Shown piece by piece: positions 1 through 64,000 of a DNA stretch of 64,000 bases; the stretch's first letter is position 1, and the number at the start of each line of letters is the position of its first letter. Made by a program: the position numbers and the translations under genes. The notes under the pieces are model-generated. The model made no database searches. It saw only the letters and a program-made list of their open reading frames with translations, and had not been told where the DNA came from. Source of the DNA: Antedon mediterranea (Eukaryota > Echinodermata > Crinoidea > Comatulida > Antedonidae). The stretch covers positions 12,715,001 to 12,779,000 of the forward strand of contig NC_092673.1 in NCBI RefSeq assembly GCF_964355755.1, read 5' to 3'.

Positions 1-228
1 GGCAACGCACAAAAACCCTTAGAAATTCAACGAAAATGTGCATACCATTCTACAGACTTGCAATATGTCATAGATCCATATTCATCACAGACCAAATACT
101 TAGAACACACTCTATAAAACCAATAATTTAAAATCCCAATACTCCGCTAAAAAGAAATTATATTGAGTACTTACTAAAAAAGACAAAGGGGGGAACAAAA
201 AGGCCTATTTTATACTGAGTCGCTCATA

Positions 229-531
229 TCATGATCGGTCTAGAGGTCTCCAAGGACAAACACCATCCTGTTTTTGTCCTGACCGATCGTGGGCAACACA
301 TTTTTTTGTGTATGATTGTTGTCTGCCATGTTTGTACTTTACATTTAAATGGTTACCAAACTGACAAGCACCTGCGTTGTTTGGTAAACGTAACTGAAAA
401 AAAAAACCACATGTAATTGAGTTTGAACACAGCCTTTGTGTAAATACCTCATTACAATTTTGACAGGTTAAATGATCTTGGTTAAAAAATCTAAGGGAGT
501 TATACAAGTCACTAGAAAATATTATTTCTTT
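229..531 (-). CDS. Possible terminal exon, cysteine-rich, unrecognised
   Basis: Minus-strand open stretch of about 100 residues ending at a stop at 229-231. A good acceptor (pyrimidine-rich tract ending ACAACAG) sits just upstream, so the exon would start at 531 in phase 0. The translation has a CQNCNEVF pair, further cysteines, and a basic C-terminus with DRSGQKQDGVCPWRPLDRS. The Cys pairs could bind zinc or form disulfides. I do not recognise the family. Plus strand here has no better ORF. It could be a mobile-element remnant. Confidence 0.25.
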   Translation of the reverse strand, partial: KEIIFSSDLYNSLRFFNQDHLTCQNCNEVFTQRLCSNSITCGFFFQLRLPNNAGACQFGNHLNVKYKHGRQQSYTKKCVAHDRSGQKQDGVCPWRPLDRS

Positions 532-629
532 CTGTTGTGGGATAGCCAAAAAAAAAACAACAAAAAACAAATTGATTGATTATACTTTGAAATTTAAGTA
601 TAAAAATAAATTAAATAATGTGTTTTTAG

Positions 630-758
630 TGTTTACAAATGGTAGAGGAAGCATCAGCCTGGCATTTCCAAATTCTGTGAGATCTGATTCAGGGGAGTAC
701 AACTGCAACATTGAGGGAAGACATCAGTATCCAGGAGTATCCAATTTATCTTTTTATT
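630..758 (+). CDS. Ig V-type domain, C-terminal half exon
   Basis: Encodes the second half of a V-type Ig domain, with GSISLAF, then DSGEYNC (the DxGxYxC motif that places the second disulfide cysteine) and a last beta strand ending SNLSFY. Acceptor TGTTTTTAG precedes 630 and donor GTGAGT follows 758. Both junctions fall after codon position 1 (phase 1), which is typical of Ig exons. Length is 129 bp, or 43 codons, only half a domain. The half with the first Cys and Trp was not found upstream and may lie before the window. Next Ig exon starts 146 bp downstream. Confidence 0.7.
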
Positions 759-904
759 GTGAGTTTATCAATTTGAATCAATCTGAAATACTACAGAAAC
801 AATGTATCCCAGCATAAAATTAGTTCAGTTACCAATTTAAACAAAAATTAAACATTTGTAAAAATCAATTGCATAATATTTGTATCTATAATTGTATGTT
901 TAAG

Positions 905-1219
905 GGATTGAGGTTGTAAATCAAAAGTACTCAGCAGAACAAGGTGTCAGTAATTTTGAAATGAAGTGCAGATATGGACCAGCAGAATATATGCCAGTAG
1001 CATGTTACAAGTGGAAGAAGATTAAGGAAGATGGCACAACAGAGATTGGGAATTGTAAAGAAGATTATAGATTTGTAGTAACAAGTTACCAAAATAGCAT
1101 TCTGTCTTTAAAGATAAAGAATGTTATACTTGGTGATGCTGGCAATTATAAATGTGAAGTGAAGCCAGTTGATGGAGAGAAGAAGCTGGAAGATACTACA
1201 CATCTAACAGTTAGGAAAG
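905..1219 (+). CDS. Ig V-type domain exon
   Basis: A complete V-type Ig domain in one exon: B-strand cysteine in EMKCRYG, core Trp in CYKWKK, a SILSLKIKNV strand, DAGNYKCEV with the second cysteine, and a G-strand THLTVRK. Acceptor TATGTTTAAG precedes 905 and donor AAAG/GTAATT follows 1219. The exon is phase 1-1 and 315 bp (multiple of three). It has two extra cysteines (VACYKW and IGNCKED). The exon end and donor form the first copy of a 43-bp minisatellite. Expected to be part of an extracellular multi-Ig protein; ligand and anchor unknown. Confidence 0.78.
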
Positions 1220-1620
1220 GTAATTTGTATTGTATATACTACACATCTAACAGTTAGGAAAGGTAATTTGTATTGTATATACTACACATCTAACAGTTAG
1301 GAAAGGTAATTTGTATTGTATATACTACACATCTAACAGTTAGGAAAGGTAATTTGTATTGTATATACTACACATCTAACAGTTAGGAAAGGTAATTTGT
1401 ATTGTATATACTACACATCTAACAGTTAGGAAAGGTAATTTGTATTGTATATACTACACATCTAACAGTTAGGAAAGGTAATTTGTATTACTACACATCT
1501 AACAGTTAGGAAAGGTAATTTGTATTGTATATACTACACATCTAACAGTTAGGAAAGGTAATTTGTATTGTATATACTACACATCTAACATTTAGGAAAG
1601 GTAATTTGTATTGTATATTT
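1196..1620 (+). repeat. 43-bp minisatellite carrying a splice donor
   Basis: About ten copies, with CATCTAACAG starting at 1201, 1244, 1287, 1330, 1373, 1416, 1459, 1496, 1539 and 1582. The period is 43 bp except one 37-bp unit (1459-1495) that lacks GTATAT. Each unit holds the last codons of the Ig exon at 905-1219 plus its donor AAAGGTAATT, so the true donor is followed by about nine near-identical copies in the intron. The last unit has ACATTTAGG in place of ACAGTTAGG. Confidence 0.97.
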
Positions 1621-2004
1621 ATTCAATGCTGTTTGTAAAACTGGTGACTGTCAGAGAAATTTCTAGATTTGGCTAATTTTGATAACTTCAAATATTAATA
1701 AAACAATTTTAAGGTTGATACTTTGTGGATTATAAATTTATTAGGAAAATAAAGAAGAAATGCAAAAACTATATAGTGGCTATTTCCAAATATAGTGGTG
1801 GTGATGGTGATAATACTATAAAATAATAACACTATACATTAATTAATGTATAAAGCAGGCACATCATTATTGATAATTCTTTTAGCATTCAAATGCAGTA
1901 TTGTCAGTAAAACCATTGGCATTAAAAAGATTTGATCAGTTCAGAATTTAGAAGTGTTTTTGTTTTTTTTAATTTAAAAAAAAACATTTTCTTATCATCT
2001 TTCC

Positions 2005-2094
2005 TATTATTATTATTATTATTATTAATATTGTTGTTATTAATGTTGTTGTTATTAATGTTGTTGTTGTTGTTGTTGCTGCTGTTATTATTAT
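2005..2094. repeat. Trinucleotide microsatellite (ATT/GTT)n
   Basis: Tracts of ATT and GTT with a short GCT run. On the minus strand it translates as poly-asparagine, which explains a spurious ORF. No function is implied. Confidence 0.95.
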
Positions 2095-2119
2095 AACTTT
2101 TAAAAAAAATCCTTAATTC

Positions 2120-3535
2120 ACCCCCTGTCAAAGAATAATAAACCTGAAGCTCTCAATGACTATAGGCCCGCTGTACCTATGAAATGTTTCGAAAAATTAA
2201 TTAAGAATGAGATTTTAAGTGAGACTGAGAGTCTTGGATCCCTGTCAATTTGCCTACCATTCCAAAAGGGGGGTAGAAGATGCAGTTACAACTTTATTAC
2301 ATAAAATACTTGGTCATGTTGACAGGCCAAATTCGTATGCCAGAGTTTTATTCTTAGATTTTTTGTCCGCTTTTAACACTTTGCAACCTCATATTTTAAT
2401 GGAGAAAATGAATGTCTTGGGTATAAATCCAGCTACTATTTTATGAATCAATGATTTTTTAAAAGATTGGGAACAATTCGTCTGTTTTAATGATAATATT
2501 TCAGAAAAACTTATGTGCAATACTGGTGCACCACAAGGTTGTGTTTTATCTCCTATTTTATTTTCTTTATATACTAATGATTTTAAATGTTCATATGATC
2601 TAGTTTTAACCAAATGCTTTACTGTGAAATACGCTGATGACACCGGTCTAGTTGGCCTGATAAAACATGATGACCCTAAGTCATATTTTGATAACGTCAG
2701 TTATTTTTCTACTTGGTGTTCTAATAACTATCTAAAATTAAATGTTAACAAGACTACAGAAATGATCATTGATTTTAGAAAAGGTAACAAAACACATGAT
2801 AAGCTATGTATATTAAACGATGAAGTGGAAGTTGTTAGTAACTTTAAGTATCTAGGCACAGTAATCGATGATAAACTTAATTGGAAGGAAAACAAGGTAG
2901 TTACCACAAATTGTTATAAACGACTGTACTTTTTGAGAAGATTGAAGAAATTTCATGTGTGCAATAGGATCTTGACTTTATTTTATGAATCTGTTATTTT
3001 ATCTGTTTTAACTTTTAATGCAATAGTTTAGTTCAACAATTTAAACCAGCAATGCAGGAAAAAAGTACAAAGAATAAGTAAATCTGCCAAAAAGATAATA
3101 GGAAATGATATTAAGAAATCAGATGAAGTTGTTAACAACGCACTTACAAATAAACTTAAAGTTATTATGTCAGATGTTAGCCACCCCCTTAACCAGTACA
3201 TTACGTTAAGCCGATCTGGGCGCATTACATATCCTCGCTGGAACACTGAACGCCTACGTAGATCCTTTCTCCCATCTGCTATGAGGCATTTTAATTTAAT
3301 GTGGACAACGATAACTGCAATAAGTATCTTAACTGTATTTTTAACTTAATTTGTACTTTTTGTGTCCTCTTTTAAATTTTTTATATTACATCTTGTTCTC
3401 TGTTTTATGTGATTTTATTCTTTTTTACTGTTTGTGCGACAATGTTTTTAGACAATTTTAATGTGTGTACTTTCAGCCAAAGTTTCAAGCCATTCATGAG
3501 TTTGACAATAAAGTTTATTGAATTAAATTGAAAAC
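2120..3535 (+). pseudogene. 5'-truncated L2/CR1-type non-LTR retrotransposon
   Basis: RT-domain remnant. It starts with LNDYRPAVPMKCFEKLIK, shifts frame near 2235, then reads DPCQFAYHSKRGVEDAV, FLDFLSAFNTLQPHIL, a stop after PATIL, then GAPQGCVLSPILFSLY, the catalytic YADD (VKYADDTGL), and the thumb NNYLKLNVNKTTEMIIDFRK. The C-terminal region continues to about 3350. The 3' end GACAATAAAGTTTATTGAAT near 3507 resembles the short-repeat tails of L2-type elements. It lies in an intron between two Ig exons, in sense orientation. The endonuclease region is missing. Confidence 0.85.
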
Positions 3536-3620
3536 TTAATTTTTTATTTCATTTCGGTTGCTTTCATTTCTAAATTTGTTTTTATCTGTATTAAATTATT
3601 AATTGTTGTGTCTATTACAG

Positions 3621-3941
3621 CTACATCATTGGTGATGATACACACTGTTGTCAAGTCTTTGGCAGGAGGAGAGGCAAAAATTCATTACATTATATTACCA
3701 ATAAGTTACCATATCAAACAAATTGTTTTTCAAAAACTTGAATCAAATACATGGAAGACAGTTGCTGATAATTCAACACGTACTGGCAAATATTGTATAA
3801 CAATGGAAAACAACTTGAAAGGCTTTCTGAACATTGTTGACGTTCAAACAACTGATGCTGGTGAATATCGGTGCCATTGTTTGACAGGGGGAAATTATAT
3901 TTACTCAGAAATATGTAAATTAGAAGTAGTACAACTAGGCT
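3621..3941 (+). CDS. Divergent Ig V-type domain exon
   Basis: Exon of 321 bp, phase 1-1. Acceptor is TCTATTACAG before 3621 and donor is GTAAGT after 3941. Its second half is clearly Ig: FLNIVDVQTTDAGEYRCHC, then a last strand EICKLEVVQL. The first half is unusual. Where a B-strand cysteine and core tryptophan are expected, the reading is AKIHYIILP and IVFQKLES, so neither residue is present. The canonical disulfide cannot form as usual; KYCITM supplies another cysteine. Expected role is an extracellular domain of the same multi-Ig protein as its neighbours. Confidence 0.68.
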
Positions 3942-3959
3942 GTAAGTATAGTAGATAAC

Positions 3960-4800
3960 TATAATGATAATTTTAATTGGAATAACACATCAATTGATAG
4001 TGCCTAATATTTTTAACAACACAAAACTTGAACTAAAAATACACTGGCCAGAGAATATCAAGACATTAAAAGAAATCATATTAAACAAAGAGAACATTGA
4101 AACGAAAAAAAACAACATAACAAACTAATGATGTATAAGTATATTTACTCTTAAAACTGTTTTGACATAAATTTTGCATATATCAATTAAAATTAGTAAA
4201 ATCTTCGGATCTTTCAACATTAGACTTAACTATTAGTGTCCTGTTGCCTTTTTGCAATTTACTTAATATTTGAGCAAGCCATGAACTGTGTTTAATCTTG
4301 AGATATTACTAACAATTATACAAATTGAGTTTAAAAGCATGAACACAGAATTATGCCCTTTGATTCTATCCCAATTTTTCAAAATCTCAAAATTCAGTGA
4401 AACCTATCTTTCAGCATTTAAATAATAAAAAGTCATGTAGGTCTACTGCACCACTTTTTTTCTACTTTACTACTGTTTCTTTTACAACTGGAGTTATTAT
4501 GCATCAGTATGGCATGCTGCATTTTCAATGTTAATTAGTTCATGTTGGAAATTGATTATTAGAATGTTTCATTTGTTAGTTGATGAAGTCATTGACATCA
4601 CAAGCTACAATTATTTCATAAAATTCATTCATGAAATAATTGTAAATAAACATTATTTTTGAAAAATATTGAAAAAAGAAACTTAATAATAATTAATATA
4701 CTAATAATTAAACTTAAACATATGATACAATTAAAAAAAAACAGAAAACAATTATTTATTGAAACATTACCAACAATTATAGATAAAGGGTATGATTCGG
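3960..4800. other. Intronic DNA with an inverted repeat
   Basis: AT-rich, no coding potential seen. It holds a perfect 14-bp inverted repeat (TACAATTATTTCAT at 4606-4619 and its complement at 4631-4644, 11-nt loop), probably a trace of a small palindromic repeat. The end of the stretch runs into the duplicated block that starts near 4810. Confidence 0.6.
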
Positions 4801-4973
4801 ATGTTGTAGAAATTTACTAATTGCACATATTGCTTTTATGCATAATTCATTTTGAAATAGTGAATTTCAGCACAATAGTGTGTAGGCCTATCTACTGCAG
4901 ATTATTGATTAAAACTTAATGAACATTGTCAATATTGGCCTAATCTATCTTATCTCTTTATTATGTTTTATAG

Positions 4974-5303
4974 ACATGGATAATTCTTTTGCAACACATG
5001 GAGAAAAAGCAATTTTAACTTGCAAGTATAAAACTAAGGATGAAAAAATTTGTGTTAGTTGGTATACGAAGACTAATGATGGAAACAAATTGATATGGTC
5101 TTCTGACGAATCGCAAAAGACAGAAGCAATGCAAGAAAGATGCAAGGCAACCTGTGATGTTAATGGAACATGCTTAGAGTTTGAGAAAGTAGCTTTAACT
5201 GATGCTGGAGAGTACGTGTGTAAACTTAGTAAGAATGTGATTTCTGAAGATGGTACGAATAGCAAAATAGCAAACACAATAACAGCAAACCTATGTGTAC
5301 AAT
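4974..5303 (+). CDS. Ig V-type domain exon, duplicated copy 1
   Basis: Complete V-type Ig domain: AILTCKYKTKDE with the B-strand Cys, VSWYTKTNDGN with core Trp, LEFEKVALTDAGEYVCKL with the second Cys, and final strand ANTITANLCVQ. Extra cysteines in ERCKATCDVNGTC suggest a second disulfide. Acceptor TTATGTTTTATAG precedes 4974 and GTAAGT follows 5303; phase 1-1, 330 bp. The frame is also open upstream to ATG 4919, giving a hydrophobic MNIVNIGLIYLISLLCF that could act as a signal peptide if this were a first exon. However, that stretch also makes a standard acceptor tract and sits at the same place in all three copies. Confidence 0.8.
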
Positions 5304-5584
5304 GTAAGTACATTTTTGTTAAGCTTTTTCTTTCTGAAAATTTCACAAATTTTAATGAAAATGCAATTAATCATTAATTTTTTTAAACACTGTGTTCGCC
5401 ACTGTGTCTGCCAAACACTCTGATGTTATTGAGGAGTTTTGAACGTTTGTGATCTATGGGCTCAACACTACCAAGCTCTTTTAAACTGTAAATAATGATG
5501 TCAAATAACTGAATAAATGTGTATGAATGAATTAATAATTGTATATTGATAGTAAAGTTATATATAATACTGTATTACAGTAAT

Positions 5585-5715
5585 AAAAGATACAACAGAC
5601 TGTATAAATAAGCTTTTTAATGGTAAAGCTGCTGGGTTGGATGGTTTGGCAGTCAAACAGCATAAATACGCTAGCAAACGGCTGTTTGTTTTAAGTAATT
5701 GTTTGAAATATATAT
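5585..5715 (+). pseudogene. Non-LTR RT fragment
   Basis: Short translated piece INKLFNGKAAGLDGLAVKQ then KYASKRLFVLSNCLKY. This matches the start of the RT domain in non-LTR elements (KxGKAxGxDGL). No other part of the element is present. It sits in the stretch found only in duplication copy 1, so it probably inserted after, or was lost from, the other copy. Confidence 0.6.
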
Positions 5716-6025
5716 GTTGTGAAAGGTCAAAAGGTCAGGTGAAAGGTTATATGAACAAACGCATACAGGTCTCTCAATCCCGACAACCAATGGTCACAGA
5801 GAGGTAATTTTGGTCACAAATTGTTCAGAAAACAAGCATATTCAGTCTAACAGGATATTTTAGTTAAAAATGAATGGGAATGCTATTTCTGACCTTTGAA
5901 CCACATCAAGAGACATGCGTTCATATATCCGTAACTATTGGTCATGTCAGAGACTGGGAGTCGGTCTGACTCATATTTATATTTGCTTTAAAAAGCATGG
6001 TGAATAGGAGAAATACAGCACATGG

Positions 6026-6509
6026 TGAAAAAAAAAAATTATACAAACAATATATTTTATCACAAAATCCTAATCGCAAACTAACATACACAAAATATAA
6101 CAATATGTTTAATAAGCTTTGCCGCACTGCAAAAAGGAATTATTTTTCTTTACAATTTGACACGGTCAAAGACAATCTTAAAAAAACCTGGTCCATTAGT
6201 AATTAATTCTTCTCCCCTAATAATAAGTCAAGTCGAAACTATCCCAAACAACTTACAATAAATGACAATACCATTACATCTGAAATAGATATTTGTAATC
6301 AATTTAATAAATATTTTTCTCAAATTGGCACTTCACTTTAAATTCAATGCCAGATTCCTTAATTAATCCTAAATCATATCTTCCTGATCCCCTTCTCCAT
6401 TCTTTCTTTATAAATCCTGTAACTGAACATGAAGTGATGATAATTATAAATGATCTTGATCCAAATAAAGGAAGTGGCGATGATAGAGTTACACCATACG
6501 TTATTATTT
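6026..6509 (+). pseudogene. Retroelement A, left part (linker and RT start)
   Basis: 5'-truncated non-LTR element starting within an A-run of the duplicated block. It reads KKLYKQYILSQNPNRKLTY, then LCRTAKRNYFSLQFDTVK, NLKKTWS, FNKYFSQIGTSL and NPVTEHEVMIIINDLDPNKG: the endonuclease-RT linker and first RT block. Stops and frame changes show decay. It is cut at about 6509 by element B and resumes at about 15085. Confidence 0.8.
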
Positions 6510-8246
6510 ATTTCTTCTCTTATTGACGCCTCTAATTGTCCTGACCCGTCTCCTTATCTGTCATCTTGTAACTCTTTCTTTTCTCTTGATGAAGACTTTG
6601 TCCAAACTGAATTAACTTCCACCAATCCCAATACTTCTACCGGACCAGATTTAATTGATGGTAATTTTCTTAAAGCTGCTTCGGCTATTATTGTTCCTCA
6701 TCTTACTGTTATCTTTAATCTCTCTATCAATTCTAATTGCTTTCCCTCTGCCTGGAAAACATCTAAAGTTATTCCTATCTTTAAATCAAGCAAAAGAAAT
6801 GACCTTAACAACTACCGGCCTATCTCTATCCTTCCCCTTTGCTCTAAAATTATTGAAAAATCTATTTCCCAACAAATCTATTCTTACCTTGACTCTAATA
6901 ACTTAATATCTACCTCCCAATCTGGATTTCGTCCCCATCATTCTACTCTCTGCTCTCACCAACACATATGATAACTGGCTTCACAATATCAATAACAAGA
7001 AACTTACTGACACTATCTTTATCGATCTCAAAAAAGCTTTCGACACTATTGACCATAATATTCTTCTAGCTAAATTACCCTACTATGGATTTTCTCCTTC
7101 AACTATCTCTTGGCTCTGATCTTATCTTTCTAATCGCTCTCAACAAATTCTTTTTGAAAAAACTCTTTCTTCCTCTGGTTTTCTTTCTACGACCTTTCAT
7201 CTTCTCTAATGTCTAATAACTCTAATCTACATGTTGACATGTATTTTTTTTTTTTTTTTTTTAAACCAGAAACAACAGCAGAAACAAATCTGCCACTTAC
7301 AGCTTGGTTTAAAGTATGCTGACGATACCATCATCTATTATTCTAACTCCTCTTCTAAACTAATTGAACAGAATCTTAATAATGCTCTAATTCATCTCTC
7401 TACCTGGCTAAAATCTAACACTCAATATTGCAAAAACTAAATCTATGCTCATTGGCTCTTCTCAAAAACTTAAATCTAACTCTATTAACCTTACTCTTAA
7501 TGATTCTCCTATTCAATCTGTTACTTCTCACAAACACATTTCCCTTTGTAAAAAACTCAATTCTATTATCTACTCAAATGTACCTCTAAATTTACCAACA
7601 AATCTTCTCTTCATCTTCTGTACAATTCACTTTTCCTTTCTAGACTTGACTACTGCTGCTCTGTCTGGGGTTCTAAACCTTCTTCTACCACTAAACTTAA
7701 AAAAATCCAGAATAAAGCTATCCGTCTACTACTCGATCTATCTCCCACTACACATCTCTCTCCTCATCACTTTTCCAGTGCTAAGACTCTCCACTTCCAT
7801 GAACGATACCTCTTTCAGCTTGCATGTCTATCTTTCAAGGCTCTACATCACTCTGCTCCACTTACTATCTGTCAGCTTTTAACTAAAGTCACTTCAAACG
7901 GCCGTATGAACACTAGGCAAGTTACTAAAGGAGATCTTCTTATCCCTCATCCTTACCTTGAAATCTTTAAACTTTCTTTTAGTTTCAATGCTCCTTCTTT
8001 CTTTAATTCTACCTTTAAGCATTCGTAATTCTTACAATTTCTTCTCCTTTAAATCTCTTTTGAAATAACACCTGTTTCTCTCTCTCTGATATTATTTCTT
8101 TTTATCCTTCTTTCATTGTTGGCCTACTGTATATTTATATTTATATATATTTATATTTTATATTTACTATTTTTTATATCTTTGTTAATTTTGTATTTTT
8201 ATAGTTTATTTTGTATTTTCTGTTTGTATTGTTTGAGGGTCCCTAA
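6510..8246 (+). pseudogene. Retroelement B, RT to C-terminus
   Basis: CR1/Jockey-group RT with many breaks. It begins before the first RT block (FVQTELTSTNPNTSTGPDLI), then LNNYRPISILPLCSKIIEKS, SGFRPHHST, FIDLKKAFDTIDHNILLAKL, YADDTIIYY and a C-terminal region ending LSFSFNAPSFFNSTFKHS near 8025. A (T)n tract at 7246-7261 replaces part of the palm. The 3' UTR runs to 8246, where Harbinger inserted; the rest is at 15007-15084. Confidence 0.85.
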
Positions 8247-8310
8247 AGGCCAACTCAGACAGCGTCATAAGACGAGGCCCGACGAGGCGTCTTGTCTGGA
8301 CTTGACTCGT
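8247..8310 (+). repeat. Harbinger left terminal inverted repeat
   Basis: Pairs with the right end: both read AGGCCAACTCAGACAGCGTC inward, followed by GACGAGGCCCGACGAG and TCTTGTCTGGAC with small differences. The CpG-rich GACGAG repeats may be transposase binding sites, by analogy with other Harbingers. Confidence 0.93.
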
Positions 8311-8552
8311 CTGTGCTGTCTGATTTGAATCCAGACGAGACGGGTCGTCGTGAGATAACGTCGGGGGTAGTTTTAGGTCGTCGTGAGCATATTAAACATG
8401 TTTAATTTTCACCCGACGGGACGACTCGTTTGTTGGGTATTGACCAATCACAGGCGTTTAAATTATGACGGCAGGTCACGAGGGGAAAAGTTTTTATCGA
8501 AGAGCGCGAAGAAGAAGTAATGTGCTTCGCGGGGATTAATATTTCCATCATC

Positions 8553-11502
8553 ATGGCGGTCAGTGGTGGTGGTGCACGTGAAGAAGATTTATGGTCAGAA
8601 GAGGCCGAGTCTTGCCTTATTGACCTTTGGAGGAATGAAATGTGTCTATATGACACTACCCCCAAAGAGTATAGCAATCGACAGCTTAGGCAAATAAAAG
8701 TAGAAGAATTCGCCGTAATATTAGGAAAAAGTGGTAAGTCCAACAAATAATATTAATAGGCCTAAGGCCCCTCCTAGGCTAGGCTAGGGCGTATCTAGGC
8801 CTAGGCTATGCACAACAGCTATTTTACTAATAATAATATAGCCTAGGCCTAGTGTATGTAGGCCTAGGCCTATTATTAATTATTGCCAAAAATGAATGAC
8901 CCACACTCGACTCACTAGCCTAAACACTTTCCTGCAACAACTCCTAGCCTAGCCTAGGCCTAGAATATTATTAATTAACTAACTAGGCCTAAGCCTAGGC
9001 TAGGCCTAGTTAGGTCCCTATGGCATGCTAGTCTCTAGCCTAGGTTTGGCTAATATTAAATATTAAGCTTGAGACTAGGCCTACCTACTAGACTAGGCTC
9101 TTTTATTACTATACTGTACTGTGCGTAGTGTAGGCCCCTAGACTAAACTAGGAAATTTCATTTTAAAATTTTGTTTAGCAATTATTGCTAATCAAACTGA
9201 TTTTTTAGTCGAGAAACATAGTTTTGTATTGTATTTTTTGCTACACAATTTTAGAAATGTGTAGCAATAAGGTTGTTTTATATAGCTTTTTGCTATGCTA
9301 CACTGGCGAAATTATTCCCTGGGCCTAGTACTAGTTAGTACTAGTAGTAATAGTAAAATATTATTATTATAGGCCTAACTAGCCTACCTAGTAGTAGTAG
9401 CATTAATATATAGATAGTAGGCCTAATATTATGGGCTAGTATTAGCCTAGGCCTAGTAGGCCCTAAAAGTTCCACAAATAAACTAGTCTCTACTACTTTG
9501 TCTTTACTTACTAGGTCTAGCCTAGAGAGAGGCCCCTAGGCATATTATAAATTATCAGCAACATTCACATGAATTCATTCACTTTCATTGGCAAGAAAAA
9601 TAAATAAGCAAAACTGCGCCTCTTATTATATGCCCTATATAGGTAATTTAATTATTAATATTTATTATTTGTATCAATATCATATAATCATATACACAGT
9701 ATATATTCCAAGTAAATTTAAACATTAAATAAACAGTAAAATATGATATAATTTTATTATTAATAATTGTATTTATATTATATACACAGTATACATTCCA
9801 AGTAAAGGTAAAATAAATTGTATAAAATATAATGTAATTTAATTATTAATATTTGTATCAATATCATATATCATATACACAGTATATATTCCAAGTAAAT
9901 GTAAAATAAATGGTAAAAATGGATTGTGATTATATAGATTATTAATATATTATGATTTAATTACCGTATATATATATTTGTATTTTAATAGACATTGAGA
10001 TCAAAAAACATATAAATTCCCTGAGGACCCAATTTATGCGTTACAGAAAGAGCCTGCCTAGTGGGAGAACAGCTAGGCAGCAATGGGTGCTGGAGCGATG
10101 TGACTGGCTTACTCCATACATTAAGCAGAGGGCGTCTCAGTCCACATTAGATGTAAGTAATACTATAGCCTAAAGATGGTTGTATAAAGTAGAGTCCTCA
10201 ATGAGAATACTGTAAAACAAATTGTGAAAATAAAAGGAAGCATAATAGTTGGAATTTCTGTAGCACGTATACAGTATACTGTGTATCTAAATCATTTGGT
10301 CTTGCCATTCAATGGATCCTTCTTTTGATGAAAAGTATGTGGTTAATATTTCTCTCTGTTGCTTGGCAGCAGATGTAAAATTGTTGTGCCTATCAAGTTG
10401 AACAGGCACCATGGATGGTTGCTGTCGCCACTGTCCTTCAACAACATTGTGCGCCCCATTTTCCAGGTCGACAAAACCTGGTGGATTGTAGGCACTATTG
10501 CTTCTTAGCATGTTGTGCAAAGCAGCACATGCCAACACTAACGGTTGAAGGTGTTCCGGCAGTATTTTGATCATCGTCAAGAATACACCAAATTTATTTG
10601 CAAAGATCCCAAAAGCATTCTCAGAAACCCTCCTAGCTCTTGACAGACGATAATTGAATACTCTTTGTTGTTTCGTTAAATGCCTTAGAGGATGTGGCTT
10701 CATAATGTCCTCCCGCAATGGGAATGCATCGTCTGCTACTATCATATATGGAACTGTCGTATTTGTTCCAGGCAATGGACTCGGGGTTGGTACTCCAATT
10801 GCTTTGTTCTTAAGGCCCTTATCCAACGAGCATTTTGAGAACACCCCACCGTCGGATACACGTCCATTTGTACCGAAGTCGACATATAAAAATTTATATG
10901 ATGAATCTACAAGGGCCATCAGTACCAGGCTGAATGAATTTTTGTAATTAAAATATTCCGAGCCTGAATTGGGTGGTGGCCGAATACTGACATGTTTTCC
11001 AACTAGTGCACCCAAACAATTGGGGAAATTCCATTTCATTTGGAACTCTTTTGCTATTCCCATCCATTCTTCAGATGTTGATGGCGTCTGTAAATATGAA
11101 TATAAAAATATGATAAACTTTCTAATAAAAAATAATAATAATACATCATAACTGACTGATCATTGCTTTTTTTTTACAGTTGTCAGATTTAGGATTAGAG
11201 GCAGATCACGATGATGATGTATCCAACATGAGCGAAGAAAACGATGTTAAGACAAAAAAAAGTTCAACAAAACCAACAAAAAGAGAGAGAGACAATACAA
11301 TGAAGAATTGAATTTGATTCGTAATCTTACAACAATATTAGAATCTCCTTCAAACGTAAGCGAAGAAACAGATGCCGATTTACTTTTTTTTCAGTATGTT
11401 ACATCAGAACTTAAACAAATACAAAATAAAAAAACCAAAGCAGTTCTGATGAACAAAATCCAAAATGATATTTTTGAAGTAAAGATAAAAGATCTAGATT
11501 AG
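8553..11502 (+). CDS. MADF-BESS protein of Harbinger (frameshifted)
   Basis: Exons 8553-8733, 9992-10152 and 11180-11502. Start chosen at ATG 8553 (MAVSGGG, context CATCATGG); an upstream in-frame ATG at 8520 has a weaker context. The MADF domain spans the first two exons: EAESCLIDLWRNEMCLYD, NRQLRQIKVEEF, then KKHINSLRTQFMRYRKSL. Exon 3 has an acidic linker and a BESS motif DADLLFFQYVTSELKQIQ. Splices are GTAAGT/TTAATAG (phase 1) and GTAAGT/TTTTACAG (phase 0). In exon 3 the opening frame hits a stop at about 11309, while the BESS part is open in another frame; the switch is likely in an A8 run near 11252-11260. In animal Harbingers such proteins bind DNA and aid the transposase in the nucleus. 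Confidence 0.8.
8757..9560. repeat. TAGGCCTA-rich intronic stretch
   Basis: Lies in the first intron of the MADF gene. Dense with AGGCCTA, CCTAGGC and TAGGCCTA words, many overlapping and palindromic, with no regular period. It contains no coding sequence. Similar but smaller patches occur at 51830-52110, 52450-52640 and 59180-59260. Confidence 0.8.
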
Positions 11503-12197
11503 CTTCAAATAATATATATAATATCAAAATGTACTGTCTAGCCAGTCAAATCCTCACTCATTTTTCCATTTACACTACAGTTTCCTAGTGGATAACAAAT
11601 TAAATTTATAGCCTAGAGTACACAGTAATTTACCTTCATGTTCTTTCAAAACAGAGTATATTGCATTACATGTGTCTGGTACAATTTCACCAATTGTTGT
11701 GGGCCCAACTCTGTATTGATATGACAGACTTTTGTATGTTTCACCTGAAATTTGTTTGACAAATGAATGGTTATTTGCAACTACAGGTGATCAGATTGTT
11801 GGTATACTTGAAAAACCTGAGAAAGGATAAGGGATAGAATAAATTTGGGTTTTTGATGATTTGAACACGTTTACTCACCAGTTGCAATAAAACGAAGCGT
11901 AATCGCTAATCTTTCTCCTGGAGAAATACTCTGGCGCCAGTTGGTGTTTTGGTTCTTTATAATGGGCTTGACCAAACTCAGGAGGTTGTCAAATGTGCCA
12001 GTATCCATCCTTAAAAAATTTCTGTAGGATTCCTGGTCCTGGAGCCGCAGTTCTTGAATCAAATTTCCATATGCTCCTTGTTGCTGTCTTTTGAGGATCC
12101 AGGGCTTGCACCATATTCTGCTGCTTCGTCTTCGCCGCCTTCTTTTTAAAAGCAACAGCAGTAAAACAGCACATGATTTGCGTTTATTTGACACCAT
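10287..12197 (-). CDS. Harbinger DDE transposase (inactive copy)
   Basis: Minus-strand gene; exons 12197-11879 (start MVSNKRKSC), 11744-11634 and 11087-10287. Exon 1 has an Arg-rich stretch and DTGTFDNLLSLVKPII then SPGERLAITLRFIA. Exon 2 has YKSLSYQYRVGPTTIGEIV. Exon 3 has the nuclease core, NCLGALVGKHVSIRPP, then VADDAFPL and RRVSENAFG. The second Asp and the Glu of the DDE triad are present, but the first Asp (normally GAxDGKH) is Val, a GAT to GTT change. By my reading the exon 2-3 join is also out of frame. Donors GTGAGT and GTAAAT and acceptors TTTCAG and TTTACAG are clear. The last exon sits antisense in intron 2 of the MADF gene. Confidence 0.87.
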
Positions 12198-12229
12198 GAT
12201 GTAAATACTGTATATATAAAACAACATTT

Positions 12230-14940
12230 TAAAGAAATTTCATTATTCAGTAAATCTAAGAATTCAGAAAACATCTCAGTAATTCAATAATTGTTGCTGC
12301 CATCAATTTATATTATTTAAAGATATGTATTGATTTTTTCCCATAAAAACATTATATAACATTAAGTTAAAGATGTATTGTCCCTTGAAACACAAAAAAA
12401 TGAAGGTCAAAATATACCGTAAATTTTAATTGGCCCTATCAAAGTAATATTAAAGTTATTCACAAGTCAAAAATTCAAGCCAAAAACAACAATTTTACGT
12501 AATTAACAGCTAAATTAATTGTGTTACATTTTGTCTGGAAAATAGTCGTGAGCGAAAGTAATCAAAGATTTCAAACCATGAGTATGCATTATGCATGATG
12601 CTAATTAGGATTGTTTACAACACTGTTGAGAAGGTGTTTTCACACAGATCGCGAGGAAGTTTTATGATTACGGCATATATACAGAGTAGCCAAACAAGCG
12701 CATTGCATTATAAGATATGTTTTGATCGAAAACTTTGACTGGAAGTCAAAGTTATTTTTTTAACCAAAAAACGTCTGTATTTCAGTTAAATGATTTTTTT
12801 TTTCGACTAATTTTTGGTGAAAGTTAATAACTATTATGATAGTTCAAAATTACCCACTTTTTTTTTCGAAATCTTTTAATTTTAATTTTTGGGGAATTTG
12901 ACAAAGGGACAATACATCTTTAATTAAATGGTTACATTTTGTTTCATCAATATAATCTGATGTATGTTGTGATTTAATATGTAATAACAAATACATGTAG
13001 TAAATAAATAAAAGTGTAATATAATTATGTTTAATTTAAATAATTTAGTTATTTGTTTGTTATTTGTATCACTAGTTAATGAGTTGAGTTTTAGGTTAAC
13101 ATGTCCAAAAAGTTGGTATGGCGCATTGCCACAGTGTGTTAATTTAATGTATTTAATGACGAAATGGAACCACTTACTTTTTGTACATAAAAAAAAAAGT
13201 TAGATCTGGTCATTACCTCTCAACAATGCTTATCAATCGGACATTTTAAATTTAAATTCAATTTTGTATTGAATTGTGTTCAATATTATAAATTTAACTT
13301 GAATTGTATAGACTAGATGGTACGCGAGCGTACCATCTAGGTTGTGCCCACAGATGGTTCTCGAATACATAGTAATTTCAGCGTTTAAAAAACTGGCGAC
13401 TTCAAATGCACATGCAGGACAATAATACATGTTGTTTACAGGAACGAATAAGAAAAAGAAGTTTGTCACAAAATAAGAAACAAACTGAATTTGTGTTTTG
13501 TATGTAACATTTGGGTTGAGGGATGGAGAAGAGGATGGATGCAAAGACGAACAATTTTTAAATATATTCTTTATCGATTTAGTAACGAAATATGAATTGT
13601 TTTCATGTTTTACAAATAATATACCAGTAAACACAGTAAAACATTGCGATTTAATACTTTGTTGAAACTGTCACCGTCATAGTCGATTGAAATAGTACAG
13701 TACATGTAACGATACATCACTAATACGACGTTTATATTTTTTTGAAGTTACATGATTACAAACGTTCTGAAGGAACTGTCAGTAATATATTAAACACCTC
13801 TATTCGGGGAAAATCGTAAATTCGCTTTAATCGTCAATAAATAATTATCTAACTCAACTTAATTAGTAGGCCTAATGGTCAATTGTTTAATAGAGCCAAT
13901 TATGCTACCCACTACCCAACTTGTATTGAAAATTAAGTTGTTTCCTAACCACCAAAGTTGTTCTGCGTTTAGGGCATGTACTGATCATTCATACTGTAGG
14001 CCTGTCCTCTACTGGCTTTACAATGCTACTCATGCCAGGGAGGGTGGTGGTGTTGGTGGTGGTTTAGCTGCAATAATAAAGTTGATTGTACATAATAGAC
14101 GGCAACTGGAAAGGCTAGCTCATTTTGCGTTAAAAAAAAGATTCCACAGATTGGAAAAAAATGTATCGAATTTCTGTTATGACTGTACAGTACTTGTCTT
14201 TACGACACCTGAGGGAATAGACACTTGTGGAACAGAGATTGGAATGTTCCATTTATCGCAGATCAAAACATTTGTATAAACGTATATTAAATCTATCAAA
14301 ATAGTATTTTTTAAAGAAAATCGGCCTGTCTTCAACATTATGATGCTGTACTCGAGCTGATCAACCAGTTTTCAGCTATTAAAAACAATTATCGTAGGAG
14401 GAAATAGGAAAATGCGAAGCATCCTCGCATTATTGTTTGCGGGTATTTTTCAAGTTGGACATCCATTAGACAGTGTATACCACGACCACGAAACACCCCT
14501 ATTTGGGGCAAATCGTTGAACCTAAATTCGTTTTAATTGTCAATAACTAATTATCTAACTCAATTTAATTAGTAAACATGGTTACATCAGATGGTAACTG
14601 ATATTTAGATACTAAACTAATATGCCTACTAAAAGGCCTGGCTAGGGGCATACATGGGCCTACCAACTCTGTACTGACATGGATCCCATATGCCAAGTCT
14701 CAATTATTCAACAAAATATAAGCTTAAATTTTGTTGTTCTTTTTATTAGGTAAAACAAACGGATTTATCGGTTTATTATTAATCAATTAAACTTACTATT
14801 ACTTCCGTGTTTACAAATCATACGAACGTACGTACGTCGTGCATACGCGTTGCATGGTTTGTTGCGTCATCTTGAATTCAACCAATCAGAAGCGCAGGCA
14901 ATATAGTCGCGTCGGGCACGATTATCTGTCGGTAGGACTT
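12230..14940. other. Harbinger interior without a recognised gene
   Basis: No known domain. A 133-residue minus-strand frame at 13233-13634 contains YYCPACAFEV and TICGHNL, which look faintly zinc-binding. A 134-residue plus-strand frame at 13875-14279 contains a Gly-rich stretch and a basic helix (ALKKRFHRLEKNVS). Neither has convincing splice sites or a family I recognise, so both may be chance. The sequence also holds a near-perfect palindrome at 13313-13340. Confidence 0.45.
13313..13340. repeat. 28-bp perfect palindrome with 2-nt centre
   Basis: Arms CTAGATGGTACGC and GCGTACCATCTAG flank GA. Partial matches to the arm appear at about 46970 (CAGATGGTACGC) and 63689 (GACTAGATGG), so it may be the tip of a repeat family rather than unique. 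Confidence 0.9.
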
Positions 14941-14942
14941 TG

Positions 14943-15006
14943 GAAAGACGGGTCCAGACAAGACGTCTCGTCGGGCCTCGTCGTACGACGCTGTCTGAGT
15001 TGGCCT
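14943..15006 (-). repeat. Harbinger right terminal inverted repeat
   Basis: Inverted match of the left end, finishing CGCTGTCTGAGTTGGCCT at 15006, followed by target-site TAA. The outer 20 bp are perfect against the left end. Confidence 0.93.
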
Positions 15007-15084
15007 TAATGATCAGCTTATGCTGAATGGATCACCCTCATAAAATATTGTTGAAATAAAAATAAATTAAATAAATTAAATTCA
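15007..15084 (+). pseudogene. Retroelement B, 3' UTR end and tail
   Basis: Continues element B across the Harbinger insertion: after the TAA, GATCAGCTTATGCTGAATGG, CACCCTCATAAAATATTG and an AAATAAATT-type tail. Such short A/T repeats end many CR1-group elements. The sequence ATTTCT follows at 15084-15089 and also occurs at 6510-6515 at the start of B, so it may be the target duplication. Confidence 0.72.
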
Positions 15085-15212
15085 TTTCTCCATTCATTAT
15101 TAATCACCTTACGTTCTGTATTAATTCATCTTTTTCTTCAGGTAGTTTTCCCAATTATTTAAAGTTAGCAAAAGTTATTCAAATTTTCAAGAAAGGTAGA
15201 CAAGATATACTT
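15085..15212 (+). pseudogene. Retroelement A, right part (RT)
   Basis: An open stretch reads FISPFIINHLTFCINSSFSS, then GSFPNYLKLAKVIQIFKKG. This is the RT block that should follow the text of element A ending at about 6509. It stops at about 15212, where the second copy of the Ig block starts. A is therefore cut at both ends and split by B. Confidence 0.72.
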
Positions 15213-16000
15213 TCAGACCCATTTACTAATTGCATGTATTGTGTTTATGCATAATTCATATTGAAATAGTGAATTTCAGCACAATAGTGTGTAGGCTTAT
15301 CTACTTAATGAACATTGTCAATATTGGCCTAATCTATCTTATCTTTTTATTATGTTTTATAGACATGCTTGATTCTTTTGCAACACATGGAGAAAAAGCA
15401 GTTTTAACTTGTAAGTATGAAACTAAGGATGAAAAAATTGGTGTTAGTTGGTATAAGAAGACTAATGATGGAAACAAATTGATATGGTCTTCTGACGAAT
15501 CACAAAAGACAGAAGCAATGCAAGAAATATGCAAGGCAACCTGTGATGTTAATGGAACATGCTTAGAGTTTGAGAAAGTAGCTTTAACTGATGCTGGAGA
15601 GTACATGTGTAAACTTAGTAAGAATGTGATTTCTGAAGATGGTACGAATAGCAAAATAGCAAACACAATAACAGCAAACCTATGTGTACAATGTAAGTAC
15701 ATTTTTATTAAGCTTTTTCTTTCAATCTCGACAACCAATGGTCACAGAGAGGTAATTTTGGTCACAAATTGTTCAGAAAACAAGCATTCATTCAGTCTAA
15801 TTGGATATTTTAGTTAATAATGAATGGAAATGCTATTTCTGCCCTTTGAACCACATCAAGAGATATGCGTTCATATATTCGTAACTATTGGTCACAGAGA
15901 CTAGCAGTCAGTCGGTCTGACTCATATTTATATTTGCTTTAAAAAGCATGGTGAATAGGAGAAATACAGCACATGGTGAAAAAAAAACGTATAATACTGT
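15213..16000 (+). repeat. Segmental duplication, copy 2
   Basis: Matches 4810-6025: shared upstream intron, Ig exon, donor and the downstream sequence with GACAACCAATGGTCACAGAG and GGTGAATAGGAGAAATACAG. It lacks about 440 bp present in copy 1 and a 19-bp piece of upstream intron. It continues past the A-run where retroelement A interrupts copy 1, so it preserves the sequence without that insertion. Confidence 0.87.
15363..15692 (+). CDS. Ig V-type domain exon, duplicated copy 2
   Basis: Paralogue of 4974-5303: same 330-bp length, phase 1-1, acceptor TATGTTTTATAG and donor GTAAGT. It differs by 11 bases, changing eight codons with replacement and two silently. All key residues stay: VLTCKYETKDE, VSWYKKTNDGN, LTDAGEYMCKL. 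One extra cysteine of copy 1 (KICVSW) is Gly here (KIGVSW). The frame is open, so this copy can be spliced in. It presumably encodes a further domain of the same receptor-like protein. Confidence 0.8.
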
Positions 16001-16154
16001 ACAAGGTTCTTTACGATACAATAAAAATTATTTATTGAAACATTCATTGAAATAGTGAATCTCAGCACAATTGTGTGTAGGCCTATCTACTGCAGATTAT
16101 TGAACATTGTCAATATTGGCCTAATCTATCTTATCTTTTTATTATGTTTTTTAG

Positions 16155-16483
16155 ACACACGTGGAGAAAAGGTGGTTTTAACTTGCAATTATGAAACTAA
16201 GGATGAAGAAATTAGTTGGTGGCACCATCGAGAGTGTTTAAGGAAAATATCTGAAACAGTGCCGCTAAACCAGCAACCAGCAACTCCTGCTTCATCTAAT
16301 CTTGCACCATCATATACATCACCTACAGCCTCTGAACGACTGGCAATAGTAGAAGCATTGCTGGGGACAGAGAAATTAAAGCTCTACAACCGGCGATATG
16401 ACAACGCCTATGATTGTGATGATGCCGAGTACACTAAGTGGAAGGAGCCGAAGTCCGACGCAATATCAGAATATTTCCTCTAA
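16155..16483 (+). pseudogene. Broken third Ig exon fused to transposon ORF
   Basis: The exon starts like the other two copies (acceptor TATGTTTTTTAG, phase 1, then RGEKVVLTCNYETKDEEISW). After about 22 codons, near 16218, the Ig sequence stops and an unrelated frame follows: HHRECLRKISETVPLNQQ and onwards to a stop at 16481. The second Cys and most of the domain are missing, so it cannot fold as Ig. The join is in frame, giving a chimeric reading of up to about 110 residues from the exon start. Confidence 0.75.
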
Positions 16484-16810
16484 GTAAGGACAGACGCTAG
16501 TTCCACAAAAATTCCTAGAGCCACTGGTACTGGATCAAAAAGCCATCAGTTTGATTTAGTGTCTAAATATATTCAGTGAGCATTTAAGATATCCGAAACA
16601 GCCACACCAGTTATTTCTGGGAAGTCAATAAACTAAAGAAGGCAGCCAAAATAAGTAAAAAAAAAGTATGACGACACAGTCCAGTGGATAGGGTGCGTAT
16701 GTGGGCACTGGTTTCATTGTAATGCCAAGTGCTCTGGATTAGACGGGGCTGATGATTTGACGCCAGAAGAAATTGATTCCCTGGATTGGGAATGTAATGT
16801 TTGTGCTTAA
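16219..16810 (+). pseudogene. Transposon C-terminus with PHD-like zinc finger
   Basis: Pieces in changing frames: TASERLAIVEALLGTEKL, then after stops SHQFDLVSKYI and ATPVISGKSIN, ending in a zinc-finger stretch with IGCVCGHWFHCNAKCSGL and LDWECNVCA at about 16680-16808. The spacing CxC-GHWFHxxxxC...WxCxxC fits the second half of a PHD finger. Such fingers occur at the ends of animal pogo/jerky-type transposases, but the transposase core is not present, so the family stays open. Confidence 0.55.
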
Positions 16811-17148
16811 TAATATCTCAGTTTTAAGTCTGAGCTGTACAGTTCTATTTGAAAATTATAAACGTATGCGATTTTATTGTTAAGTTAAGTTTTTTAATTG
16901 ATTCATGGACACGTGGTAAATTGTAAAAATATTGTTACATTAATAAGTCTGAATATAATATGAGATTCTTATAATATTTTAAAATATTATTATTATTATT
17001 TAAAAATATTAGTAATACAGTACTTTCAAAATGAAACACGAAGGTAGCAATTTCAGAAGGATATTATCTCAACAACAACATATTAACGTGTAGAAGAAAC
17101 TTGATTACATGAAATATTGATGCACGCTCTTTTAAATGCTAGAACAGA

Positions 17149-17575
17149 TGTCACGAACTCCTCTTACGTATGTTTCCGAGCGGTTGAAAATACTTTAGGA
17201 ACTCCCTTGTGACATAAAAGTATACACACAAAATCCACAAAGTTGTAAAATAACTCAAAAACAAAGCTTTAATTTCAATCAACTTCAACTTTTAACAACA
17301 GCTTCACAATGACTTTACAATATAACATCCAACCTCTAATCCAACAACCTTACAATAGTTTACATCCCTTTATATACAAGATGCTCCTATCCTTCTAGAT
17401 CATTCTTTATACTTCTCATTATTACATGATTACAGTTTCTATTAATAGCACTTCTGGAATGTTCTTGATTGTTCTTATTAATTATACATGGTTTATTAAA
17501 TCAAAACATCTTATTCTAGAATGTTCATGTAAATACTATGTTACTCTATATGTTAGGGAATGGTAATTTATTACA
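17149..17575 (-). mobile_element. Solo LTR of an LTR retrotransposon
   Basis: A 427-bp unit starting TGTCACGAAC and ending TTACA, flanked by CAGA on both sides (17145-17148 and 17576-17579), extendable to ACAGA. Read on minus it has a TATA-like TATATAAAG (17368-17376 complement), then AATTAAAGC as a possible polyadenylation signal, and ends GTTCGTGACA. No internal gag-pol is nearby, so it looks like a solo LTR left by recombination. A truncated opposite-orientation relative lies at 54583-54733. Confidence 0.75.
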
Positions 17576-17944
17576 CAGATTAAAAATTACTGTAAAGATG
17601 AAATTAATGACCCACGTAATTTAAATTTTATGCATGATGACGTCATAAAAATTAAAATATTTTTTACTCATGCGAAAAATAGTTGATTGACCTAGAAAGT
17701 ATTAAAATATCGGGGGAAATGCAATACGGATAATACGATGACTTCACAACATCCGAGAGGTAAAGATACTGCATGAATTCATATCTACAACATATCTGCT
17801 TACTTATTAAATTTAAAAAATTGGGGGTCACAATTGCGCGCGTCTAACAACTAAACAATTACGGTGGGCAGTTTTATAAGATTATACCATCACCTTCATA
17901 TTATGGATTAATTGTTCGGCTATACATTTCCTCTTTGTTTATAT

Positions 17945-18060
17945 TTCAAGATTCAAGATTCAAGAAATTTTATTTGTCCATAAAAATGGAAATTCACTTT
18001 GCTTGGTAGATTAAAACAACAATATTGCAACAATTTAAAACGTGCAGTATTATAACAGAT
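17945..18060 (-). repeat. 3' tail of a non-LTR element, reverse orientation
   Basis: Forward sequence TTTCAAGATTCAAGATTCAAG then TTTTATTTGTCCATAAAAAT. The complement is a coding-less end with ATGGACAAATAAAATT and a (TTGAATC)n tail, as found at the 3' end of L2/CR1-type elements. No RT is attached. Confidence 0.5.
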
Positions 18061-18189
18061 TAAAAAACAAGATAAAGATATTTTTGGGTAGAAGCTGGGA
18101 TCCACTTGATTTAGGATATTTCGACCTCGCTGATTACGAATATGGCGGATCCCAAGCGAAATTCAGCCATCTAAGCCCTTAATTTGCAT

Positions 18190-18510
18190 AATTAAAAATG
18201 GCGGCCATTTTTTATAATTAATAACCTATATCTCGAGAACCACTAGTCACAGATAATTAATTTTGGTGTCAAAATGTTTTAAATATATGTTTTTATATTC
18301 ACTTTAATGACACATTTTCTCAAAAAATGGATGCAAGTCTTATTTCTGACATTTTGACCTTTGACCTTCATTTATGGTATCTCGGTAACCAATAATCGGA
18401 GAGACACGAAATAGGGCTCAAATTGTTCAGAAACTATACATTCATATTTATTATAATGAAATGTTTTTACAAAAAATGGCCGATTCTACAACTATTGACC
18501 TTTGAACTAT
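18190..18510. repeat. Interspersed repeat copies
   Basis: Contains phrases such as TATCTCGGTAACCAATAATC, AAATTGTTCAGAAA and TGACCTTTGAACTA. Similar phrases recur inside the Ig duplication (5775-5900, 15725-15850), and related wording occurs at 55090-55230. No coding potential. Probably a degraded non-autonomous family. Confidence 0.55.
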
Positions 18511-19205
18511 TAGTCAAATATAATAATATAATAATAATATAACTTAGAAAATTGTGGTCTTATGAATTTTTTTTCTTTTTAAATTGTTTAAAACATGTGT
18601 GTTTCTATCCAGTATAATGGCACATTTTGTACAAGAATGGCCGATAGTATGGTTATTGACCTTTAAACTACAGCATAGGCCTACTGTATACTGAATATAA
18701 TATAATTGCATAACTACGAAATTATTTATACACAATAGGCTGTATGTGGTATATACGAACATGAAATAATTTTGATAATTATAGTTGACATTATGCGTTG
18801 CTGCTCAAATTTAATTTAGTTTATTAAGTTTATTATATATATATTCTTAATTACATATTTTTGCATGGAGTTTAATACAATACAGTATTATATATTTTCA
18901 GGTTTTTCTTTTTGCTGTATTTCTTATTCAAATAAAATCATATGAACCCACCAGTGCTTTGCCGTTTCTTTTTGTGACATCCGACCATGCTCTGTAATAT
19001 CCCGTATTACTACACTATCATTAGCATTAACAAAGTTAAATTACTTGGTATTTAAGACAAACGAAATATATATCACTTATGATTGGTGAATACAGGCACT
19101 GTTGCCTATATTATATAAATTGATAAAGTAGTAGGCCTACAGAACATGGGAAATAAACAATTATTAACAAATCAATAGCTTAATTTTTTTGCTGTAGTCT
19201 TAGAT

Positions 19206-20400
19206 ATGGCAGATATGGCACCTATGGCAAGGAAAGTTAAGACCAAAAAACCATCCTTATACAAGGTATACAGACCAGACGATATTAGAACGAATAGAGA
19301 AAGGGGAAATTTCAGAAAATAAGGCATCGTCTTTGTATGGCATCCCACGTTCAACCCTGTGGGATAAACACCACAGAAGAACCATATAATATGCAAGCCA
19401 GGTCCAAGTACTGTTTTAACAGCAGAAAAGAAGGTGAGGTCAAATTAATATTAGTGTTGTTAGTACATACTTACGGTACATCGGTAATATAATAAAACAA
19501 CAAAAAAACAAACACATTCTCAGTCAATTTTTTGTACTATACTCTGTTTTAGAAAATTGTGAACTGCGTCCTGGAGATGTCGAGGATCAGATACACCCTC
19601 ACACACTGGCAACTCCGGGATACAGTGAAAAGGATTATATATAAGGACAGACGTCCAAATCCCTTCACAGACAACCAACCGGGAAGGAAATGGCTCAATT
19701 TATTTTGTAAACGGCATCCAAATTTGACGAGACGCCCCGAGCACCTTGGAAAGGAAAGGGCAATCGTTGACTTTGCAAAAATAGAGGCCTGCTTCACAAA
19801 CTTTTGGCGATATGCAGACGAAGAAAATCTTGTTCAAGCCATGAAAGATCCGACAAGGATGAATCTGGAAATCCTCTGGCTGTTAAGTCAGATAGAGTGA
19901 TTGCTGAACTTGGCTGTAAAGACGTATACCATTTAGGTAATTCGTCTCGTGCTCAAATTACTGTATTAGCATTCTGTAATGCGGCGGGACTATATGTTCC
20001 CCGATGATGATGTTCCCAGGTCTGAGAGGCAGCTTCCTTGGGAGAAACCATAACGGGTGGATGGACACCAATCACTTTTTACCATTTGTCAAAACACAAA
20101 ATGTAAAGTTTGCACTCATATTATTTGTCGACGGGTTAATGGCTTACACAAATCTAGAAACCTGTAAATTGTGTAGGGATAACAGTCATTCTATACTGTT
20201 TCTCTAGCTATTGCTCCCATATCATACAACCATTAGATCTGTCCTAAAGGCAACTTGGAGGAAAGCTGTCCAAATTTAACCCAGGGGAAACCGTGCAGAA
20301 ACAAACTTTCTGTGGGGTATTTGCGACTGCATGGAAGGAATCTGTATTCTTGCAACAGCCTTTTGGAAGGTTAAAAAACTTTACCTGCTTGCTTGAGCTT
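19206..20400 (+). pseudogene. Pogo/jerky-type transposase pseudogene
   Basis: Order of domains matches pogo transposases. ATG at 19206 (MADMAPMARK), then a psq-type helix-turn-helix ILERIEKGEISENKASSLYG followed by IPRSTLWDKH in a shifted frame. A CENP-B/Tc5 helix-turn-helix follows at 19600-19790 (GRKWLNLFCKRHPNLTRRPE). The DDE core begins at about 19850 with SGNPLAVKSDRVIAELG, NGWMDTNHFLPFV, and FVDGLMAY for the second Asp region, and ends FCGVFATAWKESVF. Several frameshifts and stops; dead. An intron-like gap (19430-19550) separates the two DNA-binding parts. Confidence 0.75.
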
Positions 20401-21040
20401 TTTTTTAATGGACGATTACACTGGGGTGAAACAGTAGTTTTAAGGTGTATTAGAAAGGGTTGGAGAGGGAATAGGGTCACTGTGTCCAAAGCCACCAGGA
20501 AGCACCTACTGTATTACCAGCGCAAATGCATAGAACGCAAGTGTACCACATGTGGAACAGAAATGCTGAAAATGCATATGGAAAAGTTGACTGAATGTAC
20601 TAAATCAATCAAATGGAAAAAATGGGAACGTGTAACACTAGAAGAAAATGGAAAAGTGATTAAAGTATATGATAAAGAACAAACTACAATTGCAGAATGC
20701 ATTAAAGAATTGGCTCAGGAAAGTCAAAGCATTAGTGCGCACCTCCACAATGCAGCTTGGCAGAACCAACAGTTTTCATACCTCACTAAGAACCTTCCCA
20801 AAGGGATGCGTTGCTATCGTTTTGGATTTCGCATAATAATAATAATAATAGCATACAACAGGATGTATTGGGGCTGTAAAATGGAACCAGATTGAATTTC
20901 ATCTTGATGCTGACAGACAGAGTGTGATGGTAATGACATCATCAATGAGTCGCTGGTTTTTATTTCAAATGACAAGAAACATGACCACCATGCTGTCCAC
21001 GACTTTATGTCCAAAGCAGTGATGCATTTAAGAACCAAGT
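20400..21040 (+). pseudogene. Transposon protein family Y, internal part
   Basis: An open stretch to 20895 with a Cys motif (ERKCTTCGTEM), WKKWERVTLEENGK, a helical region ending HLHNAAWQNQQFSYLTKNLP, then after a break INESLVFISNDKKHDHHAVH. I know this order from unnamed transposon-derived proteins in corals, molluscs and echinoderms, where a DFAENY...QDEIQS motif lies between the last two parts. Here that motif is readable only on the minus strand (see findings). A second family Y piece is at 40430-41070. Confidence 0.6.
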
Positions 21041-21580
21041 GTTTCAGAAATAAATCGGTTCAATGCTCAACAATTAACAAACAATTGTATTCAAATAACC
21101 TGATGTTTAACTGAGGATGTTGTAGTGAAGAATATTTACACATATAATATCCTGCATGCATTTACAGTATATTTTAAATAAATTGAATGATTTTGTTACT
21201 AAAATGATATAGAATCTTGTTCATGCCCAAATATTTAGAAAATCGGCAATGTTTGCAGCCATCTACTGTCTAAATAAAATGGTTTGTTAAAAGAAAGTTC
21301 TGTAACCTTATGTTCTAGTGTAGCAGAAGCCTACACTGTGCTTATTTAATTATGTTATATAAATTTAAAAAATCAATATTCTCATTGGGTAAGGGAATGT
21401 TAAAGTTTTAACTTTGGTGTCCATGTTACACGTGTTGTTGTATACAAATGGCATTTTGGTATGAATATTGCAAAAGGTGTGCCCTTATAGGTTTTAATTT
21501 TGGACACACTACAAATTGAATTGAAATTTTGACTCTTATGACTCACAAATTGTGTACCCAAGTTCATGGAAAGACCCATA

Positions 21581-22650
21581 TCATTCTTCACCTTTCCTGC
21601 ACTTCTTGGGTTGTGTTACTTCATACTGAATCTCGGGTGATGTAAATACCAAATGTGACTTCATCATTGACATCAATTGATCCAGATTGCTTGTGATACC
21701 ATAGGCAGCCCTTTTACGGCGATTAAATTCAGCATGGATAAGTTCACCTCCCGGTTCCGCTAACAGACCAATGCCTACTTTCCACTCCCTCATAAATGGA
21801 ATGGCATGGTTTTCCAGCATGTGGAGCTTTGGTTGTATGACCCCTTGTGCTATCCTTCTGTATTCTTTAGAGAACATGTGTAAATGATGAATGATGAATG
21901 AGGGTAGTGATGTAGTCGTTGCTTTAGTGTGATTTCAACTCCATCCACAAGTTTGTCTATTACATTAAACTAAAACAAAAACAAAATGGTAACAGTTGGA
22001 GGAAAAATGACAAAATCAGCAAGAGTTGTCAAAACAATATAGATTATCTGATAAAACTCCTAGAAAGTAGGAAGCCTTTTGCCAGTGGCAGTGGTACGTA
22101 ATCGAAACTTAAAAACACAAGCACATCAGGAAAGATAAACATCACTGGCATATTCACATTCTTTTAATATCATTTATATAATAATCAAACTTGACTAATT
22201 CCATATAACGATCAAAGGCACATTGTATTTTGAAATTATTATTATTAATCAATTTTCTATGACAATGTAAAACACTTACTTTACATGCTCTGTATACATG
22301 GTTTCCAACAAAACTCTTTCCGTGATATTGTTGGTGAGGAATTTTGTTTTTCTTTAGTATTTCATCCATTTGAGTAGCAAGAGGTCCAGTTCCAAATTTT
22401 ATAGTACGCTATTAGGAAATATAAAATGTGTAGTAAAATCGTTTAATTGAATTCATTTTAATTTAACTACATTTTATTTATATTTACCAAGCCTTTAACT
22501 TCTTGATCTTTTAGATTTATCTGGTGTCCAAGCTGTGAAAATGTCATGTTCAACAAGTTGACGACAGTTGGTTGAGCATCAATGTCTGCATCCAAAGACT
22601 TAATTTTTTCTGCACAATAGTTTCGATTGGATGTGGCTTCAGCTACTTTT
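21581..22650 (-). pseudogene. Transposon protein family X, C-terminal exons
   Basis: Minus-strand exons. About 22650-22490: NRNYCAEKIKSLDADIDAQP. About 22411-22280: ATQMDEILKKNKIPHQQYHG then KSFVGNHVYRACK, donor GTAAGT. About 21960-21581: NVIDKLVDGVEITLKQRL, a frameshift, then KLHMLENHAIPFMREWKVGI, GLLAEPGGELIHAEFNRR and a Lys-rich end. The motifs HGxSFVGNHV and GxxGExIHxxFN mark the C-terminal half of a widespread but unnamed animal transposon protein. Its N-terminal half appears as a separate fragment at 41188-42065. Confidence 0.62.
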
Positions 22651-22990
22651 TAAAAATTCACCTGGAATAATGGATAATTTATTAAGTCAAGCATGTACAC
22701 AATTTTACAAAGGCAGATGGCAACAGTAAAACATATTTCAATTTGTGGTTTTAAAAAAAAGCAATTCACCCTCAACTATTTGAATGGATGCATCCTGTCT
22801 CATATTAAAAATGGTGAGGTCCAGGATGAGGATGTATTATACGGAAAACACTGCAAATCTAGTTTAAAATAATGTGTCATAAAACTAGGACAGACGTGTG
22901 TTTTATTGTCTTGAATTTCTATAATGTGCTTGGAAATAACATACATTTTTCTGTATAATCATTTATTTAAAAAAAAAAATTTTATTTCAG

Positions 22991-24393
22991 GTATAAACAC
23001 TGTTCACCGGATGCTTAAGTGCCTGCACGAGGGAAGAAAAAATGCATCGCGATATAAAGGCCATATTGATGCCAAAGTACCCAGAAAAGAAAACAGCCGT
23101 ATGAAACCCAACGACAATGGTCATTTTTACAATGCAAGAGTTAAATATGCCTTTCAATTTAGCACATTATACTTTATTCAATTGACAAGAAGAACAAAAT
23201 ATGCATTTTTTTCTTACTGCTTTTTTCGTCTTGTCCTGCTCAAATATCCTTTTTTTTTTAGTGGCCAGACTCTGTATGACCTTAACTTTCTTCTTCTTTT
23301 TTTTGGGTCATCTTCTCAAATTATGTACCTTTGGCATGTTTTGCTTATCATAATATAATATACAATTAAAATAACATTAAATTACCAAAGAAAAGATGAC
23401 TTATTTCGCAATTAAATAGTTAGCTAATATAGGCCTTTCCAAACTTTTTACTGCTAGTGAAATCAGTTGTTCTCTAAAAATCATGTTTAGAAAACCTATA
23501 CTGGAAATTGTTTTCTTCTCTTACAGGAACAGATGTACTTGCCGTCGACAGAAGGACAAAGATTCGCCACTTCTTTCCGACAAACGACAGACCCAACTAC
23601 TTAGACCACGACTTTCCTTCGCGAAATGGAAGTCTACTCACACCGTGTTGCTATTTAAAATTTACACTTCATGACCCACCTCAAGCGTCTTCAAATAAGC
23701 ATGGGAGATTTAAACTCAGTGTTCAGCGAAATGGACCAACGCGCAAATGGGTCCCAAAACCAAATGTGATGTTGCATCTCATGTAAATGACCTACCAATA
23801 ATTAAAGAGGACACGCAAAACGGAAAGTCTATTGTGACAATAATTACAGATGGGGATGTGTGTGTGTGAATGAACAACAGAATAAAATACATCTTGTGTA
23901 CGACGCTGCTATGTCGCGATTACGTAATTACTGGGGTGGTTTAAGGTTTGTTGGTAATCAAATTCAAACTTCATTCATTGCTTCCGGTCAAGATGAAACT
24001 CCATATACGGTAGTGACTTTAAACACTGCTATGAGATAATGTCATCTAACAGTGGCAAAAAGTTTAAAGAAAGTGACATTGTTGATGAGGTAAGCTTCAT
24101 GTTGAAACAAATTCACAGACAAAATTTACAGAATTTTATAAATGTAGTGAAGAAGATTGTAGCCATTTTACCACGTACCCAGTAATTGCGAAAGAAGCTA
24201 TGGACAAAATACGAGTTAATGGAGGATTTCCATCGCCGATGCTCGAAGAAAATGGGGACAATTTCTACAGTTTACATGATGTTTTACAATTTGAATCTTG
24301 GGACACAACCGATGTTTGTTTGATTTGTCCTGCGTTTACGCTATTTAACAATTCTGACGTCACTGCTTATTGCCCTGGACAACAAATATTGTA
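22991..24393 (+). pseudogene. Coding debris, unrecognised protein
   Basis: Three open pieces separated by breaks. After an acceptor TTTATTTCAG at about 22990: INTVHRMLKCLHEGRKNASR. After a TCTTACAG acceptor at about 23526: TDVLAVDRRTKIRHFFPTND up to a stop at 23786. Then, in shifted frames, NGKSIVTIITDGD, HLVYDAAMSRLRNYWGGLRF, and at 24120-24393 SLHDVLQFESWDTTDVCLIC. These look like exons of one decayed gene, probably from a transposon, but no domain is identified. Confidence 0.4.
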
Positions 24394-24399
24394 ATGTAG

Positions 24400-25750
24400 T
24401 ACGGTAGATACTCAAGTTCACTCAATTTTCTTTAATAAATAAATCGTAACAAATATAAATATTGATTTTTAAATTTATTTATTTTTTTCATTTCTGAATT
24501 ATTAAAAGTGTTTGTTGAAAATAATTATTGAAATGTTTTACCAGTACTACTTGGCATCTATAATATCTTGTGTGGTAAATTAGCAATGCATTAAACTTGA
24601 AGGACTTTCCAAAATAATCTGTTTAACAGTTAATAGAATAAAACTGTATGACCGAGAAAATGAAATTTGGCAAAAATTAACACAGTTAAAATATTTTAAA
24701 ATTTGAATTATTATATTCATAGACTACCTCGACGCACAATCAAAACAAATATTAAATTAAATGCATTTAATTAATCTAAAAATGTTATATACACACGGCC
24801 TCCGACAACAGCGGCGAAGAAAAAAATGCCGACCAGCACTCAGCAAAAAGCTGGTAACAACATCATTCCTGCATATATGGGGCTGGCACACACTTGAGTT
24901 GATCTAGCCTATAATGTGAACATTCTTCCAAGATGAAAAATGCTCGAAGCGTGGTAGAAATACAAACATGTTATTCAAACAAGTTCTCGATAATGTTGGA
25001 ATGGACAGATAAGCCTTCATTAACAACTCGAAGGCCCGATTATTTTGAATCGGTATTTATTTATTATATGCCATCTAGAACCCTCTGTCAGAGTTACAGA
25101 TCAAAGATATTTATTTTATTATAACTGTTACTGTACGTAGTGCACTTTATAGAATGTGTGAGTAATTAGTCAATCTATACTGTAATAATAATATTTATTA
25201 AAAAATTCTGTGTTTCATATAATTTTCTACGGTTCTTGAATGTTGACGAAAGGCAGCTAGGCCTATACATCGTTTACATGATCTACAGCAGCAGTACGTA
25301 GGCATAATAAAACAAGCGACTTTTAACGCTAACATGCGTCTAACGACTAAACAATTACGGTGGGCGGTACAATACTAAATGCATAATTTAATTAGCTCTT
25401 TTTACAAAAAAAATATCTCGATGTTTCTGTCAGGGGAAATAAATTATCCGATATTATCACAATGGTCTGTGCACATGTTTATCGTAATACTCTACTGTAA
25501 TATTAGTGTAAATTATCCCCGCAATGTATACCATTTTCAGAAAATATGTGTATGCGATCATTTCTAGGAGGTGGTATAACTGTCGGACAATTTAATTCGT
25601 AGTTGGTTTAATTTATCGTAGAATTATTACAGATTTAAAAGTCAATTTAACAACTTTGCCGAAGAAAGTTAATAAGCTTTAACGTATAAAGAGTGCAGCA
25701 ACAATGATGAAAGACAGTGCAAGCTGTATCTGATTATGAATATTTTAAGT
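24400..25750. other. Intergenic stretch
   Basis: AT-rich, no gene seen. GTCTAACGACTAAACAATTA followed by CGGTGGGC at about 25328-25356 recurs with small changes at about 17842-17872, so an interspersed repeat of unknown type is present. Confidence 0.5.
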
Positions 25751-25869
25751 AAATTACTTAAAAATAAAAATTGCTATGCAACAAATTTATTACGTAATAA
25801 TTGTATTGATGATGACACAAATGGTGAAATATCAGATATTGCCGGTTCGTCAGTTGATCCACCTTGATT

Positions 25870-26190
25870 TAAAAGGTTTCTTAAAAAGTTTCTTGAGGAA
25901 CATGAAGCTGGTAGTATTGATAGTAAAAAGACAAAATTATTAAAAACGTGTGTAGATCTGCAACAAGGGAAGAGAACCTGTAACTCGTGAAAGGACTTTA
26001 TATAGAATATATTTGATAGGATAGGCAGACGTTCTTCTAGTACGCTAACTCTGGCGTTCCTCAAGGCTGTGTTCTTTTTCCTGTTCTCTTCTCTCTGTAC
26101 ACAAATGACTAAAGTTGAAAGTAATAACGTTAGTATAGTTAAGTACGCAGATGATTCTGTTACACAACGACGATTTACACCGACGAGCGG
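25870..26190 (+). pseudogene. Two transposon scraps: helical piece and RT core
   Basis: First FLKKFLEEHEAGSIDSKKTK then LLKTCVDLQQGKRTCN at 25875-25985. Then the RT palm NSGVPQGCVLFPVLFSLYTN at about 26045-26107 and, in another frame, IVKYADDSVTQRRF at about 26136-26175, which keeps the YADD motif. The two pieces are probably from different elements. Too short to classify further. Confidence 0.6.
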
Positions 26191-26673
26191 TAACTGCAAT
26201 AAAAATTTATTTTATTCCTATGACCATTTACATGCAACATGGAGCTGACGGCGGATTCTGCCCAAGATAGATACAGATTCTACATGTGACAAGCTATGTG
26301 ATTGGCCTTTACGGGTTTAATTCCACATAACTGTGAAGATGAGCATAGAAATAAAGTTGTTGTTATAATATTATTATTATGAGTGTTATTCTTAGTGTTT
26401 TAACTTTAAATTGTGTTGTCTGGTACAATAGCCCAAGTACTAATAAAAAGTAACTTGACCGTATAATGAAAACAGCAAGTAAAGTACTAGATTTGAACAT
26501 GTCACTGTGACGTTAGTTATCCGCACGTGCACGTCATACGTTACAATATTGCGCACAGAAAAGATTATGCCATTATGACATGAAAAAAATCATACACATG
26601 AAAGAACTCTGTGTCATTAATGTTTTCCGGCTGGCATGTAGCTCAATCTGAAGCCGGTATAAAAGTAAAGAAA

Positions 26674-26795
26674 CTATACCTCACAAGTTGTAACGTCTAT
26701 CGATTTGTAGTGTATGCATATTTCACAACATTCACTATACCTCACAAGTTGTAACGTCTATCGATTTGCAGTGTATGCATATTTCACAACATTCA
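26674..26795. repeat. Tandem duplication of a 61-bp unit
   Basis: Two copies (26674-26734, 26735-26795) of CTATACCTCACAAGTTGTAA ... CACAACATTCA, differing at one base (GTAGTG against GCAGTG). The near identity implies a recent event. Confidence 0.95.
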
Positions 26796-26952
26796 TATAA
26801 TGAAATTTCATTATTGGAGTTAAAATATATTTATATTATAGGAATATACTGTCTGAATGTCCAGACTGTACTTTACAGTAAATAACAATTGCTGCAAATT
26901 GCTGTATAAAACAAATTGTAATGAATAAATTGATTGAATAAGTACTGTTTAA

Positions 26953-27437
26953 TTGAATTCTGCTCTGTTCAAGAAGGCTGTGGCAGATTTATGCCGGAAA
27001 CGTAACAAAAAATATATTAATTCACACCTTAATGGAGGAATAGAAGTGGTTGACAAAGAATTATTGATATTCCCAACAAGACTGAGGTACAGTATTAGCT
27101 TTAGAATATTTTACACATGGAACATAGTGTTGATAATTAATTGTAAACCTACAGTACTTTCACAAAAGACTATCTGTTCCTTTTAATTTTATATATTCTC
27201 CACATTAAATTCACAAACATTTATTATATGTTAAATTGTATAGTTGGTTTAGCCTATAAAATTAATAAAAATAAAATACTGTATTTTTTTCAATTATATT
27301 ATCTAGAGTGGTATCGTACGTTTAGCAACAAAGACAGACAAGTTCTGAAACAAATAGCAATGGCAAATTGTTATAAAACACATCCAGACCATTTTTCACT
27401 TTCTTGTGGTCTAAGTTTTACACACTACGTGCAGTGA
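26953..27437 (+). other. Two possible exons, unrecognised
   Basis: Open pieces SALFKKAVADLCRKRNKKYI, followed by VVDKELLIFPTRLR and a GTACAG donor at about 27087, and WYRTFSNKDRQVLKQIAMAN after an ATTATCTAG acceptor at about 27305. Joining them at these sites does not keep the frame. No family recognised. Probably fragments of a mobile element or a decayed gene. Confidence 0.25.
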
Positions 27438-28004
27438 ATGCAGAAGAATCTGACTTATGACAGTGTAAAAGAAGAACATTTATAAATTAGTTATATTTAT
27501 CTCAATATAGCTATTTCTACCACATACTGTGTGTCTAACCCTGAATATAGGCCTAAAACCTAGCCAGGTACGGTAGGCATAGATAGCTAGGGTGATTTAT
27601 ACATTATCTATTATGTGGCTTCTAGAAAATATAAATAAAACACTTTTGATGTTATTATTATATTGTTGTTATTACTCACCATGTATCATTACTATTCTAA
27701 AAGATGTATTGTCCCTTTTACAAACCGCTGCTAAAGTACCATGTAGAATTACCACTAAGAACTACCACTAACCATAAGCCTAATAACCAACGTACTGTAC
27801 ATGTCGCCCTTGTAACAGAATGAACTGACGGATTCAGACAAATTCTTGAAGATACGGTAATAGTTATGCTATGTTAATGATATAATAAAGTTATTGGTAT
27901 TTAGTAGGCCTACATATCGGCAAGATTAATTTGTTTCCTTCCCCAATTGCATATGTGATGAAGGATACCAAATTACCAATTTAAGAGTGCAGGGATATGA
28001 TGTT

Positions 28005-28328
28005 TGTTTGTTATTTTGTTTGTTTTATCTTTATACTGGGTGACCTCTTCAGTCAAAGACTGATCTCCCAGAGGGCCCAGTTGGTGATCAGTGGCTGTGA
28101 TGTACTAATACACCGGGGTAACCCCTACTCGTCTCGAAAGATGTACTAGGTTCTTTAAAGTGCACACGAGCAAGTTGTGTACACTGGACCTACGGTTTAT
28201 AGTCCTTATCCGAGAAGACTCGTTCTACCACCAGAACCATAGAGTGAGTGAGCCTCGAACCCCTGCCGATGTTATGGCTATGTGATTACGGTTCCACTGT
28301 CTTAATCGCTCGGCCACTCACTCACTCT
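28005..28328 (-). mobile_element. tRNA-derived SINE
   Basis: Minus strand. The head has a tRNA-like A box TGGCCGAGCGATTAAG (28301-28316 complement) and B box GGTTCGAGGCT (28251-28261 complement), at tRNA spacing, so an internal RNA polymerase III promoter. The A box with GCCGAGCG resembles Leu/Ser-type tRNAs. A 220-bp unrelated body follows (GAACGAGTCTTCTCGGATAA, TACCCCGGTGTATTAGTACA), and the tail is A/C-rich with ACAAAC repeats at about 28010-28030. The head folds imperfectly, so it is not a functional tRNA gene. Confidence 0.8.
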
Positions 28329-29184
28329 GATGGGGCAGCAGCTATGTTCAGTAATTGAGTTGGTATTCAAGCACGAATTTGGTTGTATTGAAAGCATGTT
28401 CAGATTGTACTCTCATCATCTGATATCTGTTGAATGTAGTCGCTTCACCGCAACTAATAATTTTTTAAAATTTTTTTATTTTGATGTAAAAACTAGTTAG
28501 AGCTCTACACATCTGGTAAATAAGACTGCTTTTATAAATCAAATGACGTTTGTTGTGGGTATTTTGGCATATGTACACTGAAATGAACAAATAATACAAA
28601 TTATATTTATATTTTCATTCTGAATTTGTATTAAATATTGTAGAATTTGTGAAATAAAATTCAGTATTTAAAAGCATCAAAACACAAACCCTAAATTTTA
28701 TAAACATTAACATTGTAGAAGATAAAAACATTCATCCATCATATGTTTGTCATACATGTTAATTGCATACAATTTAAAGCATACAAACAAACCACAAACA
28801 CCTTCATAATGTTTGCCATTGTTACTTGTACAACAGTCTTTGCAAACTGTTGAATTGCAATTTCGGTTGTGTGCAAAATATCTCAAATATGATGAATGCA
28901 GTCAACATAAATTCACAACAGTATCATGCTTTAACAAATGTAATTAGCACCATAAACCAGGATATTGTTGGTGATAGCAAACCGAACCTGTCCAACAATT
29001 TGCAAAAAAGGTGGTATATAAATCACTGAAACATACAAAGAGAAATTGAGTTGCCAACAAATTGATGAATAATGGGCAAATGAACCTAAATTTAGAAGAA
29101 AATATGTAAAAACCATATCTTGACATATTTTTGAAAACTGAATATCAACATTATATAATGGGAGTTGTTATGATTTCGATCCAA

Positions 29185-29281
29185 GTCGGCCCTAAACCGT
29201 CTCGGCCAAAGTCAAGTCGGCCCAAAGTCAACTCGGCCTCACGTCAACTCGGCCAAAAAATAATCGGTCAACTCGGCCCCG
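29185..29281. repeat. Degenerate CGGCC minisatellite
   Basis: Irregular 13- to 16-bp units around AAGTCAACTCGGCC (GTCGGCCCTAAACC, TCTCGGCCAAAGTC, AAGTCGGCCCAAAG and so on). GC-rich against AT-rich surroundings. Confidence 0.85.
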
Positions 29282-29299
29282 TTAAAGTATGGAACGCAA

Positions 29300-32200
29300 A
29301 AAGTGCAAAGGAAGGGGATTAATAAAATAATATTTCTTCACATTTTTTTACCTATGAATAATTCTGAATTTTAATGAATATTAATATTTAGACAATAATA
29401 CATTTAGCAAAACAAATAAGAATGATTTCACCAACTTTTCTTTATTTACGTTTAATAAAATTTCAAATTGCACAAATTGTTCAAATTGCGCATAACAAAC
29501 AATTGATTATATAAGCATTCATACTAAATGATTACAATGAACATTTGGATAATAAATAGGAACAAATTGTAGGCCCAATAATGATGATGCACGTACGTGG
29601 GCGTGTATGTTCGTTCGTGCGTCAAAATTCAATAAACCTGTCCGATATGAGAGGACTACATTTATTAGGTGTAATAAGATTGTTTGGTTGAATCACCACT
29701 AATTTTGAGCAATTGTATGTCAAATTTGAATTTCTTTTTGGACAAATAAAAGTAACTATTTCTATTTGTTTTATTAATTGACATGATCTAAATACAGTAT
29801 TAAACTTAAATTTAATCAATCCAATTTACCTATCAAAAGCGAACTCTAACTGTGATCTTATTGGCAACAAGTACTGTACCAATAGTTAGACTAGTTGGAA
29901 GGTAAAATGAGAGAATGACAATCAGAAATTGTAGGTGAATACTTTCATGGTTCTTTGGAGGAATTTGTCATAAAAATTGATGCAGCAGAGAAAGGATTTT
30001 TGATATTTTCTACCTCTGTTGTGAGGCTGATCAATAATGAGCGGTTGATATTTTAACACCCTCATGAGTAAATAACATGTTTCTTTTACATTACAACTAT
30101 AAGTTTTTATTAAGGATGTATGAGCTCAATGGACCAAATGGTAAGATACAGTACCTTTATAATATGAATTCTTATTTATTGTATAGAAACTTTCATATAA
30201 TTTTTTTATTAGGAAGGTATTGCTGTTTCTTTCGTCACCTTACCAAACATCAAATATGTAGAGGGCGATGTCCCACTCAAACGAAGACTTTAAATTATTT
30301 TAACGTTATTTCATTTATTTCATTTCATTTATTTAATGTACTAAGATGAATTGGTTAGGGACTGCTAAAGTAATATGATTACTGTAAATACAAGAGTCAG
30401 CAGTCCCATGATCTTAACTAAAATAAATATATAATTTTATAAACAAACTAGAATTTAATTCGTCATTTTTATCATTTTACCGAAATTAATTATTTTTTTA
30501 AACATGCACGTACGTTAACATACGATCGGAAAATGTTGATGTATGCCATCCTATTATACGCTTATAGTGCTGAGTTGTGCCTATTATATGCCATATACAA
30601 TATGTACAGTATATACTGTATATCTATATACAGTGTAGCATAGGTGAAATTACGGGACACACATCATGTTCTAATTTTTATCAAAATAAACTTGACAACT
30701 CATGAGAAAGATAAATAAACAAGCACATACTGAAATTTTTGAGAAATTCGAGCACAAATAACCGAGATGCGCTCTGTTGAATGTGATAAACTACACAAAA
30801 AGTTAAAAAATCCTAATTTTTAAATTCAAGTGGCCATTTGATGAGGTCACAACATTTTGTACGTCAAATATGTACATGAATTCATATCTACAATTCAATG
30901 GCTTCCCGAATAAGTTAAAAAAATTAGGGGTCATCTTGCATTCTGAAAAGTTATTTTCATTTTAAAAAAAGACCTATTTTTCACCATTTTCAGCACTTTG
31001 ATACAATTAATGTGCGCAATTTGTAATTTTTAACCTGCTCGTATAGCGGTAATTTAAGTCATAACGGACTCAAATGTGCTGAATGTACTAAGGATGGTGG
31101 GTAACATGCGATTTGTACAAAAAATTCGTATTTTTTACGCTTTTTAAGTATCGTGAGCGCAAAAACGTGCCCGAAAAAACGTGCCCGTGCGTTTTTATTT
31201 GCTAATATTATTACCCTTGACCTGAAGTTTACGTGTAGTGAATTTCATTAATATGTGATAATGAATTATGGAGATACGATTGATAATGTGATTTTACAAA
31301 ATGGCGTATAAATGACGTCACGGATGAGTGATCACGCTGAAAAGCTTATTAGGACTAAGTTAAAGTATTTGAAAGACATTGTGAAATTTTTGCGATCATT
31401 GCCATTCAAGTTTTTGAGATAATTGTTACACAAAAAGTGTACAGAAAGAAGAATATATTTTAATGCAAGTACAATAACAATAGGTGATCATTTTATTCTA
31501 AATGATCACCTAATAAGAATAAGAAGAAAGAAGAATAAAGATTTCATACAATAACAATAGGTGATCATTTTATTCTAAATGATCACCTAATAAAGTATAA
31601 AGCTGTGAACGTCTGGAACGTTAAGCTCCAAGGAATTGTCAAGAAGTGTAATTAGACAATGGTGCCTATTGACATTAATCGTGTAGGAAAATGAGGCACT
31701 CACAAAGATTTAAAGTATGGCACTGGTCCAATTGTTTGTGGTATGGAGGCCCTAAGAAAAAAATGTAACAAATTTTAAAAAACATAAAAATTGTTATTAC
31801 AATGTATATAAAGGAAGTCATTTGTGAAATCTACTATAACCCTATGTTATACTGTCGGTATTCTTTCCTCAATTCGAACCCAACACAATAAGATTGTATA
31901 TTTGGGTCACTGAGGTACTGAAGTATGAACTTTCACCTTACTTTGTTTGTTTGAAGAGAAGCACATTTTGAGGAAGGCCGAGAAAGTGCAGCTTTTAAAT
32001 GCTATACGAGAACATTTTATTTCTTCAGATTCTGCTGTGCTTCAGTCTATTTCAAAGACAGATCAATATGTTCACATTTCACAGCATGGAGCAGCGCCCC
32101 CTCCAAACTAGGAAGTCAATTACTCTATCCCCCTAGAGTATTAGCAGATCCCCTCTATGATTTTGACTTTCTAATTTGATGCGGGCGCCCTACTCCATGG

Positions 32201-33220
32201 CTCACAATGGCGCCACCCTTTAGCTCTATTCTATCCCACAATGCCTTTCGAAATTGTTACGCGCTTCGGACGAACAGGAGATTCTTGTGTTATAAGTTCT
32301 TTGACTACACCCAATATGTGGCTGCAGATTTTGCATAAATCTGGATATGCATTTTTGATCTGACTGTGGTAAATGAAGCATACAAGTACCAACAAGTTGA
32401 AAAAACTAATTTTGAGAAGTTTAAATGATGAGTCTATCTCAACTTTGAGAGACGCTCGATCAGATTCAGCCAATATTCCACATATTCTTTCATTGAAGAA
32501 TGTAGTGAAAAAATTATAGATGCTCAACTTTACAAGTAACAGAATGTTCCAGCTCTGGGAAAGGACGTGTTCATTAGAAGTTTTGAGTTTTTGGTGGGAC
32601 TATCAAGACCATTACAACCAACAGATCAGCATCAATCCAAAAACTTTTGAAGGATGAATACTGGAAAATATCACAGCTTGATTGCTGGCATTTTTGTAAA
32701 GGTATGACTGACGCAGTAATATCTATTTTCTATTTCTAAAACCAAACTTAAATCCTTTATTTATTCTACTCCCACTAGTATATAAATATTCACCAAAGCA
32801 TCGACACAGCTCAGGACCATGCATGATATGAGGGCCAAATATTTCCTCTCGTGTACGAACTCCTGAGGAACACTCAACAGACAAATAGGAAGAGAACAAA
32901 CCTATTACTGTCCAGTGTACAATAAACAGAGCAATATACCACAGTGGCAGTTAAATCAATAAATGCCAAGTCACAGAGAAACTAAGAAAAGAGCTTGCTG
33001 ATAAATTGTTGAAAGATGGGGAGGTTAACTAATTATTATTTGTCTTATTCGTCTTCCTTCCCAAAAATGATATGCAGTAATAAAAATGTACACCAAACAG
33101 TGACAACGCAGACAACATTGATTTGCATTTTTAGTAAATTATTTATTTAATGTTTAACTTTTCAGGTTAAACAAGAAGGCCTCAACAATTATTACATGGA
33201 GGACTAAAAGTTTTGTGTAT
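29300..33220. other. Long stretch without a supported gene
   Basis: AT-rich with scattered repeats. CAGTATATACTGTATA with GCATAGGTGAAATTACGGGA (30610-30660) recurs near 47840-47890. The 30880-30930 text GAATTCATATCTACA recurs near 17775. A short open piece AEKVQLLNAIREHFISSDSA (about 31980-32040) might be transposon debris. A 98-residue minus frame at 32231-32527 is not recognised. Paired hairpin repeats at 31481-31589 are listed separately. Confidence 0.45.
31481..31589. repeat. Two identical 32-bp hairpins
   Basis: TAGGTGATCATTT, loop TATTCT, AAATGATCACCTA at 31481-31512 and again at 31558-31589. Arms are perfect over 13 bp. The two units, with shared flank ACAATAACAA, are 77 bp apart and form a tandem duplication. 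Confidence 0.95.
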
Positions 33221-33232
33221 TCCAGAATATGG

Positions 33233-33325
33233 AATTTACATACAGAGGCACCACCGCCACTTCCAAATTTGTGTTGGAGCTGACCATCCTACCTTCTGGG
33301 TGTTCCTTGATTGCCTTAAGCTTGG
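33233..33325 (+). pseudogene. Fragment like a transposase C-terminal region
   Basis: Plus-strand translation has HRHFQICVGADHPTFWVFLD followed by CLKLGN. This resembles the end region of Mutator-like transposase relatives, which carry an EGWHNxF...HPxxWxFL motif, though the EGWHN part is altered here. Nothing else of the element is clear. Confidence 0.35.
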
Positions 33326-33499
33326 CAACATCGGCACAACGAGTGCATAGCCTAACATATTAATGTCTCCTATGATTAGTAGGAGGGTACGGAGATAGAA
33401 ATATATTAAATTTCTTGAAAGGCGTCTCTCATAATTTTCACTAAGAGACAGATTCATTCATGTTTTTTCCCCAAGAACGTTTAAAGCATAGTTTTATGA

Positions 33500-36400
33500 C
33501 ACCTGCTTCACTGAGATAGCGTCCTCTATAACCATCATTTTCAATAAATAATTATGAGGTGGGAAAAACACAGGAGCCGAAAAGCAGACTATTTTGAAAG
33601 AACTAGGAACATCTAACATTTACATAAACAGCCTCGGACTACAATAATTTACAATAATTCACGTTTTAATTTCTGAAGGTTTGGCAGCAAGAAACATTGA
33701 GTATGTGTCTAGCCACAAATCAAAAACCAGTATAAAACATGTTGACAAGGCCAAAAAAAACATAGACAAATATAGAATGACTCTTCGTCTATCAGAAAAA
33801 TTCAATGGTTCAGGATCAAGTTCCTTCCAAATTTTTCTAACAATGTGCAGTTTAATTGTCAATCAAGAAGTGACGCTGTATAGTGATTTTTACTATATTA
33901 TTACTTTTTTATTTTTATACTTTAGATGGGTGTTGATGAGTTCTCAAATTATCTCATCTTTCAAGATAAAGCAGTTTTGGGTGAGGACATGTTAGTTGTT
34001 AAAGCATTCAAAAGGAGAAAACTCTTTAATTGTGTTAATTTTCATGTAATGTAAAAACAAATAATTTTCAACTGATACCTTTTTTAAATAAGGACACAGA
34101 ATGGGTTGAGAGAAGCGTCTTTGCCCAAATGCTAATTGATGGATATTTGTTACTGTACCTGAATCTGAATTCCCAAGTGTCTGAAGAATCTCTGTAAATG
34201 TAGGTATATTTAACATGTACCAAAAGTTGGCAAAATTCGAAAATAAATCAATCAAACATGGAACAAAAAGCAGATAAAATTGAACTCTTTTTTGAGAGAA
34301 CATTTACTTGGACGAAGTGGTCCAAATCATTTTATACATTGATATACCTATAAATCTTTGAGTCTGTAGGGGAGGATTCAAAACATTTGAAAGGTTGAAT
34401 CGTGAACAATTTCTGAAATGGTAAACATCAATGACAGTGCAAAAACTACAACAAATACTTGCCTGGAGCAGGGAACATTCATAACGGTGTTCCTTAAAAC
34501 AATCTCAATAGTTGTACTTTATTGTTAGAATGAATAAAGTGAAACCAAAATGTACTGTATCCATTTATCACACTGATTTACAATAGTTCAAAGTTTGTAG
34601 AGGGGTGAGGCAAGGTTTATTTAAATTCAATGCAAGTACATTAACAAGCGATGTGGCTGAGATAGGATATACAGATTTCAAACTGCAATAGAATCATTGG
34701 GTGTGTTTTTCTCAATACCATAATACAGCTGTATACTGCTGAAAATCAAATTGTGAACCTAAAAGTTCCAAATCCTACATATATAGAAGACTTCTCATTG
34801 AAAAATCATTTACATTAAATATTTGGTAATAGTAGTAGTGTACTAATCATGGTTTGAAACAATGCAGGGGCAAGCAACCAGTTATTTAAATAATAATATT
34901 TATAGAAAATTTAACTGTTATTAGTTATAATATAAAGTCATCAAAGTCAAATATGTCTGCCCAGTTCATAATATTCATCTTGTTCATCATCCCATTATCT
35001 CCTGTTTCCAGTTTGAATACACCAACCATGGCCATCTGGTAGCTGAATATCTGTTACCACCTGATCCGACATAGTATTATAAGCGCTTGATAATTTGCTC
35101 TCCTCAGTGTGACCCTAATGTTATGTTAGAGAAGCCAGGCGAAAGGAGATTCTTGTCTACTCTCTATCATAACTTAAGATCAACAGCCAAACTTATATGT
35201 CTCTTTAAATTGGTCATGCTATTAGTGGTTATCATAGAAACAGCATACAAAAAGTTACATATGTATCAAATGATCTTCTTTGGGTCAGAAATACATTGAG
35301 AAATGTTGTGAACAAAAATGCATAATTGTTGTGTTGCACTCACTAAATGAAAAATACATGACACAGGCCACTCCATATTTCACCACTTTCAAATAACTAC
35401 AGTGGAATTTGATTGTGTAAGCATTTGCAGACAATGAAGGCTCTTCTTTGCTTCCTTTGTGGTAATGATTCCTGGTATGTGGTTTCATTACTATCATAAC
35501 TCTTCAGAACTATGTATTTGGTCTCAAATATTCTTGTCTTTTATGTCTCTTATTAATTAAGTCTTTCTTCCTTTCATTTTTGTTTATCCCTTTTAATGGC
35601 TTTGATAGACAGTGGAATATCCTTCACATCTCCAAATTCCATTTTCTGAAGTTGCACAAATACACTCTCTGCCATCTCTATGAAGTAGTTTGTGCTGTAT
35701 GTGGTTAGGTCCTTCGGTCTTTGTGGAGTAATTCCGTTGCAGTTTTGAATTGTCCGTTTTTACAGTTGCCTGGACCTTATGAGAGGCTAGTGCCTTCTCT
35801 TCTTTTATCTGGTATTAAGGCAGATCAGGTGGTAACGAATAATCAGGAACCAGTGGCCATCGATAGTGTATTGAAAATGGATAGATAGAAAGTTTAATTT
35901 TCAGTGGATTAAGGGTGCTCTTGCCACTGAAGATAATAGAGGTATTATAAGTCATAGAATTCATATAAGAATAATGAGCAAGATGGATTTATGAACTGGG
36001 TAGTCGTTTTTCTAGTTTTTAATTTCTATATTACGTTTTAATTACTTTCTGATATAATTTAATATATGGACCTCATTGAAAATAGGTCAACCACTGTTAT
36101 GCAGACTTAATGTGTCCTGATATTCTTTTAAAATATTTCACTTATTAAATCAATCAATCAATCAGCAGTTGAATTAAATATTTAAACAATTTTCAGAAAT
36201 TTTAAATCCAATAATTTATTATTAAATTAATATTTCCTGTTATAGTATATTTTTGTATAGTTCTTTGCTATATAACCTGGTTGGTTGTTTGCTACTGGTT
36301 TGTTCCAACCAATGATAGTAGACGGAATGAAATGTAAAGTTGAAGATAACTGTTAAATAGTTTTTCCAGTTGATTTTATGATCATAAACAGTCAACTGTT

Positions 36401-36600
36401 TATAAAAGGCGACAAAAAACAGTTTTTATCTGGTCAATACTAATGGAAAACCTAGTTTAAATATATTGATGAAGATGATTTGGACAAAATTATTGACGAT
36501 AAAGAACTCCAGCAGATCAGAATATCATCAGTAGATATCAACAAGCCAGCCAGCATCTTGTTGGTTACAAGACTAAAATAAAGTAAATAAGGAATAAAAT
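33500..36600. other. Stretch without a supported gene
   Basis: Only short chance-sized frames. A 104-residue plus frame at 33681-33995 starts with SHKSKTSIKHVDKAKKNIDK and could be a coding scrap, but it has no known domain. Text around 36450-36570 (EDDLDKIIDDKELQQIRISS) is open on plus for about 40 codons and leads into the pogo-like fragment. Confidence 0.4.
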
Positions 36601-36659
36601 AAAGAGTTGGTTGAACCAACCATAGATTTGAACTTTAACCAGTTTAAGAATAGTAGATA

Positions 36660-36880
36660 TATGCTACTTTGCACTAAGGCCAAAGAATTTTCTAGAGAAT
36701 TGGGTCATGAAGAAGAAATCAAGATGTGATGGGTGGACAGATTTAAAAATGATTACAGTCTGCAAGGCTGGACAGGCTGGTGACGTAGCAGAGTGAGAGG
36801 ATGAAAACAATGCAACATTTAAAGAGATTTTGAGGAGTTTCGAACCAGTAAACAGTCTAGCCTTGTGTTGCACATTGGTT
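36660..36880 (+). pseudogene. Pogo/CENP-B-type DNA-binding fragment
   Basis: Reads LCTKAKEFSRELGHEEEIKM, a stop, then WVDRFKNDYSLQ and, in frame pieces, NNATFKEILRSFEPVNSLAL. This is the pattern of the second helix-turn-helix of pogo/Tigger transposases (KAxEFxxxLG...GWxxRFKxRY) and the approach to the first catalytic region. Degenerate; no DDE motifs found. Confidence 0.5.
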
Positions 36881-36944
36881 GTTGCTCATTTTAACTTTTT
36901 CTGAGAGCAAACTCCGGAACAAAGGCTTATAATTATACTCTACG

Positions 36945-37340
36945 ACACCTACAATATTAAATGGCGATTCACAAATTTCCCAGTCTTTTAAATTAAATAT
37001 AGTTGGTCAATCCACCATTAGCAAGATTATTATAGAAACATACACTGCCCTGTGGACAGTTTTGTGTTCAGAATACACAAATATAATTTGAGCACAGTTA
37101 TTGGTGCTGTAGATGTCAATATTGAATGCCCATTAAATTGTGGCTTCAAGTTCTAAAATGTGGAATGATGCTGCAATATTTAGAAGAACAGCCATTAACA
37201 ATAACTTGGAAGAAAACACTGCTTCTTCATCCACCAACAAAAGTCGGAAATTGCACAATACACCAATATTAAATTATCGGCGGTGACTTTCTTGCACTTA
37301 AAACATAATTGGAACACCAAAAATAAAATAACAACCAATT
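36945..37340 (+). pseudogene. Second, degenerate Harbinger transposase fragment
   Basis: Plus-strand reading NGDSQISQSFKLNIVGQSTI, SKIIIETYTALWTVLCSEYT, then VIGAVDVNIECP and KMWNDAAIFRRTAIN. These match in order the exon 2 and start of exon 3 of the Harbinger transposase at 10287-12197 (compare YKSLSYQYRVGPTTIGEIV). Several stops; only the N-terminal two thirds are traceable. Confidence 0.5.
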
Positions 37341-37789
37341 CAAACCAGTTGTACAAGAAATCAGATATCTCTGTCTGCCGTGAACGGCTTAATACATGGT
37401 GTTACAGGACAAGCTTAATTAAATAATACTTTCTTATCTTTCAATTTACAGAAAATGTTGAAGTGCAACCAAATGTAATCAACAGTTCAGGACCACTACT
37501 GTAAAGGAATGACATCAAAAGAGATTTTTTGTGTGTAATTTTTGCAGTCAAAAGTTTTTCTCATAGGCACAAGGATCAAAATCATCATCATCAAAGAAAA
37601 GAATTCAGTGCCAACCTGTAGACAACAGGGATAGCACCGGACCCCGTCCCTGCCAGGGAAATATTATCATTCTATTACATGCTAAATGAAGAATTTTTTT
37701 TAATGGACATTGTCGGAAATCTGGTTGCTGGCTTAGGGCAACACTTCAAGCCATAAACCAGTCGTCAGTTAATTTAAAATAGACTGGTT

Positions 37790-38395
37790 ATAACTAGTTG
37801 GATGGAAAAATCCAGTGTCGTTCACTGAAAGTTCTACGAAAGGACATCAAAGTAAACATATCAAGATTCCCGAAGTGGAAACACCCACAGAATCTACAAA
37901 GAGGCAACCAAGTATGCCGTGGGAAGTCAGGCGGGGACCTTGGTAGTGTGAAAACCATTTACACAAATGATAAGAAGAGGAGAGGAATCAAACGAAGATT
38001 AAACATTCCTTCTTGTGCAGAAGACACAACAGTTTGTCAACAAGAAATTAGCAGAAGAAAATGCTTGAAGATTCTGTACGTCAGCTGAAGACTGGAAAAA
38101 AAGCTGTGGTGGTAATGAAGAAAATGAAGCGTCAAAGATTAAATCAAATTATCAAAAGACACAATAAATTCTTTAAATGCCAGATACGGAAAATGAAGAG
38201 AGAAAGGAAAACTTACAAAACAGTATGTTCATTGATGGATCTCCACAGTATAAATTAGAATCAATAAAAAAACATGAATTGGCAGCCACTCATATTAGGG
38301 CAAAATCAATAGTTAAACTTAAAGCCAAGGAAAATCCTAAAAAACCCAAGCATACAAGATCGTACATCATCTCAACACGTAATAACCAAACTTAG
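37790..38395 (+). pseudogene. Lys-rich coding debris
   Basis: Pieces in different frames: TESTKRQPSMPWEVRR, then EDSVRQLKTGKKAVVVMKKM and KRHNKFFKCQIRKMKRERKT. The second part would form a basic coiled coil. The composition suggests a nuclear protein or transposon accessory region. No domain named. Confidence 0.35.
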
Positions 38396-38399
38396 CATC

Positions 38400-39340
38400 A
38401 GAATTGTCATTCGCTCGTCATACATACCAGACTATTCACGGATTATGAATGGCAGTGTACATTGGGACAAAGCTAATGGTTATATATCTCGGTATATTTG
38501 CTAGTAGTAGTAGTATGGTCTAGCATATACCAATTATAAAAAGATGAAAGAAAACATTTGCATTTTATTTAAAATAATTTTCCATGTGATATTTGGTATC
38601 TTGTTATTGAGTTAGGCTGTAGACTAGCAAAATAACATTTGTTTTGTGTCCACACTTTCTATATGGGTCAGTTATCTGTGGCAGGGTAGTAACCAAAATA
38701 GGCATTTTATGTGGCATAGTAAGATACTAGGGGCCTAGTGGCCTACTACTTACTAGCCTATATTAGACTTAATTACTAACTGCAAACTGCTTTTTATCCT
38801 TTTTATCCTTTTTATTTTCAGAAGAAACTATGAATAGACAAAGCCGTGCTTATAAGATATTGCAGAAGTCTTTAAAAGGTAGAAACTCTGATCTAAATTG
38901 GGGGTTGTATACAGCCAGTTTTTGAACACATGTTTAAAGCCTTCATCTAGTAGTACAAGTTAGATTTGTTAAAGCTATCTTTAATCTCAATGCATGAAAG
39001 TTAATTTACAAAATTCTCAAAAAATCTATAATTTTTACATCTCCATTACTTATTTTACTGTGTTCTGCACCTTTATTTCCAAATACATAATTTAGCAATA
39101 TTAAAGTCAATAGCCACATATTTTAACAACAAAAATATTTTTTTAATGGCATTTAAAGTACAAAAAGGGCATTATAGTTTCACTCATCTTTGAGACTCTC
39201 TACATACATTTCAGTCAAACAGGGCTACCATGGCCTCCAAAACATAGTTGCTTATTTTACTGTGCTGCTTGTAGTAAATTATTTAGTTTCGTCTTTCAGA
39301 TAGAGGCTTTGATCCAGATTGGGATGTCGTGTCATAACAG
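38400..39340. other. No gene seen
   Basis: AT-rich sequence with simple runs and TAGCCTA-type words near 38740. A splice-like acceptor TTTTTATTTTCAG at about 38820 is followed by a short open piece (NRQSRAYKILQKSLKG) and a GTAGAA donor, too short to call. Confidence 0.4.
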
Positions 39341-39344
39341 TCAG

Positions 39345-39545
39345 GTTAGATTCCAGAGGATTGGTAAATTGCAAAAACCATCCCAATATATAAAGGAAAA
39401 GGTGACAAAAATATTTTAAGTAACTATAGACCAATTTCAGTAGTTTTTCATGTTTCAAGAATTCTGGAAGGAATCATACAGAATCAATTAACAGATTATT
39501 TAAACAAATTCAACTTAATAAATATAAATCACTCAACAATGAATT
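39345..39545 (+). pseudogene. Non-LTR RT fragment
   Basis: Reads PEDW, a stop, then IAKTIPIYKGKGDKNILSNY, RPISVVFHVSRILEGIIQNQ and LTDYLNKFNLININHST. This is the classic PxxW..A.V.P..K..D..NYRPIS block followed by the Q-L region of non-LTR RTs. About 65 codons remain, with one stop. Confidence 0.8.
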
Positions 39546-40429
39546 GCTTGCATAGGGTTGAATGGATTGAATATTTAAATGAGCATGAAATGATTGGAAC
39601 ATGTTTTCACATGTCATCTCCAAATGCTTCCATACTGCTGATCACGCTATTATACTTACTCATCCCATGCGAATTAGTATAATAATCACAATTAGGCAGA
39701 AAAAGCGGTAACTGCTAATGTTTCATAATTTATTTTGTGCACTAGGCTTAGGTCGTCTTATGCTGATTTATGAGGCCTAGACTATTATGTTTCAAGCTTA
39801 TGCAGAGCATAGGACCAAATCAGAAGCTGTGAATTTGTTCATTCAACATGTCCATGTAAGTATATTAATTAATTTTATGATACTCTTAAATTAAATTTAT
39901 TTAATATTAGTATTAAAATATCTATAATTACTATATTTGTGTTTTTAAAGTGAAATTCAAGTTTTGTAGTTGACTCTATAAACGAAAATGTCAATAGGAT
40001 TACAAATAAGACACCAAATGGTGCCAAATGTCTTTGGTGTCCACTGTTAGTCATCGGTAGGCCATTATGCTTCTTTCCAGTTTTTAAAAGTCCACAATTT
40101 AAAATGATTTATTTTATAAATATTATACAGAATAATTTGCTTCCCTTCTGGAAATTCCAATTGAAATTTGAAATAATGACAGATCGGTAAGATTTAAAAT
40201 TAAATTTTAATGATAGTTAGCCCGATGCAACACCAGAAACCGAGTCAAATGTTACTTTGGTATCTATATATAAATTATGCTTATTTCTGGAATACAGTAG
40301 GTAGAGACAATGTAAAACATGTGTCACCAACCTAGCTGTTCCGTGTGTAACATGATTGGTATATTCTGCAACATTTTAGCAAGCCTTTACGATATTGTTC
40401 CATATATTTCTTTTAGGAAGATATAATGA

Positions 40430-41070
40430 CAGATTTTAAAAAGGAAATTAGCAGGAAAACCTTTAAAAGAAACTGCAATGCTAAACTTTTCAATTTCTAC
40501 GGCATACACAAAACACAAAGTCCAAATACACAAATATTAATCTCTGCAAGTCTTCATTTTTAAGCTTCGACCAAAGCATATCATACTACAAAAGCTACGG
40601 GGATGTTTGTGCGAGTACTGTGTAAACATAACTCCAAAGCTGGTACTGAATAAACAGTGTACCCAGTATAATCGTCAAGGCTGCAAGATTGAAAGCTGCT
40701 TCAAAGCCAATGAGTTAACATTATGTGACAAATTGGAGGGGTTAAAACACCATAACATAAATTGTGACTCTGCAAAAAATGTGGAATCCATCAGTTAAGT
40801 GCACACTCAAAAAGCCTATTGGCAGATACTAGCGAAGTGTCAGTTCCCTGGAGAAAGTGGAAGCATGTCAAAGTAGATCTGACTAAAAGATTTGGAGAGA
40901 AAGAAAAGTGTCAAAAATCATGTTGGTTGAGTGTGATCTGGTTGGTGAACTGTTGAATGAATTGCATCCTTTTTCAGAACAACCAATCAGATGGCATTGT
41001 AACTATGATACTGGATTTGGCTGAAAATTATGCTTTTGTCCAGCAAGATGAAGTTCAAGCAGAACACTGG
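40430..41070 (+). pseudogene. Transposon protein family Y, second fragment
   Basis: Starts after a TTTCTTTTAG acceptor. Pieces: EDIMTDFKKEISRKTFKRNC, a Cys-rich part CEYCVNITPKLVLNKQC, VPWRKWKHVKVDLTKR, HPFSE, then LDLAENYAFVQQDEVQAEHW near 41010-41070. It parallels the fragment at 20400-21040 (Cys block, WKKW block, helical block) and shows the normal order and strand of the AENY...QDEVQ motif. Frameshifts and stops are present. Confidence 0.6.
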
Positions 41071-41187
41071 ACACTGACACTATTGAAATAAAATAATAAA
41101 ACAATTTGAAACACATCTTATGCATGCACTGTATCCAACATTTAACCAATATTTATGGTCAGAAATCATTAATATACCTCTGAGTAT

Positions 41188-42065
41188 GTGCCATTGCTTG
41201 TTAAAGATACAAAGGCAGATGAGATGTTGCTCGCAGATGTGCCATTGGTTGTAGTAAAGAGCTTGAAAGTGAAAGTAACACAATTGTTAGATGCTATACA
41301 AAGGTATAAATGCACACATGTTTATCACATTTTCTTTCTTTTTTTCATTAGATTTTTTTTCCAAAACATTAAAAATATAAACACCATTTTTATTATTGCT
41401 TTTAGTCTTGATATGCTTACTTGGCACTAACGGTTTGATACCAGAAATAAAAATATGGATCAAACCAGGAGGCGATAAAGGAGGAGGAACCTACAAATTT
41501 ATGCAGCAAATTGGCAATGTTGACTGGCCCAATTCCTTGAAATATACCGTAACAATCTTGATATGGGAAGCAGGCGATTGCGCCTACAATTTAAAAACAG
41601 GGATGGAGAGAATCAGTAACCAAGTTGAAGACCTCATTGGTGTGGAAGTAAGTACTTTATATCATAATAGTTCTGACAATTCATAAAAAGTATTTACTAT
41701 TTATGATTTCACTATATGTTTTGATTTATTTTTATTTATTTCAGTGGAGAAGAAATTGAATTATTTGCATTCAGCTACAGTACTATAAATACAAATGTCG
41801 TGTTTATGGATTATCTAAAGCAAGTGGTAAGTACTGTAATTCTTAAACTGGGACCTAGTATTAGGCAATATCTCGTAAATAACACACTAGTTTACTAAAA
41901 AAAATATATTTTTTATAGGACGACACTTTTGCTTATATTGCTTGAGTTCAAAGGGTAAAGTTGATTCAACAGAAATAACCCAAGAATCCATGAAGAAAGA
42001 TTTAGAGAGTTTTACAAGTAATGGAAGCGAGTTCAAATCTAGTTTAGTTTTATGCATTCATGACT
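41188..42065 (+). pseudogene. Transposon protein family X, N-terminal exons
   Basis: Exons with clear splice sites. About 41188-41303: KADEMLLADVPLVVVKSLKV, ending LDAIQR/GTATAA. About 41405-41646: LDMLTWH, a frameshift, then IWIKPGGDKGGGTYKFMQQI and NLKTGMERISNQVEDL, donor GTAAGT. About 41745-41825: YYKYKCRVYGLSKASG with donor GTAAGT. From 41921: RHFCLYCLSSKGKVDS onward. GGDKGGGT and YGLSxASGRHxCLxC are hallmarks of this unnamed family. It is cut at about 42065 by the next retrotransposon. The C-terminal half of a relative is at 21581-22650. Confidence 0.65.
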
Positions 42066-42116
42066 CCGCTTGTGTAAGACGTGCCGAACGAGAGCTCCCG
42101 ATATTACTTTTTCATA

Positions 42117-42767
42117 ATGGCTACAACACGTTCCAAAAAACCTGACAACGTAAGTTTTGAAGAATTTGTTAAAGAGTCTCTTTCCAATATCATGAAATCG
42201 CAAAATAACCTTGATAGTAAACTAGCTGAATCTATTAAATTCAACGAAGACAGAATTATTGCTCTGGAAAAGGCTCAGTCGCGATACGAAGCTAGGCAGG
42301 CGGAACTCGTCGACGATTTGCATACAGCTCGCAACACAATTGCGTCTATGCAGGCTGAGCTGAACAAGGCTGAACGCTTCTCCAGGAGAAATAATATTCG
42401 CATTGTGGGAATCGCTAAATCGGATAACGAAAACCCAATCAACATTGTTGAAGATTTCTTAGCCACTCATTTTAAAATTAAACCGACGATTGAGAGAGCC
42501 CATCGAGACGGTCTAGGATTCGAAGGCAAGCCGCCCCATATACTCTTTAAAGTGCTTTCATATGTGGACAAAGTAACAATCCTCAAAAACCGACATAAAC
42601 TCGCTAGTTCAGGTGCCTACATTATAGACGACTTAACCCGCACGGACAGGCAAGAGAAGAACAAGTGGAAGACCCAAGTTAAAGCCCTGTATGATCAAGG
42701 AATCAAGCTTAGGTTCAGAGCCGGGAAATGGCGTTCATCAACTGGTATCCCACATGCGTTTAAGTAG
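42117..42767 (+). CDS. Retrotransposon ORF1 (coiled coil, RRM, CTD)
   Basis: Intact ORF of 216 residues from ATG 42117 (MATTRSKK, context CATAATGG), preferred to the in-frame ATG at 42081 whose first 12 codons look like leader. Order: a heptad-rich coiled coil at about residues 20-90 (LEKAQSRYEARQAELVDDLH), an RRM-like core starting RRNNIRIVGIAKSDNE, and a C-terminal domain with AHRDGLGFEGKPPHILFKVL and LTRTDRQEKNKWKTQVKALY. Such proteins trimerise and bind the element RNA as a chaperone in the cytoplasmic particle. No zinc knuckle is seen. Confidence 0.85.
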   Translation: MATTRSKKPDNVSFEEFVKESLSNIMKSQNNLDSKLAESIKFNEDRIIALEKAQSRYEARQAELVDDLHTARNTIASMQAELNKAERFSRRNNIRIVGIAKSDNENPINIVEDFLATHFKIKPTIERAHRDGLGFEGKPPHILFKVLSYVDKVTILKNRHKLASSGAYIIDDLTRTDRQEKNKWKTQVKALYDQGIKLRFRAGKWRSSTGIPHAFK

Positions 42768-42973
42768 TAACCTCATTGCACAATGATGAACTATATCCAA
42801 CTTCATCTATCCAAGAAGAACTTTTTTTTTTCTTGTCTTTATATAATTATATTATTTTAAAATATGCAATGATATCGTTTTCCGTTAGCTGTTCACTATT
42901 ATAATAGTTTTACATCGTATTATTATACCGGGAGCTCCTGTTTGATTTACTTCTGTAAAGCACTCTTACCACA

Positions 42974-45183
42974 TTGTCAAATTTGCATACGGTACATCTC
43001 AATGCAGCATTCATCATACTTTCAATACGCTGTCTCAGAACCAATGTTTTTATAGCTCTACTTTTGTTGTTTTGTATTGTTTTATTTTACTATATTACTA
43101 TCCTTACTGCAATGCTTAATAACAATTCCAGTATTAAAACTACACGTATTAAACGTAATTTTCGCAAAGAGCGTAAACCATGGATCACTGTCGGTCTGAT
43201 TAAATCAATTGGTACCAGAAATAAGCTCTATACTGCCTACCTCAAATCTAAGAAACAGACCGATAAGGACAAATACATAAAATATAGAAACAAACTAACT
43301 AATTTACTTCGCATAGCAAATAAAGAGTATTATGCCTCAAAATTCAACCAGTATACCAACAATATTCATAAAACCTGGCGATCAATGGAATCTTAGGTAA
43401 AAATAAAAAACAAAACCAACCCTCTCACTTTTTTAAAAACAATTGTAAAATTACTAATCCCGGACTTATTGCTGAACAATTTAATGATTATTTTATTAAT
43501 ATTGGGAACAACCTTGCGCAAAGTATTTCATATAATGGCAACTCAAATTTTAAATCATTTCTTAATCATTCCTTTATTTCAAACTCTCTCTATTTAACTC
43601 CAATAACGGAAACTGAAATTGTTGATATAATCTTAAAACTTAGGGACAATAAGAGTCCAGGATCTGATGGATTTTCCAATCAAGTTATTAAAAACATCAT
43701 AAACTTTATATCCAAGCCTTTAGTCCATATTTTTAACCTATCATTTCAAACTGGAATTTTTCCAGACCTTTTAAAAATTGCCAAAGTAATTCCTATTTTC
43801 AAAAAAGGCGATCCCTATTACTTTGAAAATTACAGACCGATTTCCCTGCTGCCTTGCCTGTCCAAGGTTTTAGAACGCCTGATCTACAGACTTTATACTT
43901 TTTTTTCTAAATACGATATCCTCTTTAAGCATCAGTACGGTTTTAGAAAAGCTTTTTCCACTGACCTTGCAATAACTGATCTCTATGATAAACTGACTTC
44001 TGCACTTTCAAACAATGAACACACCATTGGTATTTTTCTTGACTTGAGTAAGGCTTTTGACACTATCAATCATGAGATACTTCTTCACAAACTTCAGCAC
44101 TATGGTGTCAGAGGCCTTCCTCTTAAACTCTTAAAAAGCTACCTTACCAGTCGCCAACAATTCACTGCTTTCCTCCCTTTTGACTCCAAACTATCCTCCA
44201 TTCTATGCGGCGTTCCGCAAGGCTCCATACTTGGTCCCTTATTATTTCTAACATATATAAACGATCTCCCCAACTGTTCCAAATTACTCAAATTTATACT
44301 TTATGCGGATGACACTAATATTATTTATTCTCATAAAAATGATCAAATTTTAGTTAATACAATTAATAGTGAATTACGCAAAGTTTCTGATTGGTTCCAA
44401 ATCAATAAATTATCGCTAAATGAATCCAAATCAAATTATATTATATTTAAACATAAAAACAAAAAATCCATCTCTCAAAACTTAAAAGTTTTAATTAATG
44501 ACAAGGTAATCACACGTGTTGAGGAAACCAAATTTCTTGGCGTCTCCATTGACTCAAAATTATCTTGGAAACATCATATCAATACAATCTGCAACACAAT
44601 TGCGAGAAACACTGGTATGATGAACAAATTAAAGTACACACTTCCATCAAACATTTTATTTAAGTTATATAATACTTTAATTCTTCCGTACATATCATAC
44701 TGCAACATTGCCTGGGCCGTTACACTTGGCAAGTTCAGCACTTTATGCCCCTGGACTAGTTTCGAAACTACCAATATTGACCGAATTTTTAAATTGCAAA
44801 AACGTGCAATCCGAATCTGTTCAGGGGCATCATTCAGATCTCATTCAAAACACTTATTTTTTAACTTCAAATCTCTCAACGTCTTTGATGTTAATAAACT
44901 TCAAACTGCATTATTCATGTACCGACTTACAAAGAATCTACTTCCGACCCACCTATGTTCACTCTTTACTAAACCTTCTGATACCCATACACATTTTACC
45001 CGTTTTTCCAATACTAATGTATACACTGTTAAAAACTGCGACTCACACATTAGACGTCATTCAATACTTTATACCGGACCTAAACTTTGGGAAAGTCTTT
45101 CACATTCACTGATAAAGAAACCTTCACTTTTTAGTTTTAAAATTACATATAAGCAATCTCTAATCCAAGCATATGATGAATAA
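42974..45183 (+). pseudogene. Retrotransposon ORF2 remnant: RT without endonuclease
   Basis: Coding resumes in the endonuclease-RT linker (RKERKPWITVGLIKSIGTRN). A single frameshift near 43380 separates it from the main frame, open from 43381 to the stop at 45183. RT blocks: DNKSPGSDGFSNQVIK, NYRPISLLPCLSKVLERLIY, FLDLSKAFDTINHEILLHKL, GVPQGSILGPLLFLTYINDL, ILYADDTNIIYS, LNESKSNYIIFK, TKFLGVSIDSKLSWKHH. The C-terminal domain ends LIQAYDE. The whole endonuclease is missing between about 42770 and 43090. Without it, target-primed insertion would be impaired. Confidence 0.87.
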
Positions 45184-45571
45184 GGTGTTATGATTATTTT
45201 TAATTATGTTAATTTATTGTTATTCTATTTTTTATATATTATATTTTAATCACAACTATTACTGATATTTGTTATTCTCCAATTTTTACTAGGCATTTTG
45301 TACAGCAAATATCAATATTTCATGCGCTGTTTTTGTCATGTACCGTAACTGCAGTCTTGTTAAAGTACCATACTTATTTGACCTCCTTTCACACTTCTTT
45401 GTTGTACAAGTTTCTCTATATATTTTGTTTAAATTTGTTTGATTACCTTAATGTTTCACATTACTTGTATTATTTTTGAAGTGTGAAAAAAATTGAATTT
45501 AAAAAAAAAAAAAAAAAACATTTTTATTCTGGTTTGTTATACATACAAACAGGGAACAGGCCTACTACTAC

Positions 45572-45595
45572 CATAGAGATATTAATATCTCTATG
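45572..45595. repeat. 24-bp perfect palindrome
   Basis: CATAGAGATATT followed directly by AATATCTCTATG. No loop. It lies just downstream of the retrotransposon tail. Confidence 0.93.
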
Positions 45596-45889
45596 CTACT
45601 ACTAAAGCTAGCGTCTTAACTGTTGTACCCAACACTGTACTACAAGGCCTACTGTACTACTAAGATAGCCCAACTACATATTCCAGAGTAATTATATAAT
45701 CCAATATTATTAATAGATTAGATAGTAGTTTGTTTATTTATTGTATTTTTGTAGGCCAATGCAAAATTCTCTTTACTATAGTATAAAATATATTTAATTA
45801 TATCAATATTTAACCAATTTCAGTTTACAGTAGCACATAGGTTCACAAATCAAAGTTTGCTTATAGGGCCTGTGTTAAACTTACCAATC

Positions 45890-46336
45890 CCAGGTGAAAA
45901 GTCCAGTTGAGACCAATTGGAAATGTCAATTGGTCTAACTGGTTTTAAACTGGTTTTCAATTGGTTCTTTTTTCAAGCACAACTTAGTGTGGTCCAATTG
46001 GTTTTTTTTCCTAACTGATCCAACAGGTTTTGCAACCAGGTAAATTGGTATTTCCGAAGAAGGCCTAAACTAGCTTTTCTAACCAATTGTTGAATGAATG
46101 TGGGATGGAAAGAGGTCGCAGTCACATCATGACTTTAAAACCATTAAAAATATGTCAAATAATTAAGTGGACCAACTAAATACCAATTGGACCAGTCAAA
46201 CCAACTAAATACCAGTTGGACCAGTCAAACCAACTAAATACCAGTTGGACCAGTTATAACTAAATAACCAACTATACCAATCGAACCACTTAAATACCAG
46301 TTGGACCAGTTAAACCAACTAAATACTAATTGGACC
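45890..46336. repeat. Minisatellite of about 29 bp, interrupted by hAT
   Basis: From about 46160, units of TACCAGTTGGACCAGTCAAA then CCAACTAAA, with variants. Upstream (45900-46080) there are looser related words (CCAATTGG, CTGGTTTTAA) in both orientations. The array ends at ATTGGACC (46329-46336), where the hAT element begins; the other copy of these eight bases follows the element at 47532. Confidence 0.88.
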
Positions 46337-47531
46337 CAGTGGTGGCGCCAGTGGGGGGGGGGGGGGGCTACGGGGGCTCTAGCCCCCTCGTCGGGGAGCC
46401 TAGCCGAAGTGAACACGGGTACTTTTTGTCGGGGAATATAATATACAGTAAAAAGCGTTCGTGTTCACTTCGTAGCTTCAGCGCCTAGAAAACCGCGACG
46501 TTTCATTGACCGTGAGAGTACGTCAGAGTGATATTATGCACTTTATATGCATTCATTATTGCCAGCGATCTAACTTACTACTAAACAATAGCTAGGTACG
46601 CACTTGTCTGGCGGTATCCCTTTGTACGAATCGTTGGGTCGAGACGCGTGATATCATGTTCCATCCAGGGACCAAAATGTGTACTGTAGTTATTTTCCAG
46701 GCGAAGTTTACCGACGGTTACGTTGTGTACTGTGTCGACGTATGCTACACTACAGCAAAAACGAATTATGTTAATTGTTCGTATGTTCACCAATTTTTTA
46801 ATTTAAAAGTAACCTTCTGTACCGTGGGGAACCTAAAATAAATATTTCATCCATTACTAAACAAAAAAACATGCCATTTTCGCTTAGCCAACATCTTATT
46901 ATAGCTAAGTTATTAAATTTTCAATGTCCTGTATGTCATGAATTTCTCACCACTCGGAAGTCCAGATGGTACGCACGCATACACTTGGGAGGAATAAACT
47001 TATTTCCCCAACTGAAAAAGGTCTACGCTTGCGTTTTTTAAGCCTCTAGGCCTGATGTTTCCAAAGTATAAAATGCAGCTGCAGCTCTAGTTTCAAACAT
47101 TTTCTTAGCTCAGCCCCAACAATAAAGCTGGTCATATTTCGAAGTACAAGAAGTGCATTTTCCGGGACCTAACATCTCTATTTTTCAAACATTTTTTAGC
47201 TCAGTCACAACCATGATAGGGACTTATATATTTTGTTTCATGTTTTGAAGTATAATAAGTTCAATTTCCGGGACCTCCAACTCTATTTTTCTAAATTTTC
47301 TTTGAACTTTTATTTTTTCAATTGAAAAATATGGATTGAAACAGTCATCGCGCATCGTTTTTTTGCACGCAGTATTTATTTATGCATTATAAAAAATGGA
47401 AAAAATGGCTACCCTAAATCTGATTAAAATGACCTCAAATGACGCTAGAACGCGTTGCTTCTTGGCGGCCCCCTGGCCCCCAGCCTAGTGATGGTATCCC
47501 CCACGTCGGGAAGATCCTGGCGCCACCGCTG
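46337..47531. mobile_element. Non-autonomous hAT transposon, 1195 bp
   Basis: Terminal inverted repeats CAGTGGTGGCGCCAG (46337-46351) and CTGGCGCCACCGCTG (47517-47531) match at 14 of 15 bases when inverted. The 8-bp target duplication ATTGGACC is perfect (46329-46336 and 47532-47539). The CAGNGG...GCGCC start and 8-bp duplication are diagnostic of hAT. No transposase ORF is inside, so it needs a partner in trans. A G-run of about 17 at 46352 follows the left end, and GCTCTAGCCCCCTCGTCGGG-type GC-rich text lies near both ends. Confidence 0.9.
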
Positions 47532-47539
47532 ATTGGACC

Positions 47540-47956
47540 ATGTATTGCCTTTAAAATGGATTTAAGTGCTATTTATTACAGTATTTTTATTACAATTAAC
47601 AAATGATTAAAAAATAAAACATGTATTATTTTTAAATAATTTAATAACTAAAATTCAGAAGCTGTACTGTACAATCAATATTGTATTTTTAATATGCAGT
47701 ATGCTATAATAATCTACCATTATATTGTCATTCTTTGAAAATATAGAAATAAAACATAATACAAACTAGATTTGAACTTGTCACTTTGAAGAATTAGTTA
47801 TCCGAGTGTGCTCTCTATTTTGTGTCTAAACAGTATACACTATATACTGTATACATACTACATACAGTTTAGCATAGGTACAATTACGGGACCTGTCTTT
47901 TATTCCAATTTTTAACATAATGAAGTAATCAAATTGACACACGAATATAGCAATCG
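47540..47956. other. No gene; interspersed repeat text
   Basis: AT-rich. The stretch 47780-47900 shares wording with 26490-26520 (AGATTTGAAC..GTCACT) and with 30600-30680 (ACTGTATA..TAGCATAGGT..AATTACGGGAC), so it is a dispersed repeat. Confidence 0.5.
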
Positions 47957-48351
47957 TATTCGATTAGTATCTATGTATCCGAGAAGTGTATACGCTAGGT
48001 CCATGCTATAATCAACTGGAGAATATACTAGTCGAATACCATAGACCATGTGACCGCCAAGAAGGGCTTGCGCTGGGGGTACGGCGGTCGGCGATCGTGG
48101 GTATAACTATAAATAAATACTAGGCCTAGCTTGGCCTATTCCAATCGTAAACGTTTACAAATGAAATTTTATCACACTAAAATGCCTTGAAAACTAGGCA
48201 GAAGCAGGTTGCCGTTACGAGGTGACGATATGTAGACTACACTTCTGTGTGGTGTGAGGCATAATGTTCGGTGTATAAGACGCACCCTTAATTTAGAGGT
48301 CAAAATTGCGTGTCAAAAGTGCGACTTATACACCGAAATATACGGTAATTG
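47957..48351 (-). repeat. Truncated copy of the 750-bp TIR element
   Basis: Inverted match to about 59059-59541: the end with CGGTGTATAAGACGCACCCT, AAAAGTGCGACTTATACACC and GAAATATACGGTA at 48351, a middle with AATGCCTTGAAAACTA, and the piece AATCAACTGGAGAATATACT. The other terminus is missing. It touches the start of the family Z coding region. Confidence 0.8.
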
Positions 48352-51300
48352 TAATGGAAAGTTTACGGACCCAGATCAGACTTCTGAAAGTAGTGCTGAA
48401 ACTCAAAAGAAATCGTCCAACGTTTGCATTCTCCACATTAAAAAGCCCAAACAAAAATCAAAGTGGGGAAATATTCTCTCGTTCAGTGATAAACATTGGG
48501 AAGCGGTTTTACTGGCAGCAGAAAGCAGACGCAAAAAAGCATAATTTTGTGGAATCTGTATATCACAACATTGTGCAAAAATTACCGTCATCTCCTATAA
48601 ACGAAAATGAAGGTTATCATGTGATGTGTTACAAGAATTTTTACTGCTATACATTCAGAAACTGAGGCACCTCATACACACAAGTTAGGAAGCACTGCTG
48701 AGAGTCCACATTTACGTTCAGCTACACCCGAAAACGATCGCGGGAATGCAAGAAAACGCAAAAAAGGTCAGTATGAAGTAGCTGGTAGTTGTGAGACAAT
48801 TGAAGCTGGTCAGAGCATCCATGAGGCAGCTTCAGCTTTAAATGATTCTAAACTGTTATCCAAAATAAGTGGTATTGACTTAGTAGCCAAAGAAGCAAAA
48901 TATCACCACTCTTGTAAAAGTGCATATTTGATGTCAAGTCAGAGTGAACTGGATTCAAATGAGTCATCCAAACTAACCATGATATAAAATATCCATAACT
49001 AAGTAGAAAAAGCAATCATCTGCAACAAAAGACCTGAGCTTTTGACATCAGTGTTTGCCAGATATACTGATATGTGTACACTTTCTGAAACAACACCCAT
49101 AAATAGTACACAGAGTCTTATGCGTAATTTGATAAACAAATTTGGTAAGAAACTACGTTTCCACACAGAAACAAAGAATTATTATTTACAATTCTGACAC
49201 TGCCGATAAATCTGTACGTGTTGCATTTGACTATGCATCTAATGATGAACACATTGTTACCGAGGCAGCTTTTCTACTTCGTAAAAACATACTTGGCATT
49301 CAAAAGAAATACCTTCATGAAAATCCTACTCTGGATGATTTAAAGGAAGAGAATGCTTTGCCCCACAAGTTGTTATCCACATTTTTCACTGCATTGTACA
49401 GTGTTCTGAGCATGTGAAACGATGTGTTATGGAATATGGACTTCCTTTGGGTGTTAAAACATGCTTTGAAAGAGAATAACAATCCAATGTGGGTCGGTTT
49501 ACAATGCTGCATCATATCAAGACAATTTGCCAAAACAGACAGTTCGATATATGCCAAATTTGCAACAACCAATCACTAGGTTAGATGTCATACAAGACAC
49601 CCTTGATAACCCAAAGATGTACTAATGAATGTCAGCAGAAATTCGGAATTGTGACTTACAATTTAAATGCAGCAAAGCCAGCTATGCAAATACAAGCAAC
49701 AGAAAAAGTTTGATGACATATTTATCATGTTAGGTGCTTTCCATGGAAATGGCCTTTTTTAATTCAGGAGGTCCTGATATGCTTACCAATACTAATGTGC
49801 TTGCTCCCGGGTCACTTAATGGTTTTTTAAGTGGAAAACATTTCAATAGATGTAAACGTTTACACCCCATATTGGCTCTTTCTTTTGAAATTCTACATTT
49901 TCGGGAATTCATGAAAGAGTATACTGTAGCAACAGAGAACAGGTAACCGAATTAACCAATGAACCAACTCATGAAAAAGCCATCAACTCCGCTACATTTA
50001 GTCATGCATGTACAGCATACTAACAGTTTGTAGAATTGACATGTTCGGGAGCACATGGATTCACTGCTTAATTTTGGCTTATGTACATTGACTACATCCA
50101 TAGCTATCATAATTTAGAGAGGTCAATCCGCACCAATAACATCAGTCTTTATCTACTCTCTTACTTCCATATTGGTCTGTTTTTTTGCCACAAATCACAT
50201 CAACTATGCATGATGGTTAACAAAATTCCAACTCGATCTTGCCAATATTGATAACTTGCATCCTGGACTCCGGAGTGTATTAGAGAAAGATGCATTCAGT
50301 ATCCGGCATACAGACAATACTTTTAGTCGAATACCAGTAGATCTGACACTTGAGCAAACAGTAAATGCTGATGCTGCTTCTAGACTTAGTGGAATAACAT
50401 CTGCAACTAACAACTATGGTGCTCGTCTACGACGTGAGTTGTTTGTTAGCATTGTTCAAGAAACTGCTTTCAAAAGACGACATTGCTTCAGAGATAAAAC
50501 CTGCACGAATACATCGTGACAACCGGGATCTAACTGCTGTAATAAAACACATAGAGGATACACATAATCCTTTTGATAGAGTGATACTGATAGACACATC
50601 TACTAAACTATTTAATATCAACACAGGCAAAGCCGTCAGTACTGTGGTAAAGGAAAGTTTGCTAGACATACCTCAATGTGGACAGTCTAGACATCAGGAG
50701 TTTGTACAGTCTTGTGTCAAAGATCCTAGCAGATTTGAACAAAGAATAAAGAAGACGCCAATAAAGACATTTGCATATGATTGTGCCAGCAACAAGAGCA
50801 CAAAAGATAAACACATAGCAGAGCTCAAGTGTTGCAGAGATCAAATGGTTTGACTAGTGTTGTTAGCGACCATACGCAAGCTTGACTTGCCATATATATT
50901 TAGCTACCCCTTGACGCCTGTTCCGCTTTCTCTTTGTAATGCAGATGGAACTATATGACCAAAACACCAAAAATTTCACTGTTTGGTGTACTTGAGTCAA
51001 AAGTTATTAAATAATAATAAATTAATCCACAACATCCATATGCTTACATAATAGATGGCCAATTCTTATTACACACGTTACCAAAAATACATTCCACCAA
51101 ACTATGGAGGACTAGCCAGAAGTGTGTTGATTCAGGCTTTATCAGCAAACACACAAACTAAGAATGTCCACCTGCTCTTTGATGATTATCCACAACCATC
51201 ACTAAAAGATTTTGAAAAAGGTAGAAGAGGAGTTGAAGAAAGAGAGTACCTAATAACAGGACCAGAACAAGTTAGACCAAACAATGATGCCTTGAAATCC

Positions 51301-51680
51301 AGATCATTTAAATCTCAAAACATCAATTTCTCGCAAAAGAATGGCAGGACCAGACATGCTGACATATTCCGGGATAAAAAGGTGTTTCTTGATGTACCTG
51401 GAGAGTGCTACCTTTTGAGTTGTTGATGGTGTAGTTACTCAAGAAGATGTTGCAGCCCTCAGAAGCAATCATGAAGAAGAACATACTAAAATATGTCTGC
51501 ATGCTAAGTTTATTGAAAGTATTGGTCTGAGAGGAGATATGTCATACGAGCATCGGACACCGACATAGCAGTTATAATGTTGTATCATTGCAATAAGTTT
51601 GCCTCTAAATTGTGGATGGATGTTGGTATATCTGCTAAAAATAGTAGGTACATTGTTTGCTGTCATCCGCCGCCCTAATT
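48352..51680 (+). pseudogene. Large transposon-derived protein, family Z
   Basis: Collinear fragments over 3.3 kb with many frameshifts: SNVCILHIKKPKQKSKWGNI, LSFSDKHWEAVLLAAESRRK, LLSKISGIDLVAKEAKYHHS, NLINKFGKKLRFH, then 49734-49946 with GAFHMEMAFFNSGG-type text and LNGFLSGKHFNRCKRLHPIL, 50256 with FSRIPVDLTLEQTVNADAAS, 50470-50780 with ARIHRDNRDLTAVIKHIEDT and FNINTGKAVS, 51160-51420 with KDFEKGRRGVEEREYLITGP and FLDVPGECYLL, and last VIRASDTDIAVIMLYHCNKF. I know this order from an unnamed, repeated invertebrate protein family of transposon origin. The C-terminal end is missing after 51680. Confidence 0.7.
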
Positions 51681-51699
51681 TCGAAATTAGGGGCGGAGA

Positions 51700-51895
51700 T
51701 AAGAAGAAATTTTTTTTTTACGTTGAGGGAACTTTTTTTGGCCGAAAAGGTGTAAATCGAGTGTGCGAGGATGAAACAATTAAAATAATAACGTAAACTA
51801 AATTCTAAAATATTTAATTAGGCCTGCTAACAACGACCTAATGCTAGGTCTACTGTGTAGTAGGCATAGCCTAGGTTAGTTTAGTACGTAAAGAT
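51700..51895 (+). repeat. Direct repeat R1 (empty target site)
   Basis: GGCCGAAAAGGTGTAAATCG, GTGCGAGGATGAAACAATTA, AATAATAACGTAAACTAAAT, then TTAATTAGGCCTGCTAACAA and CTACTGTGTAGTAGGC. The same text flanks the element at 59059-59808, split at AACGTA. R1 therefore shows the locus without that element. Confidence 0.9.
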
Positions 51896-52020
51896 TGTGT
51901 TTGTGCGCGCGACACACTGAAAACAAAAAACCCAAAATACTGCTACTAACCAAAATGTCGTTAGTGGCAGTTTGCATTGTTCCAAATAGTAGAAATAAAA
52001 TTTGATCAATAGTTAAACGA

Positions 52021-52200
52021 ATGCTATCTACGGATACCTTCCGTGATGTTTACACTAATGTCATTAGGCCTAACACCGACCTAGTAGGCCTAACATTAAA
52101 CAAAGTGTCAATAGGCCCGGACGCAACTGGACGATGGACCGAAGTCAGTGCCGATGAGGTTGTTGACATCATGGCCATACTAAAGATGTCGCTTATCTAA
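52021..52200 (+). other. Small ORF, 59 residues, unrecognised
   Basis: ATG at 52021 to TAA at 52198, reading MLSTDTFRDVYTNVI then RWTEVSADEVVDIMAILKMS. No domain, weak start context. It lies in a TAGGCCTA-rich patch, and part of its reading comes from those words. May be chance. Confidence 0.2.
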
Positions 52201-52275
52201 CTTTACTGCACTAAAGAGCAAGAGCAAGAAAATACTACCAACGAAATAGGCCTAAATGCCTTTACCATTTTATTA

Positions 52276-54520
52276 AATGGAAGTAGGAGACGATCTCTCC
52301 CCGAAAAGAAAATTCAAAAGACGGGTACAGGTACGTTGTTTTTTTTTTGTGCTATATAATGGCTTTAAAGTCTATTTTTAGGCTATCCTTTCCCATCCAA
52401 GAAAGGCTTGTTCGAAATTGCCTTTTGGGTTGGTAGCACGGCCTACAATTTAATTTAATAAGGCCTGATTTTGCAAGGCTATGGCTATGCCCCTCCATGT
52501 TATTTTCGTGGAAAATATAAACTACTAACCTAGGGCCTACTACTACTAGCCTAGCCTATAGATAGGTACCTACTAGGTAGGCCTAGCCTCCGTATGCCTA
52601 CTGTAGGCCGGCCTACTACTAGGTCTAGGCACTAGACCTATTTTTACGTTCTTTAAATGTGTAAATATTCACTCAGATAAATTTAATCCGCTATAAAATA
52701 AGATGTTTTGCTAATATGCGACAACTGTAGAATGTGGGCAGAAAAAGCCCAAAATCACATCGTTGACCTGGTCACAAATTTATGAAAAATCTTATACCGG
52801 ACAGTTCAGTCGTGCAGTGAATTATTTAATTTTGTTTTAAGAATCTTTTAATTTGTAGGCCTAGTAGTACTTTATTTGAATTATGTCTAGGTCTATTGAA
52901 TTTGCTTATGTTAGATTCTTGGCAGACAAGGCCAAGGCGATCATATATATTGATGATAAAAACACATTAAGCCAATTAATGAAACTGATTTCGTTTGTAA
53001 CAAGGCTTATCTTGTTCGGTGGAGAAATGTCACTGAAGAAGAACAAGGCCAACAGCCATTAAGTCGCGTGCTACAATGCATAGTGATACCGGACCGACAG
53101 ACAAACAGACCAACAGACAGACAGACTGACAGACAGACGGACCGACCGACATAGTGAACTATACTGACCGAAATTACTGAACATGTTTAAAAATGTTGAA
53201 ATGTTTAAAAACATTTATATTTTTTTAATTTACACGTGCGTAGCCTGTCACTTTTGACGTGCTCGTATAACGTAATTTCGAGTTGAAAAGTAAGTCAAGA
53301 AAACAGAAATCGGGCAAAAAGAGTGCGCAATAACATTTAACGCGCAGTGCGCGCGCAAAAATCTGCGCACTCATGGCAATTTTGTAAACGCTTAAAATTG
53401 CCTGAAACGTACTCTTATTTCATCGAAAATAAATTTTGAAAATTTTAAGCGCGCGTACGCATGCGTTACATGCGCTACGCACGTAATTGTATTGCCATAT
53501 GATGATTTATGCCCTGAAATTTATGAGTACCAAATTTTATTTAATTGTGATTCATGGTTGTTAAGATATGATTACAAACGTGATTTCGTTAAATCGTGCG
53601 TAGACCGCGTAATTTTTTATTGCGCACCGTGAAAACATAACCACATCGATTCCTGGCCATAAGGAATATTCTGTGAAAAATTGACTTAGCTAGATTAAAC
53701 TGATGTCAAGATAAGGTCATAAAGCGATAAAACGCATAGTGATACCGGACCGACAGACAGACAGACAGACTCTAAGGTATTGGATACGAGTGTAGAGGAA
53801 TCCAGTGAGGTTGAGGAGCGTATTGTACCTAGTTTAATAGCAGTCCGGAATGAACTAGTAAGTAATTTAATATGTGCATTAGCAGTACATGTGTCAAACG
53901 AATATTCAGGCATTTTAAGAAATACTATAATCTTTTTATGTATAATATGAATTTTTACAGAAACAGCAAAAGCAAACCAAGGCAGCCACTAGCAAGAAAA
54001 TGATGCAGGATATCTTGCAAGAGAAACTGGTGGCACATCCGCTGTTTTCCTCTACCATTGAAAGAAAAACCGAAAGTGTTGAGTACATGAAATCAATCAA
54101 ACTTGCAGCAAAATATAGAGAAGAAGCTGATAAACTTAAAAAAGAAAAAGATTCTCTTGCAGTTGAAGTGAAAGAATATAGACTGTTAAATAGAGAGCTG
54201 CAAATGAAATTGCATAACTTACAGTAGGTAAGTAAATATTGAATCTGCATATTTTGTTTTTGTATAAATGTTAAATAGATTGCGAATTATTTACAGTGCA
54301 ACTTTTAAATACAGTAGGTGCATATGTAATCAACTTCATGGCTTTCTTTCTATAAGCTATAAATTTGCTATAAAGTATAATTTTTTAAATTTAAACAAAT
54401 AAGGTGCTGCAAGGATGTCTATTATTGCAAAAGAAACAGAGACCAATCATGTGTACAGCAGAGGAAATGAAACCAGTTCAACAAAATTATTCCGTCCCTG
54501 AACCTGATGTTGATGGACAG
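52276..54520 (+). CDS. Candidate exons of an acidic/coiled-coil protein
   Basis: Possible chain on plus. 52276-52329: MEVGDDLSPKRKFKRRVQ, then donor GTACGT. 53769-53857: SKVLDTSVEESSEVEERIVP, then RNEL/GTAAGT. 53961-54227: acceptor TTTTTACAG, KKMMQDILQEKLVAHPLFSS, ADKLKKEKDSLAVEVKEYRL, a strong coiled coil, ending at a stop just before a GTAAGT. 54404-54520: MCTAEEMKPVQQNYSVPEPD, ending at a GTAAGG donor. The phases of the first two do not match directly, so an exon may be missing, or they may belong to different genes. Family not recognised. The region downstream was hit by an antisense retrotransposon. Confidence 0.4.
53080..53165. repeat. GACA/GACC microsatellite
   Basis: Starts with CATAGTGATACCGGACCGAC then ACAGACAAACAGACC units. 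The same lead sequence plus (GACA)n recurs at 53733-53770, so a repeat unit with a built-in microsatellite was copied. The second array directly precedes the candidate exon at 53769. Confidence 0.9.
53230..53690. other. CpG-rich interspersed repeat
   Basis: Local enrichment of GCGC, ACGCG and GCATGCG words (GCGCGCGTACGCATGCGTTA around 53450) in AT-rich surroundings. Similar wording (GTGCTCGTATA..GTAATTT) occurs near 31030-31200. No coding potential seen. Confidence 0.5.
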
Positions 54521-54582
54521 GTAAGGATATATCTATATCTTGACCTGAAATGACAAAGCTGTTGTTTAAAGTGCTTACTGGA

Positions 54583-54733
54583 TTGTTGAAAGTCGAAGTC
54601 GATTGAAATTAAAGCTTTGTTTTTGAGTTATTTTACAACTTTGTGGATTTTGTATTTATACTTTTATGTCACAAGGGAGTTCCTAAAGTATTTTCAACCG
54701 CTCTGAAACAAACGTAAGAGGAGTTCGTGAAAA
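54583..54733 (+). repeat. LTR fragment related to the solo LTR
   Basis: Inverted match to about 17149-17295: AAAGCTTTGTTTTTGAGTTA, TTTACAACTTTGTGGATTTT, CACAAGGGAGTTCCTAAAGT, AGAGGAGTTCGTG. It covers only the 3' third of the LTR in its transcribed orientation and lacks the final ACA. Confidence 0.85.
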
Positions 54734-55234
54734 ACACATCAATGTCATATTAATCCAATGTAATTTTCGCTTTTATTCACAATGTGCCCTTATTTTTTAA
54801 AAAAATAACCCCCCTTTAAAAATCCTGGCTACGGGCTTGTACTACGGTTACTTTGATTTGTTTTTATTGTTCAACTATGGTTTAAAAATATGTAACAGTA
54901 TAGCATTTGTCATTCATTTACCGGAGTTCTTTAAAATTGTTAAACAGTGATATAGTTTAGATTATAATTATAATACTAAATATTAATAATGATCTTGGTG
55001 ATGAGAGATTTAACTGTGATGTTATTCATTAAAATTAATAGAATTATCTACTTTGGACTTCTGATACAAAGTATTCATAGTATACCATATTCACACAACA
55101 GTCACTGATATTTTGACAAAAAAATTTGGCAAAAGTTGTCCATTAAAGTGAATAGAAATATGTATCTTCTTGAGTATTTTGACACCAACTAAGACCATAT
55201 CCGCCCAACAATTTCTGAGATATGAAAAGTAATA

Positions 55235-58200
55235 ATAATAAATGAAAACTTATATAGCGCCGGTATCCTCCACCCATGTGGCGCTCATGGCGCTTTGTGC
55301 ATTAACAACGTGCGAGAACATCAGCGAATAACGACGTCTTTAGGTTGGTCTTGAAACTGTTTAGACTAGTTGAGCATTTAACTGTTGCTGGTAAGCTGTT
55401 CCATACACTTGCGGCCGCAACGTAAAAAGATCTCTGACCCCACTGATTTTTCGCTCTACGCTCTTGAAGAAGGTTTTGTGACAATGATCGTAGGCCTCTG
55501 CGGGATGATTCGTAACGATCCACAAGGTCAGATAAATAAGCAGGAGCACTGTCATTTAGGATCTTGAATACAAACAACGCAAGTTTGTACTTAATACGTT
55601 GTTGAACAGGCAACCAATGCAAATCCATCAGGACAGGAGTTATGTGAGCGTTTGATTTTGTATAAGTTACAATTCTAGCTGCCATATTTTGCAAGCGCTG
55701 CAAACGTTGTATTTGAGATTTTGGTATGCCAAACAACAAGGCATTACCAATGTCAATTTTAGAAGTGACAAATGAGTGTACAATCAATTCAGCTGTTTTC
55801 TTGTTAAGATTACCGCGAATACGACCAAGGTTCCTAATCGATATGCATGCCGCTTTGGATACAGTTGTTATTTGTGCTTCCATAGTGAGATTACTATCCA
55901 GCATGATTCTCAGATTCCGGACCACCGATGAGGGAGCGATGTTAGAGTTTCCGATTCTGATATGTGTGATGTTGATTTTGGAGATGTTACATTTAGACCC
56001 GACGATAATAAACTCTGTCTTTCCATCATTCAACTTTAGGTAATTTGTTGTCATCCAATTGCGAACATCTTCTATACAGGCTTCCATCTTACTGATTGCT
56101 GCAGCAACATCCCTTTGCACTGGATTTACTGACACATAAATCTGTGTATCATCTGCATAGAAATGGAAATGTAGACTGTGTTTGCGAATAATGTCACCAA
56201 GGGGAAGCGTATAAATGGAAAACTGGCCAGGCCCAATTACTGACCCCTGTGGTACACCATATTCCAGGCAAGCTTCATCTGAGAATGCATCATTGATACA
56301 GACTAGCTGACGTCTTCCTGTAAGATATGACTGGAACCAGTTAAGAGCAACACCATTTATGCCAATGCGATTTCTCAGACGGGTTATCAGTCTTTGGTGA
56401 TCAACTGTATCAAACGCTGCTGACAAATCCAACAACACCAATAGCGTTATTTTCCCATCATTCATTCCTTGTAACAAATCATTCTGTACCTTTAAAAGGG
56501 AACTCTCCGTGCTATGACATGCACGATATGCCGACTGGTAATTCTCATTTAAATTATGCTTTTGAAGATATGGAGTAATGCGTGATGTCACTACACGCTC
56601 CAGAGTCTTTCCAAGAAAAAAAAGATTCGACACCGGGCGGTAATTTTTCAGCGTGTTATGATCCAAGTTTTGCTTTTTTATTAAAGGACGAACGTGAGCA
56701 ATTTTCAGTTCATCTGGCACTATGCCGGTATTAAGAGAATGGTTAATGATTTCCGTTATTATTGGAACGACTGCGTCTATACACTTCTTCAGTATAGAAG
56801 TAGGAACTGGATCTAACCTGCATGATTTTGTTGGTGATTTCATCAGAATGTTGCGGATCTCATCTTGAGATGCTGGTGTAAATGTTGTGAGATGCTGATG
56901 AACAGCTGTCACAGGCTCATTAAATGACATGTCATCAATCTTGAAGTCGTCTCTGATGATCTTGATCTTGTCTGTGAAAAACTGACAGAACCTGTTCGCA
57001 AGATCAAAGTCAGAAAGACTATCTGGGAGAGGTGATACCTGGCGATGATGAAGGAGTTGGTTAACAATTTTAAAAAGTCCTTTCTGATCTGCTGCATGTT
57101 CTTCACACAAGCCAATGTAGTAGTTGGCCTTTGACTTTCTTACCATGGAATTTACATTCCTCTTCTGTGCAATGTAAGCTTGACGATCTATTTCCAGATG
57201 AGAGATTCTCCATTTCTTTTCAAGCTTACGCTTTGTTCTTTTCTCAGCATAGATGTCACTGTTATACCAACTAGTATTTGGACGGACCTTTACTGTTCTC
57301 TTTTTCGGTGGTGCGTGTTTGTCAAGAAGTTCACTCAAAGTGGTGACATATAGTCGTACTTTACTTGATAAATCAAGATTTGAGAGTGAAGTTCCGAGAT
57401 CAGACTGTGTGATATCTTTACAAAATGTCTCAAAATTTATAGCATTCCAATGACGAGTTTCGATGGATTTAGTGATTACGGGTGGCTTCTTGATAAGGAG
57501 ATTACATGTGATTGCATAGTGATCTGATATACCATCAATGACATTAAGGTTTGAGAAAACAGGAGGATCAGATGAACGAGTGATCAGCAAGTCTAATGTA
57601 TGACCATGTCGGTGTGTAGGTGTAGACACATGCTGTTGAAGACTGCTTGCTACAAGTAGATTCCGAAAATGAATTGCATCTGCATCATTTGGCATATCCA
57701 CATGGATGTTAAAGTCTCCAACGAATAGTATGGGAGCCGGCTTCAATACATAGTGATCAACCAAAGTTGAGAATTCTTCAGTGAAAACATTTAGACTGCA
57801 ACCCGTTGATTTGCTTTGAGGACGATATACTGCTACGAGGAAAACTGAGGATGCATTGCTGACTATTTCCACATTTAGCAGTTCAAATGATTTTGGTAAT
57901 AATCCCGTGTCATAACATTTAACCGCTATGCTTTCCTTGTAAAGAAGTGCAACTCCACCACCTCTTTTAGTACCAGCACGGGGAGCATGTTTGAGAGAGT
58001 ATCCGTTGGGTGTAATATTTCCTATAACTGATGTGTCTTCTGGTTTAAGCCACGTTTCCGAAAGGGCAACAACATCCAGATTATGTTCGATAACGAAATC
58101 CACAAATTCTGTTGTTTTGTTCCGAACGGATCTTGTATTAATACTGCAAAATTTAATATTGTTTTTAGATAAGAGAGAGTTTGATGATAAGTCCGGAAAT

Positions 58201-58245
58201 GATAGATTGTTTTTAGTGTGTTTGTCACGCCCAGCTCTTGTACCA
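55235..58245 (-). mobile_element. CR1/L2-group non-LTR retrotransposon
   Basis: Minus-strand element. The 5' end is truncated near 58235-58250, where the duplicated exon text begins. Body is a single endonuclease-RT frame. The 3' end reads GGCGCTATATAAGTTTTCAT then TTATTATTATTAC at about 55225-55262, a tail type typical of this group. It separates the candidate coiled-coil exons at 53961-54520 from the exon pair at 58239 and 58821. Confidence 0.9.
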
Positions 58246-58295
58246 CCAAAAAAGGAGGTTTCTACAACAGATGTCAATACTTCTGATGATGACAT
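55302..58295 (-). CDS. Endonuclease-RT polyprotein, open 997-residue frame
   Basis: An uninterrupted frame, rare in this window. Endonuclease of the APE type at about residues 48-265: FCSINTRSVRNKT, VVALSETWLKPED, GGGVALLYKE, VAVYRPQSKS, LFVGDFNIHVD near residue 191, and ISDHYAITCN. Linker with RKLEKKWRISHLEIDRQAY. RT at about 510-790: NYRPVSNLFFLGKTLERVV, SAYRACHSTESSLLK, LVLLDLSAAFDTVDHQRL, GVPQGSVIGPGQFSIYTLPL and FYADDTQIYV with YADD at residue 712. The C-terminal domain has LHWLPVQQRIKYKLALFVFK. GPGQFSIY replaces the usual GPLLFxIY. The ATG and roughly the first 15-18 residues come from flanking antisense sequence, so the natural start is lost. Confidence 0.92.
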   Translation of the reverse strand: MSSSEVLTSVVETSFFGGTRAGRDKHTKNNLSFPDLSSNSLLSKNNIKFCSINTRSVRNKTTEFVDFVIEHNLDVVALSETWLKPEDTSVIGNITPNGYSLKHAPRAGTKRGGGVALLYKESIAVKCYDTGLLPKSFELLNVEIVSNASSVFLVAVYRPQSKSTGCSLNVFTEEFSTLVDHYVLKPAPILFVGDFNIHVDMPNDADAIHFRNLLVASSLQQHVSTPTHRHGHTLDLLITRSSDPPVFSNLNVIDGISDHYAITCNLLIKKPPVITKSIETRHWNAINFETFCKDITQSDLGTSLSNLDLSSKVRLYVTTLSELLDKHAPPKKRTVKVRPNTSWYNSDIYAEKRTKRKLEKKWRISHLEIDRQAYIAQKRNVNSMVRKSKANYYIGLCEEHAADQKGLFKIVNQLLHHRQVSPLPDSLSDFDLANRFCQFFTDKIKIIRDDFKIDDMSFNEPVTAVHQHLTTFTPASQDEIRNILMKSPTKSCRLDPVPTSILKKCIDAVVPIITEIINHSLNTGIVPDELKIAHVRPLIKKQNLDHNTLKNYRPVSNLFFLGKTLERVVTSRITPYLQKHNLNENYQSAYRACHSTESSLLKVQNDLLQGMNDGKITLLVLLDLSAAFDTVDHQRLITRLRNRIGINGVALNWFQSYLTGRRQLVCINDAFSDEACLEYGVPQGSVIGPGQFSIYTLPLGDIIRKHSLHFHFYADDTQIYVSVNPVQRDVAAAISKMEACIEDVRNWMTTNYLKLNDGKTEFIIVGSKCNISKINITHIRIGNSNIAPSSVVRNLRIMLDSNLTMEAQITTVSKAACISIRNLGRIRGNLNKKTAELIVHSFVTSKIDIGNALLFGIPKSQIQRLQRLQNMAARIVTYTKSNAHITPVLMDLHWLPVQQRIKYKLALFVFKILNDSAPAYLSDLVDRYESSRRGLRSLSQNLLQERRAKNQWGQRSFYVAAASVWNSLPATVKCSTSLNSFKTNLKTSLFADVLARC

Positions 58296-58312
58296 ACCGA
58301 CAGAGTCAGCAG
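58239..58312 (+). CDS. Small exon, first of a duplicated pair
   Basis: Reads VPPKKEVSTTDVNTSDDDIP then TESAG, with donor GTCAGT at 58313. Acidic Ser/Thr-rich linker. Its 5' part is truncated by the antisense retrotransposon. It resembles the exon at 58821-58928 and may belong with the coiled-coil exons at 53769-54520. Function unknown. Confidence 0.4.
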
Positions 58313-58820
58313 GTCAGTAACTTTAACAATACAATGACATGTTATGTAGTTATTTACTAGGTTAGAGTAGAGGCCGCCTCTAGGCCTATCCCTATGTTTT
58401 TATGGGCCCGATCTGGGAGGTAGCAATGTCGTATTCGATTGGGACATTTATCGTTGAGTATAGTTTTTTTTGTTTTGATTTACCTTTCCGTACTTATAAC
58501 ACAATTGTGTGCGTTGAGATTGTTCTTAACAAAAAAGTTTGCATTGTTAACGTTTTCTATTTCACTGGACCACCTCTAGTTACGTTCAGTATAACCCCTA
58601 TTAAGGCTTCAGGAACAAAATAATGTCCCCTTGGCAGGGGTTTTTTACTGGAAAAAAAAGAAATTATTTTGATATGTAAAATAAATAATTGATCTGGAAT
58701 CATAAAATAAAAAATTGAAATTAGCAGTCCCTTTTAAACAATAAATGTATCTAATTATTTCTATGATAATAGTTTAAATTGCACATTTTCTGATTACAAC
58801 ATAGACTCTGTTTGTCTAGT

Positions 58821-58928
58821 AACAACTACCAAAGTTCCTCCAGCAGCAGAGAGAAAAGCATGGGAGGTTTCTACAACAGATGTCGATACTTCCGATGTTT
58901 GATACTTCCGATGATGACATATCAGCAG
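58821..58928 (+). pseudogene. Duplicate of the 58239 exon, frame broken
   Basis: After a TTTGTCTAG acceptor it reads TTKVPPAAERKAWEVSTTDV then DTSDV and a stop. The stop comes from a local duplication of GATACTTCCGATG (at about 58884 and 58901) with a TTT insert. The donor GTCAGT follows 58928 as in the first copy. The duplication of the exon is clear; its use in a transcript is not. Confidence 0.5.
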
Positions 58929-58984
58929 GTCAGTAGCAATAACATTAACCATGAGCTTTTGCTAACCTTTCTAATCACACTTTT

Positions 58985-59895
58985 TTTTATAATTTTTTTT
59001 GGCCGAAAAGGTGTAAAAATCGAGTGTGCGAGGATGAAACAATAAAAATAATAACGTAGCGTATATTTCGGTGTATAATCGCACTTTTGACACGCAAATT
59101 TAACCTCTAAATTAAGGGTGCGTCTTATACACCGAACATAAATGCCTCAACACACAGATATCGCCACCTCGTTGGCTAGGCCTGGGCTTTTTAAGGTAAG
59201 GCCTATTAGTATTACTAAAGTCTAAAGAGTAGGCCTAGCCTAGCTACAGTGTACTAGCGTAACAGCAACCTGCTAGTTTTCAAGGCATTTTAGCGTGATT
59301 TTGTACTAAATATGATGAAAAGATTTAGGCGCTCCGATAAAATTTCATTTGAAAACGACGTTTACGATTGGAATAGTATTATATAGTTATACGCACGACC
59401 GTCGTACCCCCAGCGCGAGCGAGCCCTTCTTGGCAACCACATTGTTTACACAGTATTCGACTAGTATATTCTCCAGTTGATTATAGCATAGACCTAGCGT
59501 ACACACTTCAGGATACATAGATACTAATCGAATACGATTGTCCGTGAAAACGTGCGCCTCTCGATAAAAGGATCGAGCGAGGCTAGCCCACACACACGTG
59601 TGGTCATGCACTCGATATTGCGGGTGCGAAACTCATTCATAACAAGTTAGAAAGAACTAACGGAATGGGGGACTTCCCTTCTTGTTGAGGCTACTGGGCG
59701 CGGCCGTCTTATACATCGACGATATACAAAATACCGATATTTTACTCTCAGTTAGGGGTCGGGTGCGTCTTATTATACACAGGTGCGACTTATACACCGA
59801 AATATACGGTACACTAACTTCTAAAAATTAAAATATTTAATTAGGCCTGCTAACAACGACCTACTGTGTAGTAGTAGGCCTAGCCTAGGCTAGTT
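58985..59895 (+). repeat. Direct repeat R2 (target site with insertion)
   Basis: Left part 58990-59058 (GGCCGAAAAGGTGTAAAAAT ... AATAATAACGTA) and right part 59809-59895 (ACTAACTTCTAAAAATTAAA, TAGGCCTGCTAACAACGACC) equal R1 at 51700-51895. A 750-bp element splits it. R1 and R2 are in direct orientation about 7.2 kb apart. Confidence 0.9.
59059..59808. mobile_element. Non-autonomous TIR element, about 750 bp
   Basis: Ends are inverted copies of CGTATATTTCGGTGTATAA followed by TCGCAC. Flanks carry GTA on both sides (59056-59058, 59809-59811), a likely 3-bp target duplication, and the uninterrupted site exists at R1. Subterminal GGTGCGTCTTATACACCG occurs near both ends, so the element has several internal copies of the same motif. 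No transposase ORF. Superfamily not assigned: a 3-bp duplication would allow PIF/Harbinger or others. A truncated inverted copy is at 47957-48351. Confidence 0.82.
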
Positions 59896-60214
59896 TAGAC
59901 ACGGGGCCTAACGCGCCCAAAACAGAATTAAAGTGTGAAACAAATTATGAATAGATGTTTGAGCTCGTTGTTTTATTCAGTGTGTTTTGTTACTCTCAAA
60001 TTCGCGAGCAATTAACAGAAAAATTAACATTAAAAAAAAAAAAAAAAAAAAATTTTTCCACCCGCCCCCCTACCAAAATAAAAAAACTTGACAGCAAACA
60101 AACAATTTTTTTTTTTAGGCCTGAGGAAAAAATGGAAATATACTAAAAATGTATTTTTTTTATTTTGCTTTGAAAAGTTTTAATTTTAAATCATTACTTC
60201 TTTTACTCTTTCAG

Positions 60215-61797
60215 ATAAAGATTGGGTTTTTAATGGTGGGTCACACTCACGAGGATATTGACCAATTATTTTCATGTGTGGCCAAATACCTGAACAAATA
60301 TAGAGCATCTACACTTGATCATCTTCGAAGTGCTGTTGAAAACTCGTACAAAAAGTTGCCGATTACATCAAGTATCATTTCCTATCTGCATGACATTAAG
60401 AACTGGTTAGTACCATACATGCAAGACATACGTTACCACAGCAAACCACACCAGTTTAAGTTTGTTTTGGCTCAAACCGGAAAATGCATCATGTCCTATA
60501 AGAACTGGTCAACGGATTGTACTTGGTGTGAATGTGCAAGAGAAATGGACACACTTCCATATTTGCTCAAGGAAAGCCCTGCTGATATACCAGTGTTGTG
60601 TACTCCTGATTTTAGTAATGCAGATATACCAAAGTTAAAAAAAAGTCTGGCGTCTGTTGCAAATTTTTTGCGAATAGAAGAACGTGACTGGTGGGAGGAA
60701 TTTTTAAATAATATAGAAGAGATCACAGAAGGTATGTACTGTACTACATTGCATGTGTGATGTTTCACCATTTTACACATATATTTTTTGGTTTACAAGA
60801 GAATTTTGATTTTAGTATAGATTCAGCAGCTATACCAAAATTCAACTCTTTACTCCACACAACTATGTTGGGTCACATTCACCAATGCATGCTTCCACTG
60901 ATAATTTTATGTGAGAACCTAAAATTATCAAATAACATGAACGATATCTAGTGGAGTACACTGGAGAAACATGCCTCCTGATTAATTCATAAGATAAAAT
61001 CAATCAATCAGCATCTGATTAGCATGGTGCGCAATGTATTGGCCCAGCTTTTATGCAACAAACACCTCAGCATAAATATATCATGATATTTTGTATGAAT
61101 GTATATTATTTACTTTTTAAAACTAATGCGTACTCTTTTTTTTTAGGAAATGAACAGCGATTTTTGCTCCATGACATCATTTTTAATGACAACAATGCAA
61201 GCCCTATGAGGGAGGAATCTGATGGAAACGAGACAGACATTAGTGACTCGGATAATGAAAATGAAATAAGACCGGTATGATAAAGATATTATAGATTTTC
61301 AAAATTACATCTTTGAAACATGTAATGCAACATAGTTTAAAGCAGTGCTTATATTTGGGATATGATCTCATAATCGCATCAAGCAAATGCATCAACGAAA
61401 ATTCTATATTTTTAGGGTTGTAAGAAAAATGATTATGACTTTTCTATGCTTTCTCCCACACTACTAGGTACACATTGGTAAATTTTCGAAGCGTAAGCCA
61501 CCACAGCAACTCGATGTTGGTGCTATGGTAGCAACAGCTTTAAGGAGATATCCCACAGAATGGCCTCGGATAGGCAAAATATTCAGCATAAATAACAATG
61601 AGGTAGAAGTAGTGTGGTACACTGGAACGTATACTTCCCGGTTTGTTCTGTGTGAAAAAGATGGACAAGAATGGCGAGAAATAATATCGAAGGAGGAGGT
61701 GATAAGTATATTTAATTTAACACCAACTAGTAGATTGCCTACCAATGTTATTGTTAAATTAAAAGAATTAAGAGATGACTTTTTAAATGAAAGTTAA
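60215..61797 (+). CDS. Transposon-derived protein, three intact 3' exons
   Basis: Exons 60215-60731, 61147-61274 and 61468-61797 join without any frame break (phases 1 and 0): acceptors CTCTTTCAG, TTTTTTTTAG and CACTACTAG, donors GTATGT and GTATGA. They give 324 residues to the TAA at 61795. The first exon opens with IKIGFLMVGHTHEDIDQLFS then CVAKYLNKY, the GHTHEDIDQ motif of DUF7869-type proteins (transposase-like). A WCECAREMD motif and a helical region follow. Exon 2 is acidic (ESDGNETDISDSDNENEI). Exon 3 encodes a small beta-barrel-like part (VGAMVATALRRYPTEWPRIG, VEVVWYTGTYTSRFVLC). The upstream exons are not found here, so it may be a partial element or a domesticated gene. Confidence 0.75.
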
Positions 61798-61911
61798 TGC
61801 AGGGAGTTTTACAACTCACTGGTTGTCACAATAGGGTGCACATTAATGGAATTTTACATGTATAATGAATCTAAAAAAAATATTTAATTTTCAACCAATT
61901 TCATAATTGTA

Positions 61912-62516
61912 TATAACAGTAGCTCAACCATATACTGTAGTCAAGTTTATGACCATGTAGTTTATATAACAATAGCTCAACCATATACTGTAGTCATAAA
62001 GTTTATGACCATCTAGTTTGTATAACAGTAGCTCAACAATATACTGTAGTCATAAAGTTTATGACCATGTAGTTTATATAACAATAGCTCAACCATATAC
62101 TGTAGTCATAAAGTTTATGACCATGTAGTTTATATAACAATAGCTCAACCATATACTGTAGTCATAATGTTTATGACCATGTAGTTTGTATAACAATAGC
62201 TCAATCATATACTGTAGTCATAAAGTTTATGACCATGTAGTTTATATAACAATAGCTCAACCATATACTGTAGTCATAAAGTTTATGACCATGTAGTTTA
62301 TATAACAATAGCTCAACCATATACTGTAGTCATAATGTTTATGACCATGTAGTTTATATAACAATAGCTCAACCATATACTGTAGTCATAAAGTTTATGA
62401 CCGTGTAGTTTTTATAACAGTAGCTCAACCATATACTGTAGTCAAGTTTATGACCATGTAGTTTTTATAACAATAGCTCAACCATACTGTAGTCATAATG
62501 TTTATGACCATGTAGA
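61912..62516. repeat. 56-bp satellite array, 11 units
   Basis: Unit TTTATATAACAATAGCTCAA then CCATATACTGTAGTCATAAA then GTTTATGACCATGTAG. AGCTCAA starts at 61921, 61974, 62030, 62086, 62142, 62198, 62254, 62310, 62366, 62422 and 62475. The period is 56 bp, except two 53-bp steps that lack bases in CATAAAG or CATATA. Each full unit contains the palindrome CATAAAGTTTATG. Confidence 0.97.
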
Positions 62517-62519
62517 TGA

Positions 62520-64000
62520 ACTTTATAGTAAAGTTGTATTAAAACAATGAATGATTAAAAATTAAAAATATTCTGCAGTTATTAAAATTTGTTTTCTTTG
62601 CTTTGTGTGTACTTCGCGAAAAAAATGGACATTATAAAGATTTTTTTGGCCCATACCATTTATTTTTTTATTAAAAAAAGCAGTTTCTGCACATTAAACC
62701 TAGTTTAAATAAGAAGCTCATAATCCGAACAAAACTCATTGTGTAATGTCTATTGTTGTTTTGGAAAACGGACAGTATATTTTAACCTAAAAAAGCTAGT
62801 ATGTTTTTTTCTATAATTATAAAAATGATAGCGAATTATAAATTTATAGAATAAACAAGGATTTGCATATTGTCGATGTTTCTCAATAATTAAACAAATC
62901 TTACAACCACATCTGTTTTTTCAAATAATATTTTTAATTCTAATGATAGCTTTTTTTTAGGAAAATTCTATAAATAATGCGGATTGTAGAAATCCGTTAT
63001 GGCACAAAATCGTGTTTTAAAGACAAATGTGACGATTTTTTTTTTAAACAGATGCAAAGCACACAACGAGACACATTTAAAAGCTGAACCTATAAAAACA
63101 CGGTGCTCTATATTCTTAGCTTAATTGACTATTTAAAATACATGGAAAGTACTTAGTAAAGTATACAAAAAAACACTTCGAAGTTTGCATGGCGAAATTA
63201 TTAATTATGTTGAATGATGAAGTACGGGCTTGTATTTAATAGGTAACATACATACAATATTGCCTTTAGTGACTGTATCTTAGTCATACAGAAGAACTTT
63301 GAACTTCGATAGGGAATAGGCAATAACTTGTATTGTAATTATTCGAGTGATTTTTATTAATATATACACTAGGCCTACAGTATATAATTACGAAATTATT
63401 TTGGTGCTAGATTGCCTGGTTTCCATCTAAGGGACAACACACAATAAGTTTTGATGCCTAAATAGGAGATGCAAATTAAAAGTTTTAAAAGTATTTTAAT
63501 TTTCTAACGGATTAGGTCTATAAGAAACGTATGGTATATGGTTGCCATTTAAAAGAGCTTTCATTTACAATCACCAGCATCACTTTTAATGTATGATACT
63601 TTGATGAAAATTCATGTCGCAATCGTGTAATATCAATGACACGAATATAGGTATTTACGATCAAATTAAAATAGTTTAAAGCGTGTAGACTAGATGGGAT
63701 TCAAACAACTTCTAAAGTGTATTGTTCGTTACATTTTTCATAACTGTAATTCTATCCTATAGCACTCAACCCGAACAATTATTTACTTCTTGATTTTTAG
63801 CAATATATCCTAATATTACGTAATATATGATACGAATTCAATTAGATAAACAATCTCAGTATAACCAGACTATGTTCAGAAGGTTCAAAAGTAGGGAAAG
63901 TAAAAAGGCATGTGTTCGTTAATATAGATAAATGCTGCCAGTGTTAATATAAAACGTATTTATAGAATCGGACACAGCATCATAAAATCGAGAGACGACA
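62520..64000. other. No gene seen to the end of the window
   Basis: AT-rich, no ORF above chance and no splice-bounded coding piece found. AGACTAGATGGGATTCAAAC at 63687 resembles the arm of the palindrome at 13313. The upstream gene ends at 61797; no clear AATAAA signal was found near its stop. Confidence 0.5.

Follow-up and report, generated by a model that had tools for sequence, protein, structure and literature searches.

How did the DNA between two copies of an Ig-type exon come to be filled with transposable elements (TEs), and in which order did they arrive? Comparison with genome copies of the individual elements revealed a nest of TEs, one inside another, between two such exons in the window (the whole stretch of 64,000 nucleotides that was analysed). 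The nest was confirmed as real and as having one layer more than first described. The earlier note had read three layers, a Harbinger element within a retroelement B within a retroelement A, and this interpretation was partly supported: Harbinger does lie in B and B in A, but a Helitron in the Harbinger makes a fourth layer. Neither this Helitron, nor a MITE also located in the Harbinger, nor the lack of both LINE ends in A had been described in that first reading. All comparisons rest on one genome assembly.

We propose, with a probability of about 0.78, that the whole succession was as follows. An Ig exon block would have been tandemly duplicated and an internal piece of about 610 bp of LINE A joined in at the junction thus formed, probably as a patch during repair. 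A 5'-truncated LINE B would have been inserted into this piece by target-primed reverse transcription. Afterwards, a two-gene PIF/Harbinger element with the MITE already aboard would have entered the B 3' UTR at a TAA, and a non-autonomous Helitron would have integrated between A and T in the Harbinger. Finally, the 5' end of this Helitron would have been lost together with the adjoining Harbinger DNA. In this succession the stretch between the tandem Ig exons would have grown by successive independent events.

LINE B and the Harbinger element that interrupts it

The PIF/Harbinger DNA transposon occupied positions 8247–15006 on the plus strand, as delimited by terminal inverted repeats (TIRs) of about 55 bp and by a full-length relative (L019). 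Its inverted repeats, at 8246–8301 and 14952–15007, were 56 nt long and 95% complementary. Comparison with empty sites in B copies identified a TAA target-site duplication, with the left copy at 8244–8246 and the right copy at 15007–15009. In the genome search, the matches of B copies to 6510–8246 and to 15005–15225 abutted with an overlap of 3 bp, which is the TAA. Nine B loci were given to the empty-site alignment and eight of them aligned over the site, the match of the remaining one (L015) ending short of it. Seven of these eight read GGGTCCCTAATGATCAGC, with no insert, and the other one (L022) had a small deletion. The Harbinger was therefore inserted into B at this TAA, as these empty sites show, and the claim that it splits the B 3' UTR there held. 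The joined 3' UTR, the presence of which elsewhere in the genome had been proposed as a check, was indeed found.

The assignment to PIF/Harbinger relied on a 3-bp TWA duplication, the TIRs, a DDE_Tnp_4 transposase and a Myb/SANT-like second protein; the L019 relative is flanked by TTA on both sides. The element is of the two-gene type. The MADF (Myb/SANT-like) gene was located at 8553–10152 on the plus strand, with exon pieces at 8553–8738 and 9994–10152. Pfam MADF_DNA_bdg was matched above the cut-off by the first exon (3.7e-05) and below it by the second (0.0039). The transposase gene, at 10287–12239 on the minus strand, comprised a piece at 10287–11159 matching Pfam DDE_Tnp_4 at 2.3e-25 and an open piece at 11871–12239. 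The latter, which gave no Pfam family above the cut-off, we take to be the N-terminal part of the transposase by its position and resemblance. Besides L019, two further relatives (L020 and L021) were used for comparison. A tandem repeat was also observed within the Harbinger, at 9643–9948, and L019 has more units of it. When the best 40 of 253 first-look candidates from a search with the right end were scored, several matches were found to lie near one another in inverted orientation, two by two, a pattern expected of short non-autonomous copies.

LINE B itself, defined by its genome copies, lay on the plus strand in two parts. The first (6507–8246) was 5'-truncated and contained reverse transcriptase remnants and the 3' UTR up to the Harbinger; the second (15010–15078) contained the end of the 3' UTR and an A-rich tail, the limit of which is ambiguous with respect to A. 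The window piece matched Pfam RVT_1 at 3.8e-06, below the curated cut-off, whereas the B copy L011 did so at 1e-24. The 5' truncation was evident from five of the eight loci tested, which reached the start of B in the window and continued upstream, and A-rich 3' tails were present in all eight aligned copies.

The interruption of A by B was demonstrated by intact copies of A. Its left part was located at 6039–6506 on the plus strand, with 24 other matches listed and the best at 95%, and its right part at 15079–15215 on the same strand. In eight of the nine other copies listed for the right part, this was joined directly to the left part with a 4-bp overlap (ATTA), for instance at C4:17224975-17225453 followed by 17225450-17225590. 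The text at 15079–15215 and the left part are thus of one family, and the eight uninterrupted copies show that B splits A; the borders, placed at 6509 and 15085 in the earlier note, were found instead at about 6506 and about 15075–15079. That B arrived by target-primed reverse transcription is suggested by its anatomy.

The border itself was not sharp. Where intact A reads GTTATTAAATTGATTTCTCC, the window reads GTTATTATTTATTTCTTCTC and the B copy L011 reads GTTATTATTAAGCTTTCTTCTC. At the edge, intact A copies read GTTATTAAATTGATTTCT, and four of the five B loci reaching it read aagcTTTCTTCTC, the fifth (L022) being a variant; in L011, the closest B copy, even GTTATTATT ahead of the edge matched the window. 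Since the letters at the edge fit either element, the 5' border between A and B is ambiguous over about 6500–6511. The ATTTCT reported at both edges is present, but it is not a clean target-site duplication and its 5' copy also fits the B family. B may have a target-site duplication as long as about 14 bp, provided that the 5' copy of it has changed. The reading of ATTTCT as a simple duplication of the B target site was rejected as unproven, TTTCT occurring in B copies.

The MITE and the Helitron within the Harbinger

The MITE, of 549 bp, was located at 12371–12919. It was flanked by TTAA at 12367–12370 and 12920–12923 and bounded by inverted repeats at 12360–12386 and 12904–12930. Among the Harbinger relatives, this site was empty in L021, occupied in L020 and marked by a remnant in L019. 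For this reason the MITE is probably older than the Harbinger copy of the window, and would have entered its lineage before that copy arose.

The additional layer was a repeat of about 1.28 kb at 13313–14595 on the minus strand, with its 3' end (a hairpin and CTAG) at 13313. This repeat is high-copy: 6034 first-look candidates were obtained with the whole Harbinger as query and 2664 when the query was just a part of the repeat, the best 40 being scored in each case. Helitrons are characterized by TC...CTRR ends, a hairpin near the CTRR and insertion between A and T. In nine other copies of the repeat (a slash marks its edge), the left end was A/CTAG in all nine and the right end AGA/T in seven, with the hairpin next to the CTAG; the two exceptions at the right end, L023 and L025, resembled each other. 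In addition, the repeat interrupted one arm of an inverted repeat at L031, the other arm of which offers the empty site. By these ends, the hairpin and the insertion between A and T, we take the repeat to be a non-autonomous Helitron.

That the Helitron interrupts the Harbinger was clear from the relatives: all three have about 225–260 bp of Harbinger sequence at that place and no Helitron, and in the window the Helitron replaces about 225–240 bp of Harbinger. As hallmarks the window copy retained the 3' end and the hairpin only. Its 5' end was gone along with the adjoining Harbinger, with five unmatched bases at 14596–14600, a pattern pointing to a deletion that would have removed both. The left junction between Helitron and Harbinger was found once in the genome, at up to 3 mismatches and outside withheld stretches and stretches of N. 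This single occurrence, from which the timing of the Helitron step is taken, favours an insertion after the arrival of the Harbinger.

The Helitron could also have been cargo, already aboard the Harbinger when this jumped into B. The private divergence of the two elements was similar (substitutions found only in the window copy were 14/1256 for the Helitron and 28/2672 for the Harbinger), so that the clock would order neither of them first, and the MITE shows that the Harbinger lineage did carry passengers. However, with the junction found only here and the Helitron missing from every relative compared, we consider the cargo explanation unlikely. A later Helitron insertion is retained in the proposed succession. 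It is very improbable that the nest is partly an artefact of assembly, in which unrelated repeat copies were joined: high-copy repeats are difficult to assemble, but the junctions were exact to the base at the TAA, TTAA and A/T sites.

The LINE A fragment and the Ig blocks

Two Ig blocks enclose A, as the earlier note had claimed. Block 1 (4812–6036, plus strand) contained a V-set exon at about 4974–5304 with flanking intron and matched Pfam V-set at 6.5e-08; block 2 (15216–15987, plus strand) contained an Ig exon at about 15363–15693, also with flanking intron, and matched Pfam ig at 3.6e-08 and V-set at 8.1e-08. The nest thus lies between Ig exons that share one strand, and its location is probably intronic. 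The distance of about 0.6 kb previously given for the two blocks without the insertions was also correct, about 0.6 kb of A remaining when B and everything inside it are left out of account. Upstream, at 3527–3955, there was a V-set match just below the cut-off, and block 2 was followed by a third, broken Ig block with a weak Ig match below the cut-off. This third block (16042–16483) was observed to match the others until about 16216 and to continue as an unrelated open frame.

The two blocks differed at 29 of 761 aligned bases, distributed as 18/430 in noncoding sequence and 11/331 in the exon. The noncoding divergence was 2.1% per copy, with an interval of 1.25–3.27% which overlaps that of A (1.52–4.26%). 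Within error, the Ig duplication is about as old as A, and therefore both may be one event. The earlier idea of an Ig duplication together with A is compatible with these dates but unproven. Among the best 40 of 625 candidates, no Ig pair without A was found elsewhere, and two Ig-exon matches at 72% lay outside the window.

Block 2 lacked 20 bp and about 435 bp (5335–5769) that are present in block 1. The longer stretch was probably lost by block 2, because it seems to contain an RT-like scrap, and a high-copy repeat begins in it. The scrap is small and was recognized by eye, and the repeat runs from 5714 to 5967. Copies of this repeat were seen as inverted pairs in several places, separated by a few kb at most; at L031 it lies inside 1.1-kb inverted arms, one of them being that interrupted by the Helitron.

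The identity of A as a retroelement insertion was not supported. LINE A is a real family, and its intact copy L002 encodes endonuclease and reverse transcriptase domains as well as more open frame. The window contained about 610 bp from the middle of this LINE, with neither of its ends; the stretch gave no Pfam family and ended close to the start of the RVT_1 match in L002. When relatives were aligned with L002, all five that reached the left edge of the fragment continued past it, and all eight did so at the right edge. Three others (L008, L009 and L010) did not reach the left edge and matched L002 only from 1846, 1942 and 1947 on, respectively. The left edge of the fragment lay within an A-run with which the first Ig block also ends. 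The right edge had ATTT in common with the start of the next block, and immediately ahead of it the fragment lacks 7 bp (AATTACA) of LINE A. Shared letters of at least 4 bases are weak evidence in AT-rich sequence. Neither a LINE tail nor a target-site duplication was observed at the edges of the fragment. Lacking these features and both ends, A does not seem to fit an insertion by its own LINE machinery, and a repair patch appears likelier. Regarding other LINE copies, L007 (C5:18970000-18971150) was noted as a LINE A copy with a short insertion of its own, a CTGAAA-type repeat, within the left part. Two long open frames that look by eye like LINE endonuclease/RT were also noted in the window, at 55302–58313 (minus strand, 1003 aa) and 43372–45183 (plus strand, 603 aa), and are perhaps young copies.

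The patch could have arisen in a single germline repair event, in which the Ig exon block was tandemly duplicated and LINE sequence was copied to seal the junction, this patch hosting afterwards the three other elements. We propose this tentatively, at somewhat less than even odds. If true, a new Ig exon and a growing intron would both go back to one templated-insertion duplication. A LINE A of ordinary type could instead have inserted between Ig blocks that were already duplicated, with later deletions taking its ends and the spacer. Copies of this family that start part-way do exist, namely the three mentioned above, and the bases missing from block 2 indicate that deletions seem to happen here. 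However, such trimming requires extra deletions that stopped at the edges of the Ig blocks, and neither a tail nor a target-site duplication of A was seen. The position of the edges does not by itself favour either explanation, as a spacer that had been replaced would stop at the same places. The data fit both explanations, and we regard the trimmed insertion as a doubtful though serious alternative to a patch laid down with the duplication.

Dating of the layers and comparison with known systems

The order of the layers was also examined by counting private substitutions in the window copies. Relatives within 7% and with more than 200 aligned bases were used, and at least 3 letters per column and a majority of at least 75% were required. 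The relatives were seven for A, eight for B, three for the Harbinger and eight for the Helitron. By this rule L009 and L010 were dropped for A and L022 for B, and the A tree was built without L008–L010. Besides the Harbinger and Helitron counts given above, 16/605 private substitutions were found in A and 33/1649 in B. Fisher tests gave p=0.22 for A>B, p=0.008 for B>Harbinger and p=0.004 for A>Harbinger, and the one-sided trend over these three layers gave p=0.0004. Maximum likelihood terminal branches were 0.0277 for A, 0.0238 for B, 0.0108 for the Harbinger and 0.0113 for the Helitron. With another counting rule the values were 15/605 for A, 24/1534 for B and 17/2006, 10/384 and 3/395 for the Harbinger segments. 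A Helitron count of 50/1376 was rejected, unrelated flanks being included in that alignment; after trimming it became the value used here.

The Harbinger rate was uneven, with 17/1990 in the transposase core and 11/682 in the other two segments. Set against these other segments, the excess was not significant for B (p=0.33) or for A (p=0.14), and the trend over the outer three layers leans on the transposase core. The left segment (8247–9440), covered by L019 as single relative, was excluded from the dating; it differed from L019 at 45/1186 positions. The other counting rule also gave 3/55 for the left terminal repeat, a value that was left out too. As A and B did not differ significantly, the Harbinger segments are uneven and the relatives are few, the clock agrees with the nesting order in direction and does not settle it. 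The order A, B and Harbinger given in the earlier note is thus supported by the nesting, by the uninterrupted copies elsewhere and by the direction of the private substitutions, but the agreement of the substitutions fails for some parts of the Harbinger.

All parts of the nest are of known kinds and no new kind of system is involved; nothing seen points to a function beyond a longer stretch. It is an ordinary sort of genome history, here unusually legible: a LINE fragment, a LINE, a Harbinger and a Helitron form a readable column, each breaking the previous one, beside an Ig exon duplication that can be dated. It may be useful for comparing the times of activity of these TE families in this genome. 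The locus is also a candidate for an exon duplication with a templated patch.

Nested TE insertions are a well-known pattern. As in them, the nesting here reveals the order, each older element being broken by a younger one; unlike them, the outermost layer looks not like an insertion by its own machinery but like a LINE fragment truncated at both ends and located at an exon duplication. The Harbinger agrees with PIF/Harbinger elements in its TAA duplication, TIRs, DDE_Tnp_4 transposase and Myb/SANT-like second gene, and differs in carrying a MITE and, in the window copy, a Helitron. The Helitron family, as seen in nine copies, has the TC...CTAG ends, hairpin and insertion between A and T of non-autonomous Helitrons, whereas the window copy lacks the 5' end. 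Finally, human class 2 templated sequence insertions (TSIPs) are described as having no target-site duplication or poly(A) and as showing microhomology or microdeletion at the junctions (PMC5110952). Compared with that description, fragment A is similar in its lack of target-site duplication and poly(A) and in the shared letters and small deletion at its edges, and differs in being flanked on each side by a copy of a tandemly repeated exon block and in being known from one assembly. By analogy with these insertions, fragment A would fit a class 2-like repair patch (PMC5110952).
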